A DNA stretch of 37,821 nt from assembly GCA_030426925.1 (NCBI GenBank), contig JAUHXT010000011.1:1-37821 (forward strand), in the 5' to 3' direction. The DNA is from Alphaproteobacteria bacterium (GTDB taxonomy: Bacteria; Pseudomonadota; Alphaproteobacteria; Micavibrionales; Micavibrionaceae). The position numbers and the translations under genes are program-made. Shown here in pieces: positions 1 to 37,821 of this stretch. Below the pieces are notes generated by a model, which was not told where the DNA came from, searched no databases, and saw nothing but the letters and a program-made list of their open reading frames with translations. How positions within the stretch are numbered: the stretch's first letter is position 1; every line of letters begins with the position of its first letter.

Positions 1-976
1 TCAGTGTCTTGTCGTCGCCGACAATCCCTTTGCAGACCTCGGCGCATAAAGCGGTCTCATCTTCTGTGTTAATGGTCGGGTCATACCCGCGTACATACTC
101 GCAGGTAGCTTTCGCGTCAAAGGCTTCGGCTGTCTTTTCAACGATCTCTTTCACCCGCTTTTGCAGGAAGGCGCGCGTTTCCTGCTTAAAGGCGCGGATC
201 GTTCCGGTCATCATCGCGCTGTCGGCAATCACGTTGAACGCCCCTGTGCCGATATTGACATTAGTGACCGTGACCACGGCCTGATCGATCGGGTCGATAT
301 TCCGGCTGACCACGCTTTGCAGGGCGGTAATAATCTGCGCTGCAACAACCGCCGGATCGCACGTCATGTGGGGCAGGGCGGCATGACCGCCTTTCCCTTC
401 AATGCGGATGTGCAGCTCATCAGTTGACGCCATCATTGGCCCGGTGCGTAGGCCTATCATGCCCTTTGGCAATAACGGCCAGTTATGCATGCCGTAAACT
501 TCATCCATGGGAAAGCGGTCGAACAGCCCTTCTTCGATCATTTTGATCGCGCCGCCGCCGCCTTCTTCCGCCGGCTGGAAAATCAGGTAAACGGTGCCGT
601 TGAAATTCCGTGTCTCGCTTAAATATTTCGCGGCGCCCAACAACATGGCCGTATGCCCGTCATGCCCGCATCCATGCATCTTGCCTGGCGTTTTGGACGC
701 CCACGGCTGCCCGGATTGTTCCACGATGTCCAGCGCGTCCATATCCGCGCGCAGGCCGATGGCCTTGCCGCTATCTGTTTTCTGCCCTTCGATGGTGGCG
801 ACTATGCCGGTGACCGCAATCCCGCGTTCGTACGGAATACCCCATTCATCCAGCTTCTTGGCCACAAGGTCGCTCGCGAATGTCTCTTCGTAACAGGTTT
901 GTGGATGCTGGTGCAGTTCCCGCCGTGTGGCGGTCAGTTCATCCGTTAAATCGGCAATGGAATTTATAGTGCTCAT
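1..976 (-). CDS. M20D-family amidohydrolase (hippurate/N-acyl amino acid hydrolase type), 3' end cut by window
   Basis: A metal-dependent amidohydrolase of the M20D type, which removes acyl groups from N-acyl amino acids in the cytoplasm. The frame is open from the ATG at 976 to the left edge, about 325 codons, so the C-terminus is missing. The zinc-binding signature HGCGHDGH is at residues 101-108, preceded by a metal-ligand Asp segment (LRADMDAL). The paired-glutamate metal and catalytic segment (PAEEGGGG) and the HNWP histidine follow. Its ATG overlaps the stop of the upstream permease as ATGA (973-976), which implies translational coupling. Next to peptide-transport permeases, a role in processing imported peptides or acyl amino acids is a reasonable inference, but the substrate cannot be told from sequence. 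Confidence 0.87.
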   Translation of the reverse strand, partial: MSTINSIADLTDELTATRRELHQHPQTCYEETFASDLVAKKLDEWGIPYERGIAVTGIVATIEGQKTDSGKAIGLRADMDALDIVEQSGQPWASKTPGKMHGCGHDGHTAMLLGAAKYLSETRNFNGTVYLIFQPAEEGGGGAIKMIEEGLFDRFPMDEVYGMHNWPLLPKGMIGLRTGPMMASTDELHIRIEGKGGHAALPHMTCDPAVVAAQIITALQSVVSRNIDPIDQAVVTVTNVNIGTGAFNVIADSAMMTGTIRAFKQETRAFLQKRVKEIVEKTAEAFDAKATCEYVRGYDPTINTEDETALCAEVCKGIVGDDKTL

Positions 977-1998
977 AAATTGGTCTTTCTGGGATCAAAC
1001 GCATCCCGAACGGCTTCTCCTATAAATGTAAGCAGCGTCAGCATAACGGCAAGGGATAAAAAGGCGGTAATACCAAGCCATGGGGATTCAAGGTTGTTTT
1101 TACCCTGTGCCAGCAATTCACCAAGGGAGGCGGAGCCGGGCGGCAGGCCAAGGCCAAGGAAATCCAGCGAGGTCAGTGCGGTGATAGAGCCGGTGAGGAT
1201 AAACGGCATCAGGGTTAAGGTCGCGACCATGGCGTTGGGCAGCACATGACGGCGCATGATGGTCAGGTTATCAACACCCAGCGCGTTGGCGGCGCGCACA
1301 TAATCGAAATTCCGCGCCCGCAAAAATTCCGCCCGCACGACATCAACCAGCGACACCCATGAAAACAGCAAAAGGATCGCCAGCAGCGTCCAGAACCCCG
1401 GCACGAACATCGCGGAGAAAATAATCAGGATGTAAAGCGAGGGCAGGGAGGACCATATTTCAATCACCCGCTGCATCACGAGGTCGAGGCGTCCGCCGAA
1501 ATATCCCTGAAACGCGCCCGCGGTAATGCCGATCACCGAACTGATGAGTGTCAGGATCAAACCGAACAGGACGGAGATGCGGAATCCGTAAATGACCCGC
1601 GCCGCCACATCGCGTCCCTGATCGTCCGTGCCGAATACATTGTCCGTTGTGGGCGGGGACGGCGCAGGCGTTTGCAGGTCGTAATTGATCGTGTCGTATG
1701 AAAACCTGATGGGCGGCCAGACAATCCATCCTGATTCTTCGATTAACCCCTTCACGTAAGCGTCGCGGTAATCGGTTGCCGTTTCAAAATCCCCGCCAAA
1801 GGTGGTTTCCGGATAATCCTGAAATGTCGGGAAATACAGTGAACCGTTATATGATACCAGCAGCGGCTTGTCGTTCGCCCACAACTCGGCGCCAAGGCAC
1901 AGGATCAGCAAAAGCAGGAAAATCCAGAACGACCAGTATCCGCGCTTGTTGGCTTTAAACTGTGACAGGCGTCTTTGTGTGATAGGCGAGAGAGTCAT
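973..1998 (-). CDS. yejE: Oligopeptide ABC transporter permease, YejE type
   Basis: Inner-membrane permease of a peptide-type ABC importer (DppC/OppC family, YejE branch), 341 aa. A first membrane helix at residues about 21-40 is followed by a long periplasmic insert typical of YejE, with YPETTFGGDFET and a GTDDQGRD motif ahead of the transmembrane core. The coupling-loop region (EFLRARNFDYVRAANALG) that contacts the ATPase is present around residues 220-240. The family pairs with YejB, YejA and the ATPase YejF. YejB is encoded 1.1 kb upstream on the same strand and YejA further upstream. No ATPase gene lies in this window. The start codon has only a weak Shine-Dalgarno. The stop overlaps the amidohydrolase start. 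Confidence 0.88.
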   Translation of the reverse strand: MTLSPITQRRLSQFKANKRGYWSFWIFLLLLILCLGAELWANDKPLLVSYNGSLYFPTFQDYPETTFGGDFETATDYRDAYVKGLIEESGWIVWPPIRFSYDTINYDLQTPAPSPPTTDNVFGTDDQGRDVAARVIYGFRISVLFGLILTLISSVIGITAGAFQGYFGGRLDLVMQRVIEIWSSLPSLYILIIFSAMFVPGFWTLLAILLLFSWVSLVDVVRAEFLRARNFDYVRAANALGVDNLTIMRRHVLPNAMVATLTLMPFILTGSITALTSLDFLGLGLPPGSASLGELLAQGKNNLESPWLGITAFLSLAVMLTLLTFIGEAVRDAFDPRKTNL

Positions 1999-2041
1999 AA
2001 CTCTAATGTAACAAGTATTTTCAAAAAGAGAATAGGTTAGC

Positions 2042-2707
2042 TTATATGGGGCTATAAGCGCTAATTAGTCTTCCTGAGCCAGGGATCATCTGTCTCCAGT
2101 GATAAATATCGAGTCTGAAAATGGATGTTCCACCATAAGATTTTCGTAATGGGTGGTTTCTGTCTTTGGCTGCACCATTAAGGGATTCTGCAACATGGGA
2201 TAAAGGAATCGGTTCTTCGCTTTTTACGTGGTCTACAAGCTCTTTTATTTCTGCCTCTCTGCAGGTTCCCTCAAGCCCTGAATGGCTTGAGTCGAGAACT
2301 AAGGGATCCAGAAGCGCCGTTACAATCTGGCTGAATGGATTATGTGCATGGGTTACCACAATAACGCTGTCCGGCTCATTTCCTTCCGGCATATATACCA
2401 TGGCTATAAGCCGGATATAAACACACATAAGTCTTTGAACATCACGTTCATTAATTTCGGGGTCAATTTTTGTGTTGATTGACAGGGCATTGTCTTTAAA
2501 TTCATCTTGTATGATGCTTGCTGTTTCCTGAGCACGTGGCAGGCCAGAATGCAAAATCAGTGTTTTTCCTGTACATGGAATGAAGTCTCTGGAAAGACTA
2601 ATGCTCGTACGGATTTGCTCGCGGCCTTTATCAGTCAAAGAAACGGTATCACCTTTGTTCCAGTCACGTTCATTATCACCATGACGGATTAGGATAAGAT
2701 TTTTCAT
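2042..2707 (-). CDS. Histidine phosphatase superfamily protein
   Basis: A 221-aa member of the histidine phosphatase (phosphoglycerate-mutase-like) superfamily, probably cytosolic. The nucleophile motif RHG is at residues 8-10, followed by the family pattern DKGREQ and a HSGLPRAQET segment. The second catalytic histidine appears conserved in VVTHAHN. It lies between the 90-aa coiled-coil gene (10 bases upstream) and yejE (43 bases downstream). It interrupts the two permease genes, so its presence there is not explained by transport. The region is more AT-rich than the permeases around it. The substrate is unknown; such proteins dephosphorylate sugars, nucleotides or phosphoproteins. Confidence 0.8.
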   Translation of the reverse strand: MKNLILIRHGDNERDWNKGDTVSLTDKGREQIRTSISLSRDFIPCTGKTLILHSGLPRAQETASIIQDEFKDNALSINTKIDPEINERDVQRLMCVYIRLIAMVYMPEGNEPDSVIVVTHAHNPFSQIVTALLDPLVLDSSHSGLEGTCREAEIKELVDHVKSEEPIPLSHVAESLNGAAKDRNHPLRKSYGGTSIFRLDIYHWRQMIPGSGRLISAYSPI

Positions 2708-2717
2708 TCGATTATTC

Positions 2718-2990
2718 TTAATGGACGGCGATGGAGCCTGTACCCGTTTTTTCTACGAGGTCGAGACGGGCTTTCTGCTCGGCTGACAGTTTGTAATTGT
2801 CATTGGCTTTATGTTGATTGACGAGAGTTTGTAAACGGTCCTGGATGCCTTCCAGTTCGTCATTGGCGTTTTCCAGTGTCTGACGGATCAGCGCTTTCAG
2901 TTCCTTTTCATCGGAATCCGAAATACGTCCCTGGTCTTTGATGCGCTCACGCAATTCTTTCAACTGGTTCTGAATATTTTTCAGATCCAT
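2718..2990 (-). CDS. Small charged coiled-coil protein, function unknown
   Basis: A 90-aa protein I do not recognise. It is almost entirely predicted helix with heptad-like spacing of Leu and Ile and a high content of Lys, Glu, Asp and Gln, so a short coiled coil is likely. There is no signal peptide or membrane segment. The start at 2990 is supported by a strong Shine-Dalgarno (GGAGGGTAACC) right before the ATG. It sits between a permease gene and a histidine phosphatase on the same strand and may be cotranscribed with them. A cytosolic scaffold or adaptor role is possible, but nothing specific can be claimed. Confidence 0.6.
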   Translation of the reverse strand: MDLKNIQNQLKELRERIKDQGRISDSDEKELKALIRQTLENANDELEGIQDRLQTLVNQHKANDNYKLSAEQKARLDLVEKTGTGSIAVH

Positions 2991-3087
2991 GGTTACCCTC
3001 CAGTGTTGAAAACAGGGTCGTTTATACGGAAGGGGGTGTATTCTGTCAAATGTTTTTGCGATAATATTATTGCTTTTCCGCCGTTTT

Positions 3088-4200
3088 TTACACGGAGCGG
3101 GCTTCGAAGTCGATACGCGGGTCTACATAGACATAGACGAGGTCCCGGACCAGCGTCATGATAAGCCCCATCAGCGCATATATATAGAGAGTCCCTAATA
3201 CAACGGGGTAATCACGGTTAATCACGCTTTCATAGCCAAGAAGCCCCAACCCGTCGAGAGAGAATATGACCTCAATCAGCAGCGACCCGGTAAAGAAAAT
3301 CGCCAGAAAGGCGGACGGAAATCCGGCAATCACTATCAGCATGGCGTTGCGGAAAACATGCCCGTACAGCACCTGTTTTTCCTCCAGCCCTTTGGCACGC
3401 GCGGTCAGCACATATTGTTTGCCGATTTCATCAAGGAAGGAGTTTTTGGTGAGCATGGTAAGGCCTGCAAACCCGCTGATAACCATAGCGGCGGTCGGCA
3501 GGACCATATGCCACAGGTAATCAAGCGTGACTTCCCACCAGCTCATATCCTCCCACCCGTCGGAGACAAGCCCGCGTAACGGGAAGATATCAAAATACCG
3601 CCCGCCTGCGAACAGGATGATCAGCAGGATAGCAAACATGAACGATGGGATGGCATAGCCGATAAAAATCGCCGCCGACGTCCAGATATCGAAGGACTGT
3701 CCGTCGCGTACCGCCTTTTTAATGCCAAGCGGAATACAGATCAGGTAAATAATCAGCGTCGACCAGAGCCCGAGGGAAATAGACACAGGCATTTTTTCCA
3801 GCACAAGGTCGATGACCGATACATCGCGGTAATAGCTGTCGCCCAGATCGAACTTCGCGTAATTGACGACCATCTGGAAAAACCGTTCATGCGCGGGTTT
3901 ATCGAAACCGTACAGCGCCTCCAGCTCGGCAATGAATTCAGGGTCCAGCCCCTGCGCCCCGCGGTATTTGCTGGACGATCCGGTCGCCTGCATGGTCGAA
4001 CCGCTTCCGCCCGCCATATCGCCGCCACCGGCAGATCCGCCGAAGCGCGCCGTGGCTTCAACGCCGTGTCCCTGCAACTGTGCGATCATCCGTTCAACCG
4101 GACCGCCGGGAACGAATTGCACGATCACAAACGACACCAGAACAATTCCGAACAGGGTCGGGATCATCAACGCCAGACGTTTGAGGATGTAATTGGCCAT
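3088..4200 (-). CDS. yejB: Oligopeptide ABC transporter permease, YejB type
   Basis: Inner-membrane permease of the DppB/OppB family, YejB branch, 370 aa from the chosen start (E. coli YejB is about 364). The N-terminus reads [16 protein letters not shown], the classic amphipathic start plus first helix. [13 protein letters not shown] segment and the Gly/Ser-rich insert before [11 protein letters not shown] are typical of YejB. The coupling loop ([15 protein letters not shown]) is around residues 245-260. A start 54 bases upstream (4254) is possible, but it would overlap the upstream gene and add a non-family peptide, so 4200 is preferred. Together with the YejE-type permease it would form the channel of a peptide importer, as YejABEF does for microcin C-like peptides in enterobacteria. 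Confidence 0.88.
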
Positions 4201-4219
4201 GGATGTAAGAGTATGGGGT

Positions 4220-5476
4220 CTATCGCACCGGTTCAAGACGGAATTGCGAACCATTCACCTGCAAGTTCACCGTTCTTGTCTGTACTGCGGCCATAGTTCC
4301 CATATCGTTCTGACGGTTAAAGTCCATATACATGGCACAAGGGTTGCGCTTGTCATCCAGCTTTAACTGGATGGTTGCCGGAAGGTCGGACGTCAGTGAA
4401 AACTTGCCGCCGTTTTTTGTGTTAATGTTTTTATGGTCGGTAACCTGATAAGCTTGGCCCATTAAGTATACTGTTTCCTGTGTATCCCGCAGACGGTGCA
4501 GCGCACGTTGTACAATCAGTGACTGGTCTTCCTTTACATGGCGACCGATCAGGGTTCTGTCAGTGCGTTCTTCCAGGATAAGGCGGATTTTTGTGGTATC
4601 AGAAAAATTACTTCTCAAAATTGTGTCGAGTGAAAAGTTATAGTCAAAGCCGCCTTTGGGGACGAGGCCCGTAATCTGTCCGTTTTCATCAATCTCAAAA
4701 TATTCTGCAAGGTCGGATGAAATCAGGGTAAAGCGTTCATCCAGGCGCTGACCTCTGGGGCCGTGCTGGAAGACACGCAAAAATGTATGGCCTGCCATGA
4801 CAGGAGCCAGATCTTCATTGGTAGTATTTTTCAGGTCGCCGACAGAGATGTCCTGAATTACATTTCCGTTCCCGTTATGAGTCCGCTCTTTTAATCGCAA
4901 AGCCCATTCATGCGTGGTGGCCGCTAGCTGGAAATCACTGCGCATACATAAATAACCGCCGGTCACAATTCTGCAAATTTCTGAAATTTGTTGTTTGAAA
5001 TCAATAACACTTTTGACGTGGCTCTCAGGCAGGGTGTCCAGGTGCGCTCTTTGTCTCTGAACCGCTGAAGCACCTTTTCTTGTGGGCGTATCGGATAGCG
5101 GACCCTCTGGCAAAGGCCGCATGTTGCGGTATTGCTTCGGTGATAAGACAATGAATGTTGCTGCCGGTCTTTGTCCATATTGCCCGATAACGACAGCAAG
5201 TGCTTCGTTTTCATCGTATTGGGAGAAATTCAGAACCTTGTCGTGATGCAAGTAGAAATCGTTGCTGACAATTGGCCGTAGAGTGAATGGATGATCGTAA
5301 GTTTTCTGGTAGGAAGCAAAAGCTTCGTGCCCCATGGCATAAGCGACAATGTGTCCGCCATCGCCGACAATAGGGCCGAAAGTAAAGTCCTGAGCAATTG
5401 CCCAGTCTTTGACGTCTGATTTTCGTTTAGAAATTCCGCCTAAATACAAGGATTCCACATTCTTCACCTGCACCAT
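4220..5476 (-). CDS. Unrecognised 419-aa protein
   Basis: I do not recognise this protein. It is long, soluble-looking and has no signal peptide, membrane helix or obvious catalytic motif. The N-terminal part (residues about 20-150) has short strand-like stretches. The rest is mixed, with a [14 protein letters not shown] segment and a cysteine pair ([10 protein letters not shown]) near its middle. The start is uncertain: a TTG at 5485 and a GTG at 5467 are also possible, because the purine-rich AGGGGG abuts the ATG at 5476. It ends 19 bases before yejB and may be cotranscribed, but the base composition (more AT-rich than yejB) suggests a later arrival. No function is proposed. Confidence 0.6.
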
Positions 5477-5565
5477 CCCCCTCAAATTCTCTATAAATTT
5501 TGGAAGGTTATGCCAGCGGTCAATGGTTATGTCAATAAAATCCGGGTTGTAGGAGCAAAAAAGCC

Positions 5566-5802
5566 CTAATAATGCGGGGGTTTGTCCCGCGCGGCGATTT
5601 CGGCTGGGGATAAGGCTTCTGATCCGCTTTCCTGCGTCTGGTATTCCAGATCTTCCAGCTTGCTTTCGGTTATTTTCAGCTTGGCTTTCAGTGCGTCGAT
5701 GGTTTTTGCCTGTGAGAGCACAACATCATTCAGCTCTTCAAACTTCTGCTCCAGATGGGCAATCCCCGTCTCCAGATAAATAATACGCTCTTCATCACTC
5801 AT
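5566..5802 (-). CDS. slyX: SlyX family protein
   Basis: A 78-aa coiled-coil protein of the SlyX family, whose molecular role is unknown. The family pattern is clear: an N-terminal YLETGIAHLEQ coiled coil, then VLSQAKTIDALKAKL, and the hallmark C-terminal DKPPHY. The start at 5802 is chosen because its ATG overlaps the stop of the upstream phosphatase-like gene (ATGA at 5799-5802). An upstream start at 5832 would give a 34-base overlap. The short gap after it (5540-5565) has a weak GC stem followed by a T-run on the minus strand, which may end transcription there; I regard that as uncertain. Confidence 0.85.
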   Translation of the reverse strand: MSDEERIIYLETGIAHLEQKFEELNDVVLSQAKTIDALKAKLKITESKLEDLEYQTQESGSEALSPAEIAARDKPPHY

Positions 5803-6416
5803 GGCTTCAAGTTCCATTCTTCTGCTTTCCACACGCCATCCCGAAACGTGAAAACGGCCAGCGCACCGGTCGATAGCTTGATTTTATGGTTCGCGGCAAA
5901 GTCTTCAAAATCCCCCAATATATGCGGGGCGAAGCGGGCGATCCCGTTGGACGTCACGACCAGTACAGTTTCATCGTCATCATGCGCGCGCACCTGGTCT
6001 GCAAAACTCTGCCAGTTCTGGATAATGGCCTGCGGGTCGGCTTTCCACCCGTCCGGTACAATGACTTTCTCGTCCCAGTTCCTGATGGCCTCTTCGCCGA
6101 TACGGGCGATAACATCATCTTCCGGTTTATTTTCATCAGGCCCGTAATCAATCTCGTTAAAGATATCGAGCGTATAAACAGGATTGCTGACACCGCTTTC
6201 CTTGATCGCAATCTTCGCCGTCTCCTGCGTGCGTTGCAGTTCGGATGTATAAACCACATCCGGAATTTTTTTGTGGTCACGCAGCCACACACCGATTTTG
6301 CGCGCCTGTTCCCGCCCGCTATCGACCAAGGGCAGATCCGTGCGCGCGCCAACACGGGTAGGTACCTCATCCGGTCCAAACGTGTTGCCGTGCCGCGCGA
6401 TAATCAGGGTGGTCAT
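5799..6416 (-). CDS. Histidine-phosphatase-like protein lacking the second catalytic His
   Basis: A 205-aa member of the histidine phosphatase superfamily. The nucleophile motif is intact (ARHGNT at residues 7-12), as are DSGREQA and the ELQRTQETA segment. The second catalytic site, usually THGG or SHGN, reads VVTSNGIARF, so the histidine is replaced by Ser at about residue 156. The enzyme may therefore be altered or inactive. The start at 6416 is chosen because a purine-rich AGGGAAAGAG precedes it and the family sequence begins right there; the ATG at 6437 falls inside the repeat. It is translationally coupled to slyX. Confidence 0.8.
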   Translation of the reverse strand: MTTLIIARHGNTFGPDEVPTRVGARTDLPLVDSGREQARKIGVWLRDHKKIPDVVYTSELQRTQETAKIAIKESGVSNPVYTLDIFNEIDYGPDENKPEDDVIARIGEEAIRNWDEKVIVPDGWKADPQAIIQNWQSFADQVRAHDDDETVLVVTSNGIARFAPHILGDFEDFAANHKIKLSTGALAVFTFRDGVWKAEEWNLKP

Positions 6417-6431
6417 ATCTCTTTCCCTCTC

Positions 6432-6520
6432 CGTCATTGCGAGCGTAAGCGAAGCAATCTAGTGCCGCAAGTAAAGAGTCTGGATTGCCACGTCGGCCTT
6501 GCGGCCTTCTCGCAATGACG
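6432..6520 (-). repeat. REP-like palindromic element between kdsB and the phosphatase-like gene
   Basis: Perfect 12-bp terminal inverted repeats, CGTCATTGCGAG at 6432-6443 and CTCGCAATGACG at 6509-6520, enclose about 65 bases. A second nested pair is GCAATC (6454-6459) and GATTGC (6483-6488). The element fills nearly the whole space between two minus-strand genes, and its right end abuts the kdsB stop at 6522. Sequences of this CGTCATTGCGAG type are widespread as dispersed intergenic palindromes in several proteobacteria (general knowledge). Only one copy is seen in this window. It could form a long hairpin in mRNA. Confidence 0.75.
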
Positions 6521-6521
6521 A

Positions 6522-7301
6522 TTAATTTGTCAGCAACTTCTCTGCGCGTTCTAAATCTTCGGGGGAATCAATACCGGCCTGCGCCAGTCCTGCATCAACA
6601 TCGACAATCACTGTCTGAATGTTCACACCGTTTTCAAGCAGACGCAGCTGTTCCAGCCCTTCAAGCGTTTCGTAATGCCCTTGCGGCCACGAAACAAATT
6701 GTTCCAGCACATCCTTGCGAAACCCGTACAGGCCAAGATGTTGAAAGACAGGAGAGTATTCGCTCTCCCGGTTTTCCTTGCGGATAGCTGGAATGATGTT
6801 TTTAGAAAACCATACCGCCCGGCCGTCATCTGTGCGGATGCAGGTCGTGCCGCTGAACGGTGTCGTTTTCTTTTGTTCGCGCAAAGCGTCCAGTTCATCC
6901 CAGCGCAGATTGACGACAGGGGTCACAACGCTGAACGCCGGGTTTTTCTCAAACGCTTCAATAATTTTTTCGATGGCTTCCTGTGGTGTGAACGGCGCAT
7001 CGCCCTGAAGCCCGATAGTGACATCAAAATCACCCAGCTTGTTCGCCGCTTCCAGCACGCGGTCGGACCCTGTGGCGCAATTTTCCGACGTCATCACACA
7101 GTCTACACCGATATCCTTGCAATGATCCGCAATGCGCTCGTCTTCAGTGGCCACGGCCAGCGCGATGTCTTTGCCGTGCGCGGCCTTCCGCCCAATCTCC
7201 ACCACGCGCTCCAGCATCGTCTTGCCGCCAATCACCGCCAGCGGCTTGCCTGGAAAGCGCGAACTGCCATAGCGCGCGGGAATGATGATGGCGATACGCA
7301 T
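6522..7301 (-). CDS. kdsB: 3-deoxy-manno-octulosonate cytidylyltransferase
   Basis: Activates KDO by transferring CMP from CTP, for lipopolysaccharide inner-core synthesis in the cytoplasm. The protein is 259 aa, the usual length. The N-terminal nucleotide-binding signature IIPARYGSSRFPGKPLA is at residues 6-22. Other family segments are EDERIADHC, TSENCATGSDRV, LQGDAPF and the QHLGLYGFRK segment. The start at 7301 is chosen because it shares a base with the stop of the upstream gene (TAATG) and begins the family sequence directly; an upstream ATG would add 7 residues. Downstream lies the palindromic repeat. Its presence indicates a KDO-containing LPS. Confidence 0.95.
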   Translation of the reverse strand: MRIAIIIPARYGSSRFPGKPLAVIGGKTMLERVVEIGRKAAHGKDIALAVATEDERIADHCKDIGVDCVMTSENCATGSDRVLEAANKLGDFDVTIGLQGDAPFTPQEAIEKIIEAFEKNPAFSVVTPVVNLRWDELDALREQKKTTPFSGTTCIRTDDGRAVWFSKNIIPAIRKENRESEYSPVFQHLGLYGFRKDVLEQFVSWPQGHYETLEGLEQLRLLENGVNIQTVIVDVDAGLAQAGIDSPEDLERAEKLLTN

Positions 7302-9166
7302 TACTGTGGCTTCACCCACCATGTATCAATCACGCCGGGGGTAAGGTTGGACAGGTGGTCGGGCCGCCCCAGTTTCGACCAGTACGCCACGCGCCAATAA
7401 TCAATATGCCACTGCGGAACGACGTAATACCCGGCCAGCAAAATACGGTCCAGCGCGCGGCAGCGGGCGACCAGTTCGTCCCGGTCCGGCGCCTGGATAA
7501 TCATTTCAATCAGCTCGTCGATTACCGGGTCTTTAATACCCATATAGTTGCGGGAGCCGGGAACATCCGCTTTTTCCGACGCCCAGAAATCGCGTTGTTC
7601 GTTGCCCGGTGAATCCGACTGCCCGATGGAACCGATGGTCATATCAAAATCAAAATCATTTATACGGTTCTGGTATTGCGCAGGGTCAAGCACACGGAAG
7701 GTGGCCTTGATGCCCAGCCGTTCGAGGTTTTTGATAAAGGGCAGGACCCAGCGTTCAAACAGCGGGTTGGCATCGACAATTTCAAATTCCAGTTTTTGTC
7801 CGGATTCGTTGACGCGCAGCTTGTCCGCGCCGATTGTGTATCCCGCTTCGTCCAGAAGCTGCATCGCCTTTTTCAGGTTCTCGCGGTTGTTGCCCGACCC
7901 ATCCGTTTTGGGCGGCTCATAACGCGTGGCAAAAACGCTGTCCGGAATTTTTCCGCGGTATTGTTCCAGTATGTCTAAAACGCGGCCAGCAGGAGGTCCG
8001 TCCAACGCAGCAAGTTCGGAGTTTTCAAAATAGCTGTCGGTGCGTTTATATCCGCCATAGGCGAATTGCTTGTTCGACCATTCGAAATCGAAGGCATAAC
8101 CGATGGCTTCGCGCACTTTCGGGTCTTTAAAGACATCGCGGCGCGTGTTGAAAATAAATCCCTGCATCCCTTGCGGGCGTTTGTGGGGAATCTCTTCCTT
8201 GATGATGCGCCCGTCCTTGACCGGCGGGGCGTTGTATCCGGTTTCCCACAGCTTGGCGGTGTTTTCCGTACGGTAATCATATTCACCGGCAAAGAAAGCC
8301 TCCAGCGCCACGTTACTGTCTTTGTAATAATCAACCACGATTTTATCGAAGTTAAACTTGCCCTTGTTGATCGGCAGGTCTTTGCCCCAGTAATCCGGAT
8401 TGCGTACATATTCGATGGAACGTCCGGCGGTAACAGTGCCAATTTTATACGGCCCGTTGCCCAGCGGCGGGACGAGGGTGGTTTCGGCAAAGTTTTTGCC
8501 GTCCTGTTCCCAGTAATGTTTGGGCAGGATGGAAAGTTGCGACAGGATCAGCGGCAGCTCCGCATTGTCCCCGTGCTTGAATGAAAATTTTATGCGCCGA
8601 TCGGACGTCGCTTCCACTTTTTCAACATCGCCGTAATAGGCTTTAAAAAACGGTGACCCGTGTTCCATAAACGTATTGAAAGACCAGATAACATCGTCCG
8701 GCGTTACGGGCTTACCGTCCGCCCACTTGGCTTCGGGGCGCAAGGTAAAGGCAACCCATGTGTTGTCCGCAGGGCGTTCGATGCTTTCCGCCAGCAGGCC
8801 GTACATGGAAAACGGCTCGTCATAGCTTTGTTCCATCAGCGCGTCATAGATCAGGCTCTGTCCAATGAATTGCAGGCCGGAAGCGGGCGTGCCCTTCACG
8901 ATAAACGGGTTCAGGGAATCAAACGTACCGATCTGGTGTGTTTTTAGCGTACCACCGACAGGCGCGTCAGGCTTCACGTAATCAAGATGCGTAAAACCGT
9001 CTTTGTATTTCACCGCCCCATGCATGGCGATGGAGGGTTGCGGCACGGTTTCGGCTACAGCTTCAACTGCTTCCGTCGCTTCAGCGGAAGGCGTAGCGGC
9101 CTCTTCCTCGGCCATGGCCGGAATGGAAATTGTGAGAAAGAAAAACGAAAGAAGTAAAAAACGCAT
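7301..9166 (-). CDS. yejA: Periplasmic oligopeptide-binding protein, YejA type
   Basis: Solute-binding protein (family 5, DppA/OppA fold, YejA branch), 621 aa. It captures peptides in the periplasm and delivers them to a YejBE-type permease. The signal peptide runs from MRFLLLSFFFL to a likely AMA cleavage site before EEE (about residue 19). Family features are HGAVKYKDGFTHLDYVKPDAPVG-like residues, DSLNPFI and the LAESIERP and LRPEAKWADG segments. The start at 9166 is preferred because AAGAAGGGG lies 8 bases before it; the ATG at 9172 is too close to that site. It sits between pyrD and kdsB, 3 kb from the YejB-type gene. Confidence 0.9.
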   Translation of the reverse strand: MRFLLLSFFFLTISIPAMAEEEAATPSAEATEAVEAVAETVPQPSIAMHGAVKYKDGFTHLDYVKPDAPVGGTLKTHQIGTFDSLNPFIVKGTPASGLQFIGQSLIYDALMEQSYDEPFSMYGLLAESIERPADNTWVAFTLRPEAKWADGKPVTPDDVIWSFNTFMEHGSPFFKAYYGDVEKVEATSDRRIKFSFKHGDNAELPLILSQLSILPKHYWEQDGKNFAETTLVPPLGNGPYKIGTVTAGRSIEYVRNPDYWGKDLPINKGKFNFDKIVVDYYKDSNVALEAFFAGEYDYRTENTAKLWETGYNAPPVKDGRIIKEEIPHKRPQGMQGFIFNTRRDVFKDPKVREAIGYAFDFEWSNKQFAYGGYKRTDSYFENSELAALDGPPAGRVLDILEQYRGKIPDSVFATRYEPPKTDGSGNNRENLKKAMQLLDEAGYTIGADKLRVNESGQKLEFEIVDANPLFERWVLPFIKNLERLGIKATFRVLDPAQYQNRINDFDFDMTIGSIGQSDSPGNEQRDFWASEKADVPGSRNYMGIKDPVIDELIEMIIQAPDRDELVARCRALDRILLAGYYVVPQWHIDYWRVAYWSKLGRPDHLSNLTPGVIDTWWVKPQ

Positions 9167-9179
9167 AATCATCCCCTTC

Positions 9180-10250
9180 TTATGCTTTGGAACCGACGGC
9201 ATCGCTCACCTGCGCGTGCCCGTCTTCGTTAAGGTATGCCACCAGATCGCGGCATATTTGTGTCACCAGTTCCGGCCCGTGATAGACCAGCGCGCTATAA
9301 AGCTGCACCAGTGAAGCCCCGGCGCATATTTTATCGTACGCATCCTTGCCGCTGGAAATCCCGCCCAGCCCGATAATCGGGATTTTCCCGTCGGTCAGCT
9401 GATAAAACGTGCGGATCATTTCCGTCGATCTTTCGTTAAGCGGTTTGCCGCTAAGCCCGCCTTTGCGCTCCCGAAAATCTTTCGGGAGATAGTCAGGGCG
9501 CTGCGTTGTTGTATTGGTAACGCTGATCCCGTCAATCCCGACACTAAGGCAAGCTTGCGCAAGCCCTTCCTGCCGCTCTGGTATCAGATCAGGACTAAAT
9601 TTTGCCAGCAACGGTACGGGGTTATTCTTGCAAACCTTGTTTCGCTCTTCGATCAGAATACCGGCCAGTTCCTTGAACACTTCCGGATCTTCGAGGTTCC
9701 GCAGGCCCGGCGTATTAGGGCAAGACACATTGAACACGATATAATCCGCAAACGGCGCCAGATGGCGGATCAGCATCTTGAAATCTTTTTCCGGTTCCGT
9801 CTGGCCGGAAGTCATAGCGATCTGTATGCCCAGTATCCCTTTCGGGCGCGGTTTTTTCTCAAGGAATTTTTCAACGTTCTTTTTAAACGCCTGCATCCCG
9901 ACATTGGGGAAGTTCATGCGGTTAATGATTGCTTCGTTTTCGATGTCACGGAAAATGCGCGGCTTCGGCAGGCCTTTTTGTGGCTTGGTGGTGACGCCCC
10001 CGGCTTCGACAAACCCGAAACCAAGATTAAACAGTGCACCGATGACTTCCGCATTCTTGTCATATCCGGCCGCCAGCCCGACAGGGTTATGGAAGGTTTT
10101 ACCCCAGACAGTGGTTTTCAGTATCGGGTCGTCAATGGCGGGATATTTGGGCGCGACCCCGGTTTTCATCGCTAGAAGGCTGACGGTATGCGCCAGTTCT
10201 GGGTCGAGTGCATGAAAAAATGGCTTCGTTATTTGGAATAGCGTGGGCAT
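9180..10250 (-). CDS. pyrD: Dihydroorotate dehydrogenase (quinone), class 2 type
   Basis: Oxidises dihydroorotate to orotate with FMN and passes electrons to quinone at the inner membrane, the fourth step of de novo pyrimidine synthesis. 356 aa, with the class-2 N-terminal helical extension (KPFFHALDPELAHTVSLLAMK). The FMN-binding barrel has GLAAGYDKNAE, GFVEAGGVTTKPQKG and the C-terminal GLGGISSG motif. At the active-site base, class 2 enzymes normally read N-x-S-S-P-N-T; here it is NVSCPNT, with Cys at residue 177. The start at 10250 shares a base with the pgsA stop (TGATG); a TTG at 10253 is possible. Confidence 0.94.
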   Translation of the reverse strand: MPTLFQITKPFFHALDPELAHTVSLLAMKTGVAPKYPAIDDPILKTTVWGKTFHNPVGLAAGYDKNAEVIGALFNLGFGFVEAGGVTTKPQKGLPKPRIFRDIENEAIINRMNFPNVGMQAFKKNVEKFLEKKPRPKGILGIQIAMTSGQTEPEKDFKMLIRHLAPFADYIVFNVSCPNTPGLRNLEDPEVFKELAGILIEERNKVCKNNPVPLLAKFSPDLIPERQEGLAQACLSVGIDGISVTNTTTQRPDYLPKDFRERKGGLSGKPLNERSTEMIRTFYQLTDGKIPIIGLGGISSGKDAYDKICAGASLVQLYSALVYHGPELVTQICRDLVAYLNEDGHAQVSDAVGSKA

Positions 10251-10777
10251 CAACGCATATATTTAAAGCCTTCTTGCAGATATGACCAGCCCGTAATTGC
10301 GGTAAGTACAGCAGCTATCAACAGGGCCCAAAGGCCGGACACGGCCAGAACGGGCATAAGCGGGCCAGCGATCAGCAAGACCAGCGCCAGCATCTGGATG
10401 GTTGTTTTCCATTTCGCCAGCGTGGAAACAGGCAGTTTGACGTTTTTCGGCCCCAAAAATTCCCGCATGCCGGACACAAGGAACTCCCGGATTAGGATAA
10501 TAATGACCGGGATTATCCAGTAGCCGGAGACAGTCCCGACATCCACCAGCACCAGCATAAGCACGGCAACGAAGATTTTATCGGCAATAGGGTCAAGAAA
10601 TGTGCCGAAATCGGACACTGCATTGAGTTTGCGCGCCAGATACCCGTCAAAAAAGTCGGTAAGCGCACATATTATATATAAGACGAGCGCAAAAAGCGGC
10701 TGGTACGCGTAAATCAACAGGCATATCACCGGCAATAACGCGATACGGGCAATGGTGAGGATGTTGGGCAGGGTCAA
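10250..10777 (-). CDS. pgsA: CDP-diacylglycerol-glycerol-3-phosphate 3-phosphatidyltransferase
   Basis: Makes phosphatidylglycerophosphate, committing lipid to phosphatidylglycerol synthesis at the inner membrane. 175 aa, several membrane helices. The CDP-alcohol phosphotransferase signature is complete: D41, D44-G45, A48-R49, G58, D62 and D66. The start is a TTG at 10777, supported by the family N-terminus LPNILTIARIALLP beginning right after it, with no useful ATG before or after. It lies 3 bases after the ctrA stop and overlaps pyrD by one base. PgsA is often next to other genes, so linkage to ctrA is a property of this locus; cotranscription with ctrA is inferred from spacing. Confidence 0.93.
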   Translation of the reverse strand: MTLPNILTIARIALLPVICLLIYAYQPLFALVLYIICALTDFFDGYLARKLNAVSDFGTFLDPIADKIFVAVLMLVLVDVGTVSGYWIIPVIIILIREFLVSGMREFLGPKNVKLPVSTLAKWKTTIQMLALVLLIAGPLMPVLAVSGLWALLIAAVLTAITGWSYLQEGFKYMR

Positions 10778-10780
10778 AAC

Positions 10781-11485
10781 TTAAACAGCGGCTTGGCTGG
10801 CTGTCCCTTCCTGCGGATCGCGTAAGACGTAACCGCGGCCCCAGACCGTTTCGATGTAATTATCGCCATCCGTGGCATCTTCCAGCTTTTTACGCAGCTT
10901 GCAGATAAACACGTCGATGATTTTCACTTCCGGTTCGTCCATACCGCCATACAGGTGGTTCAGGAACATTTCCTTGGTCAGCGTCGTGCCCTTACGCAAA
11001 GAAAGCAGCTCGATTATGCCGTACTCTTTGCCGGTAAGGTGCAACGGCTTGCCGTCCACTTCAACGGTGCGGGTATCAAGGTTGACGGCAACACGGCCTG
11101 TTTTAATGATGCTTTGGGCATGCCCCTGTGAGCGGCGGACAATCGCCTGAATACGGGCAATCAACTCACGCTTGTCAAACGGTTTGGTCAGGTAGTCGTC
11201 AGCGCCAAAGCCCAAGCCTTTGATCTTGTTATCCAGTTCGGTAAGGCCGGAAAGAATCAGGATCGGTGTTTCCACCTTGGACGCCCGCAGGCGCTTCAGC
11301 ACTTCGTACCCGTCCATGTCCGGTAACATGAGGTCCAGAATGATGATGTCGTAGTCATATATCTTCCCTAAATCCAGGCCATCCTCACCCAGATCGGTGT
11401 TATCAACGACATATCCTTCGGATTTCAGCATTAACTCAATGCTCTTCGCTGTTGAACTGTCGTCTTCGACCAATAAAACCCGCAT
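10781..11485 (-). CDS. ctrA: Cell-cycle master regulator CtrA (OmpR-type response regulator)
   Basis: Alphaproteobacterial master response regulator controlling the cell cycle and flagellar transcription. 234 aa. The receiver domain (about 1-120) has acidic residues E7, D8 and D9, the phosphoacceptor D51 and the conserved Lys in TKPF. A winged-helix OmpR-type domain follows (about 125-230) with CtrA-like [26 protein letters not shown] and VIWGRGYVL-like segments (here [11 protein letters not shown]). An AAGGA lies 8 bases before the ATG. The 190-base upstream region is AT-rich and has many TTAAC half-sites. It would act on flagellar genes further along this window; SciP, its usual antagonist, is also encoded here. 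Confidence 0.94.
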
Positions 11486-11675
11486 AAAAATAATCCTTAT
11501 TTGTTAATAGTTTAAAAACCCGTATCGCGTTAAACTTTCTTAACAATGTTAACAAATTTTGAAAAAGTTAACAAAAGTTTTTGCTTACTATCCTGTTAAA
11601 ACTTCATAAAATTTTAATTAAATTTGTCATATAGTATAATTAGGAAAAGATATATCTTATGTAATTGAGGTCTAT
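11486..11675. promoter_or_regulatory. Divergent AT-rich control region between ctrA and the lipoprotein gene
   Basis: A strongly AT-rich 190-base spacer between divergent genes. It holds a cluster of CtrA-type half-sites: TTAA at 11531-11534 with TTAAC at 11541-11545 (6-base gap) and GTTAAC at 11549-11554 and 11568-11573. The spacings differ from the canonical TTAA-N7-TTAAC, so direct CtrA binding is only inferred. A TATAAT at 11635-11640 could be the -10 element for the lipoprotein; no good -35 is seen. The lipoprotein start has a GAGG at 11667-11670. Confidence 0.55.
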
Positions 11676-14600
11676 TTGGCGGGTTATAGAACACAAATAA
11701 AGGCCTTCTTGTTGTGCCTTACACTCTTTCTGGTAAGCAGTTGCCTACCGGAAGACAGTACTGCTGTTTCTAACGGCCAGAACCAGACGGTGTCAGCCGC
11801 ACTCTCCCGATCCCCACAGAAAATAGCCGAAGCACAGGCTGTAGCCTTTATGAGCGCTTCCCGAAACATTACCGGACAGGTCGTGACAAGCGCTGGATTT
11901 AGCAATGGGACAATGGCCGCGGGTGAAATCAATTTTGCCGCGATGGGAATTAAAGGAATTCCGGCAAATATGAAGGCCGCGTACTGTAAGGAAACCAAGG
12001 CGGACGGTTCGGTTGTCGGTCAGGTGATATCCTGGATGGATAATGGTGGCGGAACGGCTTTTTCAGTTCAGGGGATTGAACAAAATGCCGGGGAAACCAT
12101 TATGCACAGCATTTTAAAACAATCCGATTCTGTAGACACAGGCATGGCCAGCGGCGGCCAGGTAACCTGGATGGATAAAAGTGGAAATGCATCTCAGACA
12201 ACAAATTTATCACCATGCGGAAACATTAATATTCCAGCCAACACGCCGGTTATTATGTCCCGGAACCTTATCGCCGCGAATGTTACTGATTTAGGTAACG
12301 GCAGTGTCATGGAATACACATCCGAAGCATGCCCGGATGGCGAAATTGGAAGTATTACAATGCGCCGTTGGGTAGCCCAGACGTACACGCAGTTTGCGAA
12401 TGGGGATCCGGCAGAACAATTTGAATACGGCGATTGGGAAGAATTCCAGAACACCTGTATGGAATTCATGGAACAACTGGATACAGGACAGGTAACGATT
12501 GAGGTCTTTGCCAATCAGGCGCCTCTAGGGGAAATGCAGCAAATTGAAATTTCCGAAGTTTTATCGGCGTTAAATAACACAGAGTGTATGGGGGCAACTG
12601 AGCCGCAGGACCCGGACGCCCCTCTGGATACACAAGATGCGCCTGCGCCTGAATGTGATTTTACAAGAACCGCTGAGCGTGAGGAACTGGACAACCCGTA
12701 TGGTAGCGAACTGGAAGTCACCGATGAGATTGTCGATGCCGAAATTGTCACACATGCCTGTCCGATAGGGGATACCACACCTATCACAGGGTACGTTCAA
12801 AACTTTCCCGGACAGGTAGATGTCGGCAGCGGCTGGCAGGGAACAATGGAATTTGCCCGTTACTACCATAATGTGATGAACATGGCTGGTGAGCAGGGGC
12901 AGGAAACCGATTCAAGCTTCCGCGATCAGTGGCAGGGCCACACACTGCTTTGTACAAGAGATGAATTATTGAATATTGAATGTAGCACGGCGTATCCGAA
13001 TTACAGTGCGTCAGGCAACCCGCAGGTAGTATTTATTCCGGTTGATACGACAGGGTACAGTTTCACACGAGAGAATGTCATTGATGGATGGGATGATCCG
13101 ACGAACTTTGTCCCCAATCAGTCATTGCCGAATGATCAGGGGTGGCAGGCAGCCGGCGGGAACTGTAGCTGGAATGAAACAGTCAGTTTTGACAACGTGC
13201 CATCCGGCTATACGCCAACACAGCCGGGCGGAGGAATATACCATAGATTGGTGACGGCTAGTGATCTGAACGTCACGCCTACCCAAGGTCAATGGGTTGG
13301 GGTAACTCCGTCTGTCGGAACACGCACTGATACGAACACGCTGCCTTGCCCGAGCGGTTTTACTGGATCCATAATCGAGACTATAACGTATCGTTCAGTT
13401 GCAGAATTCCCATGGAGCACACCGGTTATTACGAATACGTCTACTACGGACAATAACTGTACATGTACAGCCGAAATCGAATTACGCCAGACACCGACAA
13501 CATGTGCGGATGCATCTTCCGGCATTTTATATGAAGAACGGCAAAGGCAATGTCCGTCCGGTAACTGGGGCGCCTGGATAACACAGGCCAACAGTTGCGC
13601 GGGCATGGGCGGCGACCCGGCAGAATGTGGTCCTGCCGCAGTTCAGCCTTATTCTTCTTTCCCGACAACAGGCCTGTGCAGTTCCGGCACACCTGAAAAC
13701 AGGCGCGAAGCGGTTTCGCCAACAGGAATACCTTTGTTTTTATGGGATTGCAGGCAAGCAGATGGCTCGGTTGCTGCCGGATGTTCGGCGAGAAATATCT
13801 CGACCGCACCATCGGGTAGTGGTGCAACGTGTGGTCCTGCGGCAAATGGAGTCTTTGGTAATCTTACAACATCAGCTCAGTTTTTCGCTACGGCAGAATT
13901 GTGTAGTGCCAATGCAGCCTCTACCAGCGAATCAACAAGACTTGAAAATGGTTTTTATATTTACGAGTGGAGCTGCCAAAACCCCCCATATAGTGCCGCT
14001 TGCGGTTACATGATTCCGGAAAGCTATTTTAACGGCGGTGCGCCAGCTACAGGATCAGGACCGATATGCGGAACGGCTGTGAATACGTGTATTAATGGCG
14101 TGATGCAGGATAGCTGGGATACCGACCGGTATTGGTGGGAGTGCCGTGTAGGTGGCGGCACAGGCGCTTGCGACAGTGATCCCAATTGTGAACATTGCGA
14201 AGCGCCGTTCGGTGCGTCAACGGCAAACTGTGCCGCACAAACCCTGAACGCGAATGGGTGTGCCTATCCGTTCAGCGCAGCAAATCATGGAAACACGCAA
14301 ACTGTGCAAACATCTACTACGGGATTTGTCGGACAGATGAACGCACAATGTTCAAGCGGCAATTGGACAGCAGTAACCTCATCCTGTACGGCAGCCGGAC
14401 CAACTAATCCGGGAGATTGTCCGGCTCAGACGATTACTTGGGGATCTGGGTGTTCCGCTACGATTCCTTCTCATGAAGATGGTTTTTCAGATCGAATTAG
14501 AAGTACAGCCAATGGCGGTGTGACGCGTTATACGTGTTCGTCAGGAACATGGGTCACAAGCGATGAAGAATGTTCAACAATTGAGTTTGGTTGCGGTCCT

Positions 14601-14933
14601 GCAGGTGAAATGACGTTTTCGTCTGCTCCGACAAGTTTGTTATGTGACTCCAGCACGGCGTCAAACATGCGTCGAAATGAGTGGGGAACATACTTATGGG
14701 ATTGTACGGCATCAGATGGAGTAACCCTTATATGTTCAGCTGTGTCTACAGAGCGCTATGATGCATCTTGTGGATCCGCACACAGATCCGGCAGTACATC
14801 TACCCCTGCTTGGGCCACAAGATGTGACACAGGACGCTCTGATAACGTCGTTCAGCAGGGCAGCGGATATTATACATGGATGTGTTTGGGAAGGCACGGC
14901 GGTATCGATGTTTCTTGTACAAGCGCACCTTAG
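11676..14933 (+). CDS. Large cysteine-rich mosaic lipoprotein
   Basis: A 1085-aa predicted secreted lipoprotein of unknown function. The TTG start has a GAGG 5 bases before it. The signal peptide ends in a lipobox (VSSC, lipid-attached Cys at residue 23). The N-terminal half (to about 590) is Gly/Thr/Asn-rich with scattered Cys pairs. The C-terminal half is a mosaic of Cys-rich modules. One type (CG-x-A ... YxW-x-C ... C, about 52 residues) starts near residues 651, 719, 798 (divergent), 973 and 1032. A second type (C ... C ... C-x-S-G-x-W ... C) covers about 595-641, 852-904 and 915-966. Paired cysteines suggest disulfides and an extracytoplasmic surface protein, perhaps an adhesin. Transcribed divergently from ctrA. 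I recall similar CG-x-A modules in other bacterial surface proteins, but no named domain. Confidence 0.72.
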   Translation: MAGYRTQIKAFLLCLTLFLVSSCLPEDSTAVSNGQNQTVSAALSRSPQKIAEAQAVAFMSASRNITGQVVTSAGFSNGTMAAGEINFAAMGIKGIPANMKAAYCKETKADGSVVGQVISWMDNGGGTAFSVQGIEQNAGETIMHSILKQSDSVDTGMASGGQVTWMDKSGNASQTTNLSPCGNINIPANTPVIMSRNLIAANVTDLGNGSVMEYTSEACPDGEIGSITMRRWVAQTYTQFANGDPAEQFEYGDWEEFQNTCMEFMEQLDTGQVTIEVFANQAPLGEMQQIEISEVLSALNNTECMGATEPQDPDAPLDTQDAPAPECDFTRTAEREELDNPYGSELEVTDEIVDAEIVTHACPIGDTTPITGYVQNFPGQVDVGSGWQGTMEFARYYHNVMNMAGEQGQETDSSFRDQWQGHTLLCTRDELLNIECSTAYPNYSASGNPQVVFIPVDTTGYSFTRENVIDGWDDPTNFVPNQSLPNDQGWQAAGGNCSWNETVSFDNVPSGYTPTQPGGGIYHRLVTASDLNVTPTQGQWVGVTPSVGTRTDTNTLPCPSGFTGSIIETITYRSVAEFPWSTPVITNTSTTDNNCTCTAEIELRQTPTTCADASSGILYEERQRQCPSGNWGAWITQANSCAGMGGDPAECGPAAVQPYSSFPTTGLCSSGTPENRREAVSPTGIPLFLWDCRQADGSVAAGCSARNISTAPSGSGATCGPAANGVFGNLTTSAQFFATAELCSANAASTSESTRLENGFYIYEWSCQNPPYSAACGYMIPESYFNGGAPATGSGPICGTAVNTCINGVMQDSWDTDRYWWECRVGGGTGACDSDPNCEHCEAPFGASTANCAAQTLNANGCAYPFSAANHGNTQTVQTSTTGFVGQMNAQCSSGNWTAVTSSCTAAGPTNPGDCPAQTITWGSGCSATIPSHEDGFSDRIRSTANGGVTRYTCSSGTWVTSDEECSTIEFGCGPAGEMTFSSAPTSLLCDSSTASNMRRNEWGTYLWDCTASDGVTLICSAVSTERYDASCGSAHRSGSTSTPAWATRCDTGRSDNVVQQGSGYYTWMCLGRHGGIDVSCTSAP

Positions 14934-14992
14934 TCCTGAATTTTAATTTGTTTTCTTTCATCCAGCCACCGGTTTCGTGATACCCTGTAGCT

Positions 14993-16402
14993 ATGGATCG
15001 TCTGGCTGAAAAGGCGCTTGCCGCCATTGACCCCCTTGTTGACCATGAAGTTTACGGATCGGTGACGAAAGTCCTGGGGCTTCTGGTGGAAATCACAGGC
15101 TTCGGCAATGATTTGTCGATTGGCTCGGTCGTGCATTTGCGCCCGAATGACAAAACGGATATTCCCTGTGAAGTCGTAGGGTTTAAGGATAAAAACGCCC
15201 TGTTAATGCCCTTCGGAACACTTGAAGGGGTCGGGCTGGGATGCAAGGCGGTGATCCAGAAACACGCACCGTTTGTTTGCCCTGATGATAAGTGGCTGGG
15301 GCGTGTTATTAACGGGCTGGCCCGCCCGATTGACGGCAAGGGTCCGCTGCCGCAGGGCGCGCATGCTATTCCTCTCAAAAACAAGGCGCCCGCACCGCAC
15401 GCCCGCAAAAGGATCGGTCAGAAGCTGGATCTGGGAGTGCGTTCGGTAAACACATTTTTATCGACCTGTGAAGGCCAGCGGATGGGCATTTTCTCCGGTT
15501 CCGGTGTCGGTAAATCGGTGCTGCTGTCCATGATGGCGCGTTATACCGAAGCGGACGTGTCGGTTATCGGGTTGGTCGGAGAACGTGGTCGTGAGGTACA
15601 GGAATTTTTGGAAGACGATTTGGGCGAAGACGGTCTGGCGCGTTCCGTTGTGATTGTCGCAACCGGGGACGAACCCGCATTGATGCGTCGGCAGGCCGCA
15701 TACGTCACACTGGCAGTCGCCGAATATTTCCGCCAACAGGGCAAACAGGTATTGTGCCTGATTGACTCTGTAACCCGTTTCGCCATGGCGCAGCGTGAAA
15801 TAGGGTTGAGCGCGGGCGAACCGCCGACATCGAAAGGCTACCCGCCAACGACGTTCGGCGAACTGGCAAGACTGCTGGAACGTGCAGGGCCGGGCGTACA
15901 GGATGAAGGCGCGATCACCGGACTGTTTTCCGTACTGGTCGAAGGCGACGATCATAACGAACCCATTTCTGATGCTGTGCGCGGTATTGTTGACGGACAC
16001 ATCGTGATGGAACGGGAAATCGCCGACCGTGGGCGGTATCCCGCGATCAATGTTTTGCGCTCCGTTTCACGTTCGATGCCCGCGTGCCTGGACGCACGGC
16101 AAAATGCGATTGTCACACGGGCAAAACAACTGATCAGCCGGTATGAGGATATGGCTGAACTGATCCGGCTGGGCGCATACCGCAAGGGCAGCGATCCGGA
16201 AGTAGATGAAGCGATTGCCCTGTATCCGCATTTCGAAGAATTTTTGAAGCAGAACAAGGAAGAAAGCACGACCATTGATGAAGCCTTTGCCATGCTGGGC
16301 GCTATCCTTGGCATGCCGTATGGCGATGGTCAGATGGATGACATGCAGCCGCAGCAAGGCGCGCGCCGCATGCCCCAGCGCGGGGAGGTAAGACGTGGCT
16401 AA
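14993..16402 (+). CDS. fliI: Flagellar type III export ATPase FliI
   Basis: The ATPase that energises and unloads chaperones during flagellar protein export at the cytoplasmic face of the basal body. 469 aa. Walker A GSGVGKS (about residues 168-174), Walker B segment [18 protein letters not shown] and the FliI-typical [12 protein letters not shown] loop are intact. The [14 protein letters not shown] and [16 protein letters not shown] segments are also family hallmarks. No strong Shine-Dalgarno precedes the ATG. It overlaps fliJ by 8 bases, so the two are coupled, as expected for functional partners. Confidence 0.96.
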
Positions 16403-16820
16403 TCTGAAGGCACTCATACGCCTGCGCCGTCACCGCGTCGATGAAAAGCAAAAGGCGCTGGCCGACCTGTACCGCCAGACCGAAAAGCTGGAGGCAAAGA
16501 AAGAAGAGTTAATCCAGACGTTGGAAAAAGAACGCGATATCGCCGAAACAACCGAAGATGTTGAAGCTGGTGCGTTCTTCGGCCTCTATGCCGAAGGCGT
16601 GAAATCCAAAATCAGCGGCATTGACCGCGATATAAATAAACTCGAAACCCGTATTATGATCGCGCAGGACGACATGCGTCAGGCGTTTGCGGAATTAAAG
16701 CAGATTGAAATCGTGCAAAAACGCCGCGAACAGGAAGAAGCAAAGAAACTGGCCGCCAAGGAATCTGCGGAACTTGATGAAATTGGTATCGACGGGTTCA
16801 GGCGGCAGGAAGAATTTTAA
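16395..16820 (+). CDS. fliJ: Flagellar export chaperone/ATPase stalk protein FliJ
   Basis: A 141-aa highly charged helical protein, most likely an antiparallel coiled coil, that inserts into the FliI hexamer and links it to FlhA during export. The start is a GTG at 16395 with GAGGTAAGA immediately upstream, inside the end of fliI. The N-terminus ([24 protein letters not shown]) matches FliJ, with no signal peptide or membrane segment. Its TAA stop shares bases with the TAA of the convergent FliK-like gene in a TTAA (16817-16820). Sequence similarity in this family is low, so the call rests on position plus helix pattern. Confidence 0.85.
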
Positions 16821-19216
16821 GCGCTGGCGCCGAAGCTTCCGTCTTTTTGCAAGACGTTGACCCAGTGCTTGGTATCACCCTGAAAACTCAATTCCCCAGT
16901 CAGCTCCGTTGAATACAGCGCATCGGTATAGGCTTGCCGCATAGCTTGCCGCATTGGTTCGCTGAACGGCAGTTCGGTGCGCACAATCAGGTCAAGCCGC
17001 TGCCCTTTGATAAGGCCGTCAAGCTGTACCGGCCCCATGCGCGATAAATCAAGGTCGAACACAAAGCGCGTTTGCTGCCCGTCATTCTCATCCTTGCCAA
17101 AGGCATCGCGGTCCTGCCGGGTATAAAGCGTGATCTTCTGAATCTCGCCTTGCCAGAACATGGGTAGCGGCACGGCGCGCCATTCACCCACCGGGGCGTC
17201 CCCGCGGTTCAGGCTCGCCATTTCTGTGCCTAGGCGTCCCGGCAAATTGCCCTTGCCAATCCGCTGTAACGCATCAAGGGTTTTTCCACCTAGCCAGCTT
17301 GCAAAATCACCCGAACGCACGGCCGCCACGAACATTAACGCCGCGGGTGTTAACTGGCTGACCGTTCCACCCGGATTGGGAACGGATTGCGATAGCGCCA
17401 GCGCCGCTTGCGGGCTGACGCGTAAAAGTCCCTGATACAATTCATCCATAATCGGCCATGGGCCGGGCTGTAACAATAGCGCCAGCGGTAACGGCTGCGC
17501 CTGTAATGGAACCGCCTGTCCCGTCACGGCTTGCGGCAATGATGGCTGCGTCAAAACCTGCATGGCTTGCGGGCGTATCAGGATTTGCGTACCGGTTTGT
17601 ATGTTTGGTGCAGGAGTTTGCAGGATAAAACTTTGTGGTAGCGGTAAAGCGGGTGGGCGCAGGATAACAACAGGCAGGTTTTGCGGTGTTGTGCCCGCGA
17701 CAATTGCCGGAACGCCCTGCGGAGAACCGTTGATAATCGGAAACGCAGGCGATTGCACCTGGTTTAATAGTGCGGTGAAGTTCTGCGTTGCTGCCTGCAC
17801 GGGCGGTGTTATCTGAACGCCCGGTGGCTGGATGGAAACAATAAACGCATTTTGCGTTTGTGTCTGAACTGCGGGCAACGCACCCGGTTGCGACAGTACG
17901 TGCACACTGATGCTTTGTGCCAGCGGCTGCGTTAAAACCTGCGGTAATGCAGTGGTCGGAATGGACTGTACCGGAAAGCTAAGCGCAGGTGTCGTTCCTT
18001 GTGGTGCATTCACAACCTGTAACGGCGAAACAATCTGCGGCGGCCGGAATGTTTGTACCGGCAATGTTACATTAGTCAGCGCGCTTTGTGGTGTGAGCGG
18101 AACGGAGGCAGGTTGCGTAAACAGGATATGCGGCAAACTGGCCTGCACCTGCGTTTGAACAAAGTTCTGAATCTGCGTCACTGTTTGCTGGACGATGCCT
18201 TGCGTAACGATTTGTGTGACAAGCGATTGCAGCGGTTGGGCTGTTTGCGCCTGTAATTGTTGTGCCGCAGGAAACGTCGCAAGCTGCGTTAACGGCGGTG
18301 TGTTTTGGGCCACAGTTTGTGTAGCAACACTCACAGTAGTGTTCTGGCTCATTATAGTTTGTTTTTGCTGTCCGGTAATCAGCCGCACCAGCTGTTCAAT
18401 CCCGTCTTTGGGTATTTGTACGACTTGCTGCACATTTGCGTTCTGCACATTTTGCGCAATCAGGTTGGCCTCAAAACTTGCACGCGTGATAATGGCTTCG
18501 GGCAAGCGCGTCGCAAGCACCTGTACAGGATTGCTTTGCGGCTGCTGCAAAATCTGCTGTGCCTGTAACGGGGTAACGGGCGTAAGGCGAACCGTTTGGC
18601 CGGCTTGCAGCGGTTGTTGCGGTGAAGAGGGCACGGCATTGCGGATCAGGTTTAAAATCTGTTCAGGCAGCGGCGCTGCCTTTCCCGGTAAAGGCGAAGA
18701 TGGCGGGGGAGTAGCGGGCGCGGGCTGCTGCCCCTGTACCTGCGGCGGCGGTGCAGTCGTGCGCACGACAGGTGTTTGCGGAACATCTGTTCTTGGTGCT
18801 GGCTGGTTCAGGGTCGGGATCTGTTGTTGGCTTTGCACATGCTGGGCCGCAAGGCGGGCATTGGCCACATGCCGTTCTGCCGATGTAATGACCGGCGTTT
18901 GCGGGATATTGGGCTGTGCCTCCCGCACCACGACCTGCCGCGGCGGGTCGCCTTTGGGAATATCAATCTGGATGGTTTGCCCCGGCTTCGGGGAATTGTT
19001 CCCGCGCACCAGAATTTCCAGCGCGCCTTGCTGTGTCTGAACGCGTAAGGAACCGTCTTTATATTGCTGGACGACTTCGCCTTCGATGGTCTGTCCCTGC
19101 GTCGTTGTCTGCAGGGAAGGGGGCAGAGCGATAACACGCGCGGTCACACCTTCGTTTTTCGGCGGAAGAATAGTGGCAATGATTTTGCCTATCACACTGT
19201 CTTGCCCTGCACTCAT
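16817..19216 (-). CDS. fliK: FliK-like flagellar hook-length control protein, Gln/Pro-rich
   Basis: A 799-aa protein whose C-terminal part resembles the FliK domain: LDLSRMGPVQLDGLIKGQRLDL (residues about 730-750), then a charged stretch, as in proteins that measure hook length and switch export specificity. Residues about 100-600 are extremely rich in Gln, Pro, Val, Thr and Ala, with repeated short VQTQ/LPQ-type units, consistent with an extended ruler. The N-terminal part (residues about 20-90) looks like a small folded domain. FliK rulers vary greatly in length and composition, so the assignment rests on the C-terminus and flagellar context. The gene is convergent with fliJ and ends in a shared TTAA. 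A long open frame on the other strand (18195-19040) is a composition artefact. Confidence 0.62.
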   Translation of the reverse strand: MSAGQDSVIGKIIATILPPKNEGVTARVIALPPSLQTTTQGQTIEGEVVQQYKDGSLRVQTQQGALEILVRGNNSPKPGQTIQIDIPKGDPPRQVVVREAQPNIPQTPVITSAERHVANARLAAQHVQSQQQIPTLNQPAPRTDVPQTPVVRTTAPPPQVQGQQPAPATPPPSSPLPGKAAPLPEQILNLIRNAVPSSPQQPLQAGQTVRLTPVTPLQAQQILQQPQSNPVQVLATRLPEAIITRASFEANLIAQNVQNANVQQVVQIPKDGIEQLVRLITGQQKQTIMSQNTTVSVATQTVAQNTPPLTQLATFPAAQQLQAQTAQPLQSLVTQIVTQGIVQQTVTQIQNFVQTQVQASLPHILFTQPASVPLTPQSALTNVTLPVQTFRPPQIVSPLQVVNAPQGTTPALSFPVQSIPTTALPQVLTQPLAQSISVHVLSQPGALPAVQTQTQNAFIVSIQPPGVQITPPVQAATQNFTALLNQVQSPAFPIINGSPQGVPAIVAGTTPQNLPVVILRPPALPLPQSFILQTPAPNIQTGTQILIRPQAMQVLTQPSLPQAVTGQAVPLQAQPLPLALLLQPGPWPIMDELYQGLLRVSPQAALALSQSVPNPGGTVSQLTPAALMFVAAVRSGDFASWLGGKTLDALQRIGKGNLPGRLGTEMASLNRGDAPVGEWRAVPLPMFWQGEIQKITLYTRQDRDAFGKDENDGQQTRFVFDLDLSRMGPVQLDGLIKGQRLDLIVRTELPFSEPMRQAMRQAYTDALYSTELTGELSFQGDTKHWVNVLQKDGSFGASA

Positions 19217-19240
19217 AGGGCTATTTTATCACAGGATGGC

Positions 19241-20074
19241 TTAGGCTTGAGCAGCTTTTTTCGAGGTTTCTGCAATGCTTTTAATCACGCGGCGGGCAAT
19301 TTTCTCAACGTCCTCGGCTGCCTCGGTGTTCGGTGAACGGGTCAGCAAAGGCGTCTGATGACGGATGGTTTCTTTGACGCGCGGGTCAAGGCGCACCATA
19401 CCCGCCAGCGGCGGCGTCAGGCGCAGGAAGTTCTGGCACGCTTTCAGCAGGGTTTTATAGGTCTTTTCCCCTTCAACCGCACTTGTGGCCTGATTGACGA
19501 CCACGCCGACATTCTTGGATTGCCCGGCGGCGCTGCCCAGTTTGATAAAGGCGTAAGCATCGGTCAGTGACGTCGGCTCGTCGGTGACGACCAGCAAAGT
19601 CTGCGCGGCGGATGCAGCCAGCATACGCACATTGCGTTCCACCCCCGCGCCAAGGTCGATAATGACCGCATCATAATTCTTGGCGACTTCGATTAACTGG
19701 TCGCGCAAAAGCGCAAGCCGCTGTGAGGGAAGGGCGGACAGCGAAGCCTGACCGGAACGGCCCGCGACGATATCAAATCCGCCATCTTCATATTCCTGGA
19801 TAACCTTATCAAGGCCAAGCCGTCCGCGGATAACATCGTTCAGGTCGCGCTTGGGCATCAGGCCGAGTTGAACGTCGATATTGGCAAGTCCAAGGTCGCC
19901 ATCAAACAGCAGGACTTTCTTGCCTTCGCGGGCAAGGGCGTGTGAGAGCGTGATAGAGAACCATGTTTTGCCGACACCGCCTTTTCCGCTGGCCACGGCA
20001 ATCATGTTCGGGCCGCGGCGGAAGCTGGGCGTCGCCGGTTTACTTGCATTCTCTTCTGTCAGCATCTCAGCCAT
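19241..20074 (-). CDS. flhG: FlhG/YlxH MinD-type ATPase, flagellar number regulator
   Basis: A 277-aa ParA/MinD-family ATPase that antagonises FlhF and limits flagellum number. The deviant Walker A motif is KGGVGKTW at residues 31-38 (the usual small residue after the T is Trp here). The switch regions are DGDLGLANIDVQLG and the aspartate-containing DLGAGVERN. FlhG-specific segments DVIRGRLGLDKVI and GRSGQASLSAL are visible. It is 6 bases downstream of flhF on the same strand, the standard order. Its N-terminal 20 residues are low complexity and may carry the FlhF-contacting region. Confidence 0.92.
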   Translation of the reverse strand: MAEMLTEENASKPATPSFRRGPNMIAVASGKGGVGKTWFSITLSHALAREGKKVLLFDGDLGLANIDVQLGLMPKRDLNDVIRGRLGLDKVIQEYEDGGFDIVAGRSGQASLSALPSQRLALLRDQLIEVAKNYDAVIIDLGAGVERNVRMLAASAAQTLLVVTDEPTSLTDAYAFIKLGSAAGQSKNVGVVVNQATSAVEGEKTYKTLLKACQNFLRLTPPLAGMVRLDPRVKETIRHQTPLLTRSPNTEAAEDVEKIARRVIKSIAETSKKAAQA

Positions 20075-20080
20075 TATATT

Positions 20081-21118
20081 CTATCCTGCTTTTTTGACTC
20101 GTTCCTGAGTCGCTGATTGCGTGCCGGGTGCGGCGGACTGTGTTTGCGCACCACGGGCGCGCGGCATTAAGAGTGTTGTAAGCCTTTGCGGTGACAGCGC
20201 GGTCAAGCCGTCCGCCACTTTCGGCGTGTTGGACATGTCTGCAAATTTCAGGCCACCCTGATGGGCTGCCATCATTATCCCGCCCAGACGCCGGGCTACA
20301 TCAATACGTGTAGGTAGTATAGACTCTGCGCCGATGGTTGCAAAGACCCTTGCCATTTCCCCGCATTCATCGGGGTCCAGCCCCGCCGGGGCGACCATTA
20401 CCGGTTCAACGTTTCCGGCATGGATAAGGCGGGCCAGCAATTTGACCGCTTCCGGCTCAAACGGGTTGACCCCGGCTGTGTCGATAATCACCTGGTCTTT
20501 ATCGGACAGTTCGTCCAGCAACTCTTTTAAGGCTTTGGGGCTGTCTGCCGTATGTAAATCCACCTGAAGCAATTTTGTAAAGGCGCTGAGCTGCTCCACC
20601 CCGCCTGCGCGGATGGTATCGGTTGTGATAACCGCGACATCAAGCCCGTTCATCGCACCCTTGGCCGCCATTTTGGCAACGGCCAGCGTTTTACCGGACC
20701 CCGGAGGGCCAATCATCATAAACGCACGGTCCGAAGCCTTGGACGGCAGCGGTGAAAATTCAAACAATTCGCCAATGGACCCGGCCAGCGCCGCGCGCGA
20801 TTCATCCAGCGCAAGGATATTGGCATAGGAAATAACGTCTTCCAGCACTTCTTCCGGCACGGCATGGCGCAACATGACTTCGGTGATGTCCTCGACAACG
20901 CTGGACGCGTCGTCGTCATCGTCGAACAGCCAGTCGTCGTACGATTTATTGGCAGCCGCCATCGCGGCTTCGGCGACATCGTCAACCGCAGCCGTGACCT
21001 GAACGTTACCGTCTTTCAGCTCACGCGTAGCCACGATAATCGCTTCCTCGCCAAGAGCTTCACGCACGTCCTGCATCGCCTCTCTCATTGTTTTTGCCGT
21101 GAACGACTTTAGTCGCAT
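20081..21118 (-). CDS. flhF: Flagellar SRP-type GTPase FlhF
   Basis: A signal-recognition-particle-family GTPase that places and numbers polar flagella. 345 aa. The N-terminal basic-acidic B domain (residues 1-about 80: MRLKSFTAKTMREAM, then an acidic stretch with DDDDDA) is followed by an N domain and a G domain with P-loop GPPGSGKT at residues 136-143. The G2/G3 region is TTDTIRAGGVEQL and DTAGVNPFEPEA. The gene starts at 21118 without a strong Shine-Dalgarno. It is shorter than the classic 400+ aa FlhF. In most flagellates flhA, flhF and flhG are adjacent; here flhA is separated by a 3.5-kb island. Confidence 0.92.
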   Translation of the reverse strand: MRLKSFTAKTMREAMQDVREALGEEAIIVATRELKDGNVQVTAAVDDVAEAAMAAANKSYDDWLFDDDDDASSVVEDITEVMLRHAVPEEVLEDVISYANILALDESRAALAGSIGELFEFSPLPSKASDRAFMMIGPPGSGKTLAVAKMAAKGAMNGLDVAVITTDTIRAGGVEQLSAFTKLLQVDLHTADSPKALKELLDELSDKDQVIIDTAGVNPFEPEAVKLLARLIHAGNVEPVMVAPAGLDPDECGEMARVFATIGAESILPTRIDVARRLGGIMMAAHQGGLKFADMSNTPKVADGLTALSPQRLTTLLMPRARGAQTQSAAPGTQSATQERVKKAG

Positions 21119-21216
21119 AGATAGTGTCCAAATTACTCGTGGTTGTTAGTGTATCTGTTCCGGTAGCCCAAAGGTAGAGCCTAATACGGAAATACCCACA
21201 AGACTAACAAAAAATA

Positions 21217-21245
21217 TTGACATCGCACTACAATAGGATTATATT
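21217..21245 (+). promoter_or_regulatory. Strong sigma-70-type promoter ahead of the toxin operon
   Basis: TTGACA at 21217-21222, a 17-base spacer, and TATATT at 21240-21245. The -35 is a perfect consensus. The predicted transcription start (about 21252) leaves a leader of about 70 bases before the toxin ATG, containing a terminator-like hairpin. No similar promoter is seen for the second toxin cassette. Confidence 0.7.
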
Positions 21246-21261
21246 CCTCGTATGAATTGGG

Positions 21262-21308
21262 ACCGCTGCGCGTTCGTAAAAGGATGCCCGGCGGTTTTTT
21301 GTTTTTTT
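21262..21308 (+). terminator. Hairpin with T-run in the toxin leader (possible attenuator)
   Basis: A 7-bp stem ACCGCTG (21262-21268) / CGGCGGT (21289-21295) with one G-T pair is followed by TTTTTT-G-TTTTTTT (21295-21308). It lies between the promoter and the toxin start, 15 bases before the ATG. That is the position of an attenuator or leaky terminator rather than an operon end. The loop is 20 bases. Confidence 0.5.
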
Positions 21309-21322
21309 AACAAGGACGCGGT

Positions 21323-22309
21323 ATGGCGCTGGACCTGGAAACATATATCGGCAGGGAAAAGGAAGCGGACGGATACGATATCCGCAAAGTAAAGGCCGCC
21401 CTGAACCGCCTGGGCTATTACACACCGGATGAAACGGCAGGTATAACGCAGGAGGCGGAGCCCGCGTTTTTCACCGCGTTAAAGGCGTTCCAGCGCCAAA
21501 ACGGGATAGAACCGGACGGCAGGATAGGGCCGGGAAGTTTGAGCGAACGCGCCCTGAACGACGCGGTAAAAACCCATAACGTGAACTCACTGTTTGCCGG
21601 CTGGTATATCTGGCGCACGGTGGGGGATGAAAAAGTGCGCGGCAACCATGCACAGCGCGAAGCGCGTATTTTCTCATGGGACAACCCGCCCGATGGCGGC
21701 CACCCCGGCGAAGATTACAACTGCCGCTGCTGGGCGGAAGCTTACTATCCCGCCTCTGCCGAACACCGCTCCCGCGCGATGGAGTTGCGCCAAAAAGCAG
21801 CCGCAAGGCAAAAAATTGCCGAACAGGGTTTCCACGGTTTGAACAATGAAGGATTAAACGACCTTCCCATTGCGCTTGACGCGATCAACCCTACCATCAG
21901 CCCGCTGGATTTGATTGGACCGGGTGGCATAGCAACGAAAGGGACTGCTGCTACACTTATGCGGCAATTAACAGCCAGATCGCGAGATGTCAGTTGGATT
22001 GAAAAGGCGGCGAGAAAGAAGCTACAGCACGCTTTTAAACATGCTAAGGCATTTGGTATTAAAGGGAATCCAAGTAATAAAACGTTAGAGCAGTTCAGAA
22101 AAGAACTAATAAATCATGTCAGATCACCTGATACGCGTGTTATAAAGGGAACATATCATAAGCAGCCAGTGACACATTATTATAACAATAAGACAAAACT
22201 AAATGTCATGCGTGACCAAAACGGTAAACTCTCGTCTGGATGGAAGTTAAGACCTAAGCAAAGGTTTCACATAGAAAAAGATGGAAATATAGGCGGATCA
22301 AAAAAATGA
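21323..22309 (+). CDS. Polymorphic toxin: peptidoglycan-binding + MuF-like + colicin-D-like tRNase
   Basis: A 328-aa modular toxin. Residues about 15-65 form a peptidoglycan-binding-1 domain (IRKVKAALNRLGYY ... FFTALKAFQRQNGIEPDG). Residues about 92-140 match the end of the phage MuF/minor head protein domain (WRTVGDEKVRGNH ... DNPPDGG ... NCRCWAEA), the scaffold of a known class of phage-encoded polymorphic toxins. After a linker (about 141-225), the C-terminus matches the tRNA-cleaving domain of colicin D: FKHAKAFGI with catalytic-type Lys239-His240, then FRKELINHV, GTYHKQP and SGWKL with Ser305 and Trp307. The catalytic-type residues appear intact. AAGGA precedes the start by 6 bases. There is no signal peptide. 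The DNA becomes AT-rich near 21900, where the tip begins, a sign of separate origin. The next gene overlaps its stop (ATGA). Confidence 0.85.
   Translation: MALDLETYIGREKEADGYDIRKVKAALNRLGYYTPDETAGITQEAEPAFFTALKAFQRQNGIEPDGRIGPGSLSERALNDAVKTHNVNSLFAGWYIWRTVGDEKVRGNHAQREARIFSWDNPPDGGHPGEDYNCRCWAEAYYPASAEHRSRAMELRQKAAARQKIAEQGFHGLNNEGLNDLPIALDAINPTISPLDLIGPGGIATKGTAATLMRQLTARSRDVSWIEKAARKKLQHAFKHAKAFGIKGNPSNKTLEQFRKELINHVRSPDTRVIKGTYHKQPVTHYYNNKTKLNVMRDQNGKLSSGWKLRPKQRFHIEKDGNIGGSKK
21724..21796 (+). repeat. Toxin junction repeat, copy 1 (inside the complete toxin gene)
   Basis: The 73 bases encode the end of the MuF-like segment and the linker start (CRCWAEAYY to MELRQK). Nearly the same sequence recurs at 22592-22655 and 23472-23544, each time directly downstream of an immunity gene. 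It marks the boundary where toxin tips are joined to the common N-terminus. Confidence 0.88.
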
Positions 22310-22587
22310 CACAGGAATTATTTGGGTTTGATGTTTTGATACAGGAATTTTTAGAAAAAAAAATTACGACTGAAGCATTTGAGAAACGTTATTTGAAAAA
22401 ATATCTGGAAGATGAAGATCCAATCAGTGACGATCAGTTTTTTATACTGGATGAACTTTTTGTTTTTGCTAATGGATATACGGAAGACGTGGAATTATTG
22501 AACGGTGATTCAAATTTTTATTTCAACGAAGCTCAGCTACGTGAAGCAGCGCAAAAGGCGTTACAGGAGCTACGCGCTTTGAAATAA
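22306..22587 (+). CDS. Colicin-D-type immunity protein 1
   Basis: A 93-aa acidic protein, ATG at 22306 overlapping the toxin stop by 4 bases. The pattern matches the colicin D immunity family: an N-terminal FLEKKITTEAFEKRYL helix, an ILDELFVFANGY segment with an acidic end, and a C-terminal AQLREAAQKALQEL helix. Such proteins block the tRNase active site. The last 20 residues are identical to those of the second immunity protein, although the first 70 differ. The gene is AT-rich like the toxin tip. Position, size and family pattern make it the cognate antidote of the complete toxin. Confidence 0.82.
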   Translation: MTQELFGFDVLIQEFLEKKITTEAFEKRYLKKYLEDEDPISDDQFFILDELFVFANGYTEDVELLNGDSNFYFNEAQLREAAQKALQELRALK

Positions 22588-22655
22588 CGCACCGCTGCTG
22601 GGCGGAAGCTTACTTTCCTGCCTCTGCCGAACACCGCGCCCGCGCGATGGAGTTG
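22525..22655 (+). repeat. 131-bp direct repeat, copy A (immunity C-terminus + toxin junction)
   Basis: Identical to 23405-23535 except for four mismatches (97%). It covers the last 20 codons of immunity gene 1, the 4-base gap, and the CRCWAEAY...MEL junction. The two copies are in direct orientation 880 bases apart, with cassette 2 between them. This is the expected footprint of recombination-driven cassette insertion, loss or exchange. Confidence 0.92.
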
Positions 22656-23186
22656 ATGGAGCGCAGGCAGGTGCGTGAAACCATCCGCCCCGGCAAACTT
22701 TCTATCCCATCGCCGTCTGTTCAGTCTCTATTAAAAGAAATAATGGTTGATACAACCCCGTGGGACGGAGACAATCCCCTCAATCCTCTTGCCGGCGGTG
22801 GAGGTGGTGGTAGGGGAAGGTTACGTGCCAGAAAAAGACGCAAAGCTCAGTTTAAAGAAAACGCAGACAGTCTGCGTAATCCAGATTGGATTTGGAATGG
22901 ACCTAAAAATAATTTACAGCACACTTTTAAGCATGCCGAACATTTTGGAATAAAAGGTCCTATGAATAAACAAAACTTAAAAGAACTTCAAAAAGCTTTG
23001 GAAAAACATATAAAATCACCTGATACAAAAATTATCGCAGGGGAGTATCAAAGACAGCCTGCAATACATTACTACAATGATGTTACGAAGTTAAATGTAA
23101 TACGCAGACCGACCGGGGAATTATGGTCAGGCTGGAGATTAAGTCCTGAAAAGCAGTTTCATATGAAAAAAGACGGAAGAATATAG
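22647..23186 (+). CDS. Orphan colicin-D-like toxin tip (cassette 2), no own N-terminus
   Basis: A second toxin tip, 179 aa if read from ATG 22647. In-frame homology to the parent toxin junction extends upstream (RCWAEAYFPASAEH from about 22593) without a start codon, so the cassette lacks the peptidoglycan-binding and MuF-like parts. It has its own linker (with a GGGGGG stretch), then a colicin-D-like domain: FKHAEHFGI with the catalytic-type His at residue 96, LQKALEKHI, GEYQRQP, and SGWRL. It is diverged from the tip of the first toxin. Such orphan cassettes are usually silent until recombined with a full-length toxin. Whether it is translated is unknown; no convincing Shine-Dalgarno is seen. 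Followed at 2 bases by an immunity gene. Confidence 0.78.
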   Translation: MELMERRQVRETIRPGKLSIPSPSVQSLLKEIMVDTTPWDGDNPLNPLAGGGGGGRGRLRARKRRKAQFKENADSLRNPDWIWNGPKNNLQHTFKHAEHFGIKGPMNKQNLKELQKALEKHIKSPDTKIIAGEYQRQPAIHYYNDVTKLNVIRRPTGELWSGWRLSPEKQFHMKKDGRI

Positions 23187-23188
23187 AA

Positions 23189-23467
23189 ATGCCCAGTATA
23201 GATGAATATCATAAACTAATCGAAAGCTATGAAAAAAAAGAAATTTCAACAAGGGCTTTTGAGAAATATTATTTGGATTTATTTAATAATCAGGATTTGG
23301 GCTTGGAAAATCATGCTTATGAAATTCTAAATGAATTATTTTACGTGGTGGAAGGTTACACAGAAGATCGGGAATTGTTAAAAGAAGATCTTAGTTACTA
23401 TAAAAACGAAGCTCAGCTACGTGAAGCAGCGCAAAAGGCGTTACAAGAACTACGCGCTTTGAAATAA
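23189..23467 (+). CDS. Colicin-D-type immunity protein 2
   Basis: A 92-aa acidic protein 2 bases after the orphan toxin tip. The layout mirrors immunity 1: KLIESYEKKEISTRAFEKYYL, then EILNELFYVVEGY, then the identical C-terminal 20 residues (from NEAQLRE). The N-terminal 70 residues differ strongly, as expected if they contact the tip of toxin 2. It would protect against toxin 2 whether or not the toxin is expressed here. The end of the gene lies in the second 131-bp repeat. Confidence 0.78.
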   Translation: MPSIDEYHKLIESYEKKEISTRAFEKYYLDLFNNQDLGLENHAYEILNELFYVVEGYTEDRELLKEDLSYYKNEAQLREAAQKALQELRALK

Positions 23468-23544
23468 CGCACCGCTGCTGGGCGGAAGCTTACTATCCTG
23501 CCTCTGCCGAACACCGCGCCCGCGCGATGGAATTGCGCCAAAAA
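23405..23544 (+). repeat. 131-bp direct repeat, copy B, plus third junction remnant
   Basis: Same unit as 22525-22655 (four mismatches over 131 bases), continuing 9 bases further with the GCGCCAAAAA of copy 1 (21787-21796). The homology stops exactly where the stop codon of the oppositely oriented DUF3137-like gene begins (23545). No third toxin tip follows, so this is either a lost or truncated cassette or the trailing edge of the array. Confidence 0.88.
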
Positions 23545-24447
23545 TTAAAGCCCCGTATGCGGGTTGAGTTTCAGGACATCGACAATATCGCTGATGATTT
23601 TTAAATCTTCTTCTACCAGCGTCATATCATCATCGCTCAACGGTTTGAAAACATGCCCCAGTTCAAAATGGTTCTTGCGCGTTTCGGCCATGATGAACAA
23701 TTCATCATCCTTGAAGCTTGCGGATATGGCGGACGCACGAACGGCCGAACATAATTCCAGAAACCGTTCCATGAATGCAGGGTCGAAAATCACGCGCGAT
23801 TCAACCTGGTTGGTGGAAATCACATCAAAGGTCTTTTCGAACTTGGCAGGCAGGCCAACCCGTTCAAACTTGCGCGTCTTCCATGACATATTGGTTTTAA
23901 GCCACGTGCGCGCCGGGTTGCGGGGCATGGCGATGGTATGGAATTTCAGGAATTTCTTAAGCTCCAGAATAATCATCAGCCCCTTAAAAACCTCGGTGCG
24001 CGTTTCCTTGCCGTCCTTGTTTTTATGAATGTTTTCCAGGTGCACTTCCTGCAACTTGAAAGGAACGTGTTTGATTGTGCCAAAAAACCCGTCTTCTGTA
24101 CGGCCCACATCATAAGGCGGGATCAGGTGATGGTCATAAACATCGCCGATTTTAAAGGAGCCGGCAATCGAGTAATACATGCCCCTTTGTTTGGCCAGCG
24201 CATCCATGAATGTTTTTTTGAGCCGCTTGCGGTAGTCGTTGTTGAATATCCGGAAGCTCCAGAAGCACAGGAAAAACGCCCCGATGGCTATATAGACGCA
24301 TACCATTGCCGCGCCGCCGTTTTTAATAACGAAGAAATAGGCCATAGCGCTCATCGCGCTGCATATAATGAACCACAGGCCACACAAAAACAGGACGTGG
24401 CGTTTGCGGTACGCCTCCATTTTGTCAATCTCGTCCAGTTCCTTCAT
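23545..24447 (-). CDS. DUF3137-like two-helix membrane protein
   Basis: A 300-aa protein resembling the DUF3137 family of unknown function. Two membrane helices near the N-terminus (about 18-38 and 46-66) have a short loop between. The remainder is a large cytosolic domain with the family-type HHLIPPYDVGR and VPFKLQEVHLENIH segments and FKGLMIILEL. The stop at 23545 abuts the third toxin junction on the other strand. Its start at 24447 is a few bases from a duplicated piece of the flhA 3' end, which suggests it followed flhA directly before the intervening repeat was inserted. No link to flagella is established. Confidence 0.72.
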   Translation of the reverse strand: MKELDEIDKMEAYRKRHVLFLCGLWFIICSAMSAMAYFFVIKNGGAAMVCVYIAIGAFFLCFWSFRIFNNDYRKRLKKTFMDALAKQRGMYYSIAGSFKIGDVYDHHLIPPYDVGRTEDGFFGTIKHVPFKLQEVHLENIHKNKDGKETRTEVFKGLMIILELKKFLKFHTIAMPRNPARTWLKTNMSWKTRKFERVGLPAKFEKTFDVISTNQVESRVIFDPAFMERFLELCSAVRASAISASFKDDELFIMAETRKNHFELGHVFKPLSDDDMTLVEEDLKIISDIVDVLKLNPHTGL

Positions 24448-24451
24448 TTAT

Positions 24452-24644
24452 ATCTGGCCCAGTGTCTTGATCCCCATAAAACCGTCATCCCCGCGCAGGC
24501 GGGGATCCATTGTGCGGGTATGTTCGATTGTATGGATCCCGGACAGTAAGTCTCACTAATTTCATTCGAAATAAGCTCAACGTAACTTCCGGGATGACGC
24601 GTGAGGGGAAGGCATTGCATCAGATCTGGCCCAGTGTCTTGATC
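24452..24644 (-). repeat. Repeat element flanked by a 21-bp duplication of the flhA 3' end
   Basis: The 21 bases ATCTGGCCCAGTGTCTTGATC occur at 24452-24472 and 24624-24644, 172 bases apart. Both read as the last codons of flhA (LGQI), one followed by TGA (the present flhA stop), the other by TAA and then the start of the DUF3137-like gene. Between them lies a palindrome with ends CGTCATCCC (24483-24491) and GGGATGACG (24591-24599) and a nested pair GGGATCCAT/ATGGATCCC (24502-24510, 24532-24540), a motif type dispersed in many proteobacterial genomes. It looks like an insertion with a target duplication. Confidence 0.82.
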
Positions 24645-26740
24645 TTGGCTTTCGGGTGGATTTCGTTTTGTGACATCACCACCGTTTGTGGACGGAAGCG
24701 CTCAATCACGCTGCGTACATATGGGCGGATAGCGGGGGAGGTAAGAAGCGCCGGGCTTTCCCCTTGCTGTGCATGGGCCTCATAGCTTTCCCGCACGGCC
24801 GTAATAAATTCCTGCAAACGGGACGGTGCCATGGCCAGTTGCCGTTCTTCACCGTCACCGATCAATGCATCCTGAAAGCTCTGCTCCCAGTCCGGCGACA
24901 GGGTAATGAGCGGGACAAAACCGTGCGCTGAAACATTCTGGTCGCAAATCTGGCGCGCAAGGCGCGTGCGTACATGTTCGGTGATATAAGCGAGGTTCTT
25001 GGTGTAATTCGATGCTTCGGCAATACCCTCCAGAATGGTCGGCAGGTCGCGCACCGATACCCGCTCGGCCACAAGGTTCTGCAGGATACGTTGCAGCCCG
25101 CCTACAGATACCTGTGCCGGAATAACGTCGGCCACCAGCTTCTGGTATTCCTTCGGCAATTCGTCGAGCAGTTTCTGCGTCTCCGCGTAGGACAGCAGGT
25201 CCTGCATATTGTCTTTCACAATCTCGGTAATATGCGTGGTAATAACGGTCGGCGCATCCACAACCGTATAGCCTTTGAAGGTAGCTTCTTCACGGTATTG
25301 TTCGTCAATCCACATGGCGGGCAAGCCGAAGGTCGGCTCCACCGTGCTTTCACCCGGCAATGTAATCGCCGCACCTGTCGGGTCCATGCACATCAGCATG
25401 CCCGGGCGTACATCGCCGCGTCCGGCTTCGATTTCCTTGATCCTTACAATGTATGTATTGGCCGGAAGTTGCAGGTTGTCCTGAATACGCACGGCAGGCA
25501 GCACATAGCCCATATCTTCGGCCAGCTGGCGGCGTAATCCCTTCACTTGGTCTGTCAGTTTGTTATTGCCGTCACCCTGCACCAGTGGCAACAGGCCATA
25601 CCCAAGCTCCAGCCGGATGATATCCATGGCCAGCGCTTTTGAAATTGGTTCTTCCGCAGGTTGTACACCACCGGCAGGACCGGCTAGCGCCTTTTGTTCC
25701 TGCCGTATGGCTTCCTCGGCTTCTTCCTTCGAACGCCACGCAAGGTAGGACAAACCGCCCATGATAGCGCCAAGGAATGCAAACGGCGTAAACGGGATAA
25801 CAGGGACAAGCCCGACACAAAAAATCAGCGCCGCGCTCATCGCCATGGCTTTCGGATGCTTGCCGAATTGTGAAAACAGCGCCTGATCGGCCGATCCCTC
25901 GACCCCCGCTTTGGAAACCAGCAAACCTGCGCCGACAGATACGATCAATGCCGGGACTTGCGATACCAAACCATCACCAATGGTCAGGATGGTATAGGTC
26001 GTGGCGGCATCACCAATCGACAGCCCTTGTTGCGCCGTACCGATGATAATTCCGCCGATAATGTTGATGAAAACGATCAAAAGGCCGGCAACGGCGTCAC
26101 CACGCACGAATTTCGCCGCACCATCCATGGCCCCGAAGAAATTACTTTCCTGTTCCAGGTCTTTACGTTTTTGCTTGGCTTCTTCTTCTGTAATCAGGCC
26201 GGAGGAAAGGTCGCTGTCGATCGCCATTTGCTTGCCCGGCATAGCGTCAAGGGTGAAACGCGCCGCGACTTCCGCAATACGTCCCGAACCCTTGGTAATC
26301 ACGACGAAGTTCACGATGACAAGGATGGCAAACACGATGCCCCCGACAACCGCGTTCCCTTGCGTGATGACCGCGCCGAACGCTTCGATAATCGCTCCGG
26401 CAGCATCCTGTCCCGTATGCCCTTCACCGAGAATCAGGCGGGTAGACGCAACGTTAAGACCAAGCCGTAAGGCCGTGGCGATCAGCAACACTGTCGGAAA
26501 GGTTGAAAAGTCCAGTGGCCGCTGGATAGACAACACCAGCATCAGGATAAACACCGAAAACAGGATCGAAACCGACAGCCCCAGATCCAGCATGAAAGTC
26601 GGCATCGGCACCAGCATGAAAATCAGAATCGTGATGATGCCCAGTGCGAGCACGATATCGCCGCGAAACAGGCCGCTGAACGCGCTCTTTGCCTGACTGC
26701 TGACATTCGTCGATGGAAGGTTGCTGGATGTATCTGACAT
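24620..26740 (-). CDS. flhA: Flagellar export gate protein FlhA
   Basis: The major export-gate subunit of the flagellar type III secretion system, which receives substrates and FliI-FliJ. 706 aa, close to the family norm of about 690-700. Residues about 30-330 hold eight membrane helices with the signature of the FHIPEP family (the GQDAAGAIIEAFGAVITQGN and VVITKGSGRIAEVAARFTLDAMPGKQMAID segments). The C-terminal domain binds substrate-chaperone complexes. The 3' end carries the duplicated segment described separately. The Shine-Dalgarno is weak. It is divergent from the OmpA-like gene. Confidence 0.97.
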   Translation of the reverse strand: MSDTSSNLPSTNVSSQAKSAFSGLFRGDIVLALGIITILIFMLVPMPTFMLDLGLSVSILFSVFILMLVLSIQRPLDFSTFPTVLLIATALRLGLNVASTRLILGEGHTGQDAAGAIIEAFGAVITQGNAVVGGIVFAILVIVNFVVITKGSGRIAEVAARFTLDAMPGKQMAIDSDLSSGLITEEEAKQKRKDLEQESNFFGAMDGAAKFVRGDAVAGLLIVFINIIGGIIIGTAQQGLSIGDAATTYTILTIGDGLVSQVPALIVSVGAGLLVSKAGVEGSADQALFSQFGKHPKAMAMSAALIFCVGLVPVIPFTPFAFLGAIMGGLSYLAWRSKEEAEEAIRQEQKALAGPAGGVQPAEEPISKALAMDIIRLELGYGLLPLVQGDGNNKLTDQVKGLRRQLAEDMGYVLPAVRIQDNLQLPANTYIVRIKEIEAGRGDVRPGMLMCMDPTGAAITLPGESTVEPTFGLPAMWIDEQYREEATFKGYTVVDAPTVITTHITEIVKDNMQDLLSYAETQKLLDELPKEYQKLVADVIPAQVSVGGLQRILQNLVAERVSVRDLPTILEGIAEASNYTKNLAYITEHVRTRLARQICDQNVSAHGFVPLITLSPDWEQSFQDALIGDGEERQLAMAPSRLQEFITAVRESYEAHAQQGESPALLTSPAIRPYVRSVIERFRPQTVVMSQNEIHPKAKIKTLGQI

Positions 26741-26851
26741 ATATGAACCGGTTTGGGTGTGAACCAGTGTCCATTTTACTGTGTCTGGGGATAAAAAGTA
26801 AATAAAACAGGGGGAAAAACCCCATCCTTATAAAGAACTTTTTGTAAAAAC

Positions 26852-26879
26852 TTGCAATGTCGGCGAAAATAGGTATTAT
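26852..26879 (+). promoter_or_regulatory. Sigma-70-like promoter for the OmpA-like gene
   Basis: TTGCAA at 26852-26857, a 16-base spacer and TATTAT at 26874-26879, placing a start about 30 bases before the OmpA-like ATG at 26916. A Shine-Dalgarno AAGGAAG follows at about 26903-26909. Confidence 0.5.
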
Positions 26880-26915
26880 TATGCAAATTAAAACGAAGGA
26901 TGAAGGAAGTCGGCT

Positions 26916-27755
26916 ATGTTCTTGAAAAAACAATCACTTATGATTTTGTCTTTAGCGTTACTGTCCGCTTGCGGGCATTATTCGGAAGATCTGGCCGCAA
27001 TGGATGCCGTTGCCCCGCAGGACATTGCCCCGGCCGCCGGAAATGATTTTAATTCATACCTTGCGCACGAATATATGGCGCTCGCGAAGCAGGAAAACGC
27101 GGTTTACGACTATAAGGCAGCGATGATGTTCACAGAAAAGGCCAGGGCCGCCCAGAAAGGGCAGGAAGTAACGCCTTATACCCTGCGTGACTTTGATATT
27201 GATGAAGAGAACAGGGAAATCGTGAAACAAAAGCGTTTGCAGCTGATCGGCGCATTGCAGAGCAAGAACGCACCGGAAAACTACTACGAGCTTGCGAAGG
27301 CACAAACACAATTTGATAGCTGGCTGGAACAACTGGAAGAAGGGCATCAGGGCGCACAAATCAAAACCTGCATGGATAGTTTTGATGAAGCGATGCGGAA
27401 AATCGAGAACCCGTCCGAAGATGAAATCAATTATACGCTCGACTTTACCGTTGGCAGTACTGATATCGGCGCGCAAGGCCAGCAGAAAATCGAAGGAGCT
27501 GTCCAGTTCTATCAGGAAAACCCGGCATATCAATTCACCGTCATCGGCTACATCAATAATGAAACGGCGGAAGCCGGGCAATCCAACATCGCGGTTCAAC
27601 GCGCATTGAACGTGCGTGATTTGTTAATTCGTGCCGGTGTGCCGTCTTACAGTATTCAGGCCTATACGGGGCGTCAGCAGGCGGGCATTTTCCCGGCTGA
27701 CAACGCACAACGCGTGAATATCATTATGAGGGCCCCTGAAAATACAGCCATGTAA
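26916..27755 (+). CDS. OmpA-like lipoprotein
   Basis: A 279-aa predicted lipoprotein with signal peptide and lipobox LLSAC (Cys at residue 19). The middle is helical and charged. The C-terminal 110 residues resemble the OmpA/MotB peptidoglycan-binding fold: a YTLDFTVGSTDIGAQGQQ strand-turn, then FTVIGYINNE, and NIAVQRALNVRDLLIRAGVPSYSI, the region that normally carries the conserved arginine. The fold is degenerate, so peptidoglycan binding is only inferred. A location at the outer membrane is likely. The function is unknown. Possibly cotranscribed with the SPFH and NfeD genes, which start 100 bases on. Confidence 0.72.
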   Translation: MFLKKQSLMILSLALLSACGHYSEDLAAMDAVAPQDIAPAAGNDFNSYLAHEYMALAKQENAVYDYKAAMMFTEKARAAQKGQEVTPYTLRDFDIDEENREIVKQKRLQLIGALQSKNAPENYYELAKAQTQFDSWLEQLEEGHQGAQIKTCMDSFDEAMRKIENPSEDEINYTLDFTVGSTDIGAQGQQKIEGAVQFYQENPAYQFTVIGYINNETAEAGQSNIAVQRALNVRDLLIRAGVPSYSIQAYTGRQQAGIFPADNAQRVNIIMRAPENTAM

Positions 27756-27854
27756 CCTGCATCTGTAATTTTTTGGGTGTAAGTATGCTTTTTTACGCCT
27801 GATAAACGCCTGACTTGGTACAATTCCCTTGAATTACTAACGAAGGGGGCCGCT

Positions 27855-28769
27855 ATGGGCGTTTTTATTCTCGTTTTTGTTATCTTGTCTCTCGTCCTGA
27901 TTTTTATGGGCGTGAAGTCCGTACCGCAGGGGTATGAATACACCGTGGAACGCTTTGGCCGTTACACGCAGACCATGACACCCGGCCTACACTTCATCGT
28001 GCCGTTCATGGATAAAATCGGTGCTAAAATCAACATGATGGAATCCGTTCTGGATGTCAGCTCGCAGGAAGTAATTACGAAAGACAACGCACTGGTACAA
28101 TCAGACGGCGTTGTGTTCTACCAGGTGTTGGATGCGGCGAAGGCGGCTTACGAAGTCCGCAATCTTGAACGAGCGATCCTGAACCTGACCATGACCAACC
28201 TGCGGACGGTGATGGGATCGATGGATCTTGACGAACTGCTCTCCGAACGGGATTCGATCAACACACGGCTGCTGCATGTGGTCGACGATGCAACCGCTCC
28301 TTGGGGCGTGAAGGTCACCAGGATTGAGATTAAAGACATTACGCCGCCGCGCGACCTGGTCGATGCCATGGCCCGTCAGATGAAGGCGGAACGGGAAAAA
28401 CGCGCACAGATCCTGGAAGCGCAAGGGGACAGGGAAGCCGCCATCCTGCGTGCCGAAGGGGAAAAACAGTCTGCTATTCTGGAGGCTGAAGGGCGCAGGG
28501 AAGCCGCTTTCCGTGATGCTGAAGCCCGTGAACGGGAAGCACAGGCCGAAGCACAGGCAACTCAGGACGTGTCCAACGCTATTTCTTCCGGTGATGTACA
28601 GGCGATCAATTATTTCGTCGCGCAAAAATACGTTCAGGCTCTTGGCAAATTCGCGAACTCCCCGAACCAGAAAATTCTGTTCATGCCGATGGAGGCAAGC
28701 AGCGTGATCGGGTCAATCGGCGGTATCGCTGAACTGGCCAAAGAAGCAATGAGCAAGAATAACCATTAA
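27855..28769 (+). CDS. SPFH/Band-7 (stomatin/QmcA-like) membrane protein
   Basis: A 304-aa SPFH-family protein. A single N-terminal membrane helix (residues about 2-20) is followed by the Band-7 domain ([33 protein letters not shown], then [21 protein letters not shown]). A long charged coiled coil (residues about 175-240, rich in [17 protein letters not shown] units) makes ring-like oligomers likely. Resembles QmcA/YbbK-type proteins, which work with NfeD partners in membrane microdomains and protease control. AAGGGGG lies before the start. The NfeD gene follows 11 bases after the stop, the standard pairing. Confidence 0.9.
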
Positions 28770-28780
28770 GGAACAAGCGT

Positions 28781-29230
28781 ATGGAAAATTTGGAAAATAT
28801 GGTTTTCTGGCACTGGTGGGTTTTGGCCCTTGTGTTTGTAATTCTGGAAGTGTTCATTCCCGGCGCTGTCCTGATATGGTTTGGCGCGGCCGCGGGTGTT
28901 GTTGGCCTGTTACTGTTCGCGATGCCCGATCTTGGCTGGGAAATCCAGTTTGGTTTGTGGGGAGTCTTATCAATCGCATCGGTTCTTGTTTCCCGCCGCT
29001 ATCTGAAAAAACACCCGATCAAAACCGACCAACCAAATCTGAACCGCCGGGGCGCGCAATATGTTGACCGCACATTCACGCTGGAAGAAGCAGTGGTCAA
29101 CGGGTACGGCAAAATCACCGTCGATGATTCAACATGGAAAATCAAAGCGCCGGAAGATTTCAAGAAAGGCACAAAAGTCCGTATCACCGAAGTAGACGGC
29201 ACGATGCTGATCGCCGAAAAAGCGGAGTAG
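28781..29230 (+). CDS. NfeD family membrane protein
   Basis: A 149-aa NfeD-type protein, the usual partner of the SPFH protein immediately upstream. It has about three N-terminal membrane helices (residues about 10-75) and a C-terminal OB-fold-like soluble domain (VNGYGKITVDDSTWKIKAPEDFKKGTKVRITEVDG). A good AAGGAAC precedes the start. Its last 102 bases are also coding for the C-terminal tail of flbD on the opposite strand. Role: probably stabilises the SPFH ring; the details are not known. Confidence 0.87.
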   Translation: MENLENMVFWHWWVLALVFVILEVFIPGAVLIWFGAAAGVVGLLLFAMPDLGWEIQFGLWGVLSIASVLVSRRYLKKHPIKTDQPNLNRRGAQYVDRTFTLEEAVVNGYGKITVDDSTWKIKAPEDFKKGTKVRITEVDGTMLIAEKAE

Positions 29231-30625
29231 GGACGTTCCCTCACCGCTTGCCGCAGGGATGTCGATCCCTTCATCTTTATATTGGTTGAGTTTGTTTCGT
29301 AGGGTACGGATAGAAATGCCGAGGATTTTTGCGGCGTGCGTCCGGTTGCCCAGCGTATGGTCCAGTGTATTCAGGATCATTTCCCGTTCCACATCGGCGA
29401 TGGTACGTCCGATCATCGCTTCCACCGCGCCGGGGTTTTTGATGGCTGCTTCGCCGCCCGCACCGCCAACACCGGCCGGGTCAGGGGCTTTTGCTTCGCT
29501 TTGGGCTGCGCCTTTGTTGGTAAAGTCGCTGTCCTGTAACTGTACGGCATCCGGCTCCAGCTGATCTTCCATGGACATCAGGATCGCACGGTGCATGGTG
29601 TTTTCCAGTTCGCGGATATTCCCGCGCCAGCCATATGATTTCAGCTTTTCTTCGGTTTCCGTTGCAATGGATTTTTTGTCCACGCCGTTGGCTTCCGCAT
29701 ATTTATCGGTAAAGAACTGGGCGAGGGGAACAATGTCCGCTGGACGCTCCCGCAAGGACGGCAGGCGCAGATTGACAACATTCAAACGGAAATAAAGGTC
29801 TTCGCGGAACTCGCCTTTTTCAACGGATTGCTCAAGGTTACGGTTGGATGTGGCAAGGATACGCACGTCAACTTTCACCGCATCGTTACTGCCCACGCGG
29901 GTGATTTCCTTTTCCTGAATGGCGCGTAAGAGCTTGGCTTGCAGGGACGGGTGCATCTCCGATACCTCGTCCAGCAACAACGTACCCGCATGCGCCTCTT
30001 CAAACTTACCGATCCTTCGGGCGTTCGCGCCTGTAAACGCGCCTTTTTCATGCCCGAACAATTCGGATTCCAGCAGGTTTTCCGGAATGGCGGCACAGTT
30101 GACGGCAATAAACGGGCCGTCTTTACGCTTTGATTTCTTGTGGATGTAACGCGACATCACTTCCTTACCCGTTCCGGATTCACCGGTAATCAGGACGGTC
30201 GCTTCCGATGGTGCAATCTTGTCCGCCATCTGCATAACCGATTTCATGGACGGATCGTTCGCGATCATGGAAGTCTGTTCTTCACTCGCCGCTTCAAGGA
30301 TAGCGGCAATCAGCTCCGCATCCGGGGGCAGAGGGATATATTCCTTCGCCCCGTCCTGAATAGCTTTGACGGCAGCGCGCGCATCGTTATTCACCCCGCA
30401 GGCAACGACTTCGACATGGATACGTTCGGCCTCCAGCGCCTGCACGAACGGCCCGATCTTTTGCTTCACATCGCACATGACAAGGTCCGCGCCTTTGCCG
30501 TTGCGCAATGCACCCAACGCCTCATCAGTATCTTCACAGTGAATGACTTTGGCTCCGCGCTGCAGGGCAATCTTCCCGGCGGTGGAGATATAACCATCTA
30601 AATGCCCAACGATCATAAGACGCAT
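29129..30625 (-). CDS. flbD: Sigma-54-dependent flagellar regulator FlbD
   Basis: A bacterial enhancer-binding protein that activates or represses late flagellar genes through sigma-54. 498 aa. The receiver-like domain (1-about 115) begins MRLMIVGHLDG and has D52 in CDV, but lacks the usual N-terminal acidic pair, as in FlbD. The AAA+ domain has Walker A GESGTGKE at residues 148-155 and the sigma-54-contact GAFTGA loop at 195-200, both intact. The C-terminal Fis-type helix-turn-helix is TLGNRTHAAKILGISIRTLRNKL. The last 33 codons, after the helix-turn-helix, lie antisense to nfeD and are not family sequence. AAGGA precedes the start. Confidence 0.92.
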   Translation of the reverse strand: MRLMIVGHLDGYISTAGKIALQRGAKVIHCEDTDEALGALRNGKGADLVMCDVKQKIGPFVQALEAERIHVEVVACGVNNDARAAVKAIQDGAKEYIPLPPDAELIAAILEAASEEQTSMIANDPSMKSVMQMADKIAPSEATVLITGESGTGKEVMSRYIHKKSKRKDGPFIAVNCAAIPENLLESELFGHEKGAFTGANARRIGKFEEAHAGTLLLDEVSEMHPSLQAKLLRAIQEKEITRVGSNDAVKVDVRILATSNRNLEQSVEKGEFREDLYFRLNVVNLRLPSLRERPADIVPLAQFFTDKYAEANGVDKKSIATETEEKLKSYGWRGNIRELENTMHRAILMSMEDQLEPDAVQLQDSDFTNKGAAQSEAKAPDPAGVGGAGGEAAIKNPGAVEAMIGRTIADVEREMILNTLDHTLGNRTHAAKILGISIRTLRNKLNQYKDEGIDIPAASGEGTSLLRFFGDQHRAVYFGDTDFCAFLEIFRRFDFPC

Positions 30626-30655
30626 GGCGAGTGTTCCTTTATGACATAATGATTC

Positions 30656-31489
30656 TTAATCAAAATAACGGATGCGCTCAAGCGGGGGAAGCTCCGAATT
30701 CAGGATCATCTCCAGCCGGCGCGGGTTTTCCTGATTCGCAATCGAAATCATCGCCTGCATGACCAGCGAACGGATCAGCGATTCATGGTTGGAATTGCGT
30801 TCCAGCTTGGCCGCCAGAGGGGCCAGCACAACCGTTCCCAAAATAGCCCCGTAAAAGGTAGTCAGCAGGGCAATAGCCATAGACGGGCCGATGCTTTCCG
30901 GGTCCTGCAACTGCGCCAGCATCTGCACGAGGCCGACCAGCGTCCCGATCAGTCCCATGGCGGGTGCGACTTCGGACGCCCGGCGCAAAATACTGGCCGA
31001 ACGGCGGTGACGTTCCATCAGCGCATCAAGGTCTTGTGATAATACCCGCGCCACATCTTCGGCGTTATAGCCGTCTGTAACAATCTGCACGGCCTTCGAA
31101 AGGTGCGGGTCTTTGCGTAACTCTCGGTCAAGGCTGGATAGCGCAAGCAATCCGTTCTTACGCGCAACCATGGCCAGGTCCATCAACTGGCGCGCAACGG
31201 TGGCCGGTTTATAATGGCGTATAAACAGGGAGTTGCCCAATATTCCGCCCATGCGTCGCAGTTCTTCCCAGCTATAGGAAATGCAGGTCACGGCAATCGT
31301 GCCCAGCACAACGATCAGAACGGACGGGATGTTAAAGAAATTGGCGTCATTGCCCATCATGATGGCCGTAGTCACCAGCCCAACGGCGACAAGCAGACCC
31401 AGTATGGTTACCCAGTCAAGGCCTGTATCCGGGCTGGATATGCGCAGGTTAACGTCGGCTGAAATTTGGGCTTCGGAAGTGTCGGTCAT
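30656..31489 (-). CDS. motA: Flagellar stator protein MotA/PomA
   Basis: Stator subunit that couples proton or sodium flow to torque, 277 aa. Four membrane helices are visible (about 25-42, 50-75, and two near 170-230). The family signature is GLIGTLVGLVQMLAQLQDPESIGPSMAIALLTTFYGAILGTVVLAPLAAKL. The cytoplasmic loop with charged residues, which meets FliG, lies between helices 2 and 3. It is placed between fliN and flbD. No motB is adjacent here, so the partner must be elsewhere. The short overlap-free gaps (9 and 30 bases) indicate one transcript. Confidence 0.9.
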   Translation of the reverse strand: MTDTSEAQISADVNLRISSPDTGLDWVTILGLLVAVGLVTTAIMMGNDANFFNIPSVLIVVLGTIAVTCISYSWEELRRMGGILGNSLFIRHYKPATVARQLMDLAMVARKNGLLALSSLDRELRKDPHLSKAVQIVTDGYNAEDVARVLSQDLDALMERHRRSASILRRASEVAPAMGLIGTLVGLVQMLAQLQDPESIGPSMAIALLTTFYGAILGTVVLAPLAAKLERNSNHESLIRSLVMQAMISIANQENPRRLEMILNSELPPLERIRYFD

Positions 31490-31498
31490 TCTGTATGG

Positions 31499-31900
31499 TT
31501 AGCTTTTATCGGATTTCACAATCTCGGTCATGGTTACGCCCAGCTTGTCTTCCACGACAACAACCTCGCCACGTGCAACAAGACGGTTGTTCACGTAGAT
31601 ATCAATGGCTTCACCGACCTTACGGTCCAGTTCAACAACAGCGCCCCGTCCCAGTTTCAATAGCTGGCTGACCTGCATGGACGAACGTCCCAGAACAGCG
31701 GATATCTGGACGGGAATATCATAAATGGCGGTCACATCATTGGCCATAGGTTCGCCAACCGCCCATTCCTTTTCTTCTTCCCGTGCCAGCGGGTTTTCCT
31801 GAATCTCGTCGTACTTTACTTCGCCTTCACCTTCGCCGCCTGCTTCTGTTGCGGCATCCGCTGTAGCGTCCTCTTCCGGGTTTTCAGTATCATCACTCAT
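31499..31900 (-). CDS. fliN: Flagellar motor switch protein FliN
   Basis: C-ring component that binds FliM and helps dock export complexes. 133 aa. The N-terminal 50 residues are acidic and low complexity. The C-terminal SpoA/FliN domain is intact: YDIPVQISAVLGRSSMQVSQLL, GRGAVVELDRKVGEAIDIYVNN and LVARGEVVVVEDKLGVTMTEIV. ATG at 31900 directly follows the fliH stop (no gap). No fliM is adjacent in this window. Confidence 0.94.
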   Translation of the reverse strand: MSDDTENPEEDATADAATEAGGEGEGEVKYDEIQENPLAREEEKEWAVGEPMANDVTAIYDIPVQISAVLGRSSMQVSQLLKLGRGAVVELDRKVGEAIDIYVNNRLVARGEVVVVEDKLGVTMTEIVKSDKS

Positions 31901-32611
31901 TTATTCTTCTCCGCTCTGCTCAGAATTGTCAGAATCCTGATCGCTTTCGCTATTCTCTTCCTTTATATCATCTTTTTGTGGATCAGGGCTATGGCTACTC
32001 TCCTTTGGCAGGAGCCTGTCCACTTCTAATATCATGGTTTCTATCAGTTTTTGCGCATCACGGACAGCCCCGCCGTCACTCCATGCGATCGTACAACTGC
32101 CTTCCTGAAGGGTTTCATCGCCTTGAACAACGTATTTTTCACTGTGTTCAAACTCGCTAACGCCTGTTTGAAGCGCCTGTTCCACTTCATCACGGATATC
32201 GACCGGAACCTTGATGATAACTTTTGTCTGGCCTTTTTGGCTCTGGATAACACGTTCCATCATCGTTTCCATTTCCTGAAGGCCAAGGCGGGCGTTCAGG
32301 GCAGGGAACAACGCTTTCAGCGCGGCATGCATAAGGCGTAAGGATTCTTCCTCATACTGCTGTTCGCGGTAAGATTCGGATGTCACCAATGTATGAAAGC
32401 TTTGACGCACTTGCCCTAAAAGCGCGGCAACCTGCTGCTCCCGGCTGCCTTTTTCCTGCGCGATACCGTCTGTTTTTCCCTGCTCGTACCCTTCCTGTCT
32501 GGCGGCTTCAAGCTCTTCTTCGGAAAACGTCGGTATTAAATCTTCTTCGGCAGGTGCGTCCGGTTCGTCAAAGTTATGGAGATCAAATAAAAACTTTTTG
32601 TTTCCCTGCAA
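31901..32611 (-). CDS. fliH: Flagellar export ATPase regulator FliH
   Basis: A 236-aa acidic protein, the stalk that anchors the FliI ATPase to the C ring. Low complexity N-terminus, charged helical centre (FSEEELEAARQEGYEQGKTDG), then a conserved-looking C-terminal domain (RVIQSQKGQTKVIIKVP, VVQGDETLQEGSCTIAWSDGGAVRD), matching the FliH C-terminus. Start is a TTG at 32611, supported by an in-frame stop just upstream and no nearer start. Sequence in this family is poorly conserved, so the call is mainly from position between fliG and fliN. Confidence 0.85.
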   Translation of the reverse strand: MQGNKKFLFDLHNFDEPDAPAEEDLIPTFSEEELEAARQEGYEQGKTDGIAQEKGSREQQVAALLGQVRQSFHTLVTSESYREQQYEEESLRLMHAALKALFPALNARLGLQEMETMMERVIQSQKGQTKVIIKVPVDIRDEVEQALQTGVSEFEHSEKYVVQGDETLQEGSCTIAWSDGGAVRDAQKLIETMILEVDRLLPKESSHSPDPQKDDIKEENSESDQDSDNSEQSGEE

Positions 32612-32638
32612 ATTCGTAACCCGTTGTTATAACCAATC

Positions 32639-33658
32639 CTAATAAATAAGTTCGTCTTCTTCCGCACCGGAAGCAATCGTAATTTCCCCGCGCTCCTCAA
32701 GGTCTTTGGCGACACTGACGACGTATTGCTGGGCTTCTTCAACTTCACGCAGACGAACCGGCCCCATGGCGGCCATATCTTCTTTCATGATTTTCGCAGC
32801 ACGTTCGGACATGTTGGAGAAGAACAGGTCTGTCAGTGTTTCTGTCGCACCTTTCAGCGCCAGTGGTAACTTGTCTTTGTCTACGGCGCGTATCAATGTC
32901 TGGATACCGGCCGGATCCAGATTTTGAAGGTCTTCGAACGTAAACATCAGCGAGCGGATTTTTTCTGCGGACTCCGGAACGGTTTTTTCCAGTTGGTCCA
33001 TAAACTTCGTTTCGACGGAACGTTCCAGCGAGTTGAAGATATCGGCGATCAGTTCGTGTGAATCACGGCGCTGTGTCCGCGCAAGGTTGGACATGAATTC
33101 AGTACGAAGCGTACGCTCAACATCCTCCAGCACTTCTTTCTGTACGGCTTCCATGCGCAACATGCGGTGAATAACCTCCAGCGCAAAACTTTCCGGCAGC
33201 AAGGCAAGCACACGCGCAGCGTGGTCGGTGGCAACCTTGGACAAAACAACGGAAACAGTTTGCGGATATTCTTTTTGCAGGAAGTTGGCCAGAATTTCTT
33301 CATTCACGTTGCCAAGCTTTTCCCACATCGTGCGACCGGCAGGACCGCGGATTTCTTCCATGATCTGGTCGATTTTTTCTTGGCTCATCCCGGCTTTGAC
33401 AAGAAGGCGTTCGGTACTGTCCTGCGTGCCGACAAGGCTGTTTGCGCCGCTCATCTGTTCGGCAAAGTCCACAAACAGCCGTTCAACAACATTAGCCCCG
33501 ATCTTTCCGAGACTGGCCATGGTTTGCGATATTTCCATGATCTCGTCATCGTCCATGTGCTCAAAAATCTTGGCGGTGTAATCTTCACCCAGCGCGAGCA
33601 TAAAGATTGCTGCCTTCTCAGGCCCGGTAAGTGTTCTGTAATCCTCGCGTACGCGCAT
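32639..33658 (-). CDS. fliG: Flagellar motor switch protein FliG
   Basis: Rotor protein that meets the stator and sits on the MS ring. 339 aa, standard length. The N-terminal domain begins [34 protein letters not shown]. The middle domain has [26 protein letters not shown]. The C-terminal domain has the charged torque helix (residues about 280-305, [15 protein letters not shown]). It starts 4 bases after fliF stops, so translation is probably coupled. Confidence 0.97.
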
Positions 33659-33662
33659 CGGC

Positions 33663-35306
33663 CTATGACTCCTGTGTCATCCAGCTCCGTAAAACGGAAA
33701 CTGTTTCTGTCGGGTAAGCATCGACAATGTCTTCCACTTTCTTGACGGAAGATGCCTTAACCTTACCTTCAACGGATTGCATGTTAATCATGCTTTCGTC
33801 TTCGTCATCCGAAACCTGTGCCGGCTGGAATTCCTGTGACGGACCTTCCAGTGCCGGGTTCATCGGGCGTGCAGCCAGAAGATCCGGATCGATTTCGCCG
33901 TCATCCAGATTGACGTCTTCTGTTGCGAGCAGGCGACCGATCATTGGCTGAAGAACCAGCAGAACAACAAGGATCAGCGCAATCACGACAAAAACAATCT
34001 GTGCGGTATCCAGCAGGTCGCTTTTTTCAAATCCGAGGATCGTGTCGTCTTCCGGCGCCGCAATATCATCAAGGCTGACAAACTGTTTGTTCCGTACTTC
34101 CAGCGTATCGCCACGCACGGCATCATAACCGATAGCGGAACGCACCAATTCGGTAATCGCATCCAGGTCTTCTTCCGGCAGGGCTTGATATTCTTTAAGC
34201 CCTTCTTCGCTTGTGATGTAGTTTCCATCTACCAACACGGCAACAGATAGTTTTTTCACTTCACCGACTTCACGGACAACAGAACGTGTCGTGCGGCTGA
34301 TCTCGTAATTGGTGACTTCTTCGATGCGGTTGCTTTCAACAGCCGGCTTAGGGTCAAGGAACAGGTCGTTCCCGACGGCAGGCAAGTTGTTTTCGACGGA
34401 GACATTATTGGCTGCGCTGTCACGCTCCGTATTGTTTTCTTCGATAGTTTGCGTGGAGCGCGCAACCTGTGTTTGCGGGTCATACAGCTCTTCATTCGTG
34501 CTGATGCGGTCAAAGTTCAGGTCTGCCGTAACAATCGCTTCTACTTTCCCAAAACCAACCACTTTGGACACAAGGGATTCAATCTTGTTTTCCATGTCGC
34601 GTTCGAACTTGCGTCTGCGGTCTTCGGTACGCGATGCCATCAGGCTTTCATCGTCGTCCCCACCGCGCGCCAGCAGGTTGCTGTTCTGATCAATGATCGT
34701 CACATTCTTTGCCTGTAACTGCGGAACGGCAGAGGCAACCAAAGACTGGATTGCGACAATCTGGCTTTGTTCCATGACAGAACCGGGGTTCACTTTCAAC
34801 TTCACACTGGCGCTCGCCGGCTGGCTTTCGCGGCTGAACAATTTACGTTCAGGAAGAACCAGCATGACGTCTGCAGCCTGTACGGGATCGAGCGAACTGA
34901 TCGTGCGCTCCAACTCGCCTTCCAGTGCGCGTACTTTATTGATATTGATGATTTCGTTGGTTGTACCGAACCCGCTTTGCTGGTCAAATAGCTCATACCC
35001 CATGGAACCGCCATTCGGCAGGCCAGCTTCGGCCAGCAGCATGCGCGCGCGCCCGATTTCACCGTCCGGAACCAGAATGCGCGAACCGTCGGGCGATACG
35101 TCATAACGGATTTCCGCTTCTTCCAGTCGGGCGGCAATAGCGCCGGAATCTGTCGAGGACAGGTCGGCATACAGCAGTTCCAGACGCGGCGTAGAAACCT
35201 GCATGGACACGAAAATGAAAAAAATCAAAAGCCCGAGCAGCACGGCGCCCATAATACCTAGGCGGGCAGGGCCCAGTTGTTTTAGAGTTTCAAGAAAACT
35301 GTTCAC
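33663..35306 (-). CDS. fliF: Flagellar MS-ring protein FliF
   Basis: Forms the MS ring, the first structure of the basal body, in the inner membrane. 547 aa. One N-terminal membrane helix (residues about 17-35) and one near the C-terminus (about 431-451). Two ring-building YscJ/FliF domains lie between, with the signature [23 protein letters not shown]. The C-terminal tail binds FliG. The start codon is GTG at 35306 with AAGGA close before it. A sigma-54-like promoter lies about 90 bases upstream. Confidence 0.96.
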
Positions 35307-35394
35307 GTCCTTAACCTATCCTTGTTAGCCTGCTTTGGATCTACTTTTACACGCGTTTCTAGAGCCCCAAAGAGGGTAGGGGTAGAGTTATTTA

Positions 35395-35410
35395 TGCAGA
35401 TATTGTGCCG
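35395..35410 (-). promoter_or_regulatory. Sigma-54-type promoter (-24/-12) for the fliF operon
   Basis: On the minus strand it reads CGGCAC, five bases, CTGC, A, so GG (35409-35408) and GC (35397-35396) are exactly 10 bases apart, as in TGGCAC-N5-TTGC. The predicted start near 35384 gives a leader of about 78 bases to the fliF GTG. FlbD, encoded at the end of the same operon, is the expected activator. No enhancer site was identified. Confidence 0.6.
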
Positions 35411-35505
35411 AATCGACGAGATCAACACAAAACATAATACTAATTATAAAGGTTTTTTTAAGCTTTTTCCACGCTATAGCGCTCTGAAATGGCTGCTAAA
35501 TGCAA

Positions 35506-35793
35506 TTATACGCGCTGGGTTGGCGAATTTTCGGCGATATGAAAATTCTGTTCGCGCATATCTTTGGCTCTGTAACGCTTTAAATGCGTGGTGCGCAGCC
35601 CATCCGGGCCGTGATTTTTAATCAGCCGAAACCATGATGACAATTCTTCGGCGCTTAAATCATAAACACGGCAGGCTTCTTCCTCTGACAGATTTCCGGC
35701 CTGGATTGCGCTTACAACGGCCAGTTTTCTGGATTTTACCCAGCGTTTTGTGCCAGGTGAGGGGAGGTCTAATCCTTTGTTTTTATTGTGCAT
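35506..35793 (-). CDS. sciP: CtrA inhibitor SciP (DUF1153)
   Basis: A small helix-turn-helix protein of 95 aa that in Caulobacter binds CtrA and blocks its activation of target promoters. The family pattern is clear: LPSPGTKRWVKSRKLAVVSAIQAG, LSEEEACRVYDLSAEELSSWFRLIKNHG and DGLRTTHLKRYR. The start at 35793 is chosen because AAGG lies 7 bases before it and the family sequence begins there; the longer frame to 35823 adds 10 unlikely residues. It sits between fliF and a divergent FlaG-like gene and faces a perfect CtrA box 142 bases upstream. Confidence 0.92.
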   Translation of the reverse strand: MHNKNKGLDLPSPGTKRWVKSRKLAVVSAIQAGNLSEEEACRVYDLSAEELSSWFRLIKNHGPDGLRTTHLKRYRAKDMREQNFHIAENSPTQRV

Positions 35794-35934
35794 TTTTACA
35801 GCCTTAATATATTTACATAACAATATACTATTGTTGACTATTATGTTTAATATTTTATAAAAGACTCACTATAAGAACTGTGAAATGTGAAGGCGTTTTA
35901 CCCGTAAAATTCCGCTCCAAAGTCGGTGTACGAA

Positions 35935-35950
35935 TTAAGTATTTGTTAAC
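35935..35950 (+). promoter_or_regulatory. Perfect CtrA box, TTAA-N7-TTAAC
   Basis: TTAA at 35935-35938, seven bases, TTAAC at 35946-35950: exactly the consensus CtrA site. It lies 52 bases upstream of the -35 of the FlaG-like promoter, and 142 bases from the divergent sciP start. Confidence 0.7.
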
Positions 35951-36001
35951 ATTTTCAGTCTGTTATAGCGAAAAAATATTGCAAAAAAAAATGCAGTTTT
36001 C

Positions 36002-36030
36002 TTGACTTCTTGCGTTTTTTTGTGTAATAT
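36002..36030 (+). promoter_or_regulatory. Sigma-70-like promoter for the FlaG-like gene
   Basis: TTGACT at 36002-36007, a 17-base spacer and TAATAT at 36025-36030. The start site would be about 45 bases before the ATG at 36084. AGGGAG at 36071-36076 is a good ribosome site. Confidence 0.68.
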
Positions 36031-36083
36031 AATAGTAGGGTATTGTATCTAAATTATTAGATGCAAAGTTAGGGAGTAATTTG

Positions 36084-36500
36084 ATGATCGAAGCAGTGAA
36101 TTCGACACTAGCGACATCAGCGGTAACCAAGGCGGTTTCCGATCAGCAGAGTTCTGCGAACTCTTTTGCTGCAAATCCTGAGCGTGTTCAACAAGTCGCT
36201 CGGGCCCCTTACGTCAGTCCGTATATCTCAGTTGATACAAACTTTGACCGCGCTGTTTTGCAGATTCGCGATTCAGATACTGGTGATGTTTTAAACCAGT
36301 ACCCGACGGAAAGTCAGCTGCAGGCATATAAAAGGGCGCAGGCCGCCGAAACACAACCGCAATTGCGTTCTCAGGAAGAGGTGGAAGCAAGCCTGGATAC
36401 GGAAGCTACTCAACCTGCTCCCCAGCAGGAACAGAGCACTGCTTCTCAAGCACAGAGCTCCCCGATTACTGAGGCAGTGAGCGTCGATACTCAAGCATAA
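36084..36500 (+). CDS. FlaG-like flagellar protein
   Basis: A 138-aa protein resembling FlaG, a small protein linked to flagellar filament assembly. The core (residues about 45-85: VSPYISVDTNFDRAVLQIRD, then DTGDVLNQYPTESQLQAYKRAQ) matches the FlaG pattern of a strand-turn and a DxxTGxVxxQxP motif. The N-terminus is Ser/Ala-rich and the C-terminal 50 residues are Gln/Ala-rich and disordered. The start at 36084 is preferred over the TTG at 36081 for spacing to AGGGAG (7 bases). A terminator follows at 36530. Confidence 0.55.
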   Translation: MIEAVNSTLATSAVTKAVSDQQSSANSFAANPERVQQVARAPYVSPYISVDTNFDRAVLQIRDSDTGDVLNQYPTESQLQAYKRAQAAETQPQLRSQEEVEASLDTEATQPAPQQEQSTASQAQSSPITEAVSVDTQA

Positions 36501-36510
36501 AAAATATAAT

Positions 36511-37011
36511 TTAAGCCATTGTTGATGTGCCGCCGGAAGGCGGATTTTTTTCGTCTGAAGAGTCTTGCTGTTCTTTGGTCGGATCAGTATTGCCCTGTGC
36601 AGGCTTGGTCATCAGCCCGGCCGCAATTTCCCGGTTGATATTGATCAGGACATCCAGTTTTTGTTTCTCCGGTTTTGCCAGGATATCGCCTTCACGTTTA
36701 AAAATAAAATTGGCGAGGTTCACAATGTTGGATCGTAAGTCGTTCGGCCGGTCACCTTCCGGGTTTTCCATGGCCGTGTCATAAAACATCAGCCATATCT
36801 TCCGGTTATACTTCAAAGTTTCTTCCAGAACATCGGAATTCATGTTGGCCCAATCGTCCTGCAAGTCCTGCATAAATTTTGCAGACTTCAGCAGCACCCG
36901 CGCTTCCAGTTCACGCTGGTCTGTCTCGTGCTTTTGCGCGTGACTGCCATACGCGCCGGCAGCATCCGCATAAGGATTGTTAGCCTTTGGCGGCAGGTTT
37001 GGCGGCATCAT
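36511..37011 (-). CDS. flaF: Flagellin synthesis regulator FlaF
   Basis: A 166-aa protein of the FlaF family, which with FlbT controls flagellin production after transcription in alphaproteobacteria. The FlaF core is visible from residue about 12: NPYADAAGAYGSHAQ, ELEARVLLKSAKFMQDLQ, NRKIWLMFYDTAMENPEGDRP and NLRSNIVNLANFIFKR-like sequence. The C-terminal 35 residues are disordered and overlie a terminator for the opposite strand. The start at 37011 has a GAGGAA before it and overlaps flbT by 32 bases. Confidence 0.88.
   Translation of the reverse strand: MMPPNLPPKANNPYADAAGAYGSHAQKHETDQRELEARVLLKSAKFMQDLQDDWANMNSDVLEETLKYNRKIWLMFYDTAMENPEGDRPNDLRSNIVNLANFIFKREGDILAKPEKQKLDVLININREIAAGLMTKPAQGNTDPTKEQQDSSDEKNPPSGGTSTMA
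36530..36551 (+). terminator. Intrinsic terminator of the FlaG-like gene, inside flaF
   Basis: A perfect 5-bp GC stem CCGCC (36530-36534) / GGCGG (36539-36543) with a GGAA tetraloop, then A and seven T (36545-36551). It acts for the plus strand, 30 bases after the FlaG-like stop, yet lies within the coding sequence of flaF, which is read on the other strand. Confidence 0.75.
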
Positions 37012-37384
37012 TGACGAGTTCCTCTTCAAGTTTTATAAGTTCGCGGGCTTCCTTCAATGCTTTGTAATAATGCCCGTCCATAATCTTCTGATTGATAATT
37101 AAAAACATAAACGATGACGACGGCGCGGCATGTTGTATCTCGCGCGCCAGCTCAAAATATTTTTCGTGGTAGATACCGGGGTCTTTCGCCAGGTACATAC
37201 ATTGCACCAGGAAATAGATTTGTTTACACGGGGTGTCGACTTCCTCTTCCTTCATCACGTCTTTTTCACGCATGATAGGGGCGTCGCCGGCGATGTGTAA
37301 TCGCGTACGCGTTTTATCGTTGGTGATAACGGCTTCACCAATCAGAATCTTTTCACCTGGTTTGAGATCTATTACGAGGGCCAT
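36980..37384 (-). CDS. flbT: Flagellin mRNA regulator FlbT
   Basis: A 134-aa protein that binds the flagellin mRNA leader and controls its stability in Caulobacter and relatives. The N-terminus MALVIDLKPGEKILIGEAVITN is the family hallmark, followed by DAPIMREKDVM, KQIYFLVQCMYLAKD and YFELAREI. It lies between the flagellin gene and flaF in the same direction and overlaps flaF. The terminator at 37503 separates it from the flagellin gene, so it may have its own promoter. Confidence 0.92.
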   Translation of the reverse strand: MALVIDLKPGEKILIGEAVITNDKTRTRLHIAGDAPIMREKDVMKEEEVDTPCKQIYFLVQCMYLAKDPGIYHEKYFELAREIQHAAPSSSFMFLIINQKIMDGHYYKALKEARELIKLEEELVNDAAKPAAKG

Positions 37385-37497
37385 CTGGATTTCTTCCTTT
37401 CTAAATATCTTATGGCACGGCTATCGGATTTCTTCCGTAATATTACCATGATACTACAATATTTTTGAAAAAAGGTTAAAGAAAATAACAGCCAAAG

Positions 37498-37527
37498 AAA
37501 AACCCCGGGACTTCTTCCCGGGGTTTT
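37498..37527 (-). terminator. Intrinsic terminator of the flagellin gene
   Basis: An 8-bp stem CCCCGGGA (37503-37510) / TCCCGGGG (37516-37523) flanked by A-run and T-run on both sides. On the minus strand the T-run (five) follows the stem, about 50 bases after the flagellin stop at 37580. The symmetry could serve both strands. Confidence 0.85.
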
Positions 37528-37579
37528 GTTGTAAAACTTAAATTTCCTTCTGCCGCCCCTCGCGGCCTGTTCCGTGTTA

Positions 37580-37821
37580 TTAGAACAGACGCAGGACGGA
37601 TTGCTGTGACTGCGCAGCCAGAGACAGGGATGTAACACCCAACTGTTGTCTGGTTTGCAGGGCCAGCAGGTTCGCACCTTCTTCGTTCTGGTCGGCAACC
37701 GTAAGGTCGTCAGCACCAGCACGCAGAGTGTTGATGGTCTGCTCTGTGAAGTCACGACGTGTTTGGATCAATGACAGGTCGTTGGCAATAGAAGCACCAA
37801 ACGTCCGTACATCTTCCAAGG
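37580..37821 (-). CDS. Flagellin, C-terminal part (5' end beyond window)
   Basis: The last 80 residues of a flagellin. The C-terminal D0/D1 coiled-coil segment is typical: ALQTRQQLGVTSLSLAAQSQQSVLRLF at the end, preceded by NEEGANLLA and the DLTVADQNEEGA segment. The frame runs off the right edge of the window. Flagellin is the filament subunit, exported by the FlhA-FliI system and regulated by FlbT and FlaF next door. Confidence 0.95.
   Translation of the reverse strand, partial: LEDVRTFGASIANDLSLIQTRRDFTEQTINTLRAGADDLTVADQNEEGANLLALQTRQQLGVTSLSLAAQSQQSVLRLF

Follow-up and report, generated by a model that had tools for sequence, protein, structure and literature searches.

The genome paper of M. 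aeruginosavorus ARL-13 describes eight prepilin-type proteins encoded in three operons and suggests pili as an aid to adhesion (PMC3189940). Exchange of C-terminal ends of the kind considered below is among the features described for polymorphic toxin systems (PMC3482391). A C-terminal toxin domain, a pre-toxin processing domain and an adjacent immunity gene, the parts by which such systems are recognised, were looked for in the protein described here and none was found. That protein is encoded in the window, by which we mean the whole stretch of 37,821 nucleotides that was analysed, from a relative of the bacterium-eating Micavibrio. ARL-13, a proven epibiotic predator, is one of the genomes searched (G064), so the taxonomic family of the window includes a proven predator.

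The lipoprotein and its cysteine-rich modules

The lipoprotein gene occupies 11676..14933 on the plus strand, with TTG as its start codon and GAGG upstream, and encodes 1085 residues, of which 48 are cysteines. The N-terminus, MAGYRTQIKAFLLCLTLFLVSSC, was read by eye as a lipoprotein signal peptide (11676..11744, +) with the lipobox VSSC at residues 20-23, ending in Cys23, as in bacterial lipoproteins. The preliminary description had placed a lipobox ahead of the modules, which is where it lies, and had called the lipoprotein giant, too strong a word for a protein of this length. Leucine at the +2 position after the lipobox cysteine fits the sorting rule for the outer membrane, and outer-membrane sorting, surface exposure, disulfide pairing and binding are all four taken here as predicted properties of the lipoprotein. 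Searches with the full-length protein found no family in Pfam or NCBIfam, even at E 10, nothing credible among PDB sequences, and no match in PHROGs.

The N-terminal domain (about residues 23-560; 11742..13355, +) is followed by two cysteine elements (residues 558-595 and 597-641; 13347..13598, +) of the CPxGxxG and RxRxCPSGNWGAW type and then by seven recognisable modules. The protein contains five CGxA motifs (residues 651, 719, 798, 973, and 1032) and three CxSGxW motifs (residues 626, 892, and 954); when residues 580-1085 were shuffled 20,000 times, five CGxA (mean 0.42) or three CxSGxW (mean 0.015) never arose. Type A modules, with about 50 residues and four cysteines, follow the pattern CGxA...C...WxC...C, and type B modules, with about 53 residues and also four cysteines, follow C...C...CxxGxW...C. 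An A-module profile of 17 rows, four of them from the window itself, on which all counts of type A given here rest, matched four window modules at E 2e-15 to 3e-10, namely A1 (residues 651-704; 13626..13787), A2 (719-776; 13830..14003), A4 (973-1021; 14592..14738), and A5 (1032-1082; 14769..14921), all on the plus strand. A3 (798-832; 14067..14171, +) is a short variant below the profile threshold that was assigned by eye and resembles short modules in L009. The B profile identified B1 (852-904; 14229..14387, +) and B2 (915-966; 14418..14573, +). The CxSGxW motif at residue 626 lies within the cysteine elements, where it belongs to a separate element, C...RxRxCPSGNWGAW...C, and there is no B module at that place. 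The initial count of about five CGxA modules thus holds, four by profile and the short one by eye, and the profile search recovered both families; the three proposed CxSGxW modules are reduced to just two in the window, and strict alternation was rejected, the actual order being A A a B B A A, with a for the short A. Cysteine and tryptophan spacing is conserved within each type, as had been noted, and not across A and B.

The pairs A4-A5 (residues 972-1085) and B1-B2 (residues 850-968) were modelled with AlphaFold, each folded separately because MAFFT put B rows on A columns in joint alignments. Both models are beta-rich, with a mean pLDDT of 91.8 for A4-A5 and 90.6 for B1-B2, and the pTM values of 0.63 and 0.53 make the mutual placement of modules unreliable. 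In the model of the A module, three strands come after a short loop or helical turn, whereas the B module has first two strands and then three. Because the three-stranded part carries the last two cysteines in both types, a distant link between A and B stays conceivable. The predictions support an exported lipoprotein that would bear extracellular-type, disulfide-rich folded modules.

The structural leads for the two types also differ. Most of the top Foldseek matches of the A pair were cyanovirin or microvirin, of the cyanovirin-N homology lectins, with the best at E 0.07, TM 0.23, and rmsd above 10 Å, which is not significant; Pfam at E up to 10 gave no match to these lectins in the lipoprotein, and filing A under cyanovirin was rejected. 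The B module resembles fibronectin type I in having two strands and then three, with four cysteines, and fibronectin type I pairs were the top PDB fold matches of the B pair (probability 0.75, TM to target 0.42), at a non-significant E of 0.25. The cysteine spacing of fibronectin type I differs from that of the B module, Pfam gave no match to it in the lipoprotein at E up to 10, and filing B there was likewise rejected. A viral fold search gave a best E of 0.01, to a phage protein with the name CHB_HEX_C.

A and B had been proposed to be diverged copies of one fold. Comparison of the two profiles gave a probability of 1.6%, and homology by sequence was rejected since the profiles are blind to each other. 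Given this and the different strand layouts, a single duplicated fold is unsupported; the structure predictions suggested as a check gave confident beta-rich models of differing strand layout, which leaves the idea unsupported rather than refuted. The DNA is almost without internal repeats (longest match 26 nt at 81%), which argues against recent tandem expansion. A1 and A4 reach 49% in a pairwise protein alignment, A4 being marginally nearer A1, and A1 scores about equally against siblings and foreign modules, with a slight edge for the foreign ones, whereas the best-scoring partners of A2 and A5 are found in other organisms and not among their siblings, a pattern that does not support duplication and diversification in place. 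As read from the sequence, the array is old or assembled, with no recent expansion.

Relatives of the modules and of the N-terminal domain

Of the 142 genomes of the order, 12 contain type A, as do 6 of the 385 in the sample of the class, the window's genome included each time, the samples being sampled species genomes with many fragmented assemblies. A search of genome contigs with a tighter, less diverse set of A modules returned at least 126 candidate stretches encoding type A relatives, from which 78 loci were kept. As labelled in their records, these come from Alpha-, Beta-, Gamma-, and Deltaproteobacteria, Nitrospirae, several Patescibacteria groups, Verrucomicrobia, and others. The partner domains of the A proteins (laminin-G/ConA-like, Lcl_C, fn3, NHL, polysaccharide-lyase, pro-kumamolisin, and OmpA) are all typical of secreted or surface proteins, and up to 15 modules occur in one chain. 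A Micavibrio protein (L164:2554-6825) carries twelve A modules and a C-terminal OmpA and may be a peptidoglycan-tethered array. The type A module had no match in Pfam, NCBIfam, or PDB sequences, plasmid and phage searches gave no matches, a viral scan matched two loci, and a literature search on the module found nothing relevant. Although widespread in secreted bacterial proteins, type A is absent from the domain libraries searched.

Type B is rarer than A, occurring in 6 of 142 genomes of the order. Apart from the window protein, four proteins were found to combine A and B, three from G018 and one from G070, the A/B mosaics being at L080 and L087. One of the G018 proteins has an N_methyl prepilin N-terminus and a PT-HINT C-terminus, both exceeding the Pfam cut-offs, and a prepilin motif is present in the G070 protein. 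The protein at L080:5938-10158 has 1,406 residues, with a prepilin N-terminus, ten B modules, two A modules, and a C-terminal PT-HINT.

A proteins lie beside, or are fused to, prepilin-type proteins in half of the 12 genomes with A modules (G003, G018, G104, G070, G022, and ARL-13). No prepilin link was seen in G025, G028, G030, G013, and G105 within the DNA examined, which is partly cut by contig ends, and in the window's genome, the twelfth, no prepilin gene adjoins the lipoprotein gene. Outside the order no prepilin link was seen: a prepilin-like gene adjoins only two of the 78 loci, and these correspond to G104 and G003. The window protein shares arrays of multiple A and B modules with the prepilin-linked mosaics (L080, L087) and A modules with the A proteins of prepilin operons (L079, L081, L088). 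This group is exported as prepilin-like proteins or via ordinary signal peptides, whereas the window protein is a lipoprotein, and two L080 proteins end in Hint, unlike the window protein.

The N-terminal domain belongs to a family of lipoproteins of the same order (L002, L003, L004, L006, L008-L010, L199-L203, and L207), with a pairwise E of 8.5e-22 to G035 and 22 invariant columns in a 7-row alignment. The profile built from it, A7, has the window among its seven rows and matches the window protein at E 7e-195. Members share the lipobox and an alignable stretch of about 540 residues in which cysteines are conserved; identity to the window protein is about 18-26% in those that were aligned, and some members carry A modules. 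Ten of the 142 genomes of the order have the domain by this profile, and the class sample added none. In the family of the window, only the window's genome has it among those searched, so the lipoprotein gene is no core predation gene. The C-termini of the members differ, with A modules only, Hint (L010 by Pfam, and by eye L207 and L200), a vWA-like end (L203, by eye), or unrelated ends. Two genes of G037 (L199 and L207) share about 1,350 nt of 100% identical DNA and then diverge abruptly, one ending Hint-like, and two copies in G030 are near-identical across their whole shared length. G037 and G030 are draft assemblies, and the comparison suggests that C-terminal ends may have been exchanged among family members.

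The interval between ctrA and fliI

A ctrA-like response regulator gene (10781..11485, -) forms the left flank of the insertion, and 59 nt past the lipoprotein stop begins a gene for a fliI-like flagellar ATPase (14993..16402, +). fliI is the conserved partner from which ctrA diverges: of the 50 genomes with both genes on one contig, 49 have them as divergent neighbours. The gap between them is below 300 nt in 27 of these genomes and 600 nt or more in 20, and measures 3,507 nt in the window (11486-14992). All 20 gaps of at least 600 nt (L059-L078) were read and none holds this lipoprotein; the cargo of the larger gaps consists of unrelated genes, by eye for example solute-binding-like, TPR-like, and response-regulator-like. 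This cargo varies between genera, so the lipoprotein gene has been inserted where gene content is variable. The window gap has no TTAA-N7-TTAA site, the CtrA consensus, and a promoter scan of the gap did not rise above chance. The preliminary description had taken the divergence from ctrA as a hint of cell-cycle timing, a proposal rejected here because fliI is the conserved partner, the lipoprotein gene is inserted where other genomes have unrelated cargo, and the CtrA site is absent. Neither cell-cycle timing nor a role in predation is supported by the position.

Elsewhere in the window, two neighbouring genes on the plus strand (21323-22309 and 22647-23186) lie in a low-GC patch (0.41-0.43) and both end in Colicin_D (Pfam E 3.5e-16 and 3.2e-18, respectively), the former also having PG_binding_1 and Phage_Mu_F domains. 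The pair are possible antibacterial toxin genes.

Possible functions of the lipoprotein

We give about an even chance to an outer-membrane lipoprotein acting as a displayed binding protein or adhesin. The lipid on Cys23 would anchor the protein in the outer membrane, the order-typical N-terminal domain, about 540 residues long, would serve as a base, and in the C-terminal 435 residues five A and two B modules, beta-rich, stabilised by disulfides and each folding on its own, would line up to offer another cell, a glycan, or the matrix surfaces to bind. Binding at the cell surface is the likeliest role because modules of a secreted type are combined with a predicted outer-membrane lipid anchor and with a pilus context in close relatives, and an adhesin-like role would fit the protein company that such modules keep. 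The lipobox and its +2 leucine, the confident beta-rich models, the A/B mosaics elsewhere, and the conserved base with a variable C-terminus all favour this reading, while outer-membrane lipoproteins may also face the periplasm, which counts against surface display, and the lectin leads weigh against binding in being non-significant. A bolder version, in which A is an undescribed multi-phylum glycan-binding module and the pilus and lipoprotein arrays of Micavibrio-type predators, with their exchangeable tips, recognise prey, would be a long shot.

The modules could instead merely extend or stiffen an envelope lipoprotein, perhaps a periplasmic one, as a passive stalk or spacer with no specific binding. 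A modules are often terminal or interdomain in unrelated secreted proteins, in the manner of linkers (the pro-kumamolisin protein of L137 and the OmpA-tethered one of L164), and the ligand-like structural matches are all non-significant; the well conserved tryptophans and glycines and the use of two unrelated module types nevertheless seem to exceed what spacing demands, although a structural need could explain both, and we regard a stalk as unlikely. It is more doubtful still that the protein is a polymorphic effector carrier, a lipoprotein base displaying exchangeable C-termini, some of them cleaved by Hint, as in polymorphic toxin systems. The relatives with Hint ends, among them L080 by Pfam, and the abruptly diverging G037 pair point in that direction, but this pair may be an assembly artefact, and the window protein lacks both a Hint domain and a toxin-like end, while the gene that follows it is fliI instead of a small immunity-like one. 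The short distance to fliI, the shared orientation, and the lack of a detected terminator-like site between the two genes would suit membership in a flagellar or CtrA regulon, which we consider very improbable, as the same gap holds unrelated genes in other genera, is often long, and in the window is devoid of the CtrA site.

Whichever role applies, a small disulfide module is common in secreted proteins across phyla, yet unmodelled in the libraries searched. The A proteins of the ARL-13 prepilin operon are concrete candidates for the means by which an epibiotic predator may keep hold of prey.
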